This document shows, in pieces, positions 1 to 64,000 of a stretch of DNA of 64,000 nucleotides. Under the pieces are notes generated by a model. That model saw only the letters and a list, made by a program, of their open reading frames with translations, ran no database searches and was not told the DNA's origin. The stretch spans positions 1,178,001 to 1,242,000 of the forward strand of contig NZ_JAFBCM010000001.1 in NCBI RefSeq assembly GCF_016907715.1, written 5' to 3'. Numbering within the stretch: position 1 is the stretch's first letter; each line of letters starts with the position of its first letter. This DNA comes from Tenggerimyces flavus (GTDB lineage: Bacteria > Actinomycetota > Actinomycetes > Propionibacteriales > Actinopolymorphaceae). Both the position numbers and the translations under genes were made by a program.

Positions 1-3000
1 AGAAGGAACGAGCCGACTGGCGTGCAGGCGCCCGCGCTGAAGTGGCTCGAGTCGCAGATGACGCCCGAGCGCGGGTTCAACGTCATGCACCCCGCCGGCT
101 GGCAGCTCGAGCCCGGCAGCTTCGCGATCGCCGCCGGCCTGCTGCTCGGCACCGCCGAGGGCGGGTTCCTCCTGCACCTGAAGGGGATCGTGCTCGTCGA
201 GCTGCCCGGACCTCGGCTGATGCTGATGATGAAGGCCGACGTGCTGAAGCTGCCGCCGGTGCTCGAGTCGCAGAGCAGCGCGACGTTCCTCGCCGTGCTC
301 GACCTCGACTTCGGCCGCGGCACGATCACGATCGGCATCGTCGCCGAGTACAACGTCGTGGACTTGCTGAAGATCCGCGTGCCGGTGACCGCGTTCTTCG
401 ACCTGAACCAGTCGCGGAACTGGTTCATCGACCTCGGCACGTACACCGAGCCCGTCACGGTCTCGGTGCTGGACGTCTTCCGCGGCACCGGCTACCTGAT
501 GATCCACGGCGACGGCACGACGCTCTCGATCCCCGGGCTGCCGATCGCGACGAACGGGCTCGCGATCGCCGTCGGCTTCCACCTGCAGGCCGTGCTGATG
601 GGCAGCAAGTCCATCGGCCTGTACTTCGAGGTCGCGGCCGGGTTCGACGCGCTGGTGTCGTTCGACCCGTACGCGATCGGCGGGCGGATCTACGCCCGAG
701 GCGAGCTGCGGCTCTGGGTGGTCAGCGTCTCGGCGAGCGCGGAGCTCACCGTCCTGGTCGGCCGGCAGCTCGAGCCGGACGGCACGGTCGTGGACAAGAC
801 GTACATCCACGGCGAGGTGTGCGGCAGCGTCGACCTGTTCTTCTTCGAGATCGAGGGCTGCATCGAGCTGACGATCGGGGAGAGCGAGCCGCCCGATCCC
901 GTCGCGCCGGACCTGGTCGCCGGGGTGAAGCTGGTGAGCCGTTCGCCCGCGCTGGTCGAGGGCAGCGCGACCGACCGTGCCGTGGACGGCACGCTCGCCG
1001 ACGCCGTCGCGCAGGGATCGAGCGAGGCCCCGCCGACCGTTCCGCTGGACGCGGTGCCCGTCGTCATGTTCGAGGTGCCGCCGATGGTCCAGGCGGGCAA
1101 CATCGTGCTCGGTGGCGAGGCCCGAGGCACGTCCGGCGTCGGCGCCGACCCGTGGGTACGGCAGGGCGACAAGTGGTGGCGGTATCAGGTCACCAAGGTC
1201 GAGCTCGTCGGCGACCTGCAGCCGCCACCGCCCACCGGGAAGACGCCCGCGACCTGGTGGCCGCGGAACGCGCCGGGCCAGTCCCAGCTCGGTCCCGCGC
1301 TCGCGTTGCTGTCCTGGCTCCCGACACCGACGCCGCGCGCGGTCCCGTACGGAGAGAGCCTCACCACCACCGTGCACGAGCAGTGGGGACACATCTGCGG
1401 ACCGGTCGCGCCTGCCGCGTACGTGCTGTGGACGTTCGACGACAAGCCCACCGGACCGAGCCGGATCGGCTGGACCCTCGCCGGCGTGCCCTGGCCAGAC
1501 GGCCCCGGAGACTTCCGGAGTACGCCGGTCGACGCGAAGCTCGTCGTCACTGAACCCTGGCGGACCGGCAACGCGCTCGCCGACGCCTTGCAGGGGACCG
1601 ATCCCGCCATCGTGGTCGGCGACGCGGTGCGTTGCCCGGACGGCGAGATCACCCACGTCGACTCGTTGCAGGAGTGGGCGAACGGCAACCCCACCTCGTT
1701 CAGCAACGCCGCGATGCCGACCAGCGGTGGCGCTTTGCAGGATGTGGTCGACCTGCTGGCCACCGGGACCTCGCTCGCCGACGTCGCGTCGGAGTGGGTC
1801 GACACGGCGTGGGATCCCGACCTGTCCAACCTGCCGCTGAGCTGTCAGGGCCGGATCCTGCGTTCCCCGACGGGCGATCTGCCCGAGCCCGCACCCGACG
1901 CTCCCGAGGAAGAACGCGAGATCGTCAAGCAGGTCTGGGACAAGACCGGCTTCAAGCCCGCCGAGCTCGGCAACGCCGTACGCCTGGACCTCGACGGTGG
2001 CCTCGAGGCGTTCGAGCTGTTGATGCTGGTGAACGAGCAAATGCTGAACGAGCGGCTGATCGTCAACTGTGTCGACGCGAACGGCGCCGTTCTCGCCCAG
2101 CAGCCGGTGCGCCCCGAGGACATGGTCGTGCCCGGCAACCCGCTCCCACCGGAGTGGACGGATCCCGCCGGACCCTGGGCGGACCCGATCGAACGGGCCG
2201 GCCGGCTCGCCGCTCGCGTGGCGACCAAGCAGCGCCTCTTGCTGTTGGTCCGCGTGGTCGTCGACGTACCGCGCGGCACGCACCACGTCGTGATCGGTGC
2301 GGTCCGCGACGAGCCGAACCTCGTCGGAACGCCGTTCTGGCTGATCGCCGCCACCGGCGTTTCCACCAACGAGCGTTGGCGATTCGACTACGACACCGAG
2401 GTCGTGACGAAGGACCGCGACCTGCTCGAGTCGACGCTCAGTCAAGATCCGAACGACGTCGCGCTGCTGAAGCCGTCCCTCACCTACACCGTGCGAGTCA
2501 GCTGGCGGGCGCAGTTCCTGGAGCAGGAGGCCAAGCCGTCGGCGACCGCTCCCGAGACGTGGGGACCGGAGCGGACGCAGGAGTTCCGCTTCGCCGCGGA
2601 CGGGCCGGAAGAGCTGCCGACCGATCTGCGTCCGTGGCTGCTCGCGAGCGCGCCGTCGACGAACGAGACCGGCGTGCTCTGCGCCGAGCCGATCCGGATC
2701 GCGCTGGCCACGCAGAACGTCGCCGCGCTGTACGACGCGTACGGCAAGGAGCTGCGCGTCCGCGTGCAGGCATCCTCCGGCTTCCACCCCGAGCCGCCCG
2801 GCGGCGGCGACTTCCTCGTGCTGGAGCCGCTCCTCGGCGGGGCGATCGATCCGACCGGTGTCGCGGGACCGCTCAGCCCGACGCTCGGCAGCGTGATGCC
2901 GCCGTGGAACCAGGCCGTCACCGAGCTGCTCGACGAGCTGCCCTGCACCGACGGAAGCGGGAGCAGTACGTACGGCACGACGCTGACGTTGCCGTACGAC

Positions 3001-3693
3001 CTACAGCCGCTGACCGACTACCTCGTCGACGTCGAGGCCGTCGCCAAGGGCGCGGCGCCGAACGCGGCCGGCCTGTTGGTGCACCGGATCGGCTTCACCA
3101 CCTCCCGCTTCAAGACCGTCGACGATCTGGCCAAGCTGATTCGCCTTGCGGTGTTGGAGAATCGGCACGTACCGAACGCCACCGCGCTCGGCGCGTTGCC
3201 GGTCGAGCCGGCGGGCGACATCCTCGACGCGGCCTACCAGGCAGCCGGACTCGCCGTTCCGCACGTGCCGCGCTACCCGGCGGTCCAGGTGCTGTGGTCC
3301 GGCGACGCGGTCCCGCAGCCGGTCGCGGTCGTGGTCGAGTGCAGCGAGGCGATGTGGCGTTCGCGCCCGATGCCGACGCAGGTCGCCGGTCCGCCCGATC
3401 CCTCGGCTGGTCCGGGACACAAGTGGTGGGCAGCCGTCGAGCAGGACTGGCTGTCGCTGCGACCGCGGACGACTCCGCCCGTCGCGGGCGACACGCCACC
3501 AGCCACCGTGACCCGAGTCGTGCAGGGACCAGGCGGAACGCGAGCCGTGGTCCTGCTCGCCGCCGGATCGCGCGGCAGCGAGCTGCGGCTCGACCTCGTC
3601 GTCGCAGGTGACGCGCTCGCCGGGACCGCGGAGAAGCGCGCAGAGGCCGTACGCGTGATCCTGGACCGCGCGCCCTGGGAGGTTGACGACTGA
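1..3693 (+). CDS. Very large protein of unknown function (probably 5' partial)
   Basis: The reading frame is open from the first base. A GTG at 22 could start a 1223-residue product, but the frame continues upstream without a stop and the GTG has only a distant purine stretch (bases 3-8), so the gene probably begins outside the window. The first ~290 residues are alternating hydrophobic and polar stretches with recurrent short Gly turns (for example around residues 80-130 and 195-285), which suggests a repetitive beta-sheet fold. The rest is rich in Pro, Trp and Asp. No catalytic motif, signal peptide or clear membrane helix is visible. The stop shares its last base with the ATG of the next gene (TGATG), so the pair is almost certainly co-translated and may form one complex. 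I do not recognise the family; the N-terminal part vaguely recalls DUF6603-like beta repeats. Confidence 0.75.
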   Translation, partial: RRNEPTGVQAPALKWLESQMTPERGFNVMHPAGWQLEPGSFAIAAGLLLGTAEGGFLLHLKGIVLVELPGPRLMLMMKADVLKLPPVLESQSSATFLAVLDLDFGRGTITIGIVAEYNVVDLLKIRVPVTAFFDLNQSRNWFIDLGTYTEPVTVSVLDVFRGTGYLMIHGDGTTLSIPGLPIATNGLAIAVGFHLQAVLMGSKSIGLYFEVAAGFDALVSFDPYAIGGRIYARGELRLWVVSVSASAELTVLVGRQLEPDGTVVDKTYIHGEVCGSVDLFFFEIEGCIELTIGESEPPDPVAPDLVAGVKLVSRSPALVEGSATDRAVDGTLADAVAQGSSEAPPTVPLDAVPVVMFEVPPMVQAGNIVLGGEARGTSGVGADPWVRQGDKWWRYQVTKVELVGDLQPPPPTGKTPATWWPRNAPGQSQLGPALALLSWLPTPTPRAVPYGESLTTTVHEQWGHICGPVAPAAYVLWTFDDKPTGPSRIGWTLAGVPWPDGPGDFRSTPVDAKLVVTEPWRTGNALADALQGTDPAIVVGDAVRCPDGEITHVDSLQEWANGNPTSFSNAAMPTSGGALQDVVDLLATGTSLADVASEWVDTAWDPDLSNLPLSCQGRILRSPTGDLPEPAPDAPEEEREIVKQVWDKTGFKPAELGNAVRLDLDGGLEAFELLMLVNEQMLNERLIVNCVDANGAVLAQQPVRPEDMVVPGNPLPPEWTDPAGPWADPIERAGRLAARVATKQRLLLLVRVVVDVPRGTHHVVIGAVRDEPNLVGTPFWLIAATGVSTNERWRFDYDTEVVTKDRDLLESTLSQDPNDVALLKPSLTYTVRVSWRAQFLEQEAKPSATAPETWGPERTQEFRFAADGPEELPTDLRPWLLASAPSTNETGVLCAEPIRIALATQNVAALYDAYGKELRVRVQASSGFHPEPPGGGDFLVLEPLLGGAIDPTGVAGPLSPTLGSVMPPWNQAVTELLDELPCTDGSGSSTYGTTLTLPYDLQPLTDYLVDVEAVAKGAAPNAAGLLVHRIGFTTSRFKTVDDLAKLIRLAVLENRHVPNATALGALPVEPAGDILDAAYQAAGLAVPHVPRYPAVQVLWSGDAVPQPVAVVVECSEAMWRSRPMPTQVAGPPDPSAGPGHKWWAAVEQDWLSLRPRTTPPVAGDTPPATVTRVVQGPGGTRAVVLLAAGSRGSELRLDLVVAGDALAGTAEKRAEAVRVILDRAPWEVDD

Positions 3694-6600
3694 TGGCCCG
3701 CCGAGTCGCCTTTCCGTACTGGTTCCGCGCCGAAGGAGCCAGGATCCCGTGGGGACAGATCGCCGAGCAGCAGGCCAGGTTCGCCGGCCGCAGGTTCGCC
3801 GGGCCGCGCAGGCTGCGGCCGTTCGACGTGCAGCTGCGCTGGTCGTGTGCCAAGGAGCTCGGCGTGCCGTTCGAGCCGTTCCTCGTCTGGCGCCGGTCGC
3901 AGAAGGACCGCCCGGATCGCATCGAGGTCGAGCCGCGTCCCGTCGACGGTGGCGCTGTACTCACGTTCACGAAGGTGGTGGCGTACGTCGAGGTCGAGTG
4001 TGACCCGATCGACCCCAGCCGCGCCGTGGGACTGCTCGTCACGCGCGGCGGCCTCAGCCTGAACAACGCCGTCGGTTCGGCCGCGGCGTTCCCCGTCCCC
4101 GGCGCGCGGGTGCGGCTGGTCGTGCGGTGCTCGGGCGGCACCCGCGCGCTGCTGATCAACGGTGGCAACCCGTCCGTCCGGATCGAGACGCTCGACCAGG
4201 TCGTGAACGACGGGGACTGGAAGCCGTTCGAACGCGTCGGGCTCCCGGTCGACGATCCGTGGCCAGGCACGTCGTACGACACCAGCGCGCAAGGCCTGCT
4301 CGACGCGCCGGTCAGCCCACTCGAGGCCGCGCTGCAGCGGCTCGCGCGCGGTGGCCCGCAGGTCGGCTGGTTCCCAGCGACGAGCACGGGAAGGACCGCC
4401 CCGCCCTGGTCGCCACCGGACCACCTCACCTTGCTGAAGGAGGTGCGCGACGAGACGCTGCCGCGGATCGAGAGCGTCTACGGGTCCGCGCTGAAGCCGC
4501 GGCCGTACGACCAGCAGCTGCTCGAGGACACGTTCGCGGTCGACGGGCCGAGTGCGGCGCATCCTGCCGAGGCGAAGCTCTCTCCTCTTTCCTTGTTGGC
4601 GTTGCCGGCGAGCGCCGACCCGTTCCTCTCGCTGGCGTTGGGTTTCGGCACCGCGTACGCGTGGGAGGGCGGGCACGACGGGCCGTTCGTCGGCAACGAC
4701 GACCTGATGGTCACCGGCGAGTACGAGGACCTGCCGGACCGGTCCGGCTCGGCGCAGCTCGCGGCGTACGTTCCGGCGCCCGGCGAGCACGCCGCCACGG
4801 CGACACCGACGAACGTCACGGCCGTACGCGACGGGCTCGTCGCGCCCGAGGTCCCCGACGCGCCGTGGCGCGAGACGATCCGCGTCTCGTGGGACCGTCG
4901 CCAGGCGTCTGCCGCGCTTGGCCTCGGGACCGGTGCCGCGCTCGCGCGCTTCGACTCTCCCGCGGACCCGTCGGCCGAATGCCTGCTGCCGTTGCGGTCG
5001 GCGGGCGACTTCCGCCCCCTGCTCCCGGTGCCGGACGGTCCGCTCGGCACGCCCGGCTTCGGGCGTACGGGCATGGTCGACGCCGCGGCCGAGATCCCGC
5101 TCGGCAGCGGCGGTCGGCAGCCCGGTTACCCGGTGGCGTGGCAGGACGTGTTCGGCGTCTGGTCCCGCTGGGAGGACGCGCTGTACGCCGGCGACGAGCC
5201 GGCCCCGCCGCGGCCGCGGATCATCGCGATGACGCTCGGCACCCAGTACGCGGGCTCGACGCAGTGCCCGGCGACGCTCGAGGTCGAGCTCGCGCTCGAC
5301 TGGTTCGACCGGACCCCGACCGCCGTCGACGTGTTCGCGGTGCTGTTCCCGATGGCACTGTCGACCACGCCGCCACCAGCGGGAGTGACGCCGTTCGGAC
5401 CGGCCCCGGCGGGCTGCTTCCGGCGCGACGTCTCGCTGCCGTTCGCAGGCGCGGAGCTGCAGGGCAGTGGCGGCGTCACCGTCGAGCACCTGGACTCCGC
5501 TGGCGAGGACGTCGTCGTACCTGGCCCCGCGCAGGGCGAGGAGAGCCGGCGGTACCGCGTCCGGATCTCCGTACCCACGCTCGACTTCGGCGCGACCTCG
5601 CGCTGGGGCGTCGCGCTGTGGACGCGGAGCGACCTGCTCATCGGTACCACCTCCGGCCTCGCGCCAGGACCCTCGCCCGCGCTGACGAGCGCCGCCAGTC
5701 CCGTTCCCGTGCTGCCGATCCCCCCTCCTCCGCCGCCCGGCGTGCCGATGGGAAGCGCGCCCGACGCGCAAGGGCGTTCGCACGTACGCGTCCACTGGTC
5801 GATCCCTGCCGGTGCGGATCTTCAACCAGACAAGGGAATCATCGTCTGGGAGATCGCCGAGACCGCGCTGCGCCAGTCGGTCGGCCTACCGGACCGCGCG
5901 CCGGAGGGCACGCTCCCGGGCGTACGGTTGCAACAGCTGTGGAACGCGTACGACGCCATGCCCGCCGACAAGCGCCGGGCCGTGTTCCGCCGACTTCTCG
6001 TCCTCCCGGGCTCCGCGCGCGAGACCGACGTCGCGCTGCCCAAGGGGTCGACGGACATCCATCTGTTCGTGGTGACCACGCTCTCCCGGTCCGGCATCGA
6101 GTCGCCCTGGCCGACGGCGGGGCACGAGGATCTGCAGGCGGTGGCCGCGCCTCGGCTGCGGCGTCCTTCGGCGCCGGTGGTGTCCTCGGTCCTCGGGGCG
6201 AGCGGTGCTGTGACGTTGTCGCTCGGTGCGATGAGCAAGGTGCCGGTGCGGGAGTTCCGCGTGTTCCGGACGCGCTCGGAGGTCGCCGCCCGTTCGTTCG
6301 AGACGATGGGGCCGGCGTTCGCCACCGTGCCCGCGGTGCTGTCGGCCGCGCCACCTGATCCGGTGACCGGCGAGCTGACGTACGGCGCCGAATGGTCGGG
6401 TGCGTTCCCCGCCTCCTGGGACGACTGGTTCGTGCGCGCCGTCGCGGTGGCGGTCGACTCCGTGCCGGTCGAGGCCGTCCGCGGCCTGCCGTCTCCCGCG
6501 GGCGACGCCGTCCTCGTCCGCGTCCTGCCGCCGCTGGCCCCCGACCTCGCGCCACTGGTCGCGGTGCCGATCGGGTCGGGCGAGCTGGTGCTCGTCACCA

Positions 6601-7280
6601 CCTCGACCTCCGCACCCATGCGCGAGGTACCGCAGGGGTCGCATCGGGTGTCGGTCGGCGTCACTGGCCCAGGCGCGACCGGCGTGAACGACGTCGACCC
6701 GGTCCCGCTGCAGGACGTGACCGTCGGGTCTGTCGTCGCCGGCCCCGCTCCAACGGGAGCCGCGCCGGGCGCGGTGCTGGTGCGCGGCGAACGTGCGGCC
6801 GGTCGAACGCCGTTGGCCGTCTGGCTCACGCGGGCCGACGCCGCACAGCCCCTCGACGTGACCGTCCGGGTCGCCGATCCGATCGGCCGGCTGACCGCGG
6901 GCACGGTCACGGTTCCGCCGGTGACCGTGCAGCCGCCGACCCTGGTGCTGCTCGACGCGTTCGCGATCGCCGGCCGCGGGGTCATCGTGCAGGTGCGCTC
7001 CGACGCGCCGATCGACGCGCAGCCGCCGTACGTTCTCGCCGTCTCCGCGCGACGCGCGGGGCTGTTCCCCGGCGCGTTCGTCCGTGCCAGCTTCGAACTC
7101 GACGACATCCCACGGCAGATCGGCCCGTTCCCGCCGGTGCGGCCGATCCAGGCGGTCCGGCTGACCGAGGACCAGCCGCACGAGTACCAGGTGCTGATCC
7201 GGGTGCTGACCCCCATGACGGCGACGCTGGCGATGGTCGCCCCGAACGGAGAACGCGCCCAGGTGTCGGTCTCTGTGTAA
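3693..7280 (+). CDS. Very large multidomain beta-rich protein of unknown function
   Basis: The 1195-residue product starts at an ATG whose A is the last base of the previous stop, so translation is coupled. No signal peptide is present at the N terminus, so export, if any, would not use Sec or Tat. A Pro-rich linker lies near residues 668-690. After it, residues ~690-820 and ~825-930 look like fibronectin type III or Ig-like modules (hydrophobic beta strands, a Trp near the start, and a DIHLFVVTTLSRSG-type last strand). Residues ~965-1195 are further beta-rich, Pro/Val-rich segments. No enzymatic motif is visible. Coupling to an equally large partner suggests a structural or adhesive assembly, but this is inference and the function is unknown. 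Confidence 0.8.
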   Translation: MARRVAFPYWFRAEGARIPWGQIAEQQARFAGRRFAGPRRLRPFDVQLRWSCAKELGVPFEPFLVWRRSQKDRPDRIEVEPRPVDGGAVLTFTKVVAYVEVECDPIDPSRAVGLLVTRGGLSLNNAVGSAAAFPVPGARVRLVVRCSGGTRALLINGGNPSVRIETLDQVVNDGDWKPFERVGLPVDDPWPGTSYDTSAQGLLDAPVSPLEAALQRLARGGPQVGWFPATSTGRTAPPWSPPDHLTLLKEVRDETLPRIESVYGSALKPRPYDQQLLEDTFAVDGPSAAHPAEAKLSPLSLLALPASADPFLSLALGFGTAYAWEGGHDGPFVGNDDLMVTGEYEDLPDRSGSAQLAAYVPAPGEHAATATPTNVTAVRDGLVAPEVPDAPWRETIRVSWDRRQASAALGLGTGAALARFDSPADPSAECLLPLRSAGDFRPLLPVPDGPLGTPGFGRTGMVDAAAEIPLGSGGRQPGYPVAWQDVFGVWSRWEDALYAGDEPAPPRPRIIAMTLGTQYAGSTQCPATLEVELALDWFDRTPTAVDVFAVLFPMALSTTPPPAGVTPFGPAPAGCFRRDVSLPFAGAELQGSGGVTVEHLDSAGEDVVVPGPAQGEESRRYRVRISVPTLDFGATSRWGVALWTRSDLLIGTTSGLAPGPSPALTSAASPVPVLPIPPPPPPGVPMGSAPDAQGRSHVRVHWSIPAGADLQPDKGIIVWEIAETALRQSVGLPDRAPEGTLPGVRLQQLWNAYDAMPADKRRAVFRRLLVLPGSARETDVALPKGSTDIHLFVVTTLSRSGIESPWPTAGHEDLQAVAAPRLRRPSAPVVSSVLGASGAVTLSLGAMSKVPVREFRVFRTRSEVAARSFETMGPAFATVPAVLSAAPPDPVTGELTYGAEWSGAFPASWDDWFVRAVAVAVDSVPVEAVRGLPSPAGDAVLVRVLPPLAPDLAPLVAVPIGSGELVLVTTSTSAPMREVPQGSHRVSVGVTGPGATGVNDVDPVPLQDVTVGSVVAGPAPTGAAPGAVLVRGERAAGRTPLAVWLTRADAAQPLDVTVRVADPIGRLTAGTVTVPPVTVQPPTLVLLDAFAIAGRGVIVQVRSDAPIDAQPPYVLAVSARRAGLFPGAFVRASFELDDIPRQIGPFPPVRPIQAVRLTEDQPHEYQVLIRVLTPMTATLAMVAPNGERAQVSVSV

Positions 7281-7293
7281 CTGGCGGCTCGCT

Positions 7294-7311
7294 GACCGTG
7301 ACCAGACGGTC
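7294..7311 (+). terminator. Possible weak terminator hairpin after the giant gene pair
   Basis: A 6-bp perfect stem, GACCGT / ACGGTC, with a 6-base loop lies 14 bases after the stop of the second giant gene. There is no U tract, so it could only be a weak or factor-assisted terminator. The iron-uptake promoter region follows immediately. Confidence 0.3.
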
Positions 7312-7345
7312 CGGATGCGGCATACGCTGGGCCGGTCCGGGGTGA

Positions 7346-7364
7346 TGAGGTTAGCCTTATCTTG
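7346..7364. promoter_or_regulatory. Iron box (IdeR/DmdR1-type operator) upstream of iron uptake operon
   Basis: The 19 bases TGAGGTTAGCCTTATCTTG match the DtxR/IdeR consensus TWAGGTTAGSCTAACCTWA at 15 of 19 positions, including the central TTAGCCT core. The site ends 59 bases before the ATG of the first permease gene, where it would overlap a promoter. Iron-loaded IdeR-type repressors bind such boxes and silence siderophore uptake under iron sufficiency. This placement, in front of a FecCD operon, makes the call strong. Confidence 0.75.
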
Positions 7365-7423
7365 GTTGTGGCCAGCGATGACGCCGGCACGACCTGGGAA
7401 GCGCAGTCGGTCGGAGGGACTCC

Positions 7424-8497
7424 ATGCCACGTTCCGCGGAGATGCCGCGCGTCTCGAGCGGTACGGCGGACACCGACGAACCCAAGCGGACCAGGACGAC
7501 GACCAACGCGCTCCGGAGCTTGGGCCTGCTCATCGGCATCGGTGCCCTCGTTCTCGTCGTCCTGCTGAGCATCGCCGTCGGTTCGAAGCAGATCCCGCTG
7601 CCCACCGTTCTGCAGGCTCTGTTCGACTTCAACGGCTCGACCGACCACATCGTCATCCGCGACCTCCGCCTCCCGCGCACGCTGCTCGGCGTCGCGGTCG
7701 GCGCGGCGCTCGGCCTCGCCGGCGCACTCATGCAGGCGCTCACCAGGAACCCGCTCGCCGACCCCGGCCTGCTCGGCGTCAACGCCGGAGCCAGCGCCGC
7801 CGTGGTCACCGCGATCGGCTTCTTCGGCGTCACCAGCCTCACCGGGTACGTGTGGTTCGCGTTCGCCGGCGCCGCCGCGATCTCCCTCGCCGTCTACGTC
7901 CTCGGTGCGACCGGCCGGAGTGGCGCCACGCCGGTACGGCTCGCGCTCGCGGGGACGGCGATCGGCGCGGCGCTCACCGCGTACATCTCCGCCATCACCC
8001 TTACCAATACAGAGGTCTTCGACCGCTTCCGCTTCTGGGCCGTCGGCTCACTCGCCGGCCGCGAGTCGGACGTGGTCATGCAGGTGCTGCCGTTCCTCGT
8101 CGCCGGACTCCTCGTCGGCCTGTCCCTCGCCCGACCGCTGAACGCCCTCGCGCTCGGCGAGGACACCGGCAAGGCGCTCGGCGCGCACATCGGCCGGACG
8201 CGGATCCTCGGCGCCGTCGCCATCACGCTGCTCTGCGGCGCCGCCACCGCCGCCGTCGGGCCGATCGGCTTCATCGGGCTGACAATCCCCCACGTAGCAA
8301 GGGCAATCACCGGTCCCGACCAACGCTGGGTGCTCCCGTACTCCGTCGTACTCGCCCCGATCCTCCTGCTCGGCTCCGACATCATCGGCCGGATCGTGGT
8401 CCCGCCGAGCGAGCTCGAGGTCGGCATCGTCACGGCCGCCGTCGGAGCACCGTTCTTCATCTACCTCGTCCGCCGACGCCGGATCGCGCAGCTATGA
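7424..8497 (+). CDS. FecCD-family siderophore ABC transporter permease, subunit 1
   Basis: This 357-residue polytopic membrane protein forms half of the permease of an iron(III)-siderophore ABC importer. The FecCD signature is clear at about residues 93-120 (AVGAALGLAGALMQALTRNP followed by LADPGLLG), where the cytoplasmic loop contacts the ATPase. A long polar N terminus (~35 residues) precedes the first helix. The ATG is preceded by a good ribosome site (CGGAGGGA). The next permease starts inside its stop (ATGA overlap). The iron box upstream implies repression by an IdeR/DmdR1-like regulator when iron is plentiful. No siderophore-binding lipoprotein gene is adjacent, so the binding protein must be encoded elsewhere. 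Confidence 0.93.
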   Translation: MPRSAEMPRVSSGTADTDEPKRTRTTTNALRSLGLLIGIGALVLVVLLSIAVGSKQIPLPTVLQALFDFNGSTDHIVIRDLRLPRTLLGVAVGAALGLAGALMQALTRNPLADPGLLGVNAGASAAVVTAIGFFGVTSLTGYVWFAFAGAAAISLAVYVLGATGRSGATPVRLALAGTAIGAALTAYISAITLTNTEVFDRFRFWAVGSLAGRESDVVMQVLPFLVAGLLVGLSLARPLNALALGEDTGKALGAHIGRTRILGAVAITLLCGAATAAVGPIGFIGLTIPHVARAITGPDQRWVLPYSVVLAPILLLGSDIIGRIVVPPSELEVGIVTAAVGAPFFIYLVRRRRIAQL

Positions 8498-9564
8498 CCA
8501 CCACTCTCGAGCAGCCCACACGCCAGCTTCCCGGCCGGGTCGTACGGACCCGCTCCGGCAGGTTCTCGTTCCGCATCGACCTCCGCGCGACGATCGTCTG
8601 CGTCATCCTCGTGGCGGCCTCGCTCGCCGTCGCGGTCGTCAGCATCGGCACCGGCGACTTCCCGATCCCGATCCCGGACGTGGTCCGCACGCTGCTGGGT
8701 GAGGGAACGCGGGCGACCGAGTTCGTCGTGCTCACGCTGCGGCTGCCGCGCGTACTCACCGCCCTCCTCGTCGGCGGTGCCCTCGGCATCTCCGGCGCGA
8801 TGTTCCAGAGCCTGTCGCGCAACCCGCTCGGCAGTCCGGACATCATCGGCTTCACCACCGGCTCGGCGACTGGTGCGCTGATCGCGTTGCTGATCCTGAA
8901 CCTCGGCACGATGGCGGTCGCGGGATTCGCCGTCGCCGCCGGCATCGTCACCGCGCTGCTCGTCTACCTGTTCGCGTGGAAGCGCGGCGTGCAGGGCTAC
9001 CGGCTCGTGCTCGTCGGCATCGGTGTCAGTGCTGTGTTGACATCCGTCAACTCGTACTTGCTCACCCGCGCCGAGGTCCACGACGCGCAGAGCGCGGCGG
9101 TCTGGCTGACGGGCAGCCTGAACGGGCGAGGCTGGGAACACGTCCAGCCGGTGAGCATCGCGTTGCTGCTCCTCGTTCCTGCCGCGTTGTTCTTCGGTCG
9201 GATCATGTCGATGCTCGAGATGGGCGACGACGCGGCCCGCGCGCTCGGCGTGAACGCGGAACGTTCCCGCCTCGGGCTGATCGTGCTGGCGGTCGCGATG
9301 ACCGCGGTGGCGACGGCGTCCGCCGGTCCGGTCGGTTTCATCGCGCTCGCGGCGCCGCAGCTCGCGCGCCGGCTCACCAAGCGGCCCGGTGTCGGCTTGT
9401 TCTCCTCGTTGTTGATGGGCGCGTTCTTGTTGGCGGTGAGCGACCTCGCCGCGCAACGCCTGCTCGCGCCGACGCAGCTGCCGGTCGGCGTGATGACCGG
9501 AGCGGTCGGCGGCTGCTACCTCGCTTGGTTGTTGGCCCGGGAATGGAGGTCGGGGCGGTCATGA
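8494..9564 (+). CDS. FecCD-family siderophore ABC transporter permease, subunit 2
   Basis: This 356-residue membrane protein is the second permease half of the importer. The start is the ATG overlapping the previous stop (ATGA); the frame extends further upstream but only as an overlap of the first permease. A polar N terminus of about 30 residues is followed by about ten hydrophobic helices. The FecCD motif lies near residues 94-120 (GGALGISGAMFQSLSRNPLG, then SPDIIG). FecC and FecD homologues normally pair as a heterodimer, which fits two consecutive and divergent copies here. Its stop overlaps the ATG of the ATPase gene, giving a tight three-gene operon. Confidence 0.93.
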   Translation: MTTTLEQPTRQLPGRVVRTRSGRFSFRIDLRATIVCVILVAASLAVAVVSIGTGDFPIPIPDVVRTLLGEGTRATEFVVLTLRLPRVLTALLVGGALGISGAMFQSLSRNPLGSPDIIGFTTGSATGALIALLILNLGTMAVAGFAVAAGIVTALLVYLFAWKRGVQGYRLVLVGIGVSAVLTSVNSYLLTRAEVHDAQSAAVWLTGSLNGRGWEHVQPVSIALLLLVPAALFFGRIMSMLEMGDDAARALGVNAERSRLGLIVLAVAMTAVATASAGPVGFIALAAPQLARRLTKRPGVGLFSSLLMGAFLLAVSDLAAQRLLAPTQLPVGVMTGAVGGCYLAWLLAREWRSGRS

Positions 9565-10397
9565 ACGCCACGAACGGACACGCGTCGAGTCGGTTGCACG
9601 CTGACCAGGTGCGGCTGGCGTACGACAAGCGCGTCGTCGCCGAGCAGCTGGATGTCACCATCCCGGACCAGTCGTTCACGGTGGTGATCGGTCCGAACGC
9701 GTGCGGCAAGTCCACCTTGTTGCGTGCGCTCGCGCGGATGCTGAAGCCTTTGCACGGCTCGGTGTTCCTGGACGGGCAGCTGATCTCCTCGTACCCGTCC
9801 AAGGAGGTCGCCCGCCGGCTCGGGCTGCTGCCGCAGACCTCGATCGCGCCGGACGGGATCACGGTGGCCGACCTCGTCGCGCGCGGACGGTATCCCCACC
9901 AGCGGCTGCTTCGGCAGTGGTCCCGCGACGACGAGGCCGTGGTCGCCGAGGCGATGGCGCAGACGGGTGTGACGGACCTCGCCGAGCGGTATGTGGACGA
10001 GCTGTCCGGCGGACAGCGACAGCGCGTCTGGCTCGCGATGGCGTTGGCGCAGCAGACCTCGCTGCTGCTGCTCGACGAGCCGACCACGTTCCTCGACGTC
10101 GCCCACCAGGTCGAGGTGCTCGACCTGTGCGCGGACCTGCACGAGCAGCAGGGCCGCACCCTGGTCGCCGTTCTGCACGACCTCAACCACGCGGCGAGGT
10201 ACGCGACGCACCTGATCGTGATGCGTGACGGCGAGGTCGTGGCGACCGGTGCTCCGAGTGAGGTGATGACCGCCGAGCTCGTCGAGCGCGTCTTCGATCT
10301 GCGCTGCCGGGTGATCGACGATCCGGAGACGGGAACGCCGCTCGTCGTCCCAGCCGCAAGGACTCGTCTGGCCAACTCCGGGATGACCAACGGGTGA
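9561..10397 (+). CDS. Siderophore ABC transporter ATP-binding protein (FepC/FecE-like)
   Basis: This 278-residue ATPase drives the two FecCD permeases. Motifs are canonical: Walker A GPNACGKST (residues ~44-52), signature LSGGQ (~148-152), Walker B LLLLDEP (~168-174) and the H-loop histidine in VLHDLNH (~206). The start chosen is the ATG overlapping the upstream permease stop; no ribosome site supports a longer form. Length and motif spacing match the iron-siderophore subgroup (FepC, FecE, FhuC). Last gene of the operon; the following 215 bases precede a separate secreted-protein gene. Confidence 0.93.
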   Translation: MNATNGHASSRLHADQVRLAYDKRVVAEQLDVTIPDQSFTVVIGPNACGKSTLLRALARMLKPLHGSVFLDGQLISSYPSKEVARRLGLLPQTSIAPDGITVADLVARGRYPHQRLLRQWSRDDEAVVAEAMAQTGVTDLAERYVDELSGGQRQRVWLAMALAQQTSLLLLDEPTTFLDVAHQVEVLDLCADLHEQQGRTLVAVLHDLNHAARYATHLIVMRDGEVVATGAPSEVMTAELVERVFDLRCRVIDDPETGTPLVVPAARTRLANSGMTNG

Positions 10398-10560
10398 AGG
10401 CTTTCCACCGCGTCCGGTTTCGGCCTGGCGTGGAACGCCGTAGATGGCAGGATCATGGCCGGGAGCGGCAGAAAGAGCCTGAAACTCCTTCACAGGGACA
10501 CCCGTCCTGACGAAGAATCGATCCGCACCCGCCCGGTTCCGTGCAGCCATGGGGTCAAAC

Positions 10561-10590
10561 TTGGTCGCGGCCGGGAGGTACAGCGACCAA
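10561..10590 (+). promoter_or_regulatory. Stem-loop in the 5' leader of the secreted protein gene
   Basis: An 8-bp perfect inverted repeat, TTGGTCGC / GCGACCAA, flanks a 14-base loop that contains GGGAGGT. It ends 22 bases before the ATG and just upstream of the real ribosome site (GGGGAGGG). It could be a leader hairpin affecting translation or mRNA stability, or a protein-binding site. It matches no riboswitch class known to me. The remaining leader (10398-10560) shows no clear feature. Confidence 0.4.
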
Positions 10591-10612
10591 AACTCTGGGG
10601 AGGGCTTTCCAC

Positions 10613-11587
10613 ATGAGATTGCGCATTGCGCTCACCGCCACAGCCCTGGCTGTGTCAGGCACCGTGGTGGGAATCGCCGGATCGGCGCAGGCCGGCCTGG
10701 TCACCTTCTGCGATGGCGAGGGTGGTCCGGTCACCGTGCCGAACGACCTCGTCGTGGCTGCCGGCAAGGCGTGCACGCTGGACCGTACGGTCGTCCAGGG
10801 CAACGTGACGGTGCGCGCTGGCGCCGACCTGATCGTCGTCGGCGGACGGTTCGAGGGCACCGTGACGCTGGCTGAGGGCGCCTACTTCGACGCCACCGAG
10901 ACCACGATCACCGGCAACGTCAGCGGCAAGAACGCGTACGGCAGCTACCTCGACTCGTCCGAGGTGACCGGCGCGGTCCTCGCCCGTGGCGACGCGGCCA
11001 ACGCGAACGAGAACTTCACCTACGCCGTCAGCTCGACCATCAACAAGCAGGTCGACGCGCAGGCGAAGGGCGAGCTGCTGCTCGACGGTTCGCACGTCCT
11101 CGGGCTCGTCAAGGGCCAGGGCACGCGCTACACCGACGTGTACAACTCGGTGCTCGAGAAGACGCTGACGGTCTCCGGCAACGCCGAGGGCAGTGTGCTC
11201 TGCGAGAGCGAGGTGTACGGCGACAGCAGCTGGAGCGGCAACAGCGGTCACCTGCAGCTCGGCGCCGACGGCCCCACGGTCGAGTGCACCGGCGCGTCGT
11301 TCTTCAACAAGAACGTCGACATCTCCACCAACACCGCGTCGGTCGAGCTGTCCAACGTGATCATCCGCGGCAACCTGTCCGGTGACGGGAACGACCCGGC
11401 GCCGACCGGTGCGAACAACCGCGTCCGTGGCACCACGACGGGCCAGTTCGTCGACCTGCTGCCGCCGGCTCCGTCCGGCGCCCGCCTGGCCCCCGTCGAC
11501 CACGCGGACGAGCTCGGCGCCAAGGCCGCCGAGCGCCGCGCGGCCGCCAAGGCCGAGGCCGACGCCGCTGGACCGGCCAAGCTGTAA
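10613..11587 (+). CDS. Secreted protein with repetitive beta-helix-like sequence
   Basis: A Sec signal peptide covers residues 1-27 (MRLR, hydrophobic core, AQA cleavage site), so the 324-residue product is exported. The start is the ATG with the ribosome site CTGGGGAGGG. From residue ~40 the mature part is a run of short Val/Thr/Gly-rich segments ending in GN or GR (for example VVQGNVTVRAGADLIVVGG, then TITGNVSG). This resembles the rungs of a parallel beta-helix or polymer-forming fold. The C terminus (~295-324) is Ala/Lys/Glu-rich and low complexity. There are several Cys residues but no catalytic motif. The function is unknown; a structural surface or matrix protein is possible. Confidence 0.8.
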   Translation: MRLRIALTATALAVSGTVVGIAGSAQAGLVTFCDGEGGPVTVPNDLVVAAGKACTLDRTVVQGNVTVRAGADLIVVGGRFEGTVTLAEGAYFDATETTITGNVSGKNAYGSYLDSSEVTGAVLARGDAANANENFTYAVSSTINKQVDAQAKGELLLDGSHVLGLVKGQGTRYTDVYNSVLEKTLTVSGNAEGSVLCESEVYGDSSWSGNSGHLQLGADGPTVECTGASFFNKNVDISTNTASVELSNVIIRGNLSGDGNDPAPTGANNRVRGTTTGQFVDLLPPAPSGARLAPVDHADELGAKAAERRAAAKAEADAAGPAKL

Positions 11588-11615
11588 CTCGGTTTGGTTC
11601 GGCTGTAAGACCCCG

Positions 11616-11655
11616 GATGGCCGGGCTCGCTTCTCGCGAGTCCGGCCATCTTTCT
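11616..11655. terminator. Strong, possibly bidirectional terminator between convergent genes
   Basis: A long hairpin with arms GATGGCCGGgCTCGC and GCGAGtCCGGCCATC (one mismatch) is followed by TTTCTT. It lies 28 bases after the secreted-protein stop and 24 bases before the 3' end of the convergent minus-strand gene, so it can end transcription from the left and possibly from both sides. Confidence 0.8.
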
Positions 11656-11678
11656 TGTGCTGTTCAGCCGCCGCTGGG

Positions 11679-12167
11679 TCACGCGGTGTCGCGTACGTCC
11701 GTTCCCTGCTCGGCGAACGCCTTGAAGTCCTGCATGTACTGTTCGGTCTGCTTGCGGAACGCTCCCGGCATCACGAGCCCCACCAACCGCATCATGAGGC
11801 CGCTGAACCGATACTCGCTCTCGCTCTCCCAGAGCGTCTGGTCCGGACCCGCTTCGGTGAAGCGGTCGCGCACGACGCTACACATGCCCTGCACGGTGAG
11901 CTCGCGGTCGTACTGAACGACGGTCTCCGTCGGGAGCTGGCTGAGGTCCGCCGGCTCTCGTCGGGTGATGGTCTCGACTGCCTCCACCTTCTGTTGGCCC
12001 GTCTGGATGACCACCCGCGACTTGGTGCCGACCTCCCCATGCGCCCCGCTGATCGGCTCGTGCTCGACCAAGCCACGCAGCCATTTCGGGAAGTGGGCGG
12101 GGTCGGCGACCAGCTGGACCACCCGCTCACGTGGGAGGGCTACCTGGATCGAGACGGTGAACTTCAT
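11679..12167 (-). CDS. SRPBCC (START-like / polyketide cyclase-dehydrase) family protein
   Basis: This 162-residue cytosolic protein begins with the classic first strand of the SRPBCC fold (MKFTVSIQVALPRERVVQLV) and the motif DPAHFPKW in the following helix. Later it shows alternating strands with WESESEYRF near residue 115 and a long C-terminal helix. The fold makes a deep hydrophobic ligand pocket, but the ligand cannot be predicted. It is 10 bases downstream of the rhodanese gene on the same strand, so it is probably the last gene of that operon. Confidence 0.8.
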   Translation of the reverse strand: MKFTVSIQVALPRERVVQLVADPAHFPKWLRGLVEHEPISGAHGEVGTKSRVVIQTGQQKVEAVETITRREPADLSQLPTETVVQYDRELTVQGMCSVVRDRFTEAGPDQTLWESESEYRFSGLMMRLVGLVMPGAFRKQTEQYMQDFKAFAEQGTDVRDTA

Positions 12168-12177
12168 GAGGGCGACC

Positions 12178-12603
12178 CTAGAGCAGGAAGAGCGCCTCGG
12201 GTTCGGCTGTCGCCGGCTCCAGGTCCTCCCTTGTCCACGGCAGTCCGGCCGCCAGCCAGGCCGCGAAGCCGCCCGCGAGGTCGGTGGCGTGCCGGAGCCC
12301 GATGTCCTGCAGGGTCGCGGCCGCCAGGCTGGACGCGTACCCCTCCGAGCAGAACACGATCACCCGCAGGTCCCACCCGGTCGCCTGCGGCAGCCGGGCC
12401 TCGCTGGTGGGGTCGAGCCGCCACTCCAGCACGTTCCGCTCGATGACCAGCGCGCCCGGGATCGACCCCTCCGCGGCCCGTTGCGCGACCGGCCGGATGT
12501 CGACGAGCAGCGCGCCACCCGTACGCCAGGCCGCCCAGGCCTGCTCGGCGTCGACTCGGTCGAGCCGCTGCCGCGTCCGCTCGAGCACCGCGTCGATGGT
12601 CAC
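12178..12603 (-). CDS. Rhodanese-like sulfurtransferase
   Basis: A single rhodanese domain fills this 141-residue protein. The hallmark features are VDIRP (residues ~34-38), GSIPGALVI (~47-54) and the active-site loop CSEGYAS with the persulfide-forming Cys at ~85. A final GGFAAW motif is typical of the domain. The GTG start overlaps the stop of the cysteine dioxygenase-like gene (GTGA), so the two are translationally coupled. Cupin thiol dioxygenases and rhodaneses often co-occur in persulfide and cysteine breakdown, where one oxidises and the other transfers sulfane sulfur. The long N-terminal helix of ~20 residues is a common variant. Confidence 0.9.
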   Translation of the reverse strand: MTIDAVLERTRQRLDRVDAEQAWAAWRTGGALLVDIRPVAQRAAEGSIPGALVIERNVLEWRLDPTSEARLPQATGWDLRVIVFCSEGYASSLAAATLQDIGLRHATDLAGGFAAWLAAGLPWTREDLEPATAEPEALFLL

Positions 12604-13142
12604 CAGTTCACCCCCGCCCGCTCCGACGCCACCACCCGCAAGCGGTCGTCCTCCAGGACGTACTGCGTCATCGCGGTGAGCTCCGGCGCATACGCGTGGA
12701 TGCTGACCGCGGGCTCGGTGCCGAAGTTGCCGACGTCGTGGATGTGCTCGTACCCGAACCCGCGCACCCGGCCCTCGTGGATCTGCCGGCGAACGACATC
12801 GACCGGCTCCAGGCCGCTGTTGAGGTCGCGCGGCCTGCGCGGGTGCACGGTGGTCTCGGTGAGCGTGCCGCGCACGACGGTGAACGCGCCGAGCGCCTCG
12901 CCGTGGTCGTGCAGGCCGGTGCTCTGGCCGGGCAGCCAGGCGATCAGCCAGATGTCGTGCTCGGGATCGAGGAACAGGCGCTCGAACCAGCGTTCGTCGC
13001 CTTCCCCGTACCGCACCAGTTCCTCCCAGAGGTCGGCGTCGGCGCCGATCCGGCGCACGAGCGCGGCCGCGGCGGCGACGGTCGGACCGACCGGTGGGGT
13101 GTAGCCGTTGTGGTGGCTGAACGAGAGCTCCGTGGTGGTCAT
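12600..13142 (-). CDS. Cysteine dioxygenase type I-like cupin
   Basis: The 180-residue cupin carries iron ligands in LHDHGEA (His ~78 and ~80) and HIHDVGN (His ~135), the pattern of the cysteine dioxygenase family, which oxidises cysteine to cysteine sulfinate with Fe(II) and O2. I chose the ATG at 13142 because GGAG sits 6 bases upstream; a TTG four codons earlier would overlap that ribosome site. Its stop overlaps the start of the rhodanese, supporting a joint role in thiol or sulfur catabolism. Substrate could also be 3-mercaptopropionate or another thiol. The gene lies 168 bases downstream of the SAM-riboswitch-controlled aminotransferase, and it is unclear whether they share a transcript. 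Confidence 0.88.
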   Translation of the reverse strand: MTTTELSFSHHNGYTPPVGPTVAAAAALVRRIGADADLWEELVRYGEGDERWFERLFLDPEHDIWLIAWLPGQSTGLHDHGEALGAFTVVRGTLTETTVHPRRPRDLNSGLEPVDVVRRQIHEGRVRGFGYEHIHDVGNFGTEPAVSIHAYAPELTAMTQYVLEDDRLRVVASERAGVNW

Positions 13143-13224
13143 CCTGGTCTCCAACGAATCCGATCGAACTGCTAGGAATTAGAACGTTCGAGGGGTACCG
13201 CTGGGGAGCTCTCAGGGGTGTGAG

Positions 13225-13317
13225 TCAGCCAGCGGTGCGCGCGAGGCGACACCGCTCATCGAAGTGGTCGCCGCGGCGACCGTTCCAGAACACGTCAAGC
13301 AGGAAGCGACTCACCAT
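13225..13317 (-). other. Possible 30-residue small ORF coupled to the aminotransferase stop
   Basis: An ATG (13315-13317) begins within the last codons of the aminotransferase gene (ATGGTGA; the stop is the TGA inside it) and opens a 30-codon frame, MVSRFLLDVFWNGRRGDHFD and ten more residues. Overlap at a stop is typical of coupled genes, but the product matches nothing known to me. The frame also contains a perfect 16-bp palindrome (GGTCGCCGCGGCGACC, 13266-13281) that might instead act as an RNA hairpin. No other feature is evident in the 168-base gap. Confidence 0.25.
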
Positions 13318-14705
13318 GCGGGCTCGCTCTCGCATGGCGCCGTGCCGGTGGCCACGGGCGCGTCGTCGTCGAGCCACTCCGGCGTCGGGCGCGGGTCGGG
13401 GCTCGGGGCCCAGCGGCCCTCGACGGTGTCGTACGTCCAGCGCGGGCCACGGGTGAGCAGCGCGTCGAGCGCGTCCGCGAGCCGGTCGACGTCCGCGGTC
13501 GTGCTGCCGGCGCCGAAGCTGGCGCGCACGGCGCCGTCGTTCGCGCCGAGGCGGCTCAGCAGCGGGTGTGCGCAGAACTTGCCGTCGCGTACGCCGATGC
13601 CGTGCTCGGCCGACAGATAGGCGGCGACGAACCCGGGGTGGTAGCCGTCCACGGAGAACGCCACCACACCGATCGAGTCCGGGCTGTCCCGCCAGATCTG
13701 GTGCACCTTTATATGGTCCAGCAGCGCAAGCCTGTCGAGCAGTCGATCCCGCAATGCGGACTCGTGTTCTTCGAGCGCCCCCTCTTCCAGGTCCGCGATG
13801 GCCGTGCAGGCGCGGGCGAGCGCGACGGCGCCGAGCACGTTCGGCGTCCCGCCCTCGTGCCGCTGCGGTGCGTCGGCCCACTGGGTGCTTGCGACGGTGA
13901 CCTCGCGGACGGCGCCGCCGCCGGCGAGGTACGCGGGCGCCTCGTCCAGCCAGTCGCGGCGGCCGACGAGCACGCCGGCTCCGTGCGGGGCGTACAGCTT
14001 GTGCCCGGAGAACGCGACGTAGTCGACGCCGGTCTCCTCGAGGTCGATGCGGCGGTGCGGGGCCAGCTGGGCGGCGTCGAGGACGACGCGGGCGCCGGCG
14101 GCGTGGGCGATCTCGACGATCTGCTGGAGCGGGAGGAGCTCGCCGGTGACGTTCGAGGCTCCGGTGACCGCGACCAGGCTGGCCTTGCGGGCGTGCAACT
14201 CGGCTCGCAGCGCGATCAGCGTGGCGTTCTGGGTGGTGCCGGCGAGGACGCAGCGGTGGTTGACGCGCTGCCAGGGCAGCAGGTTCGCGTGGTGCTCGAT
14301 GTCGAGGAAGACCACGCCGTCGTCGTTCGGCAGGCAGGTCGCGAGCAGGTTGAGCGCGTCGGTGGTGTTGCGGGTGAAGACGACGACATCGTCCTCGCGG
14401 GCGTTCAGGAACTCGGCGACCGTGGTGCGCGCGCTCTCGTACAGCCGGGTGCTGACCTGGCTCGCGTAGCCGGCGCCGCGGTGGACTGACGCGTAGTAGG
14501 GGAGGACCTCGTTCAGGTGCTCGGCCACGGACTTGAGGCTCGGCGCGCTGGCGGCGTAGTCGAGGTTGACGTACCGGCGCCACTCGCCGGTGACGAGCGG
14601 AACGCTGAGGTCGCCGCCGACGACGGGCAACAGCGGCTGGGCAGTGGTGGCGGCGCTGGTCGCGGTGGCCGGACAGGTCTCGGGCCGGGTGTCCAGGGCA
14701 GTCAT
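13311..14705 (-). CDS. Aminotransferase class V, group II cysteine desulfurase-like (SufS/CsdA-type)
   Basis: The 464-residue PLP enzyme has the NifS/SufS fold. The PLP lysine is in SGHKLYAPHG (Lys ~236), the cofactor-stacking histidine in DIEHHANLLPW (~138-139), and the SufS-type catalytic cysteine is conserved in GVRDGKFCAHPLL (Cys ~378). This supports cysteine desulfurase or cysteine/selenocysteine lyase activity, releasing sulfur from cysteine as an enzyme persulfide. The start (ATG at 14705) follows AAAGGT. That ribosome site can pair with the 3' part of a SAM-IV riboswitch, so translation should fall when SAM is high. No SUF genes are adjacent, so a role in sulfur recycling is more likely than Fe-S assembly. 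It is longer than SufS (~405) through an N-terminal extension of ~40 residues. Confidence 0.88.
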   Translation of the reverse strand: MTALDTRPETCPATATSAATTAQPLLPVVGGDLSVPLVTGEWRRYVNLDYAASAPSLKSVAEHLNEVLPYYASVHRGAGYASQVSTRLYESARTTVAEFLNAREDDVVVFTRNTTDALNLLATCLPNDDGVVFLDIEHHANLLPWQRVNHRCVLAGTTQNATLIALRAELHARKASLVAVTGASNVTGELLPLQQIVEIAHAAGARVVLDAAQLAPHRRIDLEETGVDYVAFSGHKLYAPHGAGVLVGRRDWLDEAPAYLAGGGAVREVTVASTQWADAPQRHEGGTPNVLGAVALARACTAIADLEEGALEEHESALRDRLLDRLALLDHIKVHQIWRDSPDSIGVVAFSVDGYHPGFVAAYLSAEHGIGVRDGKFCAHPLLSRLGANDGAVRASFGAGSTTADVDRLADALDALLTRGPRWTYDTVEGRWAPSPDPRPTPEWLDDDAPVATGTAPCESEPAW

Positions 14706-14714
14706 CTCTCGAGT

Positions 14715-14745
14715 GGACCTTTCGGATCGGGGACCCGGAAGGTCC
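14715..14745 (-). promoter_or_regulatory. Expression platform: hairpin sequestering the ribosome site of the aminotransferase gene
   Basis: On the minus strand GGACCTTCCGG (at the 3' edge of the riboswitch) can pair with CCGAAAGGTCC directly upstream of the ATG, an 11-bp stem with one mismatch and a 9-base loop. The pairing would bury the AAAGGT ribosome site. Because the upstream arm overlaps the riboswitch end, ligand binding could shift the balance. A competing hairpin GGGACC-ttcc-GGGTCCC lies in the same place. The ON/OFF direction is inference. Confidence 0.6.
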
Positions 14746-14854
14746 CGCGCTTGCCGTAACGGGTTCGGTACGACCTGGTCTTCACCCGGGGCACCCCACC
14801 GCGGAGGAGGGTTGCCGGCCAGCAAGCCGGGGCTATGCGCTGGCACTCATGACC
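14741..14854 (-). ncRNA. SAM-IV riboswitch
   Basis: Read on the minus strand, the ~114-base segment begins GGTCATGAGTGCCAGCG and continues with GCCCCGGCTTGCTGGCCGGC, AACCCTCC, a GCGGTGGGGTGCCCCGGGTG block and GAAGACCAGGT, and ends GGCAAGCGCGGGACC. From memory these blocks, in this order, match the actinobacterial SAM-IV class (SAM-binding core with an extra 3' pseudoknot formed by GCAAGCGCGGG). It lies 35 bases before the start of the SufS-like gene. SAM-IV elements turn down sulfur-amino-acid genes when SAM is abundant, so SAM status should control this gene. Confidence 0.9.
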
Positions 14855-15022
14855 ACTCACGACGATAAGGGCAGCCATCCCATCGCCGTCGAGATATCTC
14901 ACATCCCAAGACCACGTCTCACCATCCGGACACCCACTCGGTCGCTACTCCACCGGGCGTACCCGCGTGATCGACCGCCGGTCGATGTCAGAGACGGGCG
15001 CCGTGGCTTAGCGTTCGATGCC

Positions 15023-16180
15023 ATGCGGACCGAATCGTGGCGGCGATGGCGCGAGGCCCATCCCACCCTCACGTCCGCGCTGCTCGTCGGCGGCATCGCC
15101 CTGGTCCAAGTCCTGGTCTCCACCTTCGCCCATCGCGGCCAGCCGCAACGGGTCGAGCCCGACTGGTTCGCGTACGTGCTGCTCGCCGCCGGCCCGGCGA
15201 TGCTCTGGTGGCGCCACCGGTTCCCCGCCCTCGTCGTCATCGGCGCCGCGAAGGTCACGCTCATCTACATGCTGATCGGCTACCCGTACGGCCCGATCAT
15301 CCTGAGCCCGATCGTCGCCGCCTTCTTCGCGATCGCGAACGGTCGGCGGCTCGCCGCCTGGGGCTCGGCGTTCGGCCTGCTCATCCTGCACTTCGCGGGC
15401 AGCCGCCTCCTGCACACGCCCGGCGGGCCGTCGCTGTTCCCCACCGCCATGCTCACGGCCGGCTGGATGGCGGCCATCCTCGGGGCCGCCGAGCTGCTGC
15501 AGCTGCGGACCAAATGGGTCACCGCACACCTGCGCGCCCGCCAGGCCGAGGCCGACACGAAGGTCTCCGACGAACGTCTTCGCATCGCGCGCGAGCTCCA
15601 CGACGTGGTCGCGCACAACATCTCGCTGATCAACGTCCAGGCCGGCGTCGCGCTGCACCTCATCGACACCCAACCGCAGCAGGCCCGCACCGCCCTGACC
15701 GCGATCAAGCAAGCCAGCAAGGAAGCCCTGGTCGAGCTCCGTTCCGTGCTCGGCGTACTCCGTCAGGTCGACGAGCCCGAGCCCACCCAGCCGGCGCCCA
15801 GCCTGCAGCGGCTCGACCAGCTCGTCGCCCGTACTCGCCAAGCCGGGCTCGACGTCTCGGTCGACAGCGACGGAGAGAACGGTGCCCTCCCCCTGGGCGT
15901 CGACGTCGCCGCGTACCGGATCGTTCAAGAGGCGTTGACGAACGTCGTACGCCACGCCCACGCCACCCACGCGAAGGTCAAGCTCGACCACCAGCCCGGC
16001 AAGCTGGTCGTCAGCGTCGACGACAACGGTCGCGGTGCGGCGTCGACCGTGACCGGCGGAAGCGGGATCGTCGGCATGCGCGAACGGGCCGAGGCACTCG
16101 GCGGGGAGCTTCGCATCGGCCCGTCGCCGCAGGGCGGCTTCAGTGTCAAGGCAACCTTGCCCACGGAAGGCGCGGAATGA
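15023..16180 (+). CDS. NarL/DesK-type sensor histidine kinase
   Basis: The 385-residue membrane kinase has about five or six hydrophobic helices in residues ~18-160, then a short linker and a HisKA_3 domain with the phosphoacceptor His ~193 in IARELHDVVAHNIS. The HATPase domain follows, with an N-box QEALTNVVRHAHA (~300-315) and the G motifs VDDNGRGAA and SGIVGMRERAEALGG. The start is the ATG at 15023; the frame is open further upstream but that part looks non-coding. The stop overlaps the ATG of the response regulator (ATGA). The short extracellular loops suggest sensing within the membrane, and the stimulus is unknown. Confidence 0.92.
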   Translation: MRTESWRRWREAHPTLTSALLVGGIALVQVLVSTFAHRGQPQRVEPDWFAYVLLAAGPAMLWWRHRFPALVVIGAAKVTLIYMLIGYPYGPIILSPIVAAFFAIANGRRLAAWGSAFGLLILHFAGSRLLHTPGGPSLFPTAMLTAGWMAAILGAAELLQLRTKWVTAHLRARQAEADTKVSDERLRIARELHDVVAHNISLINVQAGVALHLIDTQPQQARTALTAIKQASKEALVELRSVLGVLRQVDEPEPTQPAPSLQRLDQLVARTRQAGLDVSVDSDGENGALPLGVDVAAYRIVQEALTNVVRHAHATHAKVKLDHQPGKLVVSVDDNGRGAASTVTGGSGIVGMRERAEALGGELRIGPSPQGGFSVKATLPTEGAE

Positions 16181-16842
16181 TCCGAGTAGTGCTCGCCGAC
16201 GACCAGGCGCTCGTGCGTGCTGGGTTCCGCGCGTTGATCGACAACGAGCCGGACATCTCCGTGGTCGGCGAGGCGAGCGACGGCGCCGAGGCCTTCGAGG
16301 TGGTTCGCCAGACGGTGCCCGACGTCGTGCTGATGGACATCCGCATGCCGGGGACGGACGGGCTCGAGGCGACGCGGCTGATCGCGAACGAGTCGGCGCT
16401 GAAGGACGTCCACGTCGTGATCCTGACGACGTTCGAGCTCGACGACTACGTCTTCGCGGCACTGCGTACGGGCGCGAGCGGCTTCCTCGTCAAGGACACC
16501 GAACCCGTCGACCTCATCCGCGGCGTCCGCGCCGTCGCGTCCGGCGACGCCCTCCTCTCGCCCAGCGTGACGAGGCGGCTGATCGCGGAGTTCGCGTCCC
16601 GTTCGAAGGACCCGGTCAACCTGCCGGACCTCACCATGCTGACGGACCGCGAACGCGAGATCGTCGCCCTCGTCGGTACGGGTCTGAACAACGACGAGAT
16701 CGCCGAGCAGCTGTTCGTCAGCCCCGCCACGGCCAAGACTCACGTGAGCCGCGCCATGATCAAGCTGGGAGCGAGAGACCGCGCCCAGCTCGTCGTCTTC
16801 GCCTACGAAGCCGGCCTCGTCCGCCCCGGCTGGCTCGGCTAA
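16177..16842 (+). CDS. NarL/FixJ-family response regulator
   Basis: The 221-residue regulator has a receiver domain with acidic pocket ADDQ (residues ~7-10), phosphoacceptor Asp 54 in VVLMDIRMPG, the Thr in ILTTFELDD and Lys in FLVKD. A LuxR-type helix-turn-helix follows at ~150-215 (LTDREREIVALVGTGLNNDE, then VSPATAKTHVSRAMIKLGA). It is the cognate partner of the kinase it overlaps. Its stop overlaps the stop of the convergent lipoprotein gene by 4 bases. Targets cannot be deduced; the neighbouring genes have no visible shared operator. Confidence 0.94.
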   Translation: MIRVVLADDQALVRAGFRALIDNEPDISVVGEASDGAEAFEVVRQTVPDVVLMDIRMPGTDGLEATRLIANESALKDVHVVILTTFELDDYVFAALRTGASGFLVKDTEPVDLIRGVRAVASGDALLSPSVTRRLIAEFASRSKDPVNLPDLTMLTDREREIVALVGTGLNNDEIAEQLFVSPATAKTHVSRAMIKLGARDRAQLVVFAYEAGLVRPGWLG

Positions 16843-17252
16843 CCACAGCCGACCTGCCCATCGACCCGCGGCCACCGCTCCACATCGGCACCGACCCGCA
16901 GGAACGCGCCCTGGTCGCTGGGCGACAGCCACACCTCGAGAGCGCCGGCTCGCAGCCCCGTGTCCCTTGCGTCCGCCGGCAGCTCGATCCCCTGGCGCAG
17001 CCCCGCGCGGAAGCCGTTGCCGACCACGTTCTCCGGGTCGCGGAGGTAGGTGTGCGTCCCGACGTAGAGGAACGTCGACGACTGCCACTCGCAGTGCTCC
17101 GGCCCGAGATGGCTCACCATCCCCGGCCCGGGCACGGGCCGCCCGCCCTTCGTCCACTCCAGCTTCTCCTCGGCGGCGTACTCCGCCACCGTGGACGGAC
17201 CCGAGCAGGCCGCCATGACGAGCAGGCCCGCCATTGCCAGCGCGGCTCTCAT
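16839..17252 (-). CDS. Putative lipoprotein of unknown function
   Basis: The 137-residue product starts at the ATG at 17252 with MRAALAMAGLLVMAACSG, a signal peptide with an acceptable lipobox (MAAC), so it should be lipidated and displayed outside the membrane. The mature part contains two Cys, CEWQSSTFLYVG and a C-terminal VGCG, which may form a disulfide. It looks like a small compact domain of the kind found in many actinobacterial lipoproteins. No family is recognised. It is separated by 32 bases from the glycosidase gene upstream on the same strand. Confidence 0.75.
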   Translation of the reverse strand: MRAALAMAGLLVMAACSGPSTVAEYAAEEKLEWTKGGRPVPGPGMVSHLGPEHCEWQSSTFLYVGTHTYLRDPENVVGNGFRAGLRQGIELPADARDTGLRAGALEVWLSPSDQGAFLRVGADVERWPRVDGQVGCG

Positions 17253-17284
17253 GCCTCGAAGACGCACGGGCGGCGCGGAAGGTT

Positions 17285-18379
17285 CTACCCGCCGCCGTCC
17301 AGGTCGGTCCGCTGGCGGAGGATCCGCAGGCCACCGTCGTGCTTGAACGCCACCTCGTACAGCTTGCCCCGCGCGTTCTCGAACGGCCGGTGCAGCACCA
17401 GCATCAGCTCCCCGGAGAACGACCGGAACAGCATCCCGTGCCCGCTCCCCTCCCGAACCAGCGGACGGCCCTGCGACCACGGCCCGGTCAGCCGGCCCGA
17501 GCGCGAGACCGCGTACGTCTGCACGTAGTCGCCTCCCACCGTGCCGTCGGAGTTCAACGCGTTCTTCGCCCATGTCGACCACAGCATGAGCAGCGCGCCG
17601 CCGGGCGCGCGATAGAGCTGCGGCCCGTCTGTCACGTACGGCAGCAGTTGGTGCGTCGACGGCGCCGGCACCTCCTCGCCGATCCACGATGCGTCCGAGC
17701 CCTTGAACAGGTGCACCGGATCGCCCTCGGTAGAAGTCAGATCCGGAGACAGCCGGATCGCCTCGATCGTCCCGTCGATCTTCTGTAGCCACTCGTGCGC
17801 GTACACCATCCACGGTTGCCCGCTCCGGTCCACGTGCAACGTGCCGTCCAGTGTCATGAACGACTCCGGTGGCGTCGGCCGCGAGGGATCCAACGGCACG
17901 AACGGCCCGAGCAGCGAGGACGACGACGCGACGATCGTTCCGCGCATGTAGTTGGGGAGCTGCGCCGGGATCCCGTACTGGTTCGGCGGCGGAACTGGCA
18001 ACGGACGCGACGAGTTGTGCAGCGTCACGAACAGGTGCCAACGGTCACGCCACCGGTGCACCTCTGGCGCCCAGCCGCCCTGCCGGGCCCAGATCTCGCC
18101 CTCGGGAAGGGTGAACACGACCGAGGGCGCCACCCAGTCACGCAGGTTGCGGCTCCGGTAGACCATCGTCCCCACCCCAGGGACGCCGGTCATCGAGCGA
18201 ACGTTCGACGTGTACAGGAAGTAGGTCCGCGTCGAGCGATCCGCCACGATGAACGGATCGTGCAGCGGCATCTCCGGCAGCCGCAACGTCGGTTCGGGAA
18301 GCTCGGCCGCGTGCGCGACGGACGGCCCGAGGGCCGCCGCCGCGGACACGGCTCCGACAAACGCTCGCCTGGAGGTCAC
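17285..18379 (-). CDS. Exported GH43-type glycoside hydrolase (arabinanase/xylosidase-like)
   Basis: The 364-residue product begins at a GTG overlapping the permease stop (GTGA) and has a twin-arginine signal (MTSRRAFVGAV, cleavage after AHA near residue 24), so it is exported folded. The five-bladed propeller signatures of clan GH-F are visible: DPFIV with the probable catalytic base Asp 41, WAPEVHRW (~105-111), a DGTLHVD strand, and TDGPQLY in the position where many GH43 enzymes have EGP. It is therefore likely an alpha-L-arabinofuranosidase or beta-xylosidase. As the last gene of a sugar ABC importer operon, it probably trims plant-derived oligosaccharides outside the cell for uptake. Confidence 0.85.
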   Translation of the reverse strand: MTSRRAFVGAVSAAAALGPSVAHAAELPEPTLRLPEMPLHDPFIVADRSTRTYFLYTSNVRSMTGVPGVGTMVYRSRNLRDWVAPSVVFTLPEGEIWARQGGWAPEVHRWRDRWHLFVTLHNSSRPLPVPPPNQYGIPAQLPNYMRGTIVASSSSLLGPFVPLDPSRPTPPESFMTLDGTLHVDRSGQPWMVYAHEWLQKIDGTIEAIRLSPDLTSTEGDPVHLFKGSDASWIGEEVPAPSTHQLLPYVTDGPQLYRAPGGALLMLWSTWAKNALNSDGTVGGDYVQTYAVSRSGRLTGPWSQGRPLVREGSGHGMLFRSFSGELMLVLHRPFENARGKLYEVAFKHDGGLRILRQRTDLDGGG

Positions 18380-19206
18380 TGCTTGAGCGCCCCCGCCGCG
18401 AGGTCGGCCAGGAACTGCCGCGCACCGATGAAGAACACGATGAGCAGTGGGATGACCGCGAGCAAAGTGCCCGCCATCACCATCGAGAAGTCCGTCGCGT
18501 ACACCCCGAACAATTGCGACAGCGCGACCTGCAGGGTCAGCTGCTCCGGGTTGATCATGATGATCAACGGCCAGAGGTAGTCGTTCCACTGGCCGATGAA
18601 CGTGAAGATCCCGAGGAACGCCAGCGCCGGACGCAGCAACGGGACCGCCACATTCCAGTACTGGCGAAGGAAACCGCACCCGTCGATCCGCGCAGCATCG
18701 AGCAGCTCCGAGCTGATCGCACCCTCCGCGTACTGCCGCAACAAGAAGATGCCGAACGCGCTCACCGCACCGGGAATGATCAACGCCTGCAGGGTTCCGA
18801 CCCAGCCGAGCTGCGCCATGATCGCGAACTGAGGCACGATCGACAGCTGCCCCGGCACCATGAACGTCGCCAGCAGGAAGATGAACAGCACGTTCTTCCC
18901 CGGGAAGTCGAACTTCGCAAAGGCAAACGCAGCCAACGAGGAGAAGAACAGCACCAGCACCGTCGTGATACCAGCGACCAGGAAGCTGTTCCAGGTCGAG
19001 CCCCAGAAGTCGATGCTGGCGAAGACGTTGCGGATGTTCTCCAGCAGATGCGACCCCGGCACCAGCGCCGGCGGGTAGCGGAAGATCTCCGGCGTGGTGC
19101 GGGTCGCCATGAGAAACATCCAGTAGAACGGGAAGATCGAGAGCAGCACCCCGAAGATGAGGAGCAGGTGGGTGACTGTGCTCTTGACGCGTTCGCCCGT
19201 GGTCAT
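18376..19206 (-). CDS. Carbohydrate ABC transporter permease (MalG-like)
   Basis: The 276-residue inner permease of a CUT1-type sugar importer has about six transmembrane helices. The EAA loop that docks the ATPase is at ~175-195 (LLDAARIDGCGFLRQYWNVA then VPLLRPALA). The ATG overlaps the stop of the MalF-like gene (ATGA), and its own stop overlaps the glycosidase start, so the operon is very compact. No ATP-binding subunit is encoded nearby; in actinobacteria many CUT1 importers share a common MsiK-like ATPase encoded elsewhere. Confidence 0.93.
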   Translation of the reverse strand: MTTGERVKSTVTHLLLIFGVLLSIFPFYWMFLMATRTTPEIFRYPPALVPGSHLLENIRNVFASIDFWGSTWNSFLVAGITTVLVLFFSSLAAFAFAKFDFPGKNVLFIFLLATFMVPGQLSIVPQFAIMAQLGWVGTLQALIIPGAVSAFGIFLLRQYAEGAISSELLDAARIDGCGFLRQYWNVAVPLLRPALAFLGIFTFIGQWNDYLWPLIIMINPEQLTLQVALSQLFGVYATDFSMVMAGTLLAVIPLLIVFFIGARQFLADLAAGALKQ

Positions 19207-20171
19207 GACCGCGCTCCTCTCCGGATCCGAAGCCCTCTGGTTCCCGTCCCCTGCACGAGGCGCCAGTTGATGATCGAGAACAGGATGATCACGATGAACA
19301 TCGCCCAGCTGAGTGCGGCGCCGTAGCCGAAGTCGTTCAACGTGAACGCCTGCTGGTACAGGTAGAGCGAGATCGTCTGACCCTCACTGCCAGGGCCGCC
19401 GGCGTTGCCGAGCAGCAGCTGCGGCTCGGTGAACAGCTGCAGACCACCGATCGTCGACGTGATCACCGTGAACAAGATGATCGGCCGGAGCATCGGGACC
19501 GTGATGCGGAAGAACACCTGCACCCAGCTCGCGCCGTCGACCCGCGCGGCGTCGTAGAGATCGTTCGGAATCGCTTGCAGGCCGGCGAGATAGATCAGCG
19601 CGTTGTAGCCCATCCAGCGCCAGATCACGATCGCGGCGACCGCGATCTTGATCGGCCACGGCTCGGTCAGCCACTGGACGGGCTCGACGCCGATCCACTC
19701 GAGGAACGCGTTGACGAGGCCGAACTGGTTGCTGAAGATCGAGCCGAAGATCAGCGTGATCGCGACGATCGAGGTGACGTTCGGAATGAAGTACGCGATC
19801 CGGTACGAGCCCTTGGCGCGGATCTGCTGGTTGAGCAGGAACGCGACCACGAGCGCGATCGCCAGCATCGGGATCGTGGAGATGATCCAGATCTGGAACG
19901 TGTTCAGCAGAACCTTCCAGAACTGCGGGTCGCTCAGCAGGAACTGATACTGCGCGAACCCGACGAACTGCATGTCGCCGATGCCGTCCCAGTTCTGGAA
20001 CGACAGGTAGATCGAGAAGACGATCGGGAACACGCCGAAGATCGCGAACAGGATGTAGAACGGCGAGATCGCCAAGTACAGCGAGAGAAGCTCGCGCCGC
20101 CGGCTGATCTTCGTGGGCGTGGCCGGCGGCGGTGTCGCCTTCTCGGGTGCCGCGATGGGTGTCGTCGTCAT
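19203..20171 (-). CDS. Carbohydrate ABC transporter permease (MalF-like)
   Basis: The 322-residue permease has a polar N terminus of ~30 residues, then six or more helices. The EAA-loop motif lies at ~225-245 (DLYDAARVDGASWVQVFFRI, then TVPMLRP). It pairs with the MalG-like subunit encoded directly downstream. The ATG at 20171 shares one base with the stop of the solute-binding gene. The substrate is likely an oligosaccharide, judging by the GH43 enzyme in the operon. Confidence 0.93.
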   Translation of the reverse strand: MTTTPIAAPEKATPPPATPTKISRRRELLSLYLAISPFYILFAIFGVFPIVFSIYLSFQNWDGIGDMQFVGFAQYQFLLSDPQFWKVLLNTFQIWIISTIPMLAIALVVAFLLNQQIRAKGSYRIAYFIPNVTSIVAITLIFGSIFSNQFGLVNAFLEWIGVEPVQWLTEPWPIKIAVAAIVIWRWMGYNALIYLAGLQAIPNDLYDAARVDGASWVQVFFRITVPMLRPIILFTVITSTIGGLQLFTEPQLLLGNAGGPGSEGQTISLYLYQQAFTLNDFGYGAALSWAMFIVIILFSIINWRLVQGTGTRGLRIRRGARS

Positions 20172-21451
20172 CAGATCAACCCCAGGTGGGAGAGCTGCCG
20201 GTCAACCTCGCGCAGCGCGTCCTGCCAGGCCCGATCGGGATCCTTGCCGGCGCTCCACGTCAGCGTGAGCTGGTCGGTGAAGCAGGGGCCGATCACGTTG
20301 TCGTACGGGCTGAGGTAGACGGGCTTGACTTCCTTCGCCGACTCGGCGAACACGGCGTTGGTGACCTGCCCGCCGAAGAACGGGTCCTCGACCTGCGCTC
20401 GCGGGTCGTCGAGCGCGGAGGCGGCCGCCGGGTAGAGCTTGTACTCGTTCAGCCCGTAGACGAGCTGGTTCTCCGGCGACTGCACGTACTTGACGACCTC
20501 CCAGGCGGCCTCGGGGTCGCGGCAGTACTTCGTGATGCCGAGGAACGAGCCGCCCCAGTTGCCCGGACCGTCCGGCGCGCGGCACAGCCGCCACTTGCCG
20601 GAGGTGTCCTTCGCGCCGTCGGCCATGATCTGGGCGACCCAGACCGCGCCGACCAGGCTCGCGACCGCTCCGGTGGAGACCGCGGCGTTCCACTCCGGTG
20701 AGAAGTTGGCGTCGATCCGAGCGGTCAGCTTGCGCTCGTTCGACTCGATGGCCAGGTCCCACGCGCGCCGCAGGTGCTCGCCGTCGCCGATGAAGCGGTT
20801 CTGCTCGTCCATGTAGCGCTCGCCGCTCTGGCCGACGACGCGGTCGAACACGTCGTTGCCTCGCGGCAGCAGCTTGACGTCGGGATTCGCCTCGACGAGC
20901 TGCGTGCCGAGCTCGAAGAAGCCGTCCCAAGTGGCAACGCGCTGGGCCACCTCGTCGGGCTCGGTCGGGAGGCCGGCGGCCTCGAACAGGTCCTCGCGGT
21001 AGTAGAGCGCCGTCGGCCCGGTGTCCATCGGGAAGCCGATGAACCGTCCGCTCGGTGCCTGGCCGCGCAGCCACTTCCACTCCAGGTACTGCGACTTCAC
21101 CTCCTCGGCGCCGAGCTCGTTGAGGTCGAAGAACTGGTCCTCGTCCGGGAAGTAGGTCGCGATGTCCTCGTTCAGACCGGTGACGTCCGGAACGTACGCC
21201 TTGCCGGCCAAGCTGGTGAGCAGCTTCGCGCGGAAGTCGCCGCCGATCTTCTGCGCCGCCAGTTTGACGCCGGTGTCCTTGGGCGTCTTCGCGAGCAGCG
21301 TGTCGCTGATCGAGCGGTTCCAGTACCACATGGAGATCGTGTCTTCCGGCGCGAGGTAGGCGCCGCGTCCGCACCCGGCCGTGCCGAGTAACGCGGAGCC
21401 CAGGAGCCCCGATGCCGTCCCCGCGAGAAGCTGTCGTCGTGTCAATGCCAT
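20171..21451 (-). CDS. Extracellular sugar-binding lipoprotein (family 1 solute-binding protein)
   Basis: The 426-residue protein starts at the ATG at 21451; GAGG lies 8 bases upstream and the alternative GTG three codons earlier is less well placed. The N terminus MALTRRQLLAGTA combines a twin-arginine motif with a lipobox (GTAGC, Cys ~27). The mature part has the aromatic-rich type I fold of sugar-binding proteins (ISMWYWN near the start, then GPTALYYREDLFEAAGLP and NWGGSFLGITKY). It captures the sugar for the two permeases. First gene of the operon and presumably the most highly expressed. Confidence 0.93.
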   Translation of the reverse strand: MALTRRQLLAGTASGLLGSALLGTAGCGRGAYLAPEDTISMWYWNRSISDTLLAKTPKDTGVKLAAQKIGGDFRAKLLTSLAGKAYVPDVTGLNEDIATYFPDEDQFFDLNELGAEEVKSQYLEWKWLRGQAPSGRFIGFPMDTGPTALYYREDLFEAAGLPTEPDEVAQRVATWDGFFELGTQLVEANPDVKLLPRGNDVFDRVVGQSGERYMDEQNRFIGDGEHLRRAWDLAIESNERKLTARIDANFSPEWNAAVSTGAVASLVGAVWVAQIMADGAKDTSGKWRLCRAPDGPGNWGGSFLGITKYCRDPEAAWEVVKYVQSPENQLVYGLNEYKLYPAAASALDDPRAQVEDPFFGGQVTNAVFAESAKEVKPVYLSPYDNVIGPCFTDQLTLTWSAGKDPDRAWQDALREVDRQLSHLGLI

Positions 21452-21500
21452 TCGGCCCACCTCGCTGTTCGAGGGACGGACTGCACCCGATCAGTCCTGT

Positions 21501-21512
21501 CGAAGCGCTTCG
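21501..21512. promoter_or_regulatory. LacI-family-type operator upstream of the sugar importer operon
   Basis: CGAAGCGCTTCG is a perfect 12-bp palindrome centred on the CG step, the usual shape of LacI/CebR-family operators. It ends about 50 bases upstream of the solute-binding gene. No LacI-type regulator gene lies in the window, so the repressor must act in trans. Confidence 0.55.
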
Positions 21513-21656
21513 CTAGCGCAGGGTACGGCCGAGTGACGGCGCGGGGAAGTGATCGGCCAGGACTGGACATCCCATGTCCTGAGGCTGCGCCGAGAGAGAC
21601 GTCAGTGCGATGCGCGGAGAGATCGATTACCCGCGCGAGCTGGAGCGACGCCAAAC

Positions 21657-21668
21657 CTACCTAGGTAG
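21657..21668. promoter_or_regulatory. Perfect 12-bp palindrome beyond the EcsC-like gene
   Basis: CTACCTAGGTAG is fully self-complementary and lies 1 base after the stop of the EcsC-like gene and ~140 bases before the sugar-binding gene's operator region. It could be a regulator site, but the absence of an adjacent promoter makes the role unclear. Confidence 0.3.
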
Positions 21669-21669
21669 A

Positions 21670-22368
21670 TTACGTCTGGTCGGCGGGCAGGGCCTTGTGG
21701 CGCCGGGGCAGTGCCTTCTCGGCGTACTTGCCCACCCGGTACGTCTCGACGCCGTCCACCACCGCGCCGACGCCGCCGCCGAGCAGCGGGATGCGCCGGG
21801 CCGCGACGAGTCCGAGCCGCTTGCCGCCGACCTTCAGGCCGAGCGCGGCCGAGATCTCGGTCGCGAGCTTCTTGTCCAGCTCCGGGTCGTGCACCGGTGC
21901 GGTCGCGATCGCGAACGGGGTGGAGGGGAGCTTGCCCTTCTTCACCATGTCGTCGACGGTGTCCTCGCCGAGCAGCACGGCGGTCACGGCCGTACGGACG
22001 CGCGAGTCGTCCACGTCGTACCCGCGCAGGTGCGCGATCGCCCCGACCATGCGGACCTGCAGCACGGCGAGGCCGGTGAGGTTGGCGGGCATCGAGATCG
22101 GCAACAGCAACAGGCCGCCGAGGCTGGTCAGGAAGCCCTGACCGCCCGCCATCGCCGTGTGCTGCTCGATGACGGTGCCGATCGCCACCGCGGCGTCACC
22201 GTTGGCCTTCGCCAGCTCGCGTTCGGCATACGCGCGTGCCCCGAGGAACCGACTCTTGCCCTCCATGGCGGTCGACACGACCGTACGAAAGAACCCGGAT
22301 GCGGCCTGCGGCGCCAGCGCGCGGGCCCTCGGAAGGATGTCCCGCGTCACCATCTTGCCGACCTCCAT
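21670..22368 (-). CDS. EcsC-like protein
   Basis: The 232-residue protein resembles the EcsC family: a hydrophobic glycine-rich core near residues 85-115 (MAGGQGFLTSLGGLLLLPIS, then MPANLTGLAVLQVRM), a central VRTAVTAVLLG helix and a second glycine-rich segment, RRIPLLGGGVGAVVDGVET, near the C terminus. Family members are poorly understood and occur in many bacteria, sometimes linked to ABC transporters of the Ecs type. No partner gene is adjacent. Monocistronic; a 218-base region with two palindromes lies 3' of it. Confidence 0.75.
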   Translation of the reverse strand: MEVGKMVTRDILPRARALAPQAASGFFRTVVSTAMEGKSRFLGARAYAERELAKANGDAAVAIGTVIEQHTAMAGGQGFLTSLGGLLLLPISMPANLTGLAVLQVRMVGAIAHLRGYDVDDSRVRTAVTAVLLGEDTVDDMVKKGKLPSTPFAIATAPVHDPELDKKLATEISAALGLKVGGKRLGLVAARRIPLLGGGVGAVVDGVETYRVGKYAEKALPRRHKALPADQT

Positions 22369-22463
22369 GAGGTGTTCACCCGGCCCCTCGCCGCCATAAA
22401 TGGACGTGCCCCTGCACCTTACGTCGTCCGGGGCTGGTCTGCCGGGCAGCTACGTTTGACCCC

Positions 22464-23144
22464 GTGCCCATAGAACCGCCGCCGTCCCGGTGGGAGTTCC
22501 CGCCGGTCGAACGCGCGGGCTCCGACGACCTGGTCGGACAGGGTGCTGACCTGGAGCCGGCGACGTTGCTCGCGGCGTACCGGCACGGCATCTTCCCGAT
22601 GCCCGTACGCCGCCGCCAGCCGATGCTCTGGTGGTCGCCGGCGCAACGCGGCGTGCTCCCGCTGACCGAGCTCAAGGTGTCGCGATCGCTGCGCCAGTCG
22701 TGCCGGAAGTTCGAGATCCGGGTGGACACGATGTTCGGCGAGGTGATCCGGTCCTGCGCGGCGCCGGGGCGCGAGGGCGGCTGGATCAGCCCCGAGATCC
22801 TGGCCGCGTACGAACGCCTGCACGAGCTCGGCTGGGCGCACTCGGTCGAGGCGTGGACGCCCGACGGGCGGCTCGGCGGCGGGCTGTACGGGCTCGCGGT
22901 CGGTGGGTTGTTCGCGGGCGAGTCGATGTTCTTCCGCGAGCGGGACGCGTCCAAGGTGGCGCTGGTCGGACTCGTGGACCTGCTGCTCGAGGACGGCGAG
23001 ACGAACCGGCTGCTCGACCTGCAGTGGAAGACCCCGCACCTGGCCTCGCTGGGCGCGACCGCGGTCGAACGTACGGAGTACCTCGATCTGCTCGGCAAGG
23101 CGCTCACGCTGCCTCTGCCGGCCGCCTTCGCGGGGCGGAGCTAG
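22464..23144 (+). CDS. aat: Leucyl/phenylalanyl-tRNA--protein transferase
   Basis: Aat transfers Leu or Phe from aminoacyl-tRNA to N-terminal Arg or Lys of proteins, marking them for ClpS-ClpAP-type degradation (bacterial N-end rule). The 226-residue product has family hallmarks: AAYRHGIFPMP (residues ~37-47), WWSPAQRGVLPL (~57-68) and GGLYGLAVGGLFAGESMFFR (~137-156). The length fits the family. The start is a GTG. It is monocistronic, and a small minus-strand gene converges 3 bases beyond its stop. Confidence 0.95.
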   Translation: MPIEPPPSRWEFPPVERAGSDDLVGQGADLEPATLLAAYRHGIFPMPVRRRQPMLWWSPAQRGVLPLTELKVSRSLRQSCRKFEIRVDTMFGEVIRSCAAPGREGGWISPEILAAYERLHELGWAHSVEAWTPDGRLGGGLYGLAVGGLFAGESMFFRERDASKVALVGLVDLLLEDGETNRLLDLQWKTPHLASLGATAVERTEYLDLLGKALTLPLPAAFAGRS

Positions 23145-23147
23145 CTC

Positions 23148-23417
23148 TCAGCCGGCGTGCCGGCCGCGCGGCTGGTCCTCGTCCTCCGGCATCGCCAGCC
23201 GGTCCGCGCCCAACCCAGCGGACAACACGTCGATCAGCACCGGGACGTCCCGGGCTCGCATCCGTAGCGACGCCACGCAGACGCTGTCGCGCCAGATGGA
23301 CAGCACCGCCACCCCGGCATCGGGATGCCAGGACACCCGCAGCGAACGATCGCCTCCGCGCGCGTCGATGAAGACCTCGCCATGGACTGGCAGGGTCGTC
23401 GCGGTCGACTCCGACAT
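23148..23417 (-). CDS. Small conserved-looking protein of unknown function
   Basis: This 89-residue protein has a compact beta-rich core (VFIDARGGD, VSWHPDAGVAVLSIWRDSVC and VASLRMRARDVPVLIDVL) and a polar, Pro/Glu/Asp-rich tail. It has a single Cys, no signal peptide and no membrane segment. Such small proteins with an exposed RDVPVLIDVLSAGL helix are common in actinobacteria, but I know no function. It lies between aat and the DNA glycosylase gene, converging with the former and diverging from the latter. Confidence 0.65.
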   Translation of the reverse strand: MSESTATTLPVHGEVFIDARGGDRSLRVSWHPDAGVAVLSIWRDSVCVASLRMRARDVPVLIDVLSAGLGADRLAMPEDEDQPRGRHAG

Positions 23418-23503
23418 GAGCCGATAATGCCGCAGCCGGATCCGTTACGCATCAATCTCGGCGGTGGACGCGAACTGTCGGTCGGTAGGCGGACAATGGA
23501 GCC

Positions 23504-24382
23504 ATGCCCGAGCTACCCGAGGTCGAGGCGCTGGCCACGTTCCTGCGCGACAAGGCGGTCGGCCGTACGTTCACGCGTGTCGACGTGGTCGCGATCAGCG
23601 CGCTCAAGACGTTCCAGCCGCCGATCACCGCGCTCTACGGCCGGACGTTCGGCGCCGTCGCCCGGCACGGCAAGTTCCTCGACATCACCTGCACCGCCGA
23701 GGGCGAGCCTGACGTGCACTTCGTCCTCCACCTGGCCCGCGCCGGCTGGCTGCGCTGGGTGGAGAACATGGCCGACACGCCGCCGCGGCCGGGCAAGGGC
23801 CCGCTCGCGCTGCGTGTCCACCTCGGCGACGGCATCGGCTTCAACCTCACCGAGGCCGGCACCCAGAAGCGGCTCGCCGCGTACGTCGTCCACCAGCCGT
23901 CCGACGTGCCCGGCGTCGCGCGGCTCGGCCCGGACCCGCTCGGCGACGACTTCACGCCGGACCGGTTCCGGCAGATCCTCACCGCGGCCAAGCGCGCCCA
24001 GCTCAAGGGCGTGCTGACCGAGCAGGACCGGATCGCCGGCATCGGCAACGCGTACTCCGACGAGATCCTGCACGCCGCGAAGCTGTCGCCGTTCAAGCCC
24101 GCGAGCGGCCTGAGCGACGACGAGGTCGGCCGCCTGTACGCCGCGATCCGCGACGAGCTGACCGAGGCGGCGAAGCGCTCGGCGGGGCTCGCGGCCAAGG
24201 AGCTGAAGTCGGACAAGAAGACCAACATGGCGGTGCACGGCCGGACCGGCCAGGCCTGCCCGGTCTGCGGCGACACGGTGCGTGAGGTCTCGTTCGCGGA
24301 CAAGAGCCTGCAGTACTGCGCCACGTGTCAAACCGGTGGAAAACCCCTCGCCGACCGCAGGCTGTCCAAGCTGCTCAAGTAG
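23504..24382 (+). CDS. Fpg/Nei-family DNA glycosylase/AP lyase
   Basis: The 292-residue base-excision repair enzyme starts MPELPEVE, where Pro2 is the catalytic nucleophile and Glu3 assists. The H2TH region is at ~165-190 (VLTEQDRIAGIGNAYSDEIL), and a C-terminal zinc finger is complete, with four Cys in CPVCGDTVREVSFADKSLQY and CATCQ. The ATG follows soon after a possible promoter. The family includes Fpg (8-oxoguanine) and Nei-like enzymes (oxidised pyrimidines); the exact substrate preference is uncertain, and actinobacteria often have several paralogues. Confidence 0.93.
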   Translation: MPELPEVEALATFLRDKAVGRTFTRVDVVAISALKTFQPPITALYGRTFGAVARHGKFLDITCTAEGEPDVHFVLHLARAGWLRWVENMADTPPRPGKGPLALRVHLGDGIGFNLTEAGTQKRLAAYVVHQPSDVPGVARLGPDPLGDDFTPDRFRQILTAAKRAQLKGVLTEQDRIAGIGNAYSDEILHAAKLSPFKPASGLSDDEVGRLYAAIRDELTEAAKRSAGLAAKELKSDKKTNMAVHGRTGQACPVCGDTVREVSFADKSLQYCATCQTGGKPLADRRLSKLLK

Positions 24383-24391
24383 CCTTCGGCG

Positions 24392-25705
24392 GTGCGTTCC
24401 GCCTCCTCCCTCGGTTCTGCCATGGTGGCGCTGACCGTTGCCCGGTTGGCGTCCGTCGCGGCCACGTTCCTCGCCGGCGTCGTCGCCGCGCGGCTGCTGA
24501 CGCCTGCCGAGGTCGGTGTCGCCGGCGTGGGGCTGACGGTCGGCTGGGCGGTCGCGATCGCCGCGAACGGCGGGCTGAACATCGCGGCCGTCATCCACCT
24601 CGGCGAGCGCGCCGAGCCGCGGGAGACGATCGTCGCGCGGTTCATCGGCTACCTGATCGGCTCGCTGGCGGTGGCTTTGGCGCTCACCGCCGCGGTCGCG
24701 CCGTTGGTGGGCGCGCTGGTCCTGGAACGGCAGGCGCCCTGGCTGTTCTTCGCGGCGGCGGTGCTCGGCGGTGCGACGATCGGCTACGAGCTGACCGGGG
24801 CGCTGCTGCTCGGGCTGGAGCAGCGCCGGTCGTACGTCATCGCCGACCTGCTCCGCAGCGGCGCGACGCTCGGGCTGACCGCGCTGGTGCTGGTCTGGCT
24901 GAGCCGGTCGTCTTCGGGTTACGTGTTGGCGACGGGGCTCGGGGTGATCGTGCCGGCGGCGTTCGCCGTCTTCATGCTGCGGCGGGCGACGGGGTCGCTG
25001 CGGCCGCGGTTCGAGTCCGCGCACTTCAAGCGCACGATGAAGCTGGGGATGGCGGGGCAGGTCGGCAACGTGCTGACGTTCCTCAACCTGCGCTTCGACC
25101 TGCTGCTGGTGCCGGCGTTCGTAGCCCTGGACCAGGCGGGCATCTACTTCGTGACCACGCGGGTGGCGGAGGTCATCGGGCAGGCGTCGACGGCGGCCTC
25201 GTCGATGCTGTTCCCGCACGTTGCCGCGCAGACCGACCGGTCGGACACCTCGACGACGGAGCGCGCGAGCCGGCTGACACTGCTCGCGACGCTGCTGTCC
25301 GGCGCGGTGTTGGCGGCGCTGGGGTCGTTCATCCTCGGCTTGTTCTTCGGACCGATCTATGTGGCCGGCACCTCGACGTTGCTGATCCTGCTCGTCGGCA
25401 TGCTGCCGCTCGCGTTGTCGCGGGTGCTGGCGGCCGACCTCAAGGGGCGCGGGCGTCCGGGGCTGGTGTCGATCGGGACGGGGATCGGCGCGGTCGTCAC
25501 GGTGGTCGCGGACGTGATTCTCATTCCCCTGTGGGGGATTCGCGGTGCCGCGGTCGCGTCGGTGCTGGCGTACACAGTGTCCGCGGTGATCCTTGTCGTA
25601 CAGTATCGCCGGGTGAGCGGTGGTCGGGTCTTGCTGTTGTTGCCGCGTCCGTCGGACGTGATGGATGTCGTACGGATGGTGCGATCTCGCGTGGGGCGCC
25701 GGTGA
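24392..25705 (+). CDS. Polysaccharide flippase (Wzx/MOP superfamily)
   Basis: The 437-residue protein with about 12 hydrophobic helices belongs to the oligosaccharide flippase group of the MOP superfamily, which flips undecaprenyl-linked glycan units across the membrane. The first helix carries the typical VARLASVAATFLAGVVAARL pattern followed by LTPAEVG. The start is a GTG at 24392, only 9 bases after the glycosylase stop, so the two genes could be co-transcribed. Its stop overlaps the start of the next gene (GTGA). Context with CsaB suggests it exports a pyruvylated cell-wall polysaccharide. Confidence 0.88.
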   Translation: MRSASSLGSAMVALTVARLASVAATFLAGVVAARLLTPAEVGVAGVGLTVGWAVAIAANGGLNIAAVIHLGERAEPRETIVARFIGYLIGSLAVALALTAAVAPLVGALVLERQAPWLFFAAAVLGGATIGYELTGALLLGLEQRRSYVIADLLRSGATLGLTALVLVWLSRSSSGYVLATGLGVIVPAAFAVFMLRRATGSLRPRFESAHFKRTMKLGMAGQVGNVLTFLNLRFDLLLVPAFVALDQAGIYFVTTRVAEVIGQASTAASSMLFPHVAAQTDRSDTSTTERASRLTLLATLLSGAVLAALGSFILGLFFGPIYVAGTSTLLILLVGMLPLALSRVLAADLKGRGRPGLVSIGTGIGAVVTVVADVILIPLWGIRGAAVASVLAYTVSAVILVVQYRRVSGGRVLLLLPRPSDVMDVVRMVRSRVGRR

Positions 25706-27408
25706 GGGCTTCGCGGATTCTGCTTGCCTGCTTGGTCGCTTTGGCGTTCGCCGCGCCCGCGTTGGTGCTGCGGGTGTCGGCGGAGGTGCGCCCGGGGTCG
25801 GTCGGCGTCGCGGTCGCCGAGTCGGTGTTGAACCACTGGCGGGAGACCGGGGTGCCGGACTCCGAGGTGAACGGCGCACTGGAGTCGGCGGGGATTCGTA
25901 CGGCGGTGTTGGGGATGCCGTCGATTCGCTCGTACCTGGTGGACGGCGAGGCGCAGATCCTGGAGAGCGGCGACCCGTTGCTGATGAAGGGGTCGGAAGA
26001 CTTCGTCGCGGCGGTGCGGTCCCGGTTCGGGTCGGCGGTGACGGTGAAGGACGAGGTCGTCAGCGTCGCCGGCGTTGCTGGTGCGTTGGACAAGCCGCTC
26101 GGGTATCTGCCGGCGCGGGTCGCGGAGCTGCGCGCGGCGGGGCTGGACCTGGTGCTCGCGTTGCCGTCGCGGGAGCCGGACCTGGACTGGTTGCAGCGCG
26201 AGATCACGGCGACCAAGGCGCAGTCGGTGCTGCTCGCGGGGTCGTCGCCTCCGGCCGCTTCGCTCGCCTCGTACCTCTCGTCGCGCGGCTTCTCTCTTGT
26301 GGTGTCGGACTTCGTGCCGGGTGACGGGCTGGTGTCGTCGTACGGGCAGCAGTTCGGTGGGGCGCTCGTTCGCGCGCACCTGATCGAGCTCAAGCGCAGC
26401 GACTCCCTGTCGACGCTGACGGTGCGCGCGCGGCGGGCGGAGAAGGAGCGCGGCGTACGGCTGATCGTGCTCCAGACTCCGCCGGACTTCCCGGGCGCGG
26501 GGCCGGCGCTCGACCAGACGGTGGCGCTGGCGGACTCGATCCAGCGCGAGCTCCCCGCGGGCCTGAGCGCGGGCACGCCGACGCCGCAGCCCCTGGTGGC
26601 GCCGTCGTTGCTGGTGCGGTTGGCGACAGTCCTCGCGGCCGTTGCCCTTGCCACGTTGGCGATGCTGGCGTTGCCACGTTCGCCCAGGCTGGTGCTGGGG
26701 TTGGTCGGCGCGTTCGGTCTGGTGGGTGTGGTCGCGGCCGTGGCCAACCAGCTCTTCATGTGGCAGCTCTTCACGTTCGCCACCGCGGTCGGCGGCGCGG
26801 CTCTGGCCGTACTGACGCGGCGGTACCTGCTGGGCTGCCTGGTCGCGGTGACGACGGGCCTCGTGGTGGCGGCGCTGGGTGCGCAGAGCACGTTCATGAA
26901 CGGGACGACCTCGTTCCTTGGCGTCAAGGCGCTCTTGCTCGGGCCGCCGGTGATCGTGGCGGTGTTGGCGGCCATCGACGTGGGGCCGCGCAAGCTCCGT
27001 TCGCTGGTGTGGCCACTCCGCCCGTGGCACGCGCTCGTGGGCGTCGTGCTGGTGTTGGGTGCGGCGTACTACCTGCTGCGGTCGGGCAACTACGGGCTCG
27101 TGCCGGACTTCGAGCTGGTGTTGCGGGACCGGTTGGACGAGCTGATGTACATCCGGCCGCGCTTCAAGGAGGCGCTGCTGGGCTTCCCGGCCCTGTTCGT
27201 GGCCGCCCAGTGGAAGGGCGACGCCCGCTGGCTGTGGGCAATCGTGGCGACAGTAGGGACGGCGAGCGCGGTGGACTCGTTCGCGCACTTCCACACCCCA
27301 GTCCTGGCGGCGCTGCTTCGTACGGGCTACACGATCGTGATCGGGCTGGTGCTCGGGTTCGTGATATCCCTTGTGGTGAAGGCGATCGTGAAGAGAGTGC
27401 GCGCATGA
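25702..27408 (+). CDS. DUF5693-like polytopic membrane protein
   Basis: The 568-residue protein starts at a GTG overlapping the flippase stop. An N-terminal helix (ILLACLVALAFAAPALVL) precedes a soluble extracytoplasmic domain to ~residue 310. This has a polysaccharide-deacetylase/TIM-barrel-like character with LVLALPSREPDLDW and VRLIVLQTPP. About eight membrane helices follow from ~310, ending in a basic tail. The arrangement and the location directly before csaB are known for DUF5693 proteins of Firmicutes S-layer clusters, although no activity is established. Its stop overlaps the csaB start (ATGA). Confidence 0.75.
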   Translation: MRASRILLACLVALAFAAPALVLRVSAEVRPGSVGVAVAESVLNHWRETGVPDSEVNGALESAGIRTAVLGMPSIRSYLVDGEAQILESGDPLLMKGSEDFVAAVRSRFGSAVTVKDEVVSVAGVAGALDKPLGYLPARVAELRAAGLDLVLALPSREPDLDWLQREITATKAQSVLLAGSSPPAASLASYLSSRGFSLVVSDFVPGDGLVSSYGQQFGGALVRAHLIELKRSDSLSTLTVRARRAEKERGVRLIVLQTPPDFPGAGPALDQTVALADSIQRELPAGLSAGTPTPQPLVAPSLLVRLATVLAAVALATLAMLALPRSPRLVLGLVGAFGLVGVVAAVANQLFMWQLFTFATAVGGAALAVLTRRYLLGCLVAVTTGLVVAALGAQSTFMNGTTSFLGVKALLLGPPVIVAVLAAIDVGPRKLRSLVWPLRPWHALVGVVLVLGAAYYLLRSGNYGLVPDFELVLRDRLDELMYIRPRFKEALLGFPALFVAAQWKGDARWLWAIVATVGTASAVDSFAHFHTPVLAALLRTGYTIVIGLVLGFVISLVVKAIVKRVRA

Positions 27409-28427
27409 AGCTAGTGATGCTCGGCTACTTCGGCTTCGGAAACGCAGGGGACGAAGCCATCCTGGCCGCGGAGCTCACAGCCCTCCGCACTGCCCTCGGC
27501 GCCGAGACCACCTTCATCGCGGTATCAGGCGACCCAGCGGAAACCCGAGCGACCCACGGCATCGAGGCGGTCTCGCGCACGGACTTCCGCGCATTGATCA
27601 CGACCCTCCGAGGAGCCGACGCGCTGATAGCCGGAGGGGGCAGCCTCCTCCAAGACGTGACCAGCGCCCGCCCGGTGGCGTTCTACGCGGGGACCATGCT
27701 GATCGCCCGAACCCTCGGCAAACCAGTCTTCGTGTACGCCCAAGGCCTGGGCCCCATCACTCGCGGCTTGAACCGCCGCCTAGCCGGCTGGGCGCTCCGC
27801 TCAGCGACCTACGTCTCCCTCAGGGACGAATCCTCGATAGCCCTCGCCACCTCCCTAGGCGCTCGCAATGCAACGCTGGTCCCCGACCCCGTCCTGGGAA
27901 CGACGTTCGCCACCCACCCCCAAGACCGCCTGGCCATAGCCCTCCGCCCCTGGCCAGGCACCTGGCTCCCCGCGGTGAAAGCAGCGTTGACGGACCTGGC
28001 CAAGGACACAGAACTGGTCTTCGTGCCGTTCCACGGAGGCCAAGACGTCGACCTGGCCCACTCCCTAGCCACCCCGCTAGGCGCCGAGGTGGTGGAGCCA
28101 GGCGACTACGGCAAAACCCTGGAAGCCGTAGCCACGTCCAAAGCCACCCTGGGCATGCGCCTCCACGCCCTCATCACAGCCGCGGCCGCCACCCGCCCCT
28201 TCGTAGCCATCGCCTACGACCCCAAAGTGACAGCCTTCGCGCAGCTGACAGCCCAACCCCTAGCAGCAACGCTCCCCGAACCCCCCACCCCCGACACCCT
28301 CATCACCCTCACCCGCAAAGCCCTCGAGGGCCCCGACCAGAGTTACGTCGAGACCCTCGAGACCCTCAAATCCGCCACCCAAACCCCCACCCAAGCCGTC
28401 GCGTCCCACCTCCGCCAGCAGGCGTAG
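27405..28427 (+). CDS. csaB: Polysaccharide pyruvyl transferase (CsaB-like)
   Basis: The 340-residue enzyme is the pyruvyl transferase that adds a ketal pyruvate to a secondary cell-wall polysaccharide. Family features include GYFGFGNAGDEAILAAEL at the N terminus (residues ~6-23), a GGGSLLQD motif (~80-87), YAQGLGPI (~110-117) and a C-terminal MRLHALITAAAATRPFVAI block (~248-266). In Firmicutes such pyruvylation creates the binding site for SLH-domain proteins. ATG overlaps the upstream stop. The coding strand is strikingly C-rich and G-poor, with many A-ending codons, unlike the G-rich upstream genes, which hints at a separate origin. Confidence 0.9.
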   Translation: MKLVMLGYFGFGNAGDEAILAAELTALRTALGAETTFIAVSGDPAETRATHGIEAVSRTDFRALITTLRGADALIAGGGSLLQDVTSARPVAFYAGTMLIARTLGKPVFVYAQGLGPITRGLNRRLAGWALRSATYVSLRDESSIALATSLGARNATLVPDPVLGTTFATHPQDRLAIALRPWPGTWLPAVKAALTDLAKDTELVFVPFHGGQDVDLAHSLATPLGAEVVEPGDYGKTLEAVATSKATLGMRLHALITAAAATRPFVAIAYDPKVTAFAQLTAQPLAATLPEPPTPDTLITLTRKALEGPDQSYVETLETLKSATQTPTQAVASHLRQQA

Positions 28428-28435
28428 CAGGGTAG

Positions 28436-29926
28436 CTATCCGAACGTGACGTCGAACGACATCGGCTTGAACCTCACCGTCCCAGAAGGCTGATATCCCT
28501 TCGGCTGGCCAGTGACCCGCCAGACCGGGTGGTAGCTCACCCGGAAGGTCTTCACTGCCTGATCGACCTCGAAGATCGGCCACAGAGTCTGGTTGTCTCC
28601 GTCCCAATCGCCCGAGGCTTCGCCGACATTCCGGTACGTGACGCCCTTAGCCTTCGCTGACGACGAGTTCGTGAAGTCTCGCTCGATGCTGAAGCTAAAG
28701 TTGTCGTACTCATCTTGGGCGTCGGCAGTTTCCAGGACGAGCCACATCTTGTTCTTGGCTGCCCAGCCCTTCATGGGATGGAACGGAGTCAGCAAAGCAT
28801 TGACGAATCGGATGGTGTGACTGCCGTCGAACACGAAGGTGGGAAAGCCGGGGTTGACGCTATCGAGGTGGACTTTTCCCGTTGGGTACTGAACGTTCAG
28901 CCCCGCTGACAACGCCTCAGGAACCGCATCGGTGACCTTTCCCGTCGTAAACGAGATGGTCTGGACCCGACCACCAGCAGCGATTTCCAGCGTCGCGGAG
29001 ACTCGGTCCTTAGGAACGGAGACGACCAGGGTGCCCTGACCGTCGAACGGCAAGGCGACCCGCCCCGTCGACGTCACCAGAGTGAGTGCGCCCGAGACCT
29101 GAACGATCTTCTCCTTGGGAAAGGGATCGTCACTGGTGTTGTAGTCCTCGCCTCCGATGTAGACCTCGGACCACATACCGTCAGACACGCTGAACTCGCC
29201 CACCAGGAACACCTCGTTCGGGGCCGCAACCCGCGTTCCTTCGCGAGTCTTGACCCGCCCCGTTGTCCCTGCGGCTCCGAGTTGGTACTTGCGATTCGGC
29301 GTCTCCACCGGTGAGCTGTCGAGCTTGAAGGGCTTCTCGATCTTGACCGTGTCGACGAGAGAGACCTGAGAGTCTCCCTCTCCCGCGGTCGTCAGCCCGA
29401 TGAAACCCGCACCCGCCGACGGAGGCGGCGGAGCAGCGACCTTGTCAGCGTCGTCCGGCGAGGTCTTGCCGTCGGGGCGGAAGAGGACGGCTCCTGCCGG
29501 GATGTTGGACCCCTTCGCGTTGGCGGACGGGTCGATCAGTTGGTAGCCGCCTTCGATGGCCGCGCTCTCGAACTTGTACGTGTCCCAGACGCCACTCCCC
29601 ACCGCGTCCGGCGAGTCCGTGCCCGTCTGCCCGGCGGAGTCGGACTCCGGCTCCTCGGTGAAGTGCCGAGCCGGCCCGCAGAACGCCAGCTGGTCGATGT
29701 CCTTCGACTCCTCACCCTTGCTGAAGTAGCACCGGGCCTCCTTGTGAACGGTCACCCGTTCCTCGGCCAGGTCGGCGCGCCAAGACTCCTCGACCTTCTC
29801 GAGGAACTGGTCAGGATCCTTGACCTGTTCGCCCATGACTCGCACCGACCCACCGCTGCAACTCGTGGCGAGTAGCGCGGCAGCCAGCAGGACGACTGCG
29901 ATGGATCGGTGTCGGACAGCGTTCAT
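28436..29926 (-). CDS. Large putative lipoprotein next to the conjugation-like locus
   Basis: The 496-residue protein has a signal peptide with lipobox ending LLATSCSG (Cys ~23). The mature domain is acidic and beta-rich, with Cys at ~67 and ~83 (EARCYF and LAFCGP) and a Pro/Ala linker near ~170. No catalytic motif is seen. Its ATG faces the TcpC-like gene across a 390-base divergent region, and its stop lies 8 bases from the convergent csaB. The sequence has slightly less biased codons than its left neighbours. The role may be as an extracellular component of the adjacent secretion system, but this is only positional inference. Confidence 0.75.
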   Translation of the reverse strand: MNAVRHRSIAVVLLAAALLATSCSGGSVRVMGEQVKDPDQFLEKVEESWRADLAEERVTVHKEARCYFSKGEESKDIDQLAFCGPARHFTEEPESDSAGQTGTDSPDAVGSGVWDTYKFESAAIEGGYQLIDPSANAKGSNIPAGAVLFRPDGKTSPDDADKVAAPPPPSAGAGFIGLTTAGEGDSQVSLVDTVKIEKPFKLDSSPVETPNRKYQLGAAGTTGRVKTREGTRVAAPNEVFLVGEFSVSDGMWSEVYIGGEDYNTSDDPFPKEKIVQVSGALTLVTSTGRVALPFDGQGTLVVSVPKDRVSATLEIAAGGRVQTISFTTGKVTDAVPEALSAGLNVQYPTGKVHLDSVNPGFPTFVFDGSHTIRFVNALLTPFHPMKGWAAKNKMWLVLETADAQDEYDNFSFSIERDFTNSSSAKAKGVTYRNVGEASGDWDGDNQTLWPIFEVDQAVKTFRVSYHPVWRVTGQPKGYQPSGTVRFKPMSFDVTFG

Positions 29927-30316
29927 CTCGGATCAAACCCCCGAAGACGGCATACGTGGGCAGACATCGTAAGTCGAAACAGAGAGGTCGTGGGCGGCCC
30001 TACGTATGAGCCTGTGGACAACCAGTCGGGTCCGACACCGTTGTTGTGCCGACGCTGGTGTCGTAGGCGCCAAGGTCGTCGAGTTGAGCTGTCAGCGCCT
30101 GCTCGTAGACTGCGGTCGCCCCGATCCAAGGCCGCCATCGGAGGCGAATAGTCTGGTTACGCCCGTTTTGATCATGTCTTCTCGCGCCGAACCACTGCTC
30201 GAAGCTGAGACGAGGCCGACCGGGTTACCCACAACAGGGGGACCCGGGGGCAGCGCGAGAGGCGCCGAGACGCTTATCGTGACTACAGCCGGCAAGCAAC
30301 CGAGAACAGTAAGGTC
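29927..30316. other. 390-base divergent intergenic region
   Basis: The region separates the lipoprotein (minus) from the TcpC-like gene (plus) and should hold both promoters. It has lower GC in part (GTCTGGTTACGCCCGTTTTG near 30150) and a weak ribosome site (AAGG) directly before the ATG at 30317. No oriT-like long inverted repeat, tRNA or strong hairpin is evident. Confidence 0.4.
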
Positions 30317-31825
30317 ATGACGGAGCCAAACGAAGCCACCACGCCTCTCTCCCGGATGCGCTTCTCGTGGCAACGGGGGTCGGGTCGTCCTGGTTCTCCC
30401 ACCGCGCCCGAGGAGGTCGACGACCGCGACCTCGGGGACGAGGACGCCTGGGCGCCGTCTCCTGCGCAACCGGGGTCCGATCGGCAGGACCAGGACGACG
30501 AGCTCGCTGAGCCGGATACCTGGACCCATGACGAGTTGCCCGAAACGACCTCGGAGTTCTCCAACGGTCGCTCGACCGTCACCGCGGATCCCGTCCCGGA
30601 CCAAGACCTTCCCGACGGTCCGCACGGCGCACCCCCTCCGCCGCCACTGGACGAGCCACCCGCTCCGGGTCCGAAGTACGACCCGGCAGCCCGCCGCTCA
30701 GTCGAGGCGCGCACGCCTCCCGGGCGATCGGAGCGACCAGGGCGACCAGCGAAGACAGCCCAGAACCGTAGTGAGTCCAAGGATCGGCAGAAGGCCAGGG
30801 GTAGCAAGGAAAAGTTCTCAGTCCCGCCGCCGGGCGGTCGGTTCTCTGGGGGGCGCAGCGCGCACGTCGGCCTCCGCATCGCGCTGATCCTCACGACGTG
30901 CCTGCTCGCCCTGGGCGTTGTCGCCTACATCGCCTTCTCGTTCGGCGTCGCCACGATGCGGGAGAACCAGTACCGGCTTTCCGATGCCGATGTCGCGCGC
31001 TACAACCTGACCGACTTCCCGCTCGAGCAGGCAGGAAGATTCGCCGCGGACTACGCGCGACTTTGCCTGACGCACTCGTCGACTCCGGGTGCTGTCGAGC
31101 AGCGGCAGAACAGGCTCGCGCGGTTTGTCTCGGCGGGCACAGATGCAAGTTGCGGTTGGAACGGGACTGGGGTTCAAACCGTCGCTGACGCCAGTTGGAC
31201 GGGATCCTCGGAGCCGATCGATCTGTCCGGCTATGAGGGCCATGCCCGAATGATGCTGGTGAGAGTTCTGACCAGTGCCGGTAGCCGCATCGTGTCGGTG
31301 CCCGTCTACGTTGCGGACCTTGCCAGGGCTGACGGAATGCGAATCGTCGGCGACATCGGAGAGATGCCGCAGCCGCGGCTGGCGAATCCGCCCGAGGCCT
31401 CCGCGCCTGCCGCAGCGGACAGCGCCCTCGGAGAGGCCCTCGTCCAAGGCGAGTTCTTCCGGCAGTTCTTCGACGCCTGGGGATCGTCGACCAGCGCCGC
31501 CTTGCAGCGCTTCGTGACTCCCGATGCCCTTCCTGAGGCGCGATCCGGCCTCGGGAACACGTTGTCCTCCCCCAAGATCGACAAGGCTCTGGTGTTCCTC
31601 CCGGCAGGCGTCGACCTGAACGACACCGAGTTCGAGTGGCGAACGGGAATGGTGACCGAAGCCTGGGTCTGGGTGGTGTGGAGCAACACGGCCGCCGGCA
31701 AGACCGCGACCGAGCGACGGGCGTACCGACTCCAGTTGGTCAAGACGACCCAGGCGGCAAGCCCAGCTCAAGAGTGGGCGGTCAGGGACATCAGAGGGGG
31801 TGTGCCTGATCTCACCACGGATTGA
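30317..31825 (+). CDS. TcpC/VirB8-like conjugation channel protein
   Basis: The 502-residue protein has a ~180-residue cytoplasmic tail rich in Pro, Asp and Glu, one transmembrane helix (~186-210) and an extracytoplasmic part of two NTF2-like domains (~220-350 and ~375-500). This topology matches TcpC of the pCW3 plasmid and Tn916 Orf13 proteins, VirB8-type assembly factors of Gram-positive type IV secretion. The long acidic tail is unusual and could dock cytosolic partners such as the MinD-like ATPase. It is the first gene of a five-gene operon, followed after 48 bases by the pilin-like gene. Confidence 0.8.
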   Translation: MTEPNEATTPLSRMRFSWQRGSGRPGSPTAPEEVDDRDLGDEDAWAPSPAQPGSDRQDQDDELAEPDTWTHDELPETTSEFSNGRSTVTADPVPDQDLPDGPHGAPPPPPLDEPPAPGPKYDPAARRSVEARTPPGRSERPGRPAKTAQNRSESKDRQKARGSKEKFSVPPPGGRFSGGRSAHVGLRIALILTTCLLALGVVAYIAFSFGVATMRENQYRLSDADVARYNLTDFPLEQAGRFAADYARLCLTHSSTPGAVEQRQNRLARFVSAGTDASCGWNGTGVQTVADASWTGSSEPIDLSGYEGHARMMLVRVLTSAGSRIVSVPVYVADLARADGMRIVGDIGEMPQPRLANPPEASAPAAADSALGEALVQGEFFRQFFDAWGSSTSAALQRFVTPDALPEARSGLGNTLSSPKIDKALVFLPAGVDLNDTEFEWRTGMVTEAWVWVVWSNTAAGKTATERRAYRLQLVKTTQAASPAQEWAVRDIRGGVPDLTTD

Positions 31826-31873
31826 TCCACGAATCGCCCCAGCAACGTACGTCGTCTGTATCGGAGGGATGAA

Positions 31874-32140
31874 GTGAAAGAGCAAATCTACTTGAGCCTG
31901 AATCTCCAGGGCTTCTTTACGAATATCAAGGACCTGCTCAACGGTGTTGCCGGCGTCGCGATCACCATCGCAGTGATCATCATCGGATTCAAGATCATGT
32001 TCGCGATCAGGAACGGCGACAACGTGCGGTCCGCGATCCAGAACATGGGCGTGGTCGCCTTCGCGGCCCTCCTGATCGGTGGGGCGGCGGGCATCGCGAG
32101 TCTGCTGCAAACGATCGGTCAGCAGATCGCCAGAGGCTGA
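31874..32140 (+). CDS. Small VirB2/TcpD-like two-helix membrane protein
   Basis: The 88-residue product has a short amphipathic N terminus and two hydrophobic helices: VAGVAITIAVIIIGFKIMFA (~24-43) and MGVVAFAALLIGGAAGIASL (~58-77), joined by a basic cytoplasmic loop. Size and layout match VirB2/TrbC-type pilins and TcpD-like proteins, but no pilin cleavage site is clear. The start is a GTG at 31874 with a strong ribosome site (CGGAGGGA). Position between TcpC-like and TcpE-like genes mirrors tcpC-D-E order. Confidence 0.7.
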   Translation: MKEQIYLSLNLQGFFTNIKDLLNGVAGVAITIAVIIIGFKIMFAIRNGDNVRSAIQNMGVVAFAALLIGGAAGIASLLQTIGQQIARG

Positions 32141-32176
32141 GTCCGACACCGGGGTGTAAGGGAGGCATAGCGAGAC

Positions 32177-32707
32177 ATGGCCGATCCGGTCCAACAGTTC
32201 ACCGCTTTCGACCACACTGACCTCGAGCGTCGTCGGAAGAAGCTGTGGAACCTTGCCGAGGGCGTTCCGCTGACGATCGTGGGCGGTATCGATCTGCGTG
32301 CATTGGTCGTGGCTGCGGTTTCGCTGTTGGCGCTGCTCGGCTTGCTGATCCTGCTTAGTCCTCTGCCGCTCATCGAGTTCGGTTTATGGACGATTCTGTT
32401 CTGCGTCGCGCTCGCGGTAGGGATCTATCTCCTCTGGCCACGCCGGTGGCGGAATGGCCTCACCACCGAACAGAACCTACTCGTCGCCGCCGACTTCCTT
32501 TTCCTCCAACCGCGCCGGATCCACGGCCTGGCGGCCGACGTGGAGCCGGACGTCGTGCACTGGCAGGTCATCCTCTGGCAGCCAGGCGGGCGTAGGTGGC
32601 GGCTAGGGCTCGCTAACTCGCGCGCGAAGCGACAACTGATTCGCTGGCATCCAGACGACCTCCTCCTCTCCGAGTCACCGGCAGGGAAGGGATCGAGGAA
32701 CCGATGA
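32177..32707 (+). CDS. TcpE/VirB3-like conjugation membrane protein
   Basis: The 176-residue protein has a 40-residue cytoplasmic start, a paired-helix hairpin (~43-65 and ~68-88: LVVAAVSLLALLGLLILLSP and FGLWTILFCVALAVGIYLLW) and a long cytoplasmic C terminus. This is the general layout of TcpE and VirB3-like proteins that recruit the VirB4 ATPase. The ATPase start lies inside its stop (ATGA), so the two are coupled, as expected for interacting partners. The sequence itself is divergent and the call rests on topology and gene order. Confidence 0.7.
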   Translation: MADPVQQFTAFDHTDLERRRKKLWNLAEGVPLTIVGGIDLRALVVAAVSLLALLGLLILLSPLPLIEFGLWTILFCVALAVGIYLLWPRRWRNGLTTEQNLLVAADFLFLQPRRIHGLAADVEPDVVHWQVILWQPGGRRWRLGLANSRAKRQLIRWHPDDLLLSESPAGKGSRNR

Positions 32708-35682
32708 ACATCTTCGTACTGCTTCCCATCGGCGCCGTTGTCGTGGTGGCCATCGGCGCGTTCGCGATCTTCGTCCTCAACGTCGGTGGGAACGACGAGA
32801 AGGCCAAGGAGGAACGCAAGCGCGCCAGCGAGCCGCGGACCGAGCGTGAGCGGCTGCCGTACCGGTACGGCGACGACGTCATCTTCATCTGGGGCAAGTC
32901 CGTCTGGACTGGCTTCTTCGTCACGACGACGACGGACGAGCACATCGCGAGCGACGACCTCGTGCCGGAGGCCCTCAAGCTCCCGCGGATGCTTCACCAA
33001 CTCGCCCGAGAGTTCCACCGGCCTCAGTTCCAGGTCATGCTCATTCCTCGGCGCCCCGACCTCAGCGGCTGGACGTTCGACCTGCTCGAACGCGTCTGGA
33101 ACCCGACCGAAAACTTCCGGAAGTTGATCAGGCGTGAAGCAGACCGCGCGATCACCTTCGGCCGGCTGAGCGCCCAGTACGACGTCTTCTTCCTCATGCG
33201 TGTCGGCCAGCTCTCGGAGAGCCGAACCGGTGGCAGCGCCGCGGTCGCGGCGATCGCCGACCAGGCGACGGGCGTCCACGACGAGTACCTCGACCCCAAT
33301 CTCGTCGCCGAGTGGCACGAGAGCGCCGACGAGGTCTACGCCGTGGCGATCGACTCCGGCGTCGGTGTCCAGCCGATGCTGCGGCGCGATCTCGTTCGCA
33401 TCATCCGTACCTGCCTCTTCGGCCACCTGCCCGTTCCCGAGGACGATGCTCTCGACCGGCGGCCCTGGGGACCGCACGAGTTCGAGCTCGCCGCCGACTT
33501 CCGCGCGCCCAACCACAAGAGCCGGCTCGAGGTCACCGTCATCGACGACGAGACCGGCGAGGACCGTACGACCTACCTCTCGACGCTCGTCGCGACTGGC
33601 TGGCCGGACGCGATCCGGTTCGCGAAGTCACGCGCCTGGGGTCGCATCCTCAAGCGCCTCGACTTCCCGGTCGTCGTCTCCTGGCGTGGCCTGCTCCTCC
33701 CGCCGGAGGAGTTCCGCGATCGTGGCAAGAAGATCCGCGCCAACCTCGAGGACGAGGCGCGCGACATGGAACGTGCCCACGCGCGCGTCGACTCGCTGTT
33801 GGTCGAGCAGGTCGAACGAGCCAACCATCTCGTCGACGAGCAGGACAGCCGTCCGTTCCCGGGCATGGAGTCCCAGCTGCTCATCACGATCTCGGCGCCG
33901 AGCGCCGAGGAACTGGAGAACAGGCGTCGCCGGATCGAGCGACTGTTCGCGAAGTCCCTCGACGCCACCGTGCTCCGGCCCAAGCGACTGCAGTATCGCC
34001 TTCTGTACAACGTTCTTCCTGGCGACGGCGACCGTTCGCCGGTCGGCCGGATCGCTCCGTTCCGGCGCCTGCAGGAGCTCGACCAGCTCGGCATCGCACT
34101 GCTGACGACCGCCACTCAGGTCGGCGACCGCGCGGTCGCCGGGCGCGACGGCATCACCAAGGGCTGGGAGGGCATCCTCATCGGCCGTACGCGTGACGGC
34201 CACGCGCCCGTCCACTACTCGGCGCACTCCTCGATCGCGCGCGAGAACGGTGCGGGCATGGTCATCGTCGGCGCGTCCGGCGGCGGCAAGACGACGCTGG
34301 CGCTCAAGATCTTCCACTACGAGTCCGAGGCCGGCGCACGTTGCGTCTTCATCGACCCGAAGATCGATGCCGCGCGGCAGGCGTACTACCTCGCGTTCGG
34401 CTCGCAGGTCCTCGACGCCGACTTCATGCGGCACGCCGCGGAGGGCTGTCTCGCCCAGCCGGACTGCCCGTTCCAGCCGATCAACGAGGAGTACTGGCGC
34501 GAGACCGAGATCATCGACCCGCTCCGCGGCCGGTCCGGCAACCTCGACCCGTTGCTCACGGCGCAGACGGTCACCGAGGGCCGCATGCACGCGCAGGCGA
34601 TGCTCGAGATCTTCCTCGGCGAGGTCGCGTGGGGCCGCGTAAGCGGGTACGTCGTGGAGGCGTTCTCTCGCATCGTCAACGAGTACGACCATGCGGTCGC
34701 CGCGTACCGTTCCGCCCACCTGGGTGCGACGCGCAACCAGATCGAGGAGCAGGTGCCGCGGCCGACGTCGTGGCAGGTTCTGCAGCTGGTCGTCGACGAG
34801 TACGAGCGGATCAAGACCGCTGGCGTCGCGGACACCGAGGTCCGAGACCTGCGGTTCGCCGCGGCCATCCTCGAGGACCTGCGGAAGAACCCGTACGCCC
34901 GCGTCGCGTTCGCGCGTGATGCTGCGTCCGCGGTCGACTTCGAGGGTAAGCGGCGGACGATCATCACCCTGCGCGGTCTGCCCAGGGCGCAGGGAAACAG
35001 CTCGTCGGCCAACATCGCTCGCGGCATCATCTACCTGGTGACGCGGCTCGGCTTCCAGATGCTGGAGGAGACGACCGAGCGCGATCCGTACAAGGGCTGG
35101 CGCCCGCAGATGCTGTTCGTCGACGAGGCGTACAGCGTCGCGAGCACCGGCGAAGGGCGTGACCTCATCAGCTACGTGCTGAAGCAGGGCCGCGCGTTCA
35201 ACATCGGCGTCGTGCTGATCACCCAGCAGGCAGGTGACCTGGCGCGGATCGAGTCCGACGACGTGGACGCGAAGGCAGCGGGGACGAACCAGATCCACAC
35301 AGTGTTCGCGTTCCGCCACCACTCCGACGCCGATGCTGCCCAGACGCTGCCGCTGCTGAACCGCATGCCGGACGAGCGCGCGATGATCGAGACCCTGAAG
35401 GCGATGCGCGACGGCGAGTGCGTCATGCGCGATGTCGACGGCGAGCTCGCGAGCGTCGAAGTGGACCGCGCGTTCTTCGAGTTCGCGGCCGCGATCCAGA
35501 GCAACCCCAACCTCGAGGCCCGGTTCAAGGCGTTCGATCCCTCCCCTGATGTCAACGACTGGCGGACGGTCGAGGAGAGCGCAGAAATGCTCGGCGCCGA
35601 ACGAGGTAGCGCGGACGAAGACGTGGACGCTGAGTCGGAGGTCGAGTCGCCGGGAGGCGTAAGTCAGGGGGTCTCAGCGTGA
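32704..35682 (+). CDS. VirB4/TcpF-like conjugation ATPase
   Basis: The 992-residue ATPase powers the channel. An N-terminal hydrophobic segment (~5-26) is followed by a long polar domain and a VirB4-type RecA core. Walker A is GASGGGKT (~523-530), Walker B is QMLFVDEA (~802-809), and a downstream LITQQAGD motif (~837) resembles the hexameric HerA/VirB4 glutamine motif. A Gly/Asn/Thr segment follows with FRHHSDADA. Presence of a membrane anchor on a VirB4 protein is uncommon but known in Gram-positive systems. It is the largest gene of the operon, coupled at both ends. Substrate (DNA or protein) is unknown because no relaxase is near. Confidence 0.88.
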   Translation: MNIFVLLPIGAVVVVAIGAFAIFVLNVGGNDEKAKEERKRASEPRTERERLPYRYGDDVIFIWGKSVWTGFFVTTTTDEHIASDDLVPEALKLPRMLHQLAREFHRPQFQVMLIPRRPDLSGWTFDLLERVWNPTENFRKLIRREADRAITFGRLSAQYDVFFLMRVGQLSESRTGGSAAVAAIADQATGVHDEYLDPNLVAEWHESADEVYAVAIDSGVGVQPMLRRDLVRIIRTCLFGHLPVPEDDALDRRPWGPHEFELAADFRAPNHKSRLEVTVIDDETGEDRTTYLSTLVATGWPDAIRFAKSRAWGRILKRLDFPVVVSWRGLLLPPEEFRDRGKKIRANLEDEARDMERAHARVDSLLVEQVERANHLVDEQDSRPFPGMESQLLITISAPSAEELENRRRRIERLFAKSLDATVLRPKRLQYRLLYNVLPGDGDRSPVGRIAPFRRLQELDQLGIALLTTATQVGDRAVAGRDGITKGWEGILIGRTRDGHAPVHYSAHSSIARENGAGMVIVGASGGGKTTLALKIFHYESEAGARCVFIDPKIDAARQAYYLAFGSQVLDADFMRHAAEGCLAQPDCPFQPINEEYWRETEIIDPLRGRSGNLDPLLTAQTVTEGRMHAQAMLEIFLGEVAWGRVSGYVVEAFSRIVNEYDHAVAAYRSAHLGATRNQIEEQVPRPTSWQVLQLVVDEYERIKTAGVADTEVRDLRFAAAILEDLRKNPYARVAFARDAASAVDFEGKRRTIITLRGLPRAQGNSSSANIARGIIYLVTRLGFQMLEETTERDPYKGWRPQMLFVDEAYSVASTGEGRDLISYVLKQGRAFNIGVVLITQQAGDLARIESDDVDAKAAGTNQIHTVFAFRHHSDADAAQTLPLLNRMPDERAMIETLKAMRDGECVMRDVDGELASVEVDRAFFEFAAAIQSNPNLEARFKAFDPSPDVNDWRTVEESAEMLGAERGSADEDVDAESEVESPGGVSQGVSA

Positions 35683-37892
35683 GGTCGGGCTGGGGGCGAC
35701 TACGTAGGGCGGGCTCTCCGCTGCTGTTCGTCCCGTCGCCGAAGACGTCACGCCAGCGTCGACGTCTGCGCGCCGGCGCCCTGATGGTGGCTCGCGTTGT
35801 CACGGCAATCGCTGTCCTCAGCGGGACACTGCTGGGCGTCACCTTGGCTGTGCAGCCAGCCCGCGCCGCAGACCTCCAATGCTCTGTGGGCGCAGCTGAC
35901 CAGCCCACCAACCTCGGACCCGAGAAGTTCAACGCTGGCACGACGGCCTGGGTGCCTCTCATCGCCACCGAAGACGTTCAAGTCGTGGAGAAGTCTGACG
36001 AGTATACGAAGAAGGGGGCGCAGTTCCAGCCGAGCGATCACACCTTGTGGGAGGTCGTTGGACCCAGAGGCTTGAAGTGGTCCTACTCGCCTCAGGGGCT
36101 CAAGGAATCGTCGAAGAAGGAATTCAGTCGGGATAATCCGGAAAGCAACTTCGAGGACAAGTGCTCCCTCGTGGACGTCTCCGGCGTTGCTATCGCGCAG
36201 ATGATCTGGGAATTCAGCCGCTTCCTCGCGGGACTTACCATTGGCCTCAAACAGATCGCGACCGCCGAGGCGCCATTCAAGCCTTTCTATGATGAGCAGA
36301 GTCGGCTCGTCAACGGGCTGCGAGACGGAATATTCATTCCTTCGCTCGCTCTAGGGGTCTTGATCACCGGACTGTGGGTTCTGTCCCGTGTGCACCGGCG
36401 CGCCGACTCCCGCGAGACGTATGCAGGTGTCATCGGGGCAGCCGCCATCGTCGTTCTGCTGTCTGTCGTCCTGTTTGGCAACAACTACCGCGACCTGACC
36501 ACCGTGGTCGACAGCTATACCTCGACGTTCAATAATGGGGCTCTGAACCTCCTTGTCGACATGGATGAGAGTGAGGAGCCGGAGAGCCCGTGTTACCTCT
36601 CTGTCGTGACTGTCGGGTCGGGCTTTACCGCTCCCTCGTCGGACAAGGACGACGACCCCGGTGGAGGTAATGCGCAGACTTACAATCGCGGCACGCGGGT
36701 TTCGACCTGCATGCTCTACAAACTCTTGCTGTACAACTCGTGGGCGAATGGTCAGTACGGCTCTGATGATGCATTGTTGGTGAACGATCTTCACTACAAC
36801 GGCGACCAGATAAGGGATCCAAACGGTTACTGCGTCGAGTCGCCCTACCGGTGCAAGTCGGGAACGCGCCCGGACGGCGGCAAGATCAATCTTGGTGTAC
36901 AGCAGGTCATCGCCCAGGCGTATACACGGAACGAGACGCTCAGCCTTCCTGTCGACGCGAAGAAGCGCTATCCGCCCGAATCAGAGCCGAACCGTCTCCA
37001 GTTGTGGAAAGCCGTACAGTACGGTGTCGCCGAACATTATTCGCAGCACTATGCGACATGGAAGGGCGTTGAGCCGACAGGGCGAATGGCGACAGCAATT
37101 GGCGCCGCGGTGATGAATCTGATCGTCCTCGTCGCGGTCGGTCTTATCGCGATCCTCACCATCTTCTGGCATGGCGTCCTGTTCATAGCCTGGATCTTGC
37201 TACCGATCGTGGCCGCTGTGGCGATCTTCCCGCCGGCGCGACGATATTTACGTGCGGTCGTCGGCATCATGGTGCAGGCCGTCTTCCTCCGGTGTGTCTT
37301 CGGGCTCGTCCTCGTGGTGCTTCTCTCGGTCATGAACGCGATCCAGGTCAGCCAGGGATCTACCGCGCTCAAGATCATTCTCATGATCATCGCGGGGTTC
37401 GCGATCTGGAAGCTCCTGAGTGCTCTACGCAGCGGTCAGCTGAGCCCTCGGATCGCCCAAGAAGCCGCCCAGATGGGTGTACTCCCCTCCGACGAGGGAA
37501 TCGACCGGACCTTCCGACGCGCACGCGCCGGGGCAGCTGGGCTCGCTGCGTCTACAGCTCGCACAGCCGGGCGCCGGGTGTACGGCAGTTGGGCCGGCGG
37601 CAGGGAGGCGGCGGCCACGGCGAGGACCGAGTCCCCTCACGACAGCAGATCGGCGGAGTACAGGCAAGAAGTGGCGACGGCCAGGCAACGTGGGCGTGTC
37701 CAGGGCGGTCGCTCGGCGACCTCGTTGGGCCGCATACGGCAGCAAGCGGAGAACCAGGCGGTATCAAGGACGCAGCGCGACATCCGATACGCACGCCTCG
37801 ATCGCGAACGCGAGAAGCGCGAGAAACGCGAGCAAGACGAGAATGGTCAGGGCGGCGGCCGGAACGACAACAACAAACGGCAGGATCCCTGA
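35679..37892 (+). CDS. TcpH/VirB6-like polytopic channel protein with charged C terminus
   Basis: The 737-residue protein starts at a GTG overlapping the ATPase stop. A signal-like helix (~38-60) ends with PARA, a long extracytoplasmic loop (~65-165) follows, and helices lie near ~170-190, ~213-235, ~250-268 and then in a compact bundle at ~470-590. The cytoplasmic C terminus (~620-737) is a charged, repetitive Arg/Glu/Gln segment ending in Asn/Asp/Gln. This matches the TcpH/VirB6/TrbL class, the inner-membrane core of the channel. The middle of the gene (36.0-37.3 kb) has visibly lower GC and more A/T-ending codons than its neighbours. Confidence 0.75.
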   Translation: MRSGWGRLRRAGSPLLFVPSPKTSRQRRRLRAGALMVARVVTAIAVLSGTLLGVTLAVQPARAADLQCSVGAADQPTNLGPEKFNAGTTAWVPLIATEDVQVVEKSDEYTKKGAQFQPSDHTLWEVVGPRGLKWSYSPQGLKESSKKEFSRDNPESNFEDKCSLVDVSGVAIAQMIWEFSRFLAGLTIGLKQIATAEAPFKPFYDEQSRLVNGLRDGIFIPSLALGVLITGLWVLSRVHRRADSRETYAGVIGAAAIVVLLSVVLFGNNYRDLTTVVDSYTSTFNNGALNLLVDMDESEEPESPCYLSVVTVGSGFTAPSSDKDDDPGGGNAQTYNRGTRVSTCMLYKLLLYNSWANGQYGSDDALLVNDLHYNGDQIRDPNGYCVESPYRCKSGTRPDGGKINLGVQQVIAQAYTRNETLSLPVDAKKRYPPESEPNRLQLWKAVQYGVAEHYSQHYATWKGVEPTGRMATAIGAAVMNLIVLVAVGLIAILTIFWHGVLFIAWILLPIVAAVAIFPPARRYLRAVVGIMVQAVFLRCVFGLVLVVLLSVMNAIQVSQGSTALKIILMIIAGFAIWKLLSALRSGQLSPRIAQEAAQMGVLPSDEGIDRTFRRARAGAAGLAASTARTAGRRVYGSWAGGREAAATARTESPHDSRSAEYRQEVATARQRGRVQGGRSATSLGRIRQQAENQAVSRTQRDIRYARLDREREKREKREQDENGQGGGRNDNNKRQDP

Positions 37893-37910
37893 CCGGGTCC
37901 TGTCGTGCGG

Positions 37911-39455
37911 CTAGGGGTCGATCGCGCGCATCTTGGCGGAGAGCTCTTCTCGTTGGCTGAGGTCCATTGCGTCGGCGCTGTGAATCTCGAACGTGCCGAT
38001 CTCCGTCTCGGAGGTGAGATCGGTGACGGTGGTGTAGATCACCTGGTCGACGTCATAGCGAAGAGTCACCTTGAGTGGTGAGTTCTCTGGCCGCCGTCTG
38101 ATCGGGAAACGACGGTCGGCGATGATCCTCACCTCTTCCGGCACCGTCGAGTCGCCCTGCGTGATTCGCACGCGCACGGTCTCCTGAAAGTCCCGCAGCG
38201 TGCCCGTGACATCGTCCCCGGCCGCGGGGAGCGCGGTGTTGCGTGGAACGATCACAGAGTTGATCAACTCTTTCGTCCTCCCGTCCCGGACGAGTTGGCC
38301 GAGGCCGTGGGAGGTGACGTCGCGGATCTTGGGGCGGGGGTTCGAGATGCGGATTCCTGCGGCGGGGTTGGCTTCTTGGTCGAGCAGGTGGGCCTGGATG
38401 GCCGCGCCTTGGGCTATGAGGTCGTCGGGGTTCTGGGACCAGTCGGGTGGGTGGCCGGCCAACTGTTCGAGCATCTGGCGGACCATGGGCATCCTGGTCG
38501 AGCCGCCGGCGAGGAGGATGCGGTCGACTTGGCGCCAGGGGAGGCCGGCTTCTTCCACGACTTGCTCGACACTGTCGCGAGTCCTGCTGACCAGCGCGGA
38601 GCAGAGATCTTCGAACTCGGCTCGGGTCACCGGCAGCGTGGTCGTGAACGTTCCCGCCGCGACGGTGACTTGGGTCGACGGCGAGGAGGACAGCGTTCGC
38701 TTGGCGAGCTCGGCCTTCTCGCGCAGCGCAGCCTCCCAGGCCGGGTCGTCCAGCAGATCCGGACCGCCGGCAGCCATGAAGCGGGCGTTGAGGAGGCGCA
38801 TGAGCTCGTTGTCGAAGTCGAAGCCGCCGAGGTTCCGGTCCCCGTGCGTCGCCAGGACGCGGAAGTCGCCCCCGGCGATGGTCAGGACCGTCACGTCGAA
38901 CGTGCCGCCGCCGAGGTCATAGACCACCACGTTCCCGGACACCGAGCCGTCCAGGCCGTACGCCAGCGCGGCGGCGGTGGGCTCGTTCAGGATCCGCCGC
39001 ACGTTGAGGCCGGCGATCGTTCCCGCGTCGATCGTCGCCCGCCGGGGCGCATCGTCGAAGTACGCCGGAACGGTGATCACCGCGTCCGTCACCTCGTCGC
39101 CCAGCACCCGCTCGGCGTCGACCTTCAGCCGCTTCAGGATCAGCGCCGAGATCTCTTCCGGCCGATACTGCGTCCCCGCCTCGGTCTCGAACCGCCACGA
39201 CGGATCGCCCATCGAACGCTTGACGAACTCCACCACATCGAGCGGCGACGCCTGCACCGAACGCTTGGCCATCGTCCCCACGACCGGCGTCTCACCTGCG
39301 AAATAGACCACCGACGGAGTGAGCTTCTCGCACTCCCGATTGGGAATGAGCTCCGGCTTGCCAAGCGCGTTCACCCTCGCCACCGCGGAGAACGTCGTCC
39401 CGAGGTCGATGCCCACCGCGAGCCCGCCACCACGGACGGCTCGGCGCATCTCCAT
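37911..39455 (-). CDS. Short Hsp70-family protein
   Basis: The 514-residue protein has a complete actin-like ATPase domain: phosphate-1 motif GIDLGTTFSAVA (~15-26), NEPTAAALAYG (~156-166), phosphate-2 DLGGGTFDV (~179-187) and adenosine motif LLAGGSTRMPMV (~313-324). A beta-sandwich region follows to ~480, but the helical lid is nearly missing and the end is short (DnaK is ~620 residues). It is therefore a DnaK-like paralogue rather than the housekeeping chaperone, and neither DnaJ nor GrpE is adjacent. It lies between the two conjugation operons and starts only 19 bases from the divergent NERD-like gene, so the pair probably shares regulation. Confidence 0.9.
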   Translation of the reverse strand: MEMRRAVRGGGLAVGIDLGTTFSAVARVNALGKPELIPNRECEKLTPSVVYFAGETPVVGTMAKRSVQASPLDVVEFVKRSMGDPSWRFETEAGTQYRPEEISALILKRLKVDAERVLGDEVTDAVITVPAYFDDAPRRATIDAGTIAGLNVRRILNEPTAAALAYGLDGSVSGNVVVYDLGGGTFDVTVLTIAGGDFRVLATHGDRNLGGFDFDNELMRLLNARFMAAGGPDLLDDPAWEAALREKAELAKRTLSSSPSTQVTVAAGTFTTTLPVTRAEFEDLCSALVSRTRDSVEQVVEEAGLPWRQVDRILLAGGSTRMPMVRQMLEQLAGHPPDWSQNPDDLIAQGAAIQAHLLDQEANPAAGIRISNPRPKIRDVTSHGLGQLVRDGRTKELINSVIVPRNTALPAAGDDVTGTLRDFQETVRVRITQGDSTVPEEVRIIADRRFPIRRRPENSPLKVTLRYDVDQVIYTTVTDLTSETEIGTFEIHSADAMDLSQREELSAKMRAIDP

Positions 39456-39474
39456 GAGACCGTACTGTAGTCAG

Positions 39475-40464
39475 GTGCGTACGTTACGAGGCAGGTTGTG
39501 GCGGCTCGGGTTGGGCGCGGCACTCGTCGTCGCCATCCTCATCGTCGCCCAGCAAGACCTCGCGTCGACCGTGCTCGCCGTCTCCGGGCTCGCGATCGCC
39601 GCACTGCTCTGGCTGGGCCTTCGCCGGCCGTACGTCGCCGCCGCCGTCGTCTCGCTCGTCCTCGCGTGCGTGGCCATCAGCGAGATCACGCACTGGATCG
39701 GCGCGCAGCTCGGCTCCGTCGGCCCAGCCCAAGTGGGACTGGTCTTCTGGATCTTCGCGTTCGTCGTCGTCGCCGCCACCTGGTTCGCTCAAGGCACCGG
39801 ACGACCCTCGGCGCTGACGATCGTTCTCGCACACGCGGTCCTCGTCCTCGCCAGCTTCGCCGCCTACATCCAAACCGCCGTCGTCCCCGTCCTCGCCTTC
39901 ATCGTCGCCATCGCCATCGTCAGCTGGCGCGCCTGGTGGAGCCGCCGCCGTACGCGAAAGGGTCTCGACGCACTGACGCTCGACCCGTTGTCGAGGAACG
40001 CGATCCTCCGCGGCGCCGAACGGACGCGAGAAGCCCTCGCCGAACTCGACGACCGCGTCGTCGGACCGGTGCGGCTCAACGACCTCGAGATCGAACACGT
40101 CGTGCTCACTGGCGATCGGACGTTCGTGGTCGAGACCAGGCAATGGTCCGGCAAGGTCGAGCGAGTTCGGCTTGCCAGCAAGGGGAAAACCGCTGTCGAG
40201 GCTTTCGGCCTGGACTCCGATGTGAACGAGCTCGCCGCGCGGACCGAGCCCGTCGTCCGAGCCGCCTTGGCGCTTGCCCGGCAGTTCGGTTTGAACGGCG
40301 GTGACATTGTCGCGGTTGTGGCGTTGTGGGACGATGTGGAACTCGGCGAGCACGTTGTCGAAATGCGCGCAAGCGAGCGGCGAGCCGCACGGAGACGGGC
40401 CCTTCCGGTGACCTATCTCGTCAAAGGTGACCATCTCGCCGAATGGATCCGCACGATGGATTAG
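39475..40464 (+). CDS. Membrane protein with C-terminal NERD-like domain
   Basis: The 329-residue product begins at a GTG (39475), and earlier codons overlap the Hsp70 gene. Four hydrophobic helices lie at ~12-145, and a cytoplasmic domain follows at ~165-329. In it a sequence of the form IEHVVLTGDRTFVVETRQWS precedes GKVERV. This recalls the NERD (nuclease-related) fold, where an acidic residue and a DxK/ExR pair bind metal. Here ET-R replaces the common D-K, so activity is uncertain. NERD proteins occur in defence and plasmid contexts. It diverges from the Hsp70 gene and is followed after 22 bases by a lipoprotein gene. Confidence 0.65.
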   Translation: MRTLRGRLWRLGLGAALVVAILIVAQQDLASTVLAVSGLAIAALLWLGLRRPYVAAAVVSLVLACVAISEITHWIGAQLGSVGPAQVGLVFWIFAFVVVAATWFAQGTGRPSALTIVLAHAVLVLASFAAYIQTAVVPVLAFIVAIAIVSWRAWWSRRRTRKGLDALTLDPLSRNAILRGAERTREALAELDDRVVGPVRLNDLEIEHVVLTGDRTFVVETRQWSGKVERVRLASKGKTAVEAFGLDSDVNELAARTEPVVRAALALARQFGLNGGDIVAVVALWDDVELGEHVVEMRASERRAARRRALPVTYLVKGDHLAEWIRTMD

Positions 40465-40486
40465 TACAACCACACGGGGAGAAACA

Positions 40487-41023
40487 GTGAGCACACCTGG
40501 ACTGGCGAGGGCGGCTCGCGTAGCCGCCGCCATAGCGCTTCTTGGCAGCGTCGCCTTCGCTTGTGGTGACAATCCCTCGCCACAGAGCGCGGGCACGGGT
40601 ACGGGTACGGAAGGCATCATGCCCGTGGAAGGCGAGCCCCTCGAGGAGGAAGTCGAACTCCCTCCGGACAAGGCGGCAGCCAAGGTCGCGGAGTCGTTCT
40701 GGCGCAACCTCAGCTTTGGCGACGGAACGGCGACCTGCGACGCGCTCACCCCGGAGATGCAGGACAAAACGCCTTGGCTGACTGGTCAAACGGGCGACTG
40801 CCCAGCTCAGATGCGCAAACTGCACAAGCGGCTCGACGAGCGGGAGGTCCTTGCGTTGAGGACGGCCATCGTCGAACGTGTCACGATCTCGGAGTCAGGC
40901 ACGAAGGCGACAGTCGACGACAATGACGTCACCATGCACGACGAGGACGAGGTCGGCACGTCGTCGAGTTCGATGGAGCTCGAGTTCGACGACGGCCGGT
41001 GGCTGATCAGCAGCCTCGGTTAG
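40487..41023 (+). CDS. Small secreted/lipoprotein-like protein, SnoaL/NTF2-like
   Basis: The 178-residue product starts at a GTG with ribosome site GGGGAGA. A signal peptide ends in SVAFACGD; the Cys could be lipidated, but the Phe at -2 is atypical. A Gly/Thr repeat follows (GTGTGTEG, from ACGGGT repeats) and an acidic linker (~45-60). The mature domain has AAKVAESFWRNLSFGDGTAT near the start and a final DDGRWLISSLG strand, consistent with an NTF2-like/DUF4878-like fold. It is co-directional with the NERD-like gene, and its stop converges with the MinD-like gene after 1 base. Confidence 0.7.
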   Translation: MSTPGLARAARVAAAIALLGSVAFACGDNPSPQSAGTGTGTEGIMPVEGEPLEEEVELPPDKAAAKVAESFWRNLSFGDGTATCDALTPEMQDKTPWLTGQTGDCPAQMRKLHKRLDEREVLALRTAIVERVTISESGTKATVDDNDVTMHDEDEVGTSSSSMELEFDDGRWLISSLG

Positions 41024-41024
41024 A

Positions 41025-42596
41025 TCAGGCGACGAGGTCGTCGATGACGATGGCGGCGAGTTTGCGGACGGCTTCGCGGGTTTGGGGGCGGAGCATCTTG
41101 TTGATGGCGTTGGGGTCGCGGAACGGGATCTTGCCGCCGCCGTCGAGGGCTGGGTCGTACGGGACGATGATGAGGTCGCGGACGTGGTCGCGGAACGCGC
41201 GGTCGATGGCTCGGACCTTGACCGGGCTCGCCGTTTCCTTAGCTATCACGGCCAAAACGACCCGTCGGCGCATCTCGGGGTAGCCGTTGTCGGTGAGGAA
41301 CTGCAACGTCTTCCGCGCCAGGTTGGCGCCGTCCTTGGTGTTGTCGGTCACCAGCACCATGCCGTGCGCGACCTTCAACGTGCCCAGCATCGCTTCGTGG
41401 GTGATGTGCGTTCCGTTGTCCAAGATCGCAAAGGAAAAGAACGGCGCGAAGAGCTCGGCCAAGAGCTCCACGTCGGCGACGGACAGCTGGTGACGGATCT
41501 TGCGGTCCGTCGACGCCGCGAGGACGCGGACGTTCATCTCCGGCACTTTCTCCATGAAATCGTGCACGTGATAGCGCCACGGGATCTCGTCGACGTGGGC
41601 GAGGAGATCGCGGATGGAGTGGTGCGGGCGGACGCCGAAGCGGTCGGGCAGCGTGCCGAGGTCGGGGTTCAGGTCCGCGACTCCCACGGACTCGCGCCGG
41701 CCCTCGGCGATCTCGGTCGCCAGCAGGGCGGCCAGTGTGGTCTTGCCCACGCCGCCCTTCTCGGACGCGATGCCGACGTAGCCGCAGTAGCCGCGGGTCC
41801 GGCGCAGCTGGCGGTTGAGGCGCTCGCGGATGCCGAGTTCCTCGATGTCCTTCTTGCTCGGCCCGAGGTTGATCTTCGACACCTTGTAGACGAACCCCTG
41901 GAATCCCGAACGCGGGATGGGCTTGCGCTGCTCGAGACTCTCGAACAGCGTGTCGTCGTCGTCCGGCGCACCGCTCCGCTCCGGCGTCCGCGCGTGCCGG
42001 GAGGACCCGGCGGCGGCGAGGGCGGTGCCGGGCGTGCTCACCGGCGGACCGACGGGCTGCCGGCCCTGCGCCGGCCGTTCGGAGGCCGAAGCCGACGCGG
42101 CGGAGGCGGCAGCGGCCTCGATCCCGCGGCGACGGGCCATCGGGGACGGCGGCGGCTCTGCGGGGCCGTTCGGGCGCGGTTGCCAGTACGCGGGCGCCTG
42201 CGCCGCGGGAGGTACGGGTCCCCCGCCGGGCTGTGGCTGGGAGCGCTGCTGGGGCTGGGCGGGCGGTGGCGTCTGGTTCGCCTGGTGGTGCGGCTGCCAC
42301 GGCGCCGGACTGGTCGGCGTGGCCGGGCCGGGTGCGGGCGGCTGCGTGAAACCCTGCGCGGCCGGCTCGGGCTCCGCCGGCCCGTTCTCGGCTGAGGCGG
42401 CCGGAGCCGGTGTCGGCGTCGAGGCAGGGGCCGCGTGGTTACCCGAAGCGTGGTCGTACGGCCGACCCACCCCGATCGACTCCCCGATCTCGGCGGACGA
42501 CGTCGTGCCGCCCTCGGCACCTGGACCGTAAGGAGTGCCCGACCGCTCGGGCTCCCGCTCGCCGGTCGAGGTCTCGCCGTTTTGCTGGTCGCTCAC
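41025..42596 (-). CDS. EspI/MinD-like ParA-family ATPase with Pro-rich N terminus
   Basis: The 523-residue protein opens with ~155 residues of Pro/Ala/Gln-rich low complexity, then ~120 residues with GFQGFVYKVSKINLGPS (~231-247). The deviant Walker A is KGGVGKTT (~280-287), followed by DLNPDLGT. The overall plan (disordered Pro-rich tail, GWxxxVHKxTxxNLGxS-like block, ParA domain) matches EspI (Rv3876) and related proteins of ESX systems. It lacks a membrane-targeting helix. It is the last gene of the minus-strand operon carrying the peptidoglycan hydrolase of the conjugation-like system. It may organise channel placement or regulate the T7SS 15 kb away; both are inference. Confidence 0.8.
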   Translation of the reverse strand: MSDQQNGETSTGEREPERSGTPYGPGAEGGTTSSAEIGESIGVGRPYDHASGNHAAPASTPTPAPAASAENGPAEPEPAAQGFTQPPAPGPATPTSPAPWQPHHQANQTPPPAQPQQRSQPQPGGGPVPPAAQAPAYWQPRPNGPAEPPPSPMARRRGIEAAAASAASASASERPAQGRQPVGPPVSTPGTALAAAGSSRHARTPERSGAPDDDDTLFESLEQRKPIPRSGFQGFVYKVSKINLGPSKKDIEELGIRERLNRQLRRTRGYCGYVGIASEKGGVGKTTLAALLATEIAEGRRESVGVADLNPDLGTLPDRFGVRPHHSIRDLLAHVDEIPWRYHVHDFMEKVPEMNVRVLAASTDRKIRHQLSVADVELLAELFAPFFSFAILDNGTHITHEAMLGTLKVAHGMVLVTDNTKDGANLARKTLQFLTDNGYPEMRRRVVLAVIAKETASPVKVRAIDRAFRDHVRDLIIVPYDPALDGGGKIPFRDPNAINKMLRPQTREAVRKLAAIVIDDLVA

Positions 42597-42632
42597 AAAC
42601 TGCTCCTGACGGACTCCACGCGGAGGCTCACG

Positions 42633-43106
42633 CTACCTGGTCACGATCGACAAGATCACACCGAGAAGCACGAACAACACCGCGCCTGCGATGATCGTCA
42701 GCCGCCCACGCAAGGACTCGTTCCAGGCCCGGCTCACCGACGTACTTCCGGTCGCGAGCCTGGCCACCGACGCGACTCGCCGGAAGATCCCCTGTCGCTC
42801 CTCCGAGGGTGGCTCCGAATCGTAGGTTTCCTCCTCTTCGTCCGGCGACAACCGCAACGCCACGCGCTGACCCGCCCGCACCTCGTCCAAGGCCCCCAGC
42901 AGCCCCTCGAGCGTCCTGGGCGTCAACGGCAGAACGGTCACCGCCTCGTCACTTTCCACACACAGGACCGCATTCCACGGATCCTCGGGGTCGTAACCCT
43001 CCACGCCGAACGCGACCGCCGGAACGTACGGCAGCTCGTCCAGCGTCTCGGCGCCACCCGAGACCGACGCTGAAGAGGGCTCGGAACCATCCACGTTCGT
43101 GCTCAC
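42633..43106 (-). CDS. Small tail-anchored membrane protein
   Basis: The 157-residue product starts at a GTG at 43106 because GGAGG lies 6 bases upstream; the frame is open 8 codons further but without support. The first ~85 residues form an acidic domain (VAFGVEGYDPEDPWNAVLCV, LPLTPRTLEGLLGALDEV), followed by a charged linker, and a single hydrophobic helix is at the C terminus (~137-155, LTIIAGAVLFVLLGVILSIV). This gives a cytoplasmic domain with a membrane tail. Family unknown. It lies 36 bases upstream of the MinD-like gene on the same strand and may anchor that ATPase to the membrane. Confidence 0.7.
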   Translation of the reverse strand: MSTNVDGSEPSSASVSGGAETLDELPYVPAVAFGVEGYDPEDPWNAVLCVESDEAVTVLPLTPRTLEGLLGALDEVRAGQRVALRLSPDEEEETYDSEPPSEERQGIFRRVASVARLATGSTSVSRAWNESLRGRLTIIAGAVLFVLLGVILSIVTR

Positions 43107-43185
43107 GTGCCCTCCGTCCCTGTCTGTCACACCCGGCTGTGAGCGGTCGCAAACTCCGCGTAGTACCCATCATGGCCCCGCAGCG

Positions 43186-44757
43186 TCACGGCTGCACGCC
43201 ATGGAACCGGAGGAAGATCTCCGGATCTTGCGCCACCCCGTCCACCCGCGTCTCGAAATGCAGGTGGTTACCGGTCGAGTTGCCCGTCGTCCCCACCTCG
43301 CCGATCATCTGCCCCGCGATCACGCTGGCCCCCAGCGCCCCCGGCGAGATGCTCCGCAGGTGGCAGTACCGCGTCTCCACACCGTTGGCGTGCTGGATCT
43401 TGACCATGTTGCCGTACGCCCCGCCGCTCGCCTGCGCGTAGATCACCGTGCCCGCCGCCGCTGCCCGCGCCGGCGTTCCCCCCGGCGCGGCGAAGTCCAG
43501 GCCGGTGTGGCAGTTGCTCCACCGGTCGCCGCAGGCGCCGAACCGCGCCGTCAGGCGGTACGAGTCGGGCGGAACGGGCAGCACCCACTCGCCGGTGTCC
43601 GGAAGTACCGCGGCGTTACCGAAAACCGAGACGTGCACGTGGTTGAGGTGCATGCAGTTGTCGGTCGTACAGCCCGGGATGTTGCTCTCGTACGGCCGCC
43701 AGCCCTGGTCGTTGCGATTGACCGACCAGATCTGCGCGTCGAAGATCACGTACTCGACACCCATCCGGGACGCGTTCGCCTTCGCGAAGTTCGCCATCCG
43801 CCAGCCCAGCGCGTTGCCCGCGGCCGACTTGTAGTCGGGGATCATCGCGTCGACCGCCCGGCCGTTGATGTGGTCACCGTCCGGCCGCTGCCGCTCGCCC
43901 ACGCCGTAGTACGTCTCGACCTCGGGGAACGACTTGTGGAAGCAGCGGATCACGATCAACGCGTCCTGCGTCAGGCCGTTCTCGGCGGCCAGGTCGGTCT
44001 CCGGGCACTGCAGGGCCGGCGGCAGGCCGCAGTCGCCCGGAAGCTGCGCGCCGTCGCCGTACAGCTCCACCAGGCGGCGGGCCAGCGGCTCGTCGTCGGC
44101 GTACGCGTACGGGAACCCCGAGACCTGCACCTCCTGGGCGGCGTCGGTCACCGACATCGACTGCCAGCCCGGCACGTCCAGCAGCCCGCGGTGGCCGTGC
44201 CCGCTCCCCGTGTAGAACTTCGTCGAGCTGATGATCGGGTCCATCCGCTCGTCGAACGTCCCCCACGGCGCGCGCTGCTGGAACAGCCCGACCGAGTCGC
44301 GGTCGCCGTACCCGATGTTGCGCAGCACCGACTCCTGCAGCGCCGTCGCGATCGCGACCACCCAGCCGTACGCCGGAACTTTCAGCTCTTTACCGGTCGC
44401 GATGATCGTCTGCGCGTTCTTCTTCTGGTCCTCGTCCAGGCTGCTCATGCCGACCGCGCTCGGACCGTTCGCCGCCTGCAGCACCTGCTGCGGCTGCCCG
44501 AAGCAGTCCGACGCGAGCGCCTGGTCGTCCTCGCCGCCACCGAACGGGGCGAACAGCGCCATCGTGGTCGCGCCGATGCCGACCACGAGCGCGATCGGCA
44601 GGAACGCGGTCACCGCCGCGACCAGCACGATCAGCCAGGTCCGCTTCGACCCTCCGCCGCTGCCCTGAATCCGCCGTCTGACCTGCTGCTTCGCGAATCC
44701 TTTGAGGAACCTCTTCCCGAGGGTCTTGATCGCTACCCCGACGACGGGCGCCGCCAT
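43186..44757 (-). CDS. Three-domain peptidoglycan hydrolase (TcpG/VirB1-like role)
   Basis: The 523-residue protein has a cytoplasmic basic start, one membrane helix (~40-70) and three extracytoplasmic modules. First, a lysozyme/transglycosylase-like region (~105-175), with ALQESVLRNIGYGDRDSVGL and a likely catalytic Glu. Second, an M15-like/ARB_07466-type region (~295-390), with GDHINGRAVDAMI and MHLNHVHVSV metal-binding residues. Third, an M23 LytM domain (~400-520), with HTGLDF and HLHFE. Such triple fusion is unusual; hydrolases of this kind open the wall for conjugation channels. ATG overlaps the stop of the upstream NTF2-like gene (ATGA). Confidence 0.85.
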   Translation of the reverse strand: MAAPVVGVAIKTLGKRFLKGFAKQQVRRRIQGSGGGSKRTWLIVLVAAVTAFLPIALVVGIGATTMALFAPFGGGEDDQALASDCFGQPQQVLQAANGPSAVGMSSLDEDQKKNAQTIIATGKELKVPAYGWVVAIATALQESVLRNIGYGDRDSVGLFQQRAPWGTFDERMDPIISSTKFYTGSGHGHRGLLDVPGWQSMSVTDAAQEVQVSGFPYAYADDEPLARRLVELYGDGAQLPGDCGLPPALQCPETDLAAENGLTQDALIVIRCFHKSFPEVETYYGVGERQRPDGDHINGRAVDAMIPDYKSAAGNALGWRMANFAKANASRMGVEYVIFDAQIWSVNRNDQGWRPYESNIPGCTTDNCMHLNHVHVSVFGNAAVLPDTGEWVLPVPPDSYRLTARFGACGDRWSNCHTGLDFAAPGGTPARAAAAGTVIYAQASGGAYGNMVKIQHANGVETRYCHLRSISPGALGASVIAGQMIGEVGTTGNSTGNHLHFETRVDGVAQDPEIFLRFHGVQP

Positions 44758-45386
44758 CAGGGCGCCCCGGCGATCGGCGTCGGGCTCCGGCTGCCGGTCG
44801 CCCCCGGCAACGGCGTCGGCGAGGCGGTCGTCGGCTCGACCGGGAAGATCTCCGTCACCTTCCAGCCGTCGGTGTCGAGCAGGAGGTTGCAGCGCAGCAA
44901 CTGCCCGTCGCTCCACTTGGTGTGGTTGCCGGCGGAGTACGGGGTCGCCGCCACGATCGTGGGCGCACCCACGGGCTTCCCGGTGATCACGACCTGGTCG
45001 TCGCTCAAGGTCAGCTGCTCGGTGAGTCCGGGCGCCGCGTACGGCGCGATCAGCGCGCGCCGCGCGGCGGCCTTGCCCGGCGTCGACCAGGCCTTCAGGA
45101 ACCGTACGGTCACATCGTTGATCGCCCGGACCGTGCCCGGGTCGGGCTTGAAGTCCGCGTGGTCGTCGTCGCCCTCGAGCTCCTCGGTCGGCGAGACCGA
45201 CGGCTCGACCGGTCCGGCGGGCGCGGGCTCGCCGTCCACAGCCTCCGCCGTGGGCGTCTCGACGCCGGCGCTGACGTTGGCGCTGTTCGTGCTGTTGAGA
45301 TACGTGGTGACCACCAGCGCGACGACGGCAAGCACGGCGACCACAGCGGCGAGCACTGCGGTGAGTCGTACGTTCCGGTTGTCCAT
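44757..45386 (-). CDS. Single-helix membrane protein with NTF2-like extracytoplasmic domain
   Basis: The 209-residue protein has a short cytoplasmic start, one helix (~9-30), an acidic Pro/Thr-rich spacer (~40-80) and a soluble domain (~85-185) with LKAWSTPGKAAARRALIAPY, then LTEQLTLSD. This resembles an NTF2-like or VirB8-type fold. The C terminus is a Pro/Thr/Ser-rich tail. It heads the minus-strand operon with the peptidoglycan hydrolase, tail-anchored protein and ATPase. A VirB8-like companion for the TcpC-like protein is plausible. No promoter is obvious in the 106-base gap on its 5' side. Confidence 0.7.
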   Translation of the reverse strand: MDNRNVRLTAVLAAVVAVLAVVALVVTTYLNSTNSANVSAGVETPTAEAVDGEPAPAGPVEPSVSPTEELEGDDDHADFKPDPGTVRAINDVTVRFLKAWSTPGKAAARRALIAPYAAPGLTEQLTLSDDQVVITGKPVGAPTIVAATPYSAGNHTKWSDGQLLRCNLLLDTDGWKVTEIFPVEPTTASPTPLPGATGSRSPTPIAGAP

Positions 45387-45492
45387 CGTCGACCCCCGAG
45401 GTGGTGTTGTCGCGACTACCGTACGCGACGATCTGCTGCCACTGAAACCCGTCGTTCAGGACCTGTGGACAAGTGAAATGTTCGCTATCTGG

Positions 45493-46554
45493 CTAAATCA
45501 ACCGACGTAGCAGGGGGATCTTCCGCACGCCAGCCACCACCAACCCACAAACCACCAGCAACGCCACGACCAGGCTGACGTGGAACGCGAAGTCCACGTT
45601 CGGGTTCGCGAACGTCAGGTCCAGCCGGCGGACCAGCTCGAGCGGGATCGGATGGATCAGGTAGACGCCGAACGTCAGCCCCGCCAGCCACCCCAGCGGC
45701 CGGTCGAACCGCCCCGGCGACCGCGTCAGTGATCGGAGCAGCAGCGCCAGAGTCAGCGTGGCGACGACGTTCTGCGGCGAGAAGTAGTCGTACAGCACCC
45801 GCCCGTCCTGCGGGCCGACCAGCCCGAACAGCCACCAACTGCCGCCCGCCGTCAGCAGCACGCAGGCGCCGAAGACGCCGGCGAGGAGCAGGCGCGACGG
45901 GCGGAACGTCGTCGTCGCGACCACGTACCCGAGCAGGTAGTAGCCGAGCCAGGGGACGAAGTACGAGAACGCGTTGAACCCGCCCCCGCCCATCAGCTGG
46001 TGCTGCAACTTGTCGGCGGTCGCCAGCACAATGCACACCACGGCGGCCGCCACGACCAACCGGCGGGACGAGGCGGCCACGAAGCGACGCAGGAACGGTG
46101 TGACCAGATAGAGGCCAGCGATCACGTACAGGAAGTAGAGGTGGTAGTACGGCGTCCCCCACAGGAAGCCCTGGACGAACGTGTAGCCCGTGACCGGTCG
46201 ACCGTGGCTCCACGCGTCGAACCAGAGGAAGAACACCGTCCACACGACGAGCGGGATCGCGATCCGAGCGGCGCGACGCGCGTAGAACGTGCGCACGGGT
46301 TCGGTCCGGCCCAACAGGACCGCGCCCGAGACGAGGACGAACAGCGGAACGCAGAAGCGCGTGACCGCGTACACGAGGTTGCCCGCATGCCATAGCCGCG
46401 GCGCCACCTCGCCCCAGGAGAGCGCGAAGTGGGAGAAGACGTGGATGGCGACCACCGCGACGATCGCCAGGATCCGGCTCCAGGCGATCCACGGCTGGAA
46501 CGAGGACGAGCTCGGCCGCGCCTGGGAAGAAGTGACCGACGCCGTAGTGGTCAT
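45493..46554 (-). CDS. Acyltransferase family 3 (OafA/WecH-like) membrane protein
   Basis: The 353-residue product has about ten helices and typical features of the acyltransferase-3 family: the first-helix IVAVVAIHVFSHF carries the catalytic-type His near ~38, the second region has TRFCVPLFVLVSGAVLLG (~65-82), and an RRAARI stretch follows (~93-98). Such enzymes add acetyl or other acyl groups to sugars of surface polysaccharides. The ATG overlaps the stop of the WecG-like transferase, so the two form a coupled pair. Confidence 0.88.
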   Translation of the reverse strand: MTTTASVTSSQARPSSSSFQPWIAWSRILAIVAVVAIHVFSHFALSWGEVAPRLWHAGNLVYAVTRFCVPLFVLVSGAVLLGRTEPVRTFYARRAARIAIPLVVWTVFFLWFDAWSHGRPVTGYTFVQGFLWGTPYYHLYFLYVIAGLYLVTPFLRRFVAASSRRLVVAAAVVCIVLATADKLQHQLMGGGGFNAFSYFVPWLGYYLLGYVVATTTFRPSRLLLAGVFGACVLLTAGGSWWLFGLVGPQDGRVLYDYFSPQNVVATLTLALLLRSLTRSPGRFDRPLGWLAGLTFGVYLIHPIPLELVRRLDLTFANPNVDFAFHVSLVVALLVVCGLVVAGVRKIPLLRRLI

Positions 46555-47369
46555 TCAGAAGGCGAAGGCTTGGCCCGTCTCCGCGAGGTGAGGTACTCCC
46601 GGATGACCAGGCCGACGAACTCGACGTTGCCGAGGAAGTACCGGCGCAGCATCCGCGACGGCTCCTGGCGCATGCGGTGCAGCCACTCCAGGCCGTACTT
46701 CTGCATCCACAACGGCGCCCGCGTGACCTCGCCGGCCACCACGTCGAACGAGCCGCCGACGCCCACCGCGAGCGGCACCTGCAGCTTGTCCAGGTGCCGG
46801 TGCAGGAACTCCTCCTTGCGCGGGGTGGGCAGGCCGACGAACAGCAGATCGGCGTTCGTCGCCGCGATCTCGGCGACGACGTCGGGCTCTTCTTCCTCCG
46901 ACCAGTACCCGCTGCGCGAGCCGACGATCTTGACGCCCTGCTTCTCGGCGACCTCGGCGGCGCGGCGTACGGTCTCCGGCTTCGAGCCGAGCAGGTAGAC
47001 CTTGTAGCCCTGCTTGCCCGCGGCTTCCCACATGCGGAGCATGAAGTCGATGCCGGTCACCCGCTCCGGCAGCGCCGTGCCCAGCAGCCGGCTGGCCCAG
47101 ACGATCGACTGGCCATCAGCGTTCGCGATCGCGCAGGACTCGATGATCTCTCGGAGTGCTGGATCGCGGCGTGCGGCGACGACCTTGGCCGCGTTGATCG
47201 CGACGTGTTGGTGCGGCCGCCGCGTACGAATCAGCTGGTGCGCGACCTCGATCGACTCTTCCATCGTCAAGATGTCGACGGGAATGTCGCAAATCCGCAT
47301 CCGCCGCACCGACGGGCCGTTCACGGCGTCGTCACTGAGGTCGGCACGGATGCGCTCCGGTGTCCTCAC
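46551..47369 (-). CDS. WecG/TagA/CpsF-family glycosyltransferase
   Basis: The 272-residue enzyme is of the family that adds ManNAc or ManNAcA to a lipid-linked GlcNAc during wall teichoic acid or surface-polymer synthesis. Diagnostic blocks are ANADGQSIVWASRLLG (~82-97), LLGSKPETV (~125-133) and GVGGSFDVVAGEVTRAP (~203-219). The start is a GTG at 47369 with GGAGGG 9 bases upstream; the internal Met at ~24 lacks a ribosome site. First gene of the pair with the acyltransferase. The missing C-terminal membrane-anchoring segment is normal for many family members. Confidence 0.92.
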   Translation of the reverse strand: MRTPERIRADLSDDAVNGPSVRRMRICDIPVDILTMEESIEVAHQLIRTRRPHQHVAINAAKVVAARRDPALREIIESCAIANADGQSIVWASRLLGTALPERVTGIDFMLRMWEAAGKQGYKVYLLGSKPETVRRAAEVAEKQGVKIVGSRSGYWSEEEEPDVVAEIAATNADLLFVGLPTPRKEEFLHRHLDKLQVPLAVGVGGSFDVVAGEVTRAPLWMQKYGLEWLHRMRQEPSRMLRRYFLGNVEFVGLVIREYLTSRRRAKPSPSE

Positions 47370-47468
47370 CCAATCCCTCCGCTGCCGCCCCTAAGTTGAC
47401 GCCCCAGCATGCCAGTCCCGCCCCCATCGAGTCGACCAGGTGTGCCGCGTTTGTGGATATCCATTTCG

Positions 47469-48953
47469 TCATGGAACGCGCCTACCGCCCCGAATTCGGC
47501 GTACCCGACCCCAGATGTCCATCAAATCGCGGCGGTGCGAGACGGAAAACATCAGGGCGAATCCAACCATGCAAGCAGTGACGACCAGAACGCGGGGCAT
47601 CGAAACGGCGACCGCGGCGAGCGCGATCCCGACGGCCGTGGTGATCCCGAGGCGCCCCAGCAACCGGATCGGCGAGATGCCCAGGCGTTGCAGCGCGAGC
47701 ACCAGCGGGACCCCCGCCTGGACGACCATGCCCCACATATAGCCGGCCGCGACGCCCGTTGCGCCGAACCGATCGCCGATCAGCAGCCACGCCCCCGTAC
47801 CGACCACCACGCCTGCGGCCGAGGCGAGCGGCGGGATCCGGGCGAGGCGCAGGTCGTACGCCGACAGCACGTTCACCGACGGCACCGCGACCACGTAGAA
47901 CAGCACGGCGAGCACGAGCAGGGCGAACACCGCACCGCCGCCGCGGTATTCCGGCCCGTACACCAGGCCGAGGGCCGGCCCGCCGAGCATGGCGGCGAGC
48001 GCGAACGCGGGCACCATCGTGACCGCGAGCAGCTTGGTCAGGCTCTCGGTCTGCCGCGCCAGCTCCGCGTCGTCCCCACGCCCGACCGACTCCGCGGCGG
48101 CGGGGAAGAACGCCAGCGCCATCGCCCGCGGCGCGAAGAACGCGGGGCTGACCAGGCTCATCGCGGCCGCGTACCGCCCCGCCTCGGTGTCGTTCGTCAG
48201 GTGCTGCGCGACCACCATCGAGATCTGGAAGAAGCCCTGGCTCGCCGCGATCCCCAGCGCGGTGAACGCGACGAAGCCGGACAGCTCACGGCCCAGGTCG
48301 GGCCGCTCCCCCACGGGGACGCGCGGTGTGGACAGCGCCGCGCCGACCGCGAACGCCGCGTACCCCACGACCAGCGGAGCCAGCAGCATCCCGGGCAGCC
48401 AGAGCACCGCCACGACGGTGAGAACGAGGATCGCCACGTCCGCGGCCACCTCGAGCACCGCGTACCGGCCGGGCAGCTGGTGCCCGTACAGCACGGACTT
48501 GGAGAACGTGTACGCCGAGTACGCCGCCGCCAGCGCGCACACCCACGCGACCTGCGCGGCTGAGGCGTCCGGCAGCAACCACCGCCCGGCGATCGCGAGC
48601 GCGGCGACCACCGAGACCGTCGCCACGATCGTCCATCGGGTCAGGACGCGCTGAACAGCCGCGGCTGCCCCAGCGCCATGCCGAGCGGTCGTCAGCGGCA
48701 GGAACTTCGACGCGGCCGCACCGGTCGCCGCCGCGCTCACGAACGTCGCCACGAACGCCAGCGAGATCGCCGAGTTCACGTCCGCCAGCCGTGCTGGCGG
48801 GCCGGTCTGCCCGATCACCGCCGTGTAGACGAGGCGGGTCAGCCCGAGCGCGGCGATGCCGAGCATCGACCAGAGCGTGCCAGTGAGGACGCGGCTGGCC
48901 ATGCTCGGTGGCTGTTCCGAGGGCTGTCGGGTTGGCGGGGTATCGTTCGGCAC
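47469..48953 (-). CDS. Second polysaccharide flippase (Wzx/MOP-like)
   Basis: The 494-residue protein has about 14 hydrophobic helices after a polar start (GTG at 48953). Typical flippase features are TGTLWSMLGIAALGLTRLVY in the first helix and SKFLPLTTA in the second region. The second polysaccharide flippase of the window suggests two separate surface glycans. Its coding region overlaps no other gene if the GT4 gene starts at 48998; a longer start of that gene would overlap it. The convergent 3' region to the WecG gene is short. Confidence 0.88.
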   Translation of the reverse strand: MPNDTPPTRQPSEQPPSMASRVLTGTLWSMLGIAALGLTRLVYTAVIGQTGPPARLADVNSAISLAFVATFVSAAATGAAASKFLPLTTARHGAGAAAAVQRVLTRWTIVATVSVVAALAIAGRWLLPDASAAQVAWVCALAAAYSAYTFSKSVLYGHQLPGRYAVLEVAADVAILVLTVVAVLWLPGMLLAPLVVGYAAFAVGAALSTPRVPVGERPDLGRELSGFVAFTALGIAASQGFFQISMVVAQHLTNDTEAGRYAAAMSLVSPAFFAPRAMALAFFPAAAESVGRGDDAELARQTESLTKLLAVTMVPAFALAAMLGGPALGLVYGPEYRGGGAVFALLVLAVLFYVVAVPSVNVLSAYDLRLARIPPLASAAGVVVGTGAWLLIGDRFGATGVAAGYMWGMVVQAGVPLVLALQRLGISPIRLLGRLGITTAVGIALAAVAVSMPRVLVVTACMVGFALMFSVSHRRDLMDIWGRVRRIRGGRRVP

Positions 48954-48997
48954 CGCCCGTCATCATGCCGCAGCGGAAGAGAAGGTCACCGCCGACC

Positions 48998-50098
48998 GTG
49001 TCCGAAGAAAGCGTCGAGCCGCTTCGCATCGTCGTCGTGACCAACCTGTGGCCGAGCGCACGGCGGCCGGCCTGGGGATCGTTCGTGGCCAACCGGGTCG
49101 ACGCGCTCCGCCGGCTCGGGCAGGACGTCCGCGTCGTCGCCGTGCACGACCACCCGTCAGGTGTGGCCAGGTACGCCAGCCTGCTCGGCCGCGTCGCGCA
49201 GGCCGCGACCGGTGGGCGGCGCCCGCGTACGGTCGTCGAGGCGCACATCGCGTACCCGACCGGCGTCTTCGCGCTCCCGCTCGCCCGCGTCCTCAGGGCT
49301 CCGCTGGTGCTGTTCGCGCACGGCAGCGACGTGCTGCGGCTGCCCGACCGGACGCCCGTCGACCAGACGCTGTGCCGCGCGGTGTTCGACCGTGCCGGCC
49401 TGGTCGTCGCGAACTCGAGCTACCTCGCCGGCGAGGTCCGCAGCCGGCTGAACGTCGACGAGGAACGGATCGCGCTCGTTCCCCCGGGCATCCGGTACGG
49501 CGACTTCTCCGCGGCGCGCCGGGATGCCGACGGCTCCGGCCAGCCGCGGAACGAGCTGTTGTTCGTCGCCAACCTCATCCGCCGCAAGGGCCTCGATGTG
49601 CTCATCGACGCGCTCGCCGAGCTGAAGCGGCAGGGTGCGGACGTTCCTCGGCTCCGGGTCGTCGGCGACGGTGAGGAGCGCGAACGGCTGGTCGCTCAGG
49701 CGCGTTCGGCTGCCGTCGAGGTCGACTTCCTCGGCGCGCTGCCGCAGGAGGGCGTTGTTCGCGAGATGGCCGCCGCCGAGGTGGTCGCCGTTCCGTCCCG
49801 CGAGGAGGCACTCGGCCTCGCGGCGCTCGAGGCGATGGCCGCCGGCTGTGTCCCGGTGGTGTCGGCGATCGGCGGGCTGGCCGAGTCGGTGAAGGATGGC
49901 GTTCAGGGCTTCTCGTGCCGGCCGGAGGATCCGGCTGACCTCGCCGTCGCGTTGTTGCGGGCGCGGGCCGCCGTACGCGATCCGGCGCAGCGGGCGGCGT
50001 TGCACGTCGCGGCGGACGCCGAGGCGCGGCCGCACGACGTGGACGCGGTGACCGCGCGCACCTTGACCGCGTTCCGGCGGCTGGTGGAGGCCTCGTGA
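48998..50098 (+). CDS. GT4-family glycosyltransferase
   Basis: The 366-residue GT-B enzyme has the N-terminal motif NLWPSARRPAWGSFVANRVD (~16-35) and the family's C-terminal domain with FVANLIRRKGLDVLIDAL (~188-205). It also has the EX7E-type nucleotide-sugar site SREEALGLAALEAMAAG (~266-282). I chose the GTG at 48998 because GAAGG lies upstream and the product begins MSEESVEPLRIVVVTNLWPS, as in relatives; the frame is open back to 48908. The donor sugar is unknown. The stop overlaps the start of the next gene. Confidence 0.9.
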   Translation: MSEESVEPLRIVVVTNLWPSARRPAWGSFVANRVDALRRLGQDVRVVAVHDHPSGVARYASLLGRVAQAATGGRRPRTVVEAHIAYPTGVFALPLARVLRAPLVLFAHGSDVLRLPDRTPVDQTLCRAVFDRAGLVVANSSYLAGEVRSRLNVDEERIALVPPGIRYGDFSAARRDADGSGQPRNELLFVANLIRRKGLDVLIDALAELKRQGADVPRLRVVGDGEERERLVAQARSAAVEVDFLGALPQEGVVREMAAAEVVAVPSREEALGLAALEAMAAGCVPVVSAIGGLAESVKDGVQGFSCRPEDPADLAVALLRARAAVRDPAQRAALHVAADAEARPHDVDAVTARTLTAFRRLVEAS

Positions 50099-50898
50099 CG
50101 CCGTTGAAGCGTCGGCTGCTCATCGGCGCCGTAGCCGTCGCCGGTGTGCTCGGCATCGCGCTGCTGGCCGACGTCCTTGTGCCGCCCGCGACCGCGAGCT
50201 CGCCGCTGACGTTGTACGTCGACCGCCGCATCGGCGCCGACCGCAACGACGGGTTGACGCCGGAGAACGCCCTGTTCTCGTTCGCCGCCGCGCTGAAGCT
50301 CGCGCGCCCCGGCGCCGACATCGTGCTGACCGGCTACGGCTCGCGCCTGTCGTACGACGGGACCGGAACGAAGTGCGTCACGCTGAAAGGGACGGCCGAC
50401 AAGCCGATCACGATCCGCCGGAACATCTACACGAACACGTTGTATCCGGCCAAGATCACCTCGACGCGGCTGGTGAAATGGCGCAAGTGGACGGTCGTGT
50501 CGACGGAGGGCTCGCAGCAGGTGTGGGCGGCGAACTGGCCGAGCCCGATCCGCCTGTCGACCGACCCTGACGCCGGTTTCGTCAAGCTGGGCGTGGTTTC
50601 GCTGACCGGCTACGCGAAGGAGCCGCCCGAGTCCGTGGGCCGCGCCGCGTGGTGGGCGGGCAACAAGCTGTACGTACGGATAGAGAACGTCGATCCGAAC
50701 AAGCACCCCGTGTACGTGAAGGACGGCGACGGTCTCTGCCTGACGGGCGAGTCGCGGCACGTGCGGATCCAGGACCTGATGTTCGCCGGCGCCGTCCACG
50801 CGATCCGGGTCGAGCCGGGTGCCGTCGACATCCAGGTGCGGCACATCCATCGGCAGAACGTGTTGGACGAGGACATGGGTGTGGAGAGCGTCGAGTGA
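50095..50898 (+). CDS. Exported protein resembling the start of a parallel beta-helix protein
   Basis: The 267-residue product begins with a signal-anchor (RRLLIGAVAVAGVLGIALLA, ~6-25). The rest resembles the N-terminal cap and first rungs of pectate-lyase-like right-handed beta-helix proteins (LYVDRRIGADRNDGLTPENA, then a GKADIVLTGYG-like rung and VTLKGTADKPITIR). Usual members are 400-600 residues, so this is either a truncated or a short family form. The stop overlaps the start of the O-antigen ligase-like gene (GTGA). Possible polysaccharide lyase or binding protein, without visible catalytic residues. Confidence 0.65.
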   Translation: MTPLKRRLLIGAVAVAGVLGIALLADVLVPPATASSPLTLYVDRRIGADRNDGLTPENALFSFAAALKLARPGADIVLTGYGSRLSYDGTGTKCVTLKGTADKPITIRRNIYTNTLYPAKITSTRLVKWRKWTVVSTEGSQQVWAANWPSPIRLSTDPDAGFVKLGVVSLTGYAKEPPESVGRAAWWAGNKLYVRIENVDPNKHPVYVKDGDGLCLTGESRHVRIQDLMFAGAVHAIRVEPGAVDIQVRHIHRQNVLDEDMGVESVE

Positions 50899-52259
50899 TC
50901 TCGATCGCGTTCGCTGTCGCCGCGATTGCCGTTGCCGTCGCGCTGTGGTGGTTCGTGCCCCGGTTGCGGGCGTGGCCGCCTTCGTTGGGCCTGCTTGTCG
51001 CCGTGTTCACCGTGGTGCCGCCGCACGAGACCATCGCGCTGGGCGTCGGCGCGGACGACCTGCTGTTGGTGGTCGGGCTCGCGCTGCTGCTGCCGTCGGC
51101 GTTCCGGAACGGTTGGCGGCTGGGCTCGGTCCCGATCGGGAAGTGGCTGCTGCTCGGCGCCGCGATCCTGGTCGCGGGCATGACCGTGTCCGCGTTCGTC
51201 AACGCGGAATCGTTCATGGGAACGTTGGCGCTGCTGATCCGTGGGCCGGGTCGGGTGCTGCTGTACGTGCTGGTCGTGCTCGCGGTCATCGTTCAGCGGC
51301 CTCTTGTCGAGACGCGCTGGGTGGTGTCGCGGGCGCTCGCCGGCGTGGGCATCTTCGAGTCGGTCGTGTCTGTTTGGGCTTATTTCATTGGGTTCCCGGG
51401 CGGCTTCGGTCTCGAGGAGACGCGTGGCAACACGTCGCTGCTGGGTGAGATCCCGGGTCGTGTCAACGGGACGTTGGCGCTCTCGCCGAACTTCCTCGGC
51501 GCCCTGCTGGTGTTGTCGATTCCGCTGACGTTGGGGATCGCGCTGGACGCGGCTCGTCGATCTCGCCGGCTCGGTGCGGTCTGGGCGCTCGCTGTCGTGG
51601 TGCAGCTGTTGGCGTTGGTCCTGACGTACACGCGGAGCTCTTTGGCGGTGGCTGCGCTCGCCTGTGCCGTGGTGCTGGCTCTGCGTGCGCGGCTGCGGTG
51701 GCTGATCGCGGGCGTGGTGGTCGTGATCGGGTTGGTGGCGCTGACGCCCGCGTTCCAACGGATCCTGCACGACCAGACCGACCGGATGGCTCTGTACTCG
51801 TCGGCTTGGACGGTGTTCCGCGACCATCCGCTCGCCGGCGTGGGGCCTGGGGAGCAGGCGACGTTCACCGCGGCGGATCCGGAGCGGTACCGGGCGACGT
51901 CGCACGGCGTGGCCGGCAACAACGCGCACAACACGGTGCTGTTGGCCGCGGCGGAGAACGGGGTGCTCGGGCTGTTGGGCGCGCTGCTGCTCAACCTCGC
52001 GATGGCGGCGATCGCGATCGCGGTGGTGTGGCGCGCTCGGGCGGATGGCGAGAAGCGGGCGGAGCCGTTGGGGATCGCTGTCGCGTTGGTCGCGTTCCTG
52101 CTGCAGGGCATGGCGAACAACCTGTTCACGGTCACGTTGACCGCGAGCGCGCTGGTGCTGCTGCTGGCCGGCGGCGCTCTTCCTTGGTTGGGCGAGAAGC
52201 CGGTGGTGTCCGGAATATCCGCCGAGCCCGAGCGGGTGGCTGTCCGCGACACGCCCTAG
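50895..52259 (+). CDS. O-antigen ligase/polymerase-like membrane protein
   Basis: The 454-residue protein has about 12 helices, and the large extracytoplasmic loop near the C-terminal third carries NNAHNTVLLAAAENGVLG, with the His of the O-antigen ligase (WaaL/Wzy_C) family. A DHPLAGVGPGE segment precedes it. Such enzymes polymerise or ligate lipid-linked sugar repeats. The start is a GTG overlapping the stop of the beta-helix-like gene. Final gene of the GT4-led cluster. Confidence 0.85.
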   Translation: MISIAFAVAAIAVAVALWWFVPRLRAWPPSLGLLVAVFTVVPPHETIALGVGADDLLLVVGLALLLPSAFRNGWRLGSVPIGKWLLLGAAILVAGMTVSAFVNAESFMGTLALLIRGPGRVLLYVLVVLAVIVQRPLVETRWVVSRALAGVGIFESVVSVWAYFIGFPGGFGLEETRGNTSLLGEIPGRVNGTLALSPNFLGALLVLSIPLTLGIALDAARRSRRLGAVWALAVVVQLLALVLTYTRSSLAVAALACAVVLALRARLRWLIAGVVVVIGLVALTPAFQRILHDQTDRMALYSSAWTVFRDHPLAGVGPGEQATFTAADPERYRATSHGVAGNNAHNTVLLAAAENGVLGLLGALLLNLAMAAIAIAVVWRARADGEKRAEPLGIAVALVAFLLQGMANNLFTVTLTASALVLLLAGGALPWLGEKPVVSGISAEPERVAVRDTP

Positions 52260-52300
52260 CGCTGTCTACGTAAATCTACGGTTGACGCTAGACAACCGCA

Positions 52301-52306
52301 TACAGT
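52301..52306 (+). promoter_or_regulatory. Possible leaderless promoter -10 (TACAGT) for the AAA+ gene
   Basis: TACAGT lies six bases before the GTG start of the AAA+ ATPase. This is the spacing of leaderless actinobacterial transcripts. A TTGACG at 52282-52287 is a good -35 match but the spacer is only 13 bases, so the pairing is doubtful. Confidence 0.3.
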
Positions 52307-52312
52307 CCGATC

Positions 52313-53506
52313 GTGGACCCCGTTCGGAACCCGTATGCGCCTGGCGCTGGGCAGCGGCCGCCCGAGTTGGCCGGCCGGGATCGAGAGGTGCGGCAGTTCG
52401 AGGTCGTTCTCGAACGTGTCGCGGCTGGGCGGCCGGAGCGGTCGCTGGTGTTGTCCGGGCTGCGTGGCGTGGGCAAGACCGTGTTGCTGAACGCGCTGCG
52501 GTCGCTGGCGTTGGCGCGGCTGTGGGGCACGGGCAAGGTGGAGGCGCGGCCCGAGCGGCCGATCCGGCTGCCGGTGGCGCAGGCCCTGCACGCGGCTACG
52601 CGAGAGCTGGCTTCGCGGCATCGCGACGAGGAGCGGGTCGAGGAGTTCCTCGGCGTGCTGAAGGCGTTCGCGCTGCGTACGACGGTGGAGGAACGGAAGG
52701 GGCTGCGATGGCGGCCGCCGTACGACACCCCGGCCGCGCGGGGGCGGGCCGACTCGGGAGACCTCGAGCTGGACCTGGCCGAGCTGTTCATGGACGCTGC
52801 GGAGCTGGCGCGGGACCTGAACGTGGGCGTGGCGATCTTCATCGACGAGATGCAGGACATCGCGCCGCCCGAGCTGGCGGCGCTGTGTGGGGCGTGCCAT
52901 GAGATCAGCCAGCAGGCGGTGCCGTTCGTCGTCGTGGGAGCGGGGTTGCCGCATTTGCCGACGTTGTTGTCGGCGAGCAAGTCGTACGCCGAGCGTTTGT
53001 TTCGGTACGTCTCTGTGGACCGGCTGTCCCGGGAGGCGGCGGACCGGGCGTTGACGGTGCCGGCTGAGACGGAGGCGGTGACGTACTCGCCGTCGGCTCT
53101 GGAGGCGCTGCACGAGGTGACGGACGGGTACCCGTACTTCGTGCAGGCCTTTGGAAAGGCGACCTGGGACGTGGCACCGGGCTCGCCCATCTCGGCGGAC
53201 GACGTGCGCGTTGCGGCCCCGGAGGCGGAGAGCGAGCTGGCCGTGGGCTTCTTCGGGTCCCGATACGAACGAGCAACGCCCGCCGAGCGCGAGTACATGC
53301 GCGCCATGGCCGACCTCGGCGCCGACCTGGGCGACCACCAGGTGCCAACAGCCGACGTGGCCCTGAGCCTCGGCCGCAAGCCGCAGAGCCTCTCGCCGGC
53401 GCGGGACGGGTTGATCAAGAAGGGCCTGGTCTTCTCCGCCGAGCGAGGAACAGTCGCCTTCACCGTCCCCCACTTCGGCGACTTCTTGCGGTCGCAACGA
53501 ACGTGA
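52313..53506 (+). CDS. AAA+ ATPase with ORC/Cdc6-like winged-helix layout
   Basis: The 397-residue protein begins with ELAGRDREVRQFEVVLERVA (~18-37), as in archaeal-type AAA+ switch ATPases. Walker A is GLRGVGKT (~49-56) and Walker B is AIFIDEMQD (~172-180). A sensor-1-like VVVGAGLP follows, and a C-terminal winged-helix region shows KPQSLSPARDGLIKKGLVFS. The plan fits ORC1/Cdc6-like and signal-transduction ATPases that often guard mobile elements or act in stress. No partner gene is coupled. The codons shift from G-ending to C-ending near the 3' end. The start is a GTG. Confidence 0.8.
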   Translation: MDPVRNPYAPGAGQRPPELAGRDREVRQFEVVLERVAAGRPERSLVLSGLRGVGKTVLLNALRSLALARLWGTGKVEARPERPIRLPVAQALHAATRELASRHRDEERVEEFLGVLKAFALRTTVEERKGLRWRPPYDTPAARGRADSGDLELDLAELFMDAAELARDLNVGVAIFIDEMQDIAPPELAALCGACHEISQQAVPFVVVGAGLPHLPTLLSASKSYAERLFRYVSVDRLSREAADRALTVPAETEAVTYSPSALEALHEVTDGYPYFVQAFGKATWDVAPGSPISADDVRVAAPEAESELAVGFFGSRYERATPAEREYMRAMADLGADLGDHQVPTADVALSLGRKPQSLSPARDGLIKKGLVFSAERGTVAFTVPHFGDFLRSQRT

Positions 53507-53668
53507 GCCAGTCCCACCAGAGGACGACGCATCGACCTGCGACCGAGGCGGCGGAGTAGACGGTGGTGAGGGCGGACCAGTGCTCGGTCAGGTAGGCGTC
53601 GCGACGTTCGACTGGCAGGTGGCCAGCAGCTCGGGTGAGCAGCGCGCCAGCTGCTGGGTGACGGCCAT
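53507..53668 (-). pseudogene. Possible gene remnant (DUF1877-like N terminus)
   Basis: On the minus strand an ATG at 53668 opens MAVTQQLARCSPELLATCQS, which resembles the N terminus of DUF1877-family proteins, but a stop follows after 26 codons. A shifted frame beyond it encodes YLTEHWSALTTVYSAASV and WWDWL, also plausible coding sequence, and runs into the AAA+ gene. This looks like a short frameshifted remnant. Confidence 0.3.
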
Positions 53669-53691
53669 GGGGCGAGGCTAGTGTCGGCTGC

Positions 53692-54645
53692 ATGCTGACC
53701 ACGGAGCTGAGTCGCAGGTTGGGGATGACGGTGCCGATCTTTGGGGCGCCGATGGCGGGGGCTATGCATGGGGAGTTGGCGGGGGCCATCTCTCGCGCGG
53801 GTGGGCTCGGTTTGGTCGGGGTCGGCAACAAGGCGGACGAGGCGTTCGTACGGCGCGAGGCCGCGATCGCCTCCGATCACGGCAACCGCGCGTTCGGGAT
53901 CGGGCTGCAGCTCTGGGCCGTCGACAACCAGCCCGGCGTGGTCGAGGCGGTCGCGGAGGCAAAGCCGCACGTTGTCTCGCTCTCGTTCGGCAGCGCCGCC
54001 AAGTACCGAGAGATCTTCCACAGCACGACGATCGCCAAGCAGGTCAACACGATCGAGGACGTCAAGCAGGCCGAGGACGAGGGCGTCGACATCATCGTCG
54101 CGCAGGGCACGGATGCCGGTGGGCACACTGGGTACCAAGGCACGCTCCCGCTCCTCCAGGCCGTTCTCGAGCACACCACCAAACCCGTCGTCGCCGCTGG
54201 TGGCATCGGTACGGGCAAGGGCGTAGCGGCGGTGCTCGCCGCGGGGGCGCAGGCCGCGTGGATCGGCACCAGGTTCCTCGGCGCGATCGAGGCCGCCAAC
54301 ACGCCCGCCGCGAGGAAGCGCGTCCTCGACGCCACTGGGCAGGACACCGTTCTCACCCGCGTCTTCGACCGCGCCCTCGGCCTCGACTGGCCGCACCGAT
54401 ACCCCGGAAGAGCCCTCGCCAACGACACCTCCGACCAGTGGCACGGCCGCGAGGACGACCTCGACGACGAGATCAGGCAGCGGGTACGGGAAGCCCAGCA
54501 GAACGAGGACTACGACCGCGCGGTCGTCTACGCCGGGCAAGCCGCCGCCTTCGTCACAAGACAGCAGTCCGCAAAGGAGATCGTCGACGTGCTCGCCACC
54601 GAGGCCGAACGTTGCCTCCGCGCCGCCGCCGAGCTCTGCGACTGA
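53692..54645 (+). CDS. Nitronate monooxygenase (2-nitropropane dioxygenase family)
   Basis: The 317-residue TIM-barrel flavoprotein has the family pattern: PIFGAPMAG (~15-23), GGLGLVGVG (~37-45), a central QGTDAGGHTGYQG (~139-151) with the His that abstracts the alpha proton from nitronates, and AAGGIGTGKGVAAVLAAGAQ (~165-184) for FMN phosphate. It oxidises nitronates such as propionate-3-nitronate to detoxify them. Monocistronic or followed after 18 bases by the zinc-ribbon gene. Confidence 0.92.
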   Translation: MLTTELSRRLGMTVPIFGAPMAGAMHGELAGAISRAGGLGLVGVGNKADEAFVRREAAIASDHGNRAFGIGLQLWAVDNQPGVVEAVAEAKPHVVSLSFGSAAKYREIFHSTTIAKQVNTIEDVKQAEDEGVDIIVAQGTDAGGHTGYQGTLPLLQAVLEHTTKPVVAAGGIGTGKGVAAVLAAGAQAAWIGTRFLGAIEAANTPAARKRVLDATGQDTVLTRVFDRALGLDWPHRYPGRALANDTSDQWHGREDDLDDEIRQRVREAQQNEDYDRAVVYAGQAAAFVTRQQSAKEIVDVLATEAERCLRAAAELCD

Positions 54646-54663
54646 CTGGATAAGCTCGCCTCC

Positions 54664-55458
54664 ATGCGCTGTCCCCGCTGCGGTTTCGACGCACCCGATG
54701 GTGCGCAGACCTGCTCGCGCTGCGGGTTCGCGCTCCCCCAGCAGTCCCGCCAGGTCCCGCCCGCGTGGACCAACCAGCAGCCGGTCGCGTCGCCGCCGTG
54801 GTCTGGTGCCCAGGACGCCGCGCCCTGGCAGACGCCGCCGCAGGTGACCCGCCCCAGCGTCTGGCCGAGCGCACCCAGTCAGCCCGGACAGGAACCGCCC
54901 GCGCCTCCCCCGCCGCCCGGCAAGATCAGCGGCGGACTCACCAAGAGCCTGATCGGCGCCCTCGCCGTCCTCGCCGTGGTGGCGCTCGCGTACGCCGGGT
55001 TCGCCATGTTCGCCCGCCGGGCCATCTTCGTCGAGCTCGCCACCAACCCCGCCGCGGTCACGTCGCAGGACGCGGAGAGCAGCGACCAGTTCAACCTCGT
55101 CCTGTTCCTCGTCGCCGGCCTGGTCCTCGTCGTCGCCGCCACGCTGCTCGTGATCTGGATGGTGCGGGCGACCAGGATCCTGCGCCGCAGCCCGCTCCCG
55201 ATCGGCTGGTGGGCCGTCGCCGGCGGCGGGATCGTCGTGATCGTCGCCGCGCTCGCCGTCCACACCAGCCCGGCGCCCGCCACGATCGCGGTCGGCTACC
55301 TCATCCTCGGCGCGGGCGCCCTCGCGGTCGCCGCCGCCGCGATCTGGGGCATGGCCCTCGCCGTACGCGCCGGCAAGACCAAGGAACAGGAACGGATCCC
55401 GATCGGTCCGCCGATCCTGCCCCCGTTCAATCCGAGAGGACCTGTGACTCCGAGATAG
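54664..55458 (+). CDS. Zinc-ribbon membrane protein of unknown function
   Basis: The 264-residue protein opens with a zinc ribbon (CPRCGFDAPDGAQTCSRCGF, residues 3-22) in front of a Pro/Gln-rich linker (~25-88). Four hydrophobic helices follow (~95-118, ~141-165, ~183-201, ~205-232), then a short basic tail. The design is common in actinobacteria for uncharacterised membrane proteins. It ends 3 bases before the operator of the MarR-GNAT gene, so a readthrough link is possible. Confidence 0.75.
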   Translation: MRCPRCGFDAPDGAQTCSRCGFALPQQSRQVPPAWTNQQPVASPPWSGAQDAAPWQTPPQVTRPSVWPSAPSQPGQEPPAPPPPPGKISGGLTKSLIGALAVLAVVALAYAGFAMFARRAIFVELATNPAAVTSQDAESSDQFNLVLFLVAGLVLVVAATLLVIWMVRATRILRRSPLPIGWWAVAGGGIVVIVAALAVHTSPAPATIAVGYLILGAGALAVAAAAIWGMALAVRAGKTKEQERIPIGPPILPPFNPRGPVTPR

Positions 55459-55460
55459 TA

Positions 55461-55483
55461 TTTGTTGGACCGAGTCCAACAAA
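55461..55483. promoter_or_regulatory. Perfect 23-bp inverted repeat, likely MarR-type operator
   Basis: TTTGTTGGAC-CGA-GTCCAACAAA has two perfect 10-bp arms. It lies 13 bases before the GTG of the MarR-GNAT gene and directly before its ribosome site (CCGGAGG). Bound repressor would block initiation or elongation, consistent with autoregulation. TAGTAT immediately upstream (55456-55461) could be the -10. Confidence 0.75.
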
Positions 55484-55496
55484 CCGGAGGCGCACG

Positions 55497-56453
55497 GTGC
55501 CAGAGGTTCCCGCCGAACGAGTGCGCGTCTTCCGCGCGTTCACCCGCTTCTACACCGCGATCATCGGCGCGCTCAGCGAAGGCCTGCTCAAGTCGCCGTA
55601 CTCGCTTACCGAGGTCCGCGTCATGTACGAGCTCGCCAACCGCGGCGCCACCGACGCCGTCGAGCTGCGCCGCGCGCTCGGCCTGGACGCGAGCTACCTC
55701 AGCCGGATCCTCACCCGGTTCGAGTCCGACGGCCTCGTGCTCAAGGCCCGCTCGGAGGTCGACGCCCGCAAGCAGGTCATCGTGCTCACCGACAAGGGCT
55801 GGAGCACGTTCGGCGAGCTCGACAAGCGGCAGACCCAGGAGGTCGCCGACCTGCTCGAACGCCTCCCCGAGGAGGACCAGCGCAAGCTCGTCGGCTCGAT
55901 GGCGACGATCCAGGGCATCCTCGAGGACGCGCCACGCCCGCCCGCGTTCGTGCTCCGCCCGCTCGGCGCCGGCGACTTCGGCTGGGTCGTGCACCGGCAC
56001 GGCGCGATCTACGGCCAGACGTACGGCTGGGACACCACGTTCGAGGCGTTGGTCGCGCGCATCGTCGCCGACTACGTGGACGACCACGACCCGAGGCGCG
56101 AGTCCGCCTGGATCGCCGAGGTCGACGGCGAGCCGATGGGCTGCGTGTTCTGCGTACGCGACGACGACAGGACCGCGCGGCTCCGGCTACTGCTCGTCGA
56201 GCCCGGCGCGCGCGGCATGGGCATCGGTAAGCGCCTGGTCGAGGAGTGCGTCCGGTTCGCGCGGCGCGCCAGGTACGAGCAGCTGGTGCTGTGGACGAAC
56301 GACGTTCTCCACGACGCCCGCCGCATCTACCAGCGCGCCGGCTTCCAGCTGGTCGAGGAGGGCAAGCACCACAGCTGGGGCGCCGACCTGGTCGAGCAGA
56401 CCTGGAAGCTGGACCTCAGGTCTGACGCTGCGGGCGGTACTCCTCCGGCGTGA
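55497..56453 (+). CDS. MarR-type regulator fused to a GNAT acetyltransferase
   Basis: The 318-residue protein joins an N-terminal MarR winged helix (~1-145) to a C-terminal GNAT domain (~153-310). In the first, LTEVRVMYELANRGATDAVE and SYLSRILTRFESDGLVLK mark the recognition helices. In the second, the acetyl-CoA loop is VEPGARGMGIGKRLVEE. The GTG start has ribosome site CCGGAGG. The fusion couples DNA binding with small-molecule acetylation; members of this bifunctional family are widely found but their substrates are mostly unknown. The 3' end overlaps the convergent DUF6745-like gene by 38 bases. Confidence 0.92.
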   Translation: MPEVPAERVRVFRAFTRFYTAIIGALSEGLLKSPYSLTEVRVMYELANRGATDAVELRRALGLDASYLSRILTRFESDGLVLKARSEVDARKQVIVLTDKGWSTFGELDKRQTQEVADLLERLPEEDQRKLVGSMATIQGILEDAPRPPAFVLRPLGAGDFGWVVHRHGAIYGQTYGWDTTFEALVARIVADYVDDHDPRRESAWIAEVDGEPMGCVFCVRDDDRTARLRLLLVEPGARGMGIGKRLVEECVRFARRARYEQLVLWTNDVLHDARRIYQRAGFQLVEEGKHHSWGADLVEQTWKLDLRSDAAGGTPPA

Positions 56454-57849
56454 AGCCGAACGTCCACGCGACCGCCTCGTGCGCGGTCGTCACCTCGGGC
56501 GGCACGCGCAGCCAGTAGTCCCGGAACGTGCCGTCCGGCTCCGGAGTCGAGTTCACGACCTTGACGAACTGCAGCGGCTCCGCGCCGTGCCGCAGCTGCC
56601 AGAGCTCGCCGAAGTCGTCCTGCTGAACGAGCTTCCCCTCGGCCGCGCGCAGGTACTTCTCGGTGCCGTACCGGTCGATCATCACGCGCCTGACCTCGGC
56701 GTTCTCCTCGTACGTGATCCGGTCGACCCGGAGCGTCCCGGGCGCCTCGACGATCTGCTGGGTCACGCGGACGCCGTGTACGAACCACAGCGACCAGCCG
56801 TCCCGCCAGACGATCGCGGGGTCGTCCTCGCAGTGCGGGCGGAGGCTGTCGTCGGGGTCGAGGTGGAGCAGCCCCGGGCGGTCGGTGACCAGGACGAACG
56901 AGCGGTGCGGCCACCACCAGCCGACCGTGCTCGTCAAGGCCTCCGCGGCGCCGAGCGTGCCGACGAACTCCGCCCTCGCCAGCTGGGCGACGTCCCACTG
57001 GCCGACCATCGGACGGGGAGCGGGGAACGCCCGATCGATCCACCCGAACCGGACGGCGCCCGCGACCGCTGCGTCGACCGCCTCTGACACCGCGCCGTTG
57101 ATCGCCTCCCCGAGCGCCTCGAGGGGACGGACGATCGTCGCGTCCACCTGATCGCCGGCCGTCCACGGACGCGCCCCGCGCAGGGTCGAGGTCTCGAACG
57201 TGGGCTCGCCCCGGTACGCGGCGATGATGCCGTTCACCAACCCGGACAGGACCAGGGCCGCGAGCCCGCCGATCACCGTGCCGGCGACCAGCCCGAGGAC
57301 GACCGCCCAGCCTGTCGACAGGTCGAACTGGAACCGGGCCAGGACGAACGCGCCCACGCAGCCGACCAGCGCGCCGATCCCGAGCGAGGTCCCGGCGGCC
57401 AACGACAGCGCGTCCTGGAACTCGTTGACGACCGGGTCGACCCGGACCGGCGCGGCCTTGGGCTCGCGCGACGGAACGGGCAGCCCGACGGCGCGCATGA
57501 CGGCGTCGGTGACCGCCTGCCGTGCGTTGTCGTCGACGCGCGACCGGCGCAGCGTACGGCGGACCAGCCGGTCGACCAGGGGAGCGCCGCGTCGCCGGAG
57601 GGCGCCGCGGCGGCGGGTGAGCAGCCAGTCGGCGATCGGCGCGGCGAGCGCGCCGACGATCGGTGAGGAGACGCGGACGACTCGGTCCGGCCAGGGCAGG
57701 TCGTTCGCCGCGTAGAGAGCCTGGGCGCCGCGTTCGAACTCCGGGAAGTCGGCCTCGTCGGTGCAGATCGCGACGCGGCTCCAGCGCGCCGTTGTCGCGG
57801 CCGCCTGCCCGAGCTGCTGCTTGGTGAGCCGCTCGGGGGGCTGCGCCAT
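56416..57849 (-). CDS. DUF6745-like protein with membrane segments
   Basis: The 477-residue protein has an N-terminal region with FERGAQALYAANDLPWPDRV, two glycine-rich hydrophobic segments (~152-172 and ~181-205) and a C-terminal region (~330-440). The last has LHLDPDDSLRPHCEDDPAIV, WRDGWSLWFVHGVRV and NAEVRRVMIDRYG, which resembles DUF6745. The ATG shares one base with the stop of the small upstream gene (TGATG), so the two are coupled. Function unknown. Located directly next to the ESX locus and overlapping the MarR-GNAT gene at the 3' end. Confidence 0.75.
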   Translation of the reverse strand: MAQPPERLTKQQLGQAAATTARWSRVAICTDEADFPEFERGAQALYAANDLPWPDRVVRVSSPIVGALAAPIADWLLTRRRGALRRRGAPLVDRLVRRTLRRSRVDDNARQAVTDAVMRAVGLPVPSREPKAAPVRVDPVVNEFQDALSLAAGTSLGIGALVGCVGAFVLARFQFDLSTGWAVVLGLVAGTVIGGLAALVLSGLVNGIIAAYRGEPTFETSTLRGARPWTAGDQVDATIVRPLEALGEAINGAVSEAVDAAVAGAVRFGWIDRAFPAPRPMVGQWDVAQLARAEFVGTLGAAEALTSTVGWWWPHRSFVLVTDRPGLLHLDPDDSLRPHCEDDPAIVWRDGWSLWFVHGVRVTQQIVEAPGTLRVDRITYEENAEVRRVMIDRYGTEKYLRAAEGKLVQQDDFGELWQLRHGAEPLQFVKVVNSTPEPDGTFRDYWLRVPPEVTTAHEAVAWTFGFTPEEYRPQRQT

Positions 57850-58178
57850 CAGTCCGCGATGAGTCGCGGCGGGCGCTTGGGCGAGACGTACTCGCGCTGC
57901 CGGCGTACCTCGTACGTCCCCGGCGCGAGCGTGATCGCGCCGTGCTCCTCGTGCGTGAGCGTCACCTCGCGGGTGATCTCGAGGAACCGCTGGTCCACGT
58001 CGGCGAGCTCGTACAACGTGGCGTCCGGGTCCCGGATCGCGTGGGCGTGCCCGGTGACCTCGCCGAGCGCGAGCACGACGCGGCCGGCGTCGTCGCGCGG
58101 GACCGGGCGGGTGCCGGTCGGCATCGTGGGTACGCGGACGATGAGAACGTCACCCTGGCGGGCGATGAACGGCTCCAT
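57849..58178 (-). CDS. Small DUF6745-associated protein (RQGDVLI type)
   Basis: The 109-residue beta-rich protein starts MEPFIARQGDVLIVRVP; GGGAGGG precedes the ATG. Further blocks are VLALGEVTGHAHAIR (~43-57), LTHEEHGAITLAPGTYEVRR (~78-97) and REYVSP near the end. I recall this kind of small protein, with GEVTGHxH and LTHEEHG, occurring beside DUF6745 genes and in phages. The His-rich GHAH and THEEHG motifs may bind a metal. Function unknown. Coupled to the DUF6745-like gene downstream. Confidence 0.7.
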   Translation of the reverse strand: MEPFIARQGDVLIVRVPTMPTGTRPVPRDDAGRVVLALGEVTGHAHAIRDPDATLYELADVDQRFLEITREVTLTHEEHGAITLAPGTYEVRRQREYVSPKRPPRLIAD

Positions 58179-58238
58179 GGTGTCCCTCCCTTCGGCCCTC
58201 TCCAGAATCACTCGTGACGGCCGAGACGACAAGATCCC

Positions 58239-58260
58239 GGCCACCGCCGAAGCGATGGCC
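58239..58260 (-). terminator. UUCG-loop hairpin after the WXG100 gene pair
   Basis: On the minus strand GGCCATCGC-TTCG-GCGGTGGCC forms a 9-bp stem (one T-G pair) closed by a C(UUCG)G tetraloop. It lies 31 bases after the second WXG100 stop. No long U tract follows, so it may attenuate or protect the 3' end rather than fully terminate. Confidence 0.45.
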
Positions 58261-58290
58261 GAGATCTCACGTCTGGTGCCCGAGAGCCGC

Positions 58291-58590
58291 TCAGCCCTCG
58301 AAGATGCCGACGCCGTCGCGCTCGGCCTGGTTGTAGTTGCCGTGGACGTCCTCGACGCCCGCACCGAGCCGCTCGAGCACGTCGTTCAGCTCGTTCGCGT
58401 CCTTGTCCCACTGCTTCTTCGCCGTGGTGTACGCGCCGCGGGCGTCACCGGTCCACTCGGCGAGGCGAGACTCGACGACTGTCTCCAGGTCGTCCAGCTC
58501 GTCCTTGGTCATCCGGTAGGCGCTACGCAGGTCGGCGACCGCCTGCGTCATCGCGCCGGCGTTCCATTGAGTGAAGCTGCCGTCGCTCAT
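58291..58590 (-). CDS. WXG100 family type VII secretion protein (second of pair)
   Basis: The 99-residue protein has two helices around the central WTG motif (residues ~46-48), the hallmark of WXG100/ESAT-6-like proteins exported by ESX systems as helical-hairpin dimers. No signal peptide is present, as expected. The ATG follows GGAGGA at 12 bases. It lies 47 bases downstream of the first WXG100 gene; heterodimer formation is likely. Confidence 0.93.
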   Translation of the reverse strand: MSDGSFTQWNAGAMTQAVADLRSAYRMTKDELDDLETVVESRLAEWTGDARGAYTTAKKQWDKDANELNDVLERLGAGVEDVHGNYNQAERDGVGIFEG

Positions 58591-58637
58591 AGTCGATCAG
58601 ATCCTCCGTCTAGTCCGTCAAGCAAGTACGTCGCGGG

Positions 58638-58955
58638 TCAGGTCTTGTTGTTGAGAAGAGCGTCGAACTTGCTGATCGACTCCTGGCTGCCCTGCTCGAT
58701 CGCCTCGTAGTTGATCTTGGTCTTGCCGAGCTTCTCGATCAGGCCGTTGAGCGTGTCCAGGATGCTCTTCAGCTTCTCCTCGTAGGTGCCGATGACCCTC
58801 TCGAACGTGAGCGAGGTGTTGCCCTGCCACGTCGCCCGCAGCTCGTCCTTGCTCTGGATGATGCGGTCGCGGATGCTGTCGATGGTGTTGAGCGCCTGCT
58901 CGCACCGGTCGGCAGCCTGACCCATCGCAGCTCGGTCTTGGCTGACGTTTCCCAC
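58638..58955 (-). CDS. WXG100 family type VII secretion protein (first of pair)
   Basis: The 105-residue protein starts at the GTG at 58955; GGAGG lies 5 bases upstream, and longer frames lack support. The WQG turn at ~43-45 joins two helices, with a long C-terminal helix to ~98. It pairs with the WXG100 protein encoded just downstream. Together with EccB upstream, this defines an ESX locus. The 245 bases between it and eccB hold no evident gene. Confidence 0.92.
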   Translation of the reverse strand: MGNVSQDRAAMGQAADRCEQALNTIDSIRDRIIQSKDELRATWQGNTSLTFERVIGTYEEKLKSILDTLNGLIEKLGKTKINYEAIEQGSQESISKFDALLNNKT

Positions 58956-59200
58956 ACTTACCTCCTCGGTCGGTCCGGGCGTCTCCCGGTGCCGTTGTTC
59001 CCCGGCGTCATGTCTCGCGCCATACCTGACGTAGTAGGGGTGCGTGCCGGTTCCGTTGACCTCGTCCCCCGTCTGCTTCGGCGACGATACGAAGGTCGAG
59101 AACCTGCTTGGCACTCCAACGCGAGCACAACGCTAGCCCGAAACGCCCGGTCGGCGACAAGTCGGCTACGTCAAGCTGTGGATAACTCGCCGAGAATCTT

Positions 59201-60640
59201 CTATTTGGCCGGTGCGGCGACAGGCGGAGCGACAGGCGCGGGGCGGCCGGCGTCCTCCACGTTCAGCGCCGGACCCTGGGGTACGAGGCGCAGGATCGCG
59301 GACGGGACCTCGACCGGCTTCACGCCGCCGTAGCCCAGCTTGGCGAGCGTGTCCTCGTTCGGCACCGGGAACTTCACCCCCGCGTCCGTCACCAGGTAGA
59401 ACGCGCTCGGCGGCGAGTCGGCCGACGGCCGAGCCGCCACGATCGCCGCCTGGCCGGAGGGAACGGTCACGTGGTCGGCGGTGAGCCCCGTCCCCACGCC
59501 CGCGTCCGACTCGGTGCCGGCCGCCGCCTCGGGCAGCTCGCCGCCCGTCGTGATCCGCAGCGGCTTGCCGGGCTCGTCGAGCCACGCGCAGACGGTCGCG
59601 CCCGCCCCGCTCACCAGGCCCAAGCTCTTCGGGATCTCGCGCGGCAGGCCTTGAGTGTCGAGCTGCTTGGAAGACTGCGGTGCCTGGTTGATCGCGCTGA
59701 TCGAGACCTCGGTCGCGCCGGTGGAGCCCGCGGGCTGGAAGTTCACCTCGGCCCCGTACAGCAACGCTGCCTGGGTCTCGGTGATCTGGGACAACCCGTC
59801 CGCCTGCATCACGTACCAGGCGACCTCGTTGTTGATCGCCCGCGTCGTGAACACCTGGCCGATCGTCGTCGGGTTGCCGGCCACCTCGAGCCCTGGATTA
59901 CCCCGCGCGCTGATCACCAGCGGCTTGAGCGCCTCGCCGGGGGCGACGGCGTTCAGCCAGGCGAGGCCGACCGTGGTGTTCGCGAGGTCGGGGAGCAGCA
60001 GGCTGCGCATCGACGGCTTGTCGGTCTCGTGGCGCGTTCCCCGTCCGACGTACCAGAGCGTGTTGCCGCCCGAGGAGACCACCAGCGCCTGGTCGCCGAC
60101 GTCGGTCGTGCCGAGGTCCGTACGGCCGACGAGCACGTCGACCTCGGGCTTCGTCCCCTGGTCCGCGGCGACTTCCTTGCTGCAGATCGTCCACGGCTTG
60201 GAGACGATGTTGTCCTTGTCAGGAAGGGAATCCGGCGCGCCGAGGATGCCGAGAGCAGGTCCGCGCGGGGTGTCCGCGAGCGACTCCCGCGACACCCGCT
60301 GGATCTTCACCTCGTCGCCGAGCAGCAGCCGCGCGGAGGTGAAGTTGACGATCGGGTTCAGGATCTTCTCGTCCGCGCGATAGATGTACCTGGTCCCGGT
60401 CTCCTTCTCGACGATCAGCGCGCCGCCGTTCTGCCACGCGCGGGCGCTGTTGCCGGTGAGCCAGCCGTACAGCCCGACGCCCGCGCAGGCGAGGATGCCG
60501 ACCATGATCCCGGAGAACGTGGACACCATCACGCGACGCATCGGCTGCTCGGGCGACTCGGGGTGGTTGCCGAGCAGGGATGCCAGGATCCGCTTGATGA
60601 GGAACCGGTAGGCCTGTAGTTGGTCGCGTCGCGTCTGCAT
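59201..60640 (-). CDS. eccB: Type VII secretion core component EccB
   Basis: The 479-residue EccB starts MQTRRDQLQAYRFLIKRILA (ATG at 60640), a strongly conserved opening. One helix (~41-63) follows, then a large extracytoplasmic domain with repeats and Cys at ~162 and ~358, which usually form a disulfide. Its Ala/Pro-rich end is also typical. EccB links the membrane complex to the periplasm-like space and may have ATP-related function. It is divergent from eccE across only 58 bases, so promoters overlap. Confidence 0.95.
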   Translation of the reverse strand: MQTRRDQLQAYRFLIKRILASLLGNHPESPEQPMRRVMVSTFSGIMVGILACAGVGLYGWLTGNSARAWQNGGALIVEKETGTRYIYRADEKILNPIVNFTSARLLLGDEVKIQRVSRESLADTPRGPALGILGAPDSLPDKDNIVSKPWTICSKEVAADQGTKPEVDVLVGRTDLGTTDVGDQALVVSSGGNTLWYVGRGTRHETDKPSMRSLLLPDLANTTVGLAWLNAVAPGEALKPLVISARGNPGLEVAGNPTTIGQVFTTRAINNEVAWYVMQADGLSQITETQAALLYGAEVNFQPAGSTGATEVSISAINQAPQSSKQLDTQGLPREIPKSLGLVSGAGATVCAWLDEPGKPLRITTGGELPEAAAGTESDAGVGTGLTADHVTVPSGQAAIVAARPSADSPPSAFYLVTDAGVKFPVPNEDTLAKLGYGGVKPVEVPSAILRLVPQGPALNVEDAGRPAPVAPPVAAPAK

Positions 60641-60698
60641 GTCGGGGCCTAGGATAGGCCCCGGTCTCGACCAGTGACGGAAGGGAAGGGCGCGGAGG

Positions 60699-61994
60699 GT
60701 GTCTGCCGTACGACAGCAACCCAGGTCCGCTCCTGCCCGGCCTCGCCCCGCGCAGCGCCGAGCGCAGCGCAAGGGCACCCGGAGGCCGGCGAACTCGCGG
60801 CACCGGCTGGCCCGCTCGTACCTCGGCCGCCACCTCGGCCCGGTCCCGCTCGGCCCGCTGATCTGCTGGCAGCTCGCGCTCGGGCTGCTCGCGGTCGGCT
60901 TCGGCCGCGGCGGCCTGCTGATCCTGCTCGGCGCCCTGGCCGTCATCGTGGTCGCGGTCTTCACGCTCGTGCCGGTCAACGCGCGGCCGCTGTGGCGCGC
61001 GATCGGTGTGTGGCTGAGGTTCAACTCCCGGTCGTCCCGCGCCCAGATCGCGCCGCCGCACGATCCGGAGCTGGCGCCGCTGCGCGAGTGGCTGCCGGAC
61101 CTCGAGCTCACCTCGATCGTGGGCAAGCGCGGCGGGCCGCAGATCGGCGTCTGTTACGACGGATCGGCGTACGTCGTCGTCCTCGGCCCGGACGGCGAGG
61201 ACCTGATCTCGTCCGCCGAGCCCGTCAACGTGCCGTTGCGCGCGCTCGCCGACATCGGCCAGGCGGAGGGCGTACGGCTGGCGTCCGCGCAGCTCGTGGT
61301 CCGCACCGTTCCGGCGCCCGCGCCGACGCTCGGCCCGTACGGCGCCCAGCTCGCCGAGTCGTACCACGAGGTCAACCAGGCGGCGGCCGCGCCGGCTCAG
61401 GTGTCGTGGTGGATCGCGCTGCGGCTGGAGCCGTCGTGGTCGGGGACGTCGTTCGCGCTGGAGAGCGACGACGAGGACGGCATCCGGCGCGGCCTGCGTC
61501 GTGCCGCCGCCGCGGCGACCCGCGTGCTGTCGTCGTCCGGGCTGCCCTGCAAGTCCCTCGACGAGGCCGAGCTCCGCGACGTTCTCCAGCTCACCACGGC
61601 GTCCGACCCCCGGCAGGTGCCGCCCGCCGCCCGGGTCCGCCGCAGCAAGGAGACCTGGCTGTCCTGGACCTGCGACGGGTCCGCGCACGCGACGGCGTGG
61701 GTACGCAAGTGGCCGACCCGTGGGCTGCCGTCGATGGCGCAGCTGCTGAACGCGATGGCCGGGCTCCCAGCGCTGTCGGCGACCGCGTCGCTGTCGCTGT
61801 CGTGGCCGCCGGAGAACGAGGTGCGCTGCTCGGCGTTCGTCCGCATCACCTCCGACGGTCCGAGGAACGCCCGGACCGGCATCGACCACCTGTACCGCGG
61901 CCTGTCCCGCAGCGGCTTCGGGCTGACCAAGCTCGACGGCGAACAGGTCCCCGGCCTGCTGGCCACGATCCCGCTCGGAGGTGGACCGGCATGA
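60699..61994 (+). CDS. eccE: Type VII secretion protein EccE-like
   Basis: The 431-residue protein has an Arg/Pro-rich start, two membrane helices (~52-88; PLICWQLALGLLAVGFGRGG, then LLILLGALAVIVVAVFTLVP) and a large domain after the conserved VNARPLWRAIGVWLRF. This plan is that of EccE, the peripheral subunit of ESX membrane complexes. The GTG start has AAGGGAAGGG upstream. Its stop overlaps the ATG of the next gene (ATGA). Confidence 0.85.
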   Translation: MSAVRQQPRSAPARPRPAQRRAQRKGTRRPANSRHRLARSYLGRHLGPVPLGPLICWQLALGLLAVGFGRGGLLILLGALAVIVVAVFTLVPVNARPLWRAIGVWLRFNSRSSRAQIAPPHDPELAPLREWLPDLELTSIVGKRGGPQIGVCYDGSAYVVVLGPDGEDLISSAEPVNVPLRALADIGQAEGVRLASAQLVVRTVPAPAPTLGPYGAQLAESYHEVNQAAAAPAQVSWWIALRLEPSWSGTSFALESDDEDGIRRGLRRAAAAATRVLSSSGLPCKSLDEAELRDVLQLTTASDPRQVPPAARVRRSKETWLSWTCDGSAHATAWVRKWPTRGLPSMAQLLNAMAGLPALSATASLSLSWPPENEVRCSAFVRITSDGPRNARTGIDHLYRGLSRSGFGLTKLDGEQVPGLLATIPLGGGPA

Positions 61995-62656
61995 GGATGG
62001 CGCCTGCCGTGCCCGGACACGCGACGCACGCCGAGGAGCTGACCGGCGCCGCCGTTCGCCTCCCGCCCGGCGGGGTCGTGCTCGGCTCCGGCCAGGACGG
62101 CGTGCTCGTCGTACGGCTCTTCCGCGCGCAGCCCGTCCGCCTGTGCATCCACTCGGCCGGTCAGCTCGCGCAGCTGATCGCGTACCGGGCGATGGCGCTC
62201 GGCGCGCACGTGACCGTGGTGACCGACACCGTGTCGGCGTGGAGCCGGCTGGTGCAGTCCGTTCCGCGCGGTCCGGCGTGGTTCACCGTGCTGCCGGCGG
62301 GCTCGCGGGTGACGGCGACGGGAACGATCACGCGGCCGTCGCTGGTGATCGACGCGACGAGCGACAACCGCGCGCTGCCTCGGTGGGAGCAGGGGCAGTG
62401 GCAGACGTTCGCCTCGGTGGATCGCGAGATCACGCCGTCCGACCTGCACGTCTTGCGGACGTACGACCTGCTGGTCACCCAGCGGCTGCAGCCGACGGCC
62501 GCGGAGATCGCGCGGCGAGCGTTCGGCCTGGCCCCTGACCGCGCGACCTGGCTGACGCAGATGCCGGCCGGGGTGCTGGCCGTGGCGGCGCCTGGTCAGC
62601 TGGCCTTCGGGCAGATGACCGTGAGCAACGCCGAGCAGCGGCTGCTGGGCTCGTGA
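61991..62656 (+). CDS. ESX-associated protein of unknown function
   Basis: The 221-residue protein is coupled to eccE. The sequence shows LRLCIHSAGQLAQLIAYRAM-like and AHVTVVTDTVSAW stretches, predicted as an alpha/beta domain, with no membrane helix or signal peptide. Such genes follow eccE in several actinobacterial ESX loci, with no known function. A role as a cytosolic partner of EccE is possible. The stop overlaps the SDR gene (GTGA). Confidence 0.75.
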   Translation: MRMAPAVPGHATHAEELTGAAVRLPPGGVVLGSGQDGVLVVRLFRAQPVRLCIHSAGQLAQLIAYRAMALGAHVTVVTDTVSAWSRLVQSVPRGPAWFTVLPAGSRVTATGTITRPSLVIDATSDNRALPRWEQGQWQTFASVDREITPSDLHVLRTYDLLVTQRLQPTAAEIARRAFGLAPDRATWLTQMPAGVLAVAAPGQLAFGQMTVSNAEQRLLGS

Positions 62657-63378
62657 GCGCGCTCGTCACCGGCGCCTCGCGCGGGCTGGGTGCGGTGATG
62701 GCCGTTCACCTCGCTCGTGCTGGGCATGCCGTCGCGGTGAACTATCACGCGGGTGCCGCGCTCGCTGACGAGGTCGTCGCGTCGATCCGGTCCGCTGGCG
62801 GAGTGGCCGAGGCGTTCGGGGCGGACGTGACCGACGAGGCCGCGGTGACCGACTTGGTGGCTCGCGTCACCGCGTCGCTCGGGCCGGTGGACGTGCTGGT
62901 GTGCAATGCGACCGGTCCCCAACCTGCTGTCCCCGTTGAGGATTTGACGTGGGAGGACCACCTCGACCAGCTGCGGTTCTTCGTGAAGTCGCCGACGCTG
63001 TTGTTGCGCGAGGTGCTGCCGGCGATGAAGGAACGCGGGCGCGGGCGGGTGATCCAGATCGGCTCGGACATGTTCGAGCGGGCGCTGCCACGTTCGTCGG
63101 CGTACGTCGCGGCGAAGGGCGCGCAGCTCGGGCTGACCCGCTCGTGGGCGCGTGAGCTCGGGCCGCACGGCATCACGGTCAACTACGTCGCGCCGGGCTG
63201 GATCCCGGTCGAACGGCACGAGGGCGCGTCGACGGCGGGGTACATCGCGGAGACGCCGATGAGCCGGCAGGGCGTGCCGGACGACATCGCGGCGGCAGTC
63301 GTCTATCTCGCGAGTGAGGCGGCTTCGTTCGTCACCGGGACGCGGCTCACCGTCAACGGTGGGCACACGATCGACTGA
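62653..63378 (+). CDS. SDR-family oxidoreductase
   Basis: The 241-residue protein is a classical short-chain dehydrogenase/reductase: the nucleotide-binding TGASRGLG (6-13), a CNATG in place of NNAG (~84-88) and catalytic Ser 138, Tyr 151 and Lys 155 (YVAAK). C-terminal NGGHTID resembles FabG-like enzymes. It converts a ketone or alcohol with NAD(P)H, but the substrate is unknown. Translational coupling to the ESX accessory gene and its location between eccE and eccD are unusual; it may be an insertion into the locus. Confidence 0.92.
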   Translation: MSALVTGASRGLGAVMAVHLARAGHAVAVNYHAGAALADEVVASIRSAGGVAEAFGADVTDEAAVTDLVARVTASLGPVDVLVCNATGPQPAVPVEDLTWEDHLDQLRFFVKSPTLLLREVLPAMKERGRGRVIQIGSDMFERALPRSSAYVAAKGAQLGLTRSWARELGPHGITVNYVAPGWIPVERHEGASTAGYIAETPMSRQGVPDDIAAAVVYLASEAASFVTGTRLTVNGGHTID

Positions 63379-63382
63379 GCTG

Positions 63383-64000
63383 TTAGCCGAGCCACTCCAG
63401 GATCATCTGGTAGACGCCGACCACGCCGAGCGTCAGTGGGACGACCGCCAGCAGCACGACGACCTCGAACAGGTCGGTCGCGCGTGCCCAGTACGGCGAC
63501 ACCCGGCGGCCCGGCATCGTGACCGCCCACGCGCCGAGCGCGGCGGCGACGACGAGGCAGGGCAGGCCGACGATGAGCAGCACGGTCGCGTTGTGCTGGT
63601 CGGTCACGAGGCGGAACACGAGCAGGAACGCGCACGCGACGCCGCCCCAGATCAGCCACAGGCGTTGGGTTCTGCCGAGGTAGTGCCGCGCTCGGAGCAG
63701 CAGCCCGAGGGCGACGACGCCGGTCAGCGCAGGCCCGAACCAGCTGTCGTCGCGGATCAGGAAGATGCTGCCGATGACCGCGACCCCGGTCGTCGCCGCC
63801 ATCAACGCGGCGACGAGCCGGTCAGCGGTGATCGCCTGCTGCAGCACGGTCGGTCCGGGCAGGACGTCGGTCTGCCGGCGGAGGTCGTCCGCGCCGGCGG
63901 GTAGCTGCGGGATCGGCAGCCTGGCCAGGCGGGCGGCGAACGTGGGCACGAACGGTGCGATCGCCAACGTGATCGCGACCGCGATCGCCGCGGCCGCCGC
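63383..64000 (-). CDS. eccD: Type VII secretion protein EccD, C-terminal part (partial)
   Basis: The visible ~205 codons encode the C-terminal helices of EccD, with the frame open to the window edge. The sequence has PQLPAGADDLRRQTD with the typical pre-helix linker, then about five to six hydrophobic helices (QQAITADRLVAALMAATTGV, then RLWLIWGGVACAFLLVFRLV), ending in MILEWLG. EccD forms the polytopic core of the ESX pore. Convergent with the SDR gene, whose stop lies 4 bases away. Confidence 0.88.
   Translation of the reverse strand, partial: AAAAAIAVAITLAIAPFVPTFAARLARLPIPQLPAGADDLRRQTDVLPGPTVLQQAITADRLVAALMAATTGVAVIGSIFLIRDDSWFGPALTGVVALGLLLRARHYLGRTQRLWLIWGGVACAFLLVFRLVTDQHNATVLLIVGLPCLVVAAALGAWAVTMPGRRVSPYWARATDLFEVVVLLAVVPLTLGVVGVYQMILEWLG

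Follow-up and report, generated by a model that had tools for sequence, protein, structure and literature searches.

A complete SAM-IV riboswitch directly precedes a gene for a SufS-like cysteine desulfurase in Tenggerimyces flavus, a pairing that is real and conserved across many actinobacteria and therefore not surprising, and modeling of the leader indicates that the riboswitch probably lowers translation of the desulfurase when SAM is plentiful. The predicted SAM-off switch would depend on a few bases that serve both the PK-2 pseudoknot of the aptamer and an anti-sequestor hairpin ahead of the ribosome site. Positions below are those of the window, the whole 64,000-nt stretch of DNA that was analyzed; the riboswitch and the genes behind it lie on the minus strand.

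The aptamer (14742–14854) matches the Rfam SAM-IV model RF00634 from model position 1 to 116 (14854–14742, minus; 113.7 bits vs. a gathering score of 38; E 3.1e-20), so the covariance-model scan that had been set beforehand as the check places it well above the gathering score and bears out the sequence-only reading of an essentially complete riboswitch. At gathering thresholds the window contains no second RF00634 match, and no other SAM-IV was found elsewhere in the 8.5-Mb genome among the 150 of 3289 first-look candidates that were scored. Pairing was counted across 22 aligned canonical SAM-IV sequences, the window's among them, with P1, P2, P3, P5, PK-1, and PK-2 written out; standard pairs occupy 93.6% of cells, a percentage biased towards the structure used, which was taken from the Rfam annotation of the window's row. 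Shuffled controls average 83.5% and none of 500 reaches the observed value, while slid registers give 34.0–46.1%. Changes on both sides occur in 20 of the 41 pairs. PK-1 is paired in 100% of cells and PK-2 in 80.5%, with both-side changes in five of its six pairs; the PK-2 strands are UCCGCG in the P3 loop (5′ strand, 14800–14805) and CGCGGG (3′ strand, 14744–14749). The available part of the cryo-EM account of SAM-IV gives PK-1 and PK-2 without a P4 helix as features of the class, and describes PK-2 as a pairing of the P3 region with the 3′ end (PMC6890682); both pseudoknots are present in the window, P4 is absent, and the architecture agrees with that description. Full length, with P1, P2a/b, P3, P5, and both pseudoknots, and showing no difference from the RF00634 aptamer, the window copy is, as judged from its sequence, an ordinary SAM-IV of known kind.

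Several observations concern the surroundings of the aptamer. In all seven relatives from the window's family (G001–G007; L068, L069, L067, L064, L066, L070, and L071) an insert of 63–71 nt, which folds as an additional arm, splits P2a from P2b; the true 5′ part lies further upstream than the Rfam match, which puts the 5′ end wrongly in these seven, and the window copy has no such insert. A palindrome, GAGATATCTC, stands upstream of the window aptamer at 14891–14900, and palindromes also occur upstream of SAM-IV in L083 (ATCTCATTAAATGAGAT) and L038; all are possible operators. A divergent pair of genes for a histidine kinase and a LuxR-type response regulator (15023–16842, plus strand) adjoins the riboswitch. 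A search for promoter consensus sequences near the riboswitch found nothing.

The downstream gene (13311–14705, minus) encodes a protein of 464 aa that matches Aminotran_5 with 304.9 bits; its ATG (14705–14703) lies 36 nt past the aptamer end. Cys378, in the loop RDGKFCAHP, and the PLP lysine Lys236, in SGHK, are invariant in an alignment of 12 relatives and align with the corresponding residues of solved desulfurase structures, in which we take the cysteine to be catalytic. With a cysteine in RxGxxCAxP and a PLP lysine, the protein has, by alignment, the catalytic residues of a type II cysteine desulfurase, as the sequence-only reading had anticipated in describing a PLP desulfurase with a catalytic cysteine motif directly behind the riboswitch. 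It shares with SufS and CsdA the RxGxxCAxP loop, the SGHK, EHHAN, and RAS motifs, and a match to the same fold family. However, its top NCBIfam match, SufS (TIGR01979), scores 308 bits, below the curated cut-off of 475.1, for which reason the protein is named only SufS-like; the CsdA model likewise scores 225.5 bits against a cut-off of 493.6, and no suf genes lie beside it in the window. The genome's SufB gene (G000:C1:4231176–4232519) has another Aminotran_5 gene (494 bits) nearby at 4234997, about 3 Mb from the window gene (1191479–1192570). The window protein was accordingly rejected as the housekeeping SufS and is regarded as a second, separate enzyme.

The combination is widespread. In the 117 genomes of the order (the window's own and 116 relatives), 76 SAM-IV sites were found in 64 genomes, and 53 of the 76 directly precede a desulfurase gene. 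A desulfurase profile applied to 60 further genomes of the class gave 16 matches scoring 541 bits or more, then two of 370 and 355 bits and all others at or below 272; the ortholog line of 541 bits was set after this gap was visible, and the genomes of the two intermediate matches (G143 and G124) carry no SAM-IV. Fifteen of these 16 orthologs, all except that of G131, have a SAM-IV 46–254 nt upstream on the same strand, proximity being judged by coordinates; seen from the other side, 15 of the 41 SAM-IV sites in the 60 genomes precede a desulfurase. Among named relatives, including Arthrobacter, Nocardia, Rhodococcus, Pseudonocardia, and Cellulomonas, a SAM-IV lies upstream in 77 of 80, a fraction biased to close relatives because the 80 are the best of at least 579 confirmed; the three without one are a Leifsonia (L107), a Microbacteriaceae MAG (L167), and a Glaciihabitans (L176). 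At 29 further SAM-IV loci of the class the target is a desulfurase in 18 and one other family in 11, one member of which was recognized as an O-acetylhomoserine/O-acetylserine sulfhydrylase.

The desulfurase is thus one of two main SAM-IV targets here, the second being O-acetylhomoserine sulfhydrylase. The sequence-only reading had set the desulfurase apart from methionine and sulfhydrylation genes as an unusual target; that contrast fails, and the idea was dropped, since SAM-IV precedes desulfurase orthologs widely in the order, in the class, and among the best named relatives, and the pair has been published for Streptomyces. The available text on Streptomyces lividans TK24 places a SAM-IV upstream of SLIV_26975, annotated as a cysteine desulfurase (PMC8079986), the same riboswitch class and the same gene annotation as in the window, the likeness being one of annotation; the gene carries a thiamine-metabolism label there, and that text gives no mechanism. 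The accessible part of a study of Mycobacterium avium puts the same riboswitch class before a different target, the O-acetylhomoserine sulfhydrylase gene MAV_4315 (PMC3774663), which corresponds to the target at 11 of the 29 class loci.

Some individual loci depart from the simple arrangement. One contig (G160:C16) carries two back-to-back SAM-IV riboswitches that point apart (1956–2073, minus, and 2175–2291, plus), one of them before a desulfurase. In genus g5 a second SAM-IV (L047 and L055) directly precedes a related gene, the protein at L047 being a GNAT acetyltransferase. Eight of the 11 sulfhydrylase loci (L179, L182, L183, L184, L186, L187, L195, and L196) have, between SAM-IV and the sulfhydrylase gene, short ORFs with at least one cysteine codon, for example MRCCCQ, a raw count that carries no chance control.

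In the window's own leader two alternative structures are predicted downstream of the aptamer. The anti-sequestor hairpin pairs GGGACCU (14746–14740) with GGGUCCC (14736–14730), spanning 14730–14746, and takes up the last three bases of the PK-2 3′ strand; the sequestor, in folds that keep PK-2, pairs ACCUU (14743–14739) with AAGGU (14721–14717), spanning 14717–14743, and encloses an inner stem, CGGGUC (14737–14732) with GAUCCG (14728–14723). The candidate ribosome site, AAAGG (14718–14722), 12 nt ahead of the ATG, lies within the sequestor. When PK-2 is open, the outer stem lengthens to 7 bp, GGACCUU (14745–14739) with AAGGUCC (14721–14715). The sequence-only proposal that the 3′ arm of the riboswitch can pair with the ribosome site therefore stands in part: this pairing is possible and the layout is conserved in kind, but the exact 7 bp are the window's own, and relatives whose folds were inspected show sequestration with partly different partners.

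SAM would stabilize PK-2 and so make its end unavailable to the anti-sequestor; the freed downstream segment would then pair with the ribosome-site stretch, and translation would stop. With SAM absent, the anti-sequestor would form first in transcription and AAAGG would stay open. The predicted probability that the window's ribosome site is unpaired is 0.66 in the anti-sequestor state, 0.03 with PK-2 held, and 0.00 without constraint. The anti-sequestor state (−16.1 kcal/mol) is less stable than the unconstrained fold (−21.9 kcal/mol); the equilibrium leader is therefore closed with or without ligand, and the open state would need a kinetic, co-transcriptional step. The window's accessibility difference is matched by 6.7% of its own shuffles and its anti-sequestor by 14%. 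Global fold energy was set aside as uninformative (z −0.91 for the 60-nt platform alone, with 40 of 200 shuffles equal or better).

Comparison of leaders makes the case for the exchange. Of 130 collected, 129 could be placed, L148 being omitted for want of a start codon that could be placed; for 12 without a recognizable ribosome site, a fixed window took its place. The linker from aptamer to start codon measures 31–73 nt in 88 leaders, and every one of these (84 distinct and 4 duplicates) has an anti-sequestor hairpin whose 5′ arm is built from the end of the PK-2 3′ strand, bases 4–6. The pair made by PK-2 base 6 in the hairpin is A-U in 68, G-C in 11, C-G in 4, and G-U in 1, with 4 unpaired; the inner pairs are more variable. 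Because pairs in a minimum-energy fold are standard by construction, the real evidence comes from shuffled linkers, used on 49 representatives. There the anti-sequestor pairs with a probability of 0.97 vs. 0.70 in shuffles (p 8e-13), 28 of the 49 reaching 0.05 or less on their own. When PK-2 is held, the ribosome site is sequestered with a probability of 0.73 vs. 0.59 (p 9e-6), and 10 of the 49 reach that level singly. Across the 88 long leaders the ribosome site is unpaired with probability 0.55 when the anti-sequestor is formed and 0.23 when PK-2 is held, rising in 79 and falling in 1; the accessibility difference in the representatives, 0.29 vs. 0.16 in shuffles (p 1.4e-5), exceeds the shuffles individually in 4 of 49.

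These state comparisons and controls were adopted because merely freeing the PK-2 strand has a weak effect, with mixed signs, for which it was abandoned as a test of switching: accessibility changes to 0.35 vs. 0.30 in long leaders (40 up, 14 down) and to 0.29 vs. 0.24 in short ones (20 up, 10 down). As a conserved layout of predicted folds, the PK-2/anti-sequestor exchange is well supported. The RF00634 model does not include this downstream competition, and no description of it was found in the available text of the SAM-IV literature searched, a set outside which the founding paper (Weinberg 2008) lies. The cryo-EM account, in the part available, bears against an exchange at PK-2, since PK-2 is already drawn in the apo fold and SAM binding does not disrupt pairing, the overall fold being kept (PMC6890682). 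Also counting against the proposed switch are the closed equilibrium fold, the weak effect of freeing PK-2, the small number of individually significant leaders, and the 41 of 129 leaders that lack the anti-sequestor platform.

Those 41 leaders, 38 of them from genus g5 and 3 from g6, place the start codon only 13–18 nt past the aptamer, a spacing that suits direct steric block, in which the SAM-bound fold itself excludes ribosomes and the hairpins are secondary. In the window, where the linker is 36 nt and both alternative hairpins are present, we find such a block scarcely credible. The opposite sense of control, in which SAM switches the gene on so that the desulfurase and a cysteine dioxygenase dispose of surplus sulfur, is favored by the closed state of the window leader at equilibrium without any ligand and by the cysteine dioxygenase (CDO) and rhodanese genes described below, which fit cysteine breakdown. 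In most leaders, however, the ribosome site becomes less accessible or stays closed when PK-2 is held, it opens together with the anti-sequestor, the competitor of PK-2 (79 of 88), and the other main target, O-acetylhomoserine sulfhydrylase, is biosynthetic, so that repression by SAM is expected; activation by SAM is accordingly judged improbable.

The main rival to the SAM-off translational switch keeps the same aptamer and the same sense of control and acts through transcription, with SAM causing premature termination, either at an intrinsic terminator lacking a U-tract or through Rho once translation has ceased. It owes that place to Streptomyces clavuligerus, in which the available part of a published report gives a SAM-IV before the aminotransferase class V gene CRV15_21540 as a premature transcription unit (PMC8269248). 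The class of riboswitch and the protein fold family are those of the window, likened by description, and the premature unit suggests transcriptional control there, unlike the translational model drawn here. In the window no intrinsic terminator pattern is present at 14600–15050, and the second conserved helix lies over the ribosome site and does not end in a U-run; transcriptional control of the window's gene is thus considered unlikely.

Behind the desulfurase, and on the same strand after a gap of 156 nt, lies a cysteine dioxygenase-like gene (CDO_I; 12600–13154, minus; PF05995, 64.5 bits vs. a gathering score of 23), whose listed TTG start is provisional; a gene for a rhodanese-domain protein (12178–12603, minus; PF00581, 47.1 bits) overlaps it by 4 nt. 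Both had been named as followers of the desulfurase in the sequence-only reading and are borne out by these matches. A gene for an SRPBCC (Polyketide_cyc2) protein (11679–12167, minus; PF10604, 35 bits) begins 10 nt past the rhodanese gene and may belong to the same unit. The order desulfurase–CDO–rhodanese is conserved in six of seven relatives from the same family, and the three genes are probably co-controlled in that family.

Among the 80 named loci (the best of at least 579 relatives) CDO and rhodanese genes adjoin the desulfurase in one, a contig of Actinopolymorpha alba (Actinopolymorphaceae, Propionibacteriales); equal in length to G005:C37 and with an identical leader, this contig (L099) duplicates one of the six family cases. 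The CDO-rhodanese tail behind the desulfurase is thus particular to the family of the window. That CDO-rhodanese is tied to SAM control in other places too is supported by g4, a genus of the order (G008, G016, and G115), in which a different SAM-IV is followed by a short leader peptide and then by CDO and rhodanese genes; the peptides of G008 and G016 score above the cut-off of NCBIfam NF042934.

Leader peptides with the pattern HxDLxRxxSxxC directly follow SAM-IV at four loci, three before CDO-rhodanese (L053, L049, and L045) and one before an ABC permease (L051); the three of these peptides that were scanned score above the NF042934 cut-off, and double control by SAM and cysteine is possible. 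Conserved neighborhood was rejected as a clue to function, as outside the window's family no neighbor family occurs at more than 31 of the 80 named loci; the two commonest there, among these best 80 of at least 579 relatives, are EPSP synthase and inositol monophosphatase. At the Pseudonocardia locus L148, TauD and a transporter-type binding protein lie downstream.

The kind of aptamer and its pairing with a desulfurase in Streptomyces were already known; what is worth following is the CDO-rhodanese tail and the PK-2/anti-sequestor exchange, the latter offering, in the use of the same bases for PK-2 and anti-sequestor, a testable expression-platform model for a class with a solved aptamer structure. 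As a standing SAM-IV target in many actinobacterial families, the desulfurase is predicted to have a role in methionine and SAM supply rather than in iron-sulfur assembly. When SAM is scarce the desulfurase would be made, in the window's family probably together with the cysteine dioxygenase and rhodanese, and these enzymes would mobilize cysteine sulfur towards methionine and SAM. A tentative wider reading, which we hold as possible, is that SAM-IV and a non-housekeeping desulfurase, in some lineages with CDO-rhodanese, constitute a SAM-governed sulfur-mobilizing module of actinobacteria that works by the conserved PK-2/anti-sequestor exchange. CDO-rhodanese would have been brought under SAM-IV by two routes, in Actinopolymorphaceae by following the desulfurase and in g4 through a SAM-IV of its own with a cysteine leader peptide; at low SAM, sulfur stripped from cysteine, partly via sulfinate, would go into methionine and SAM.
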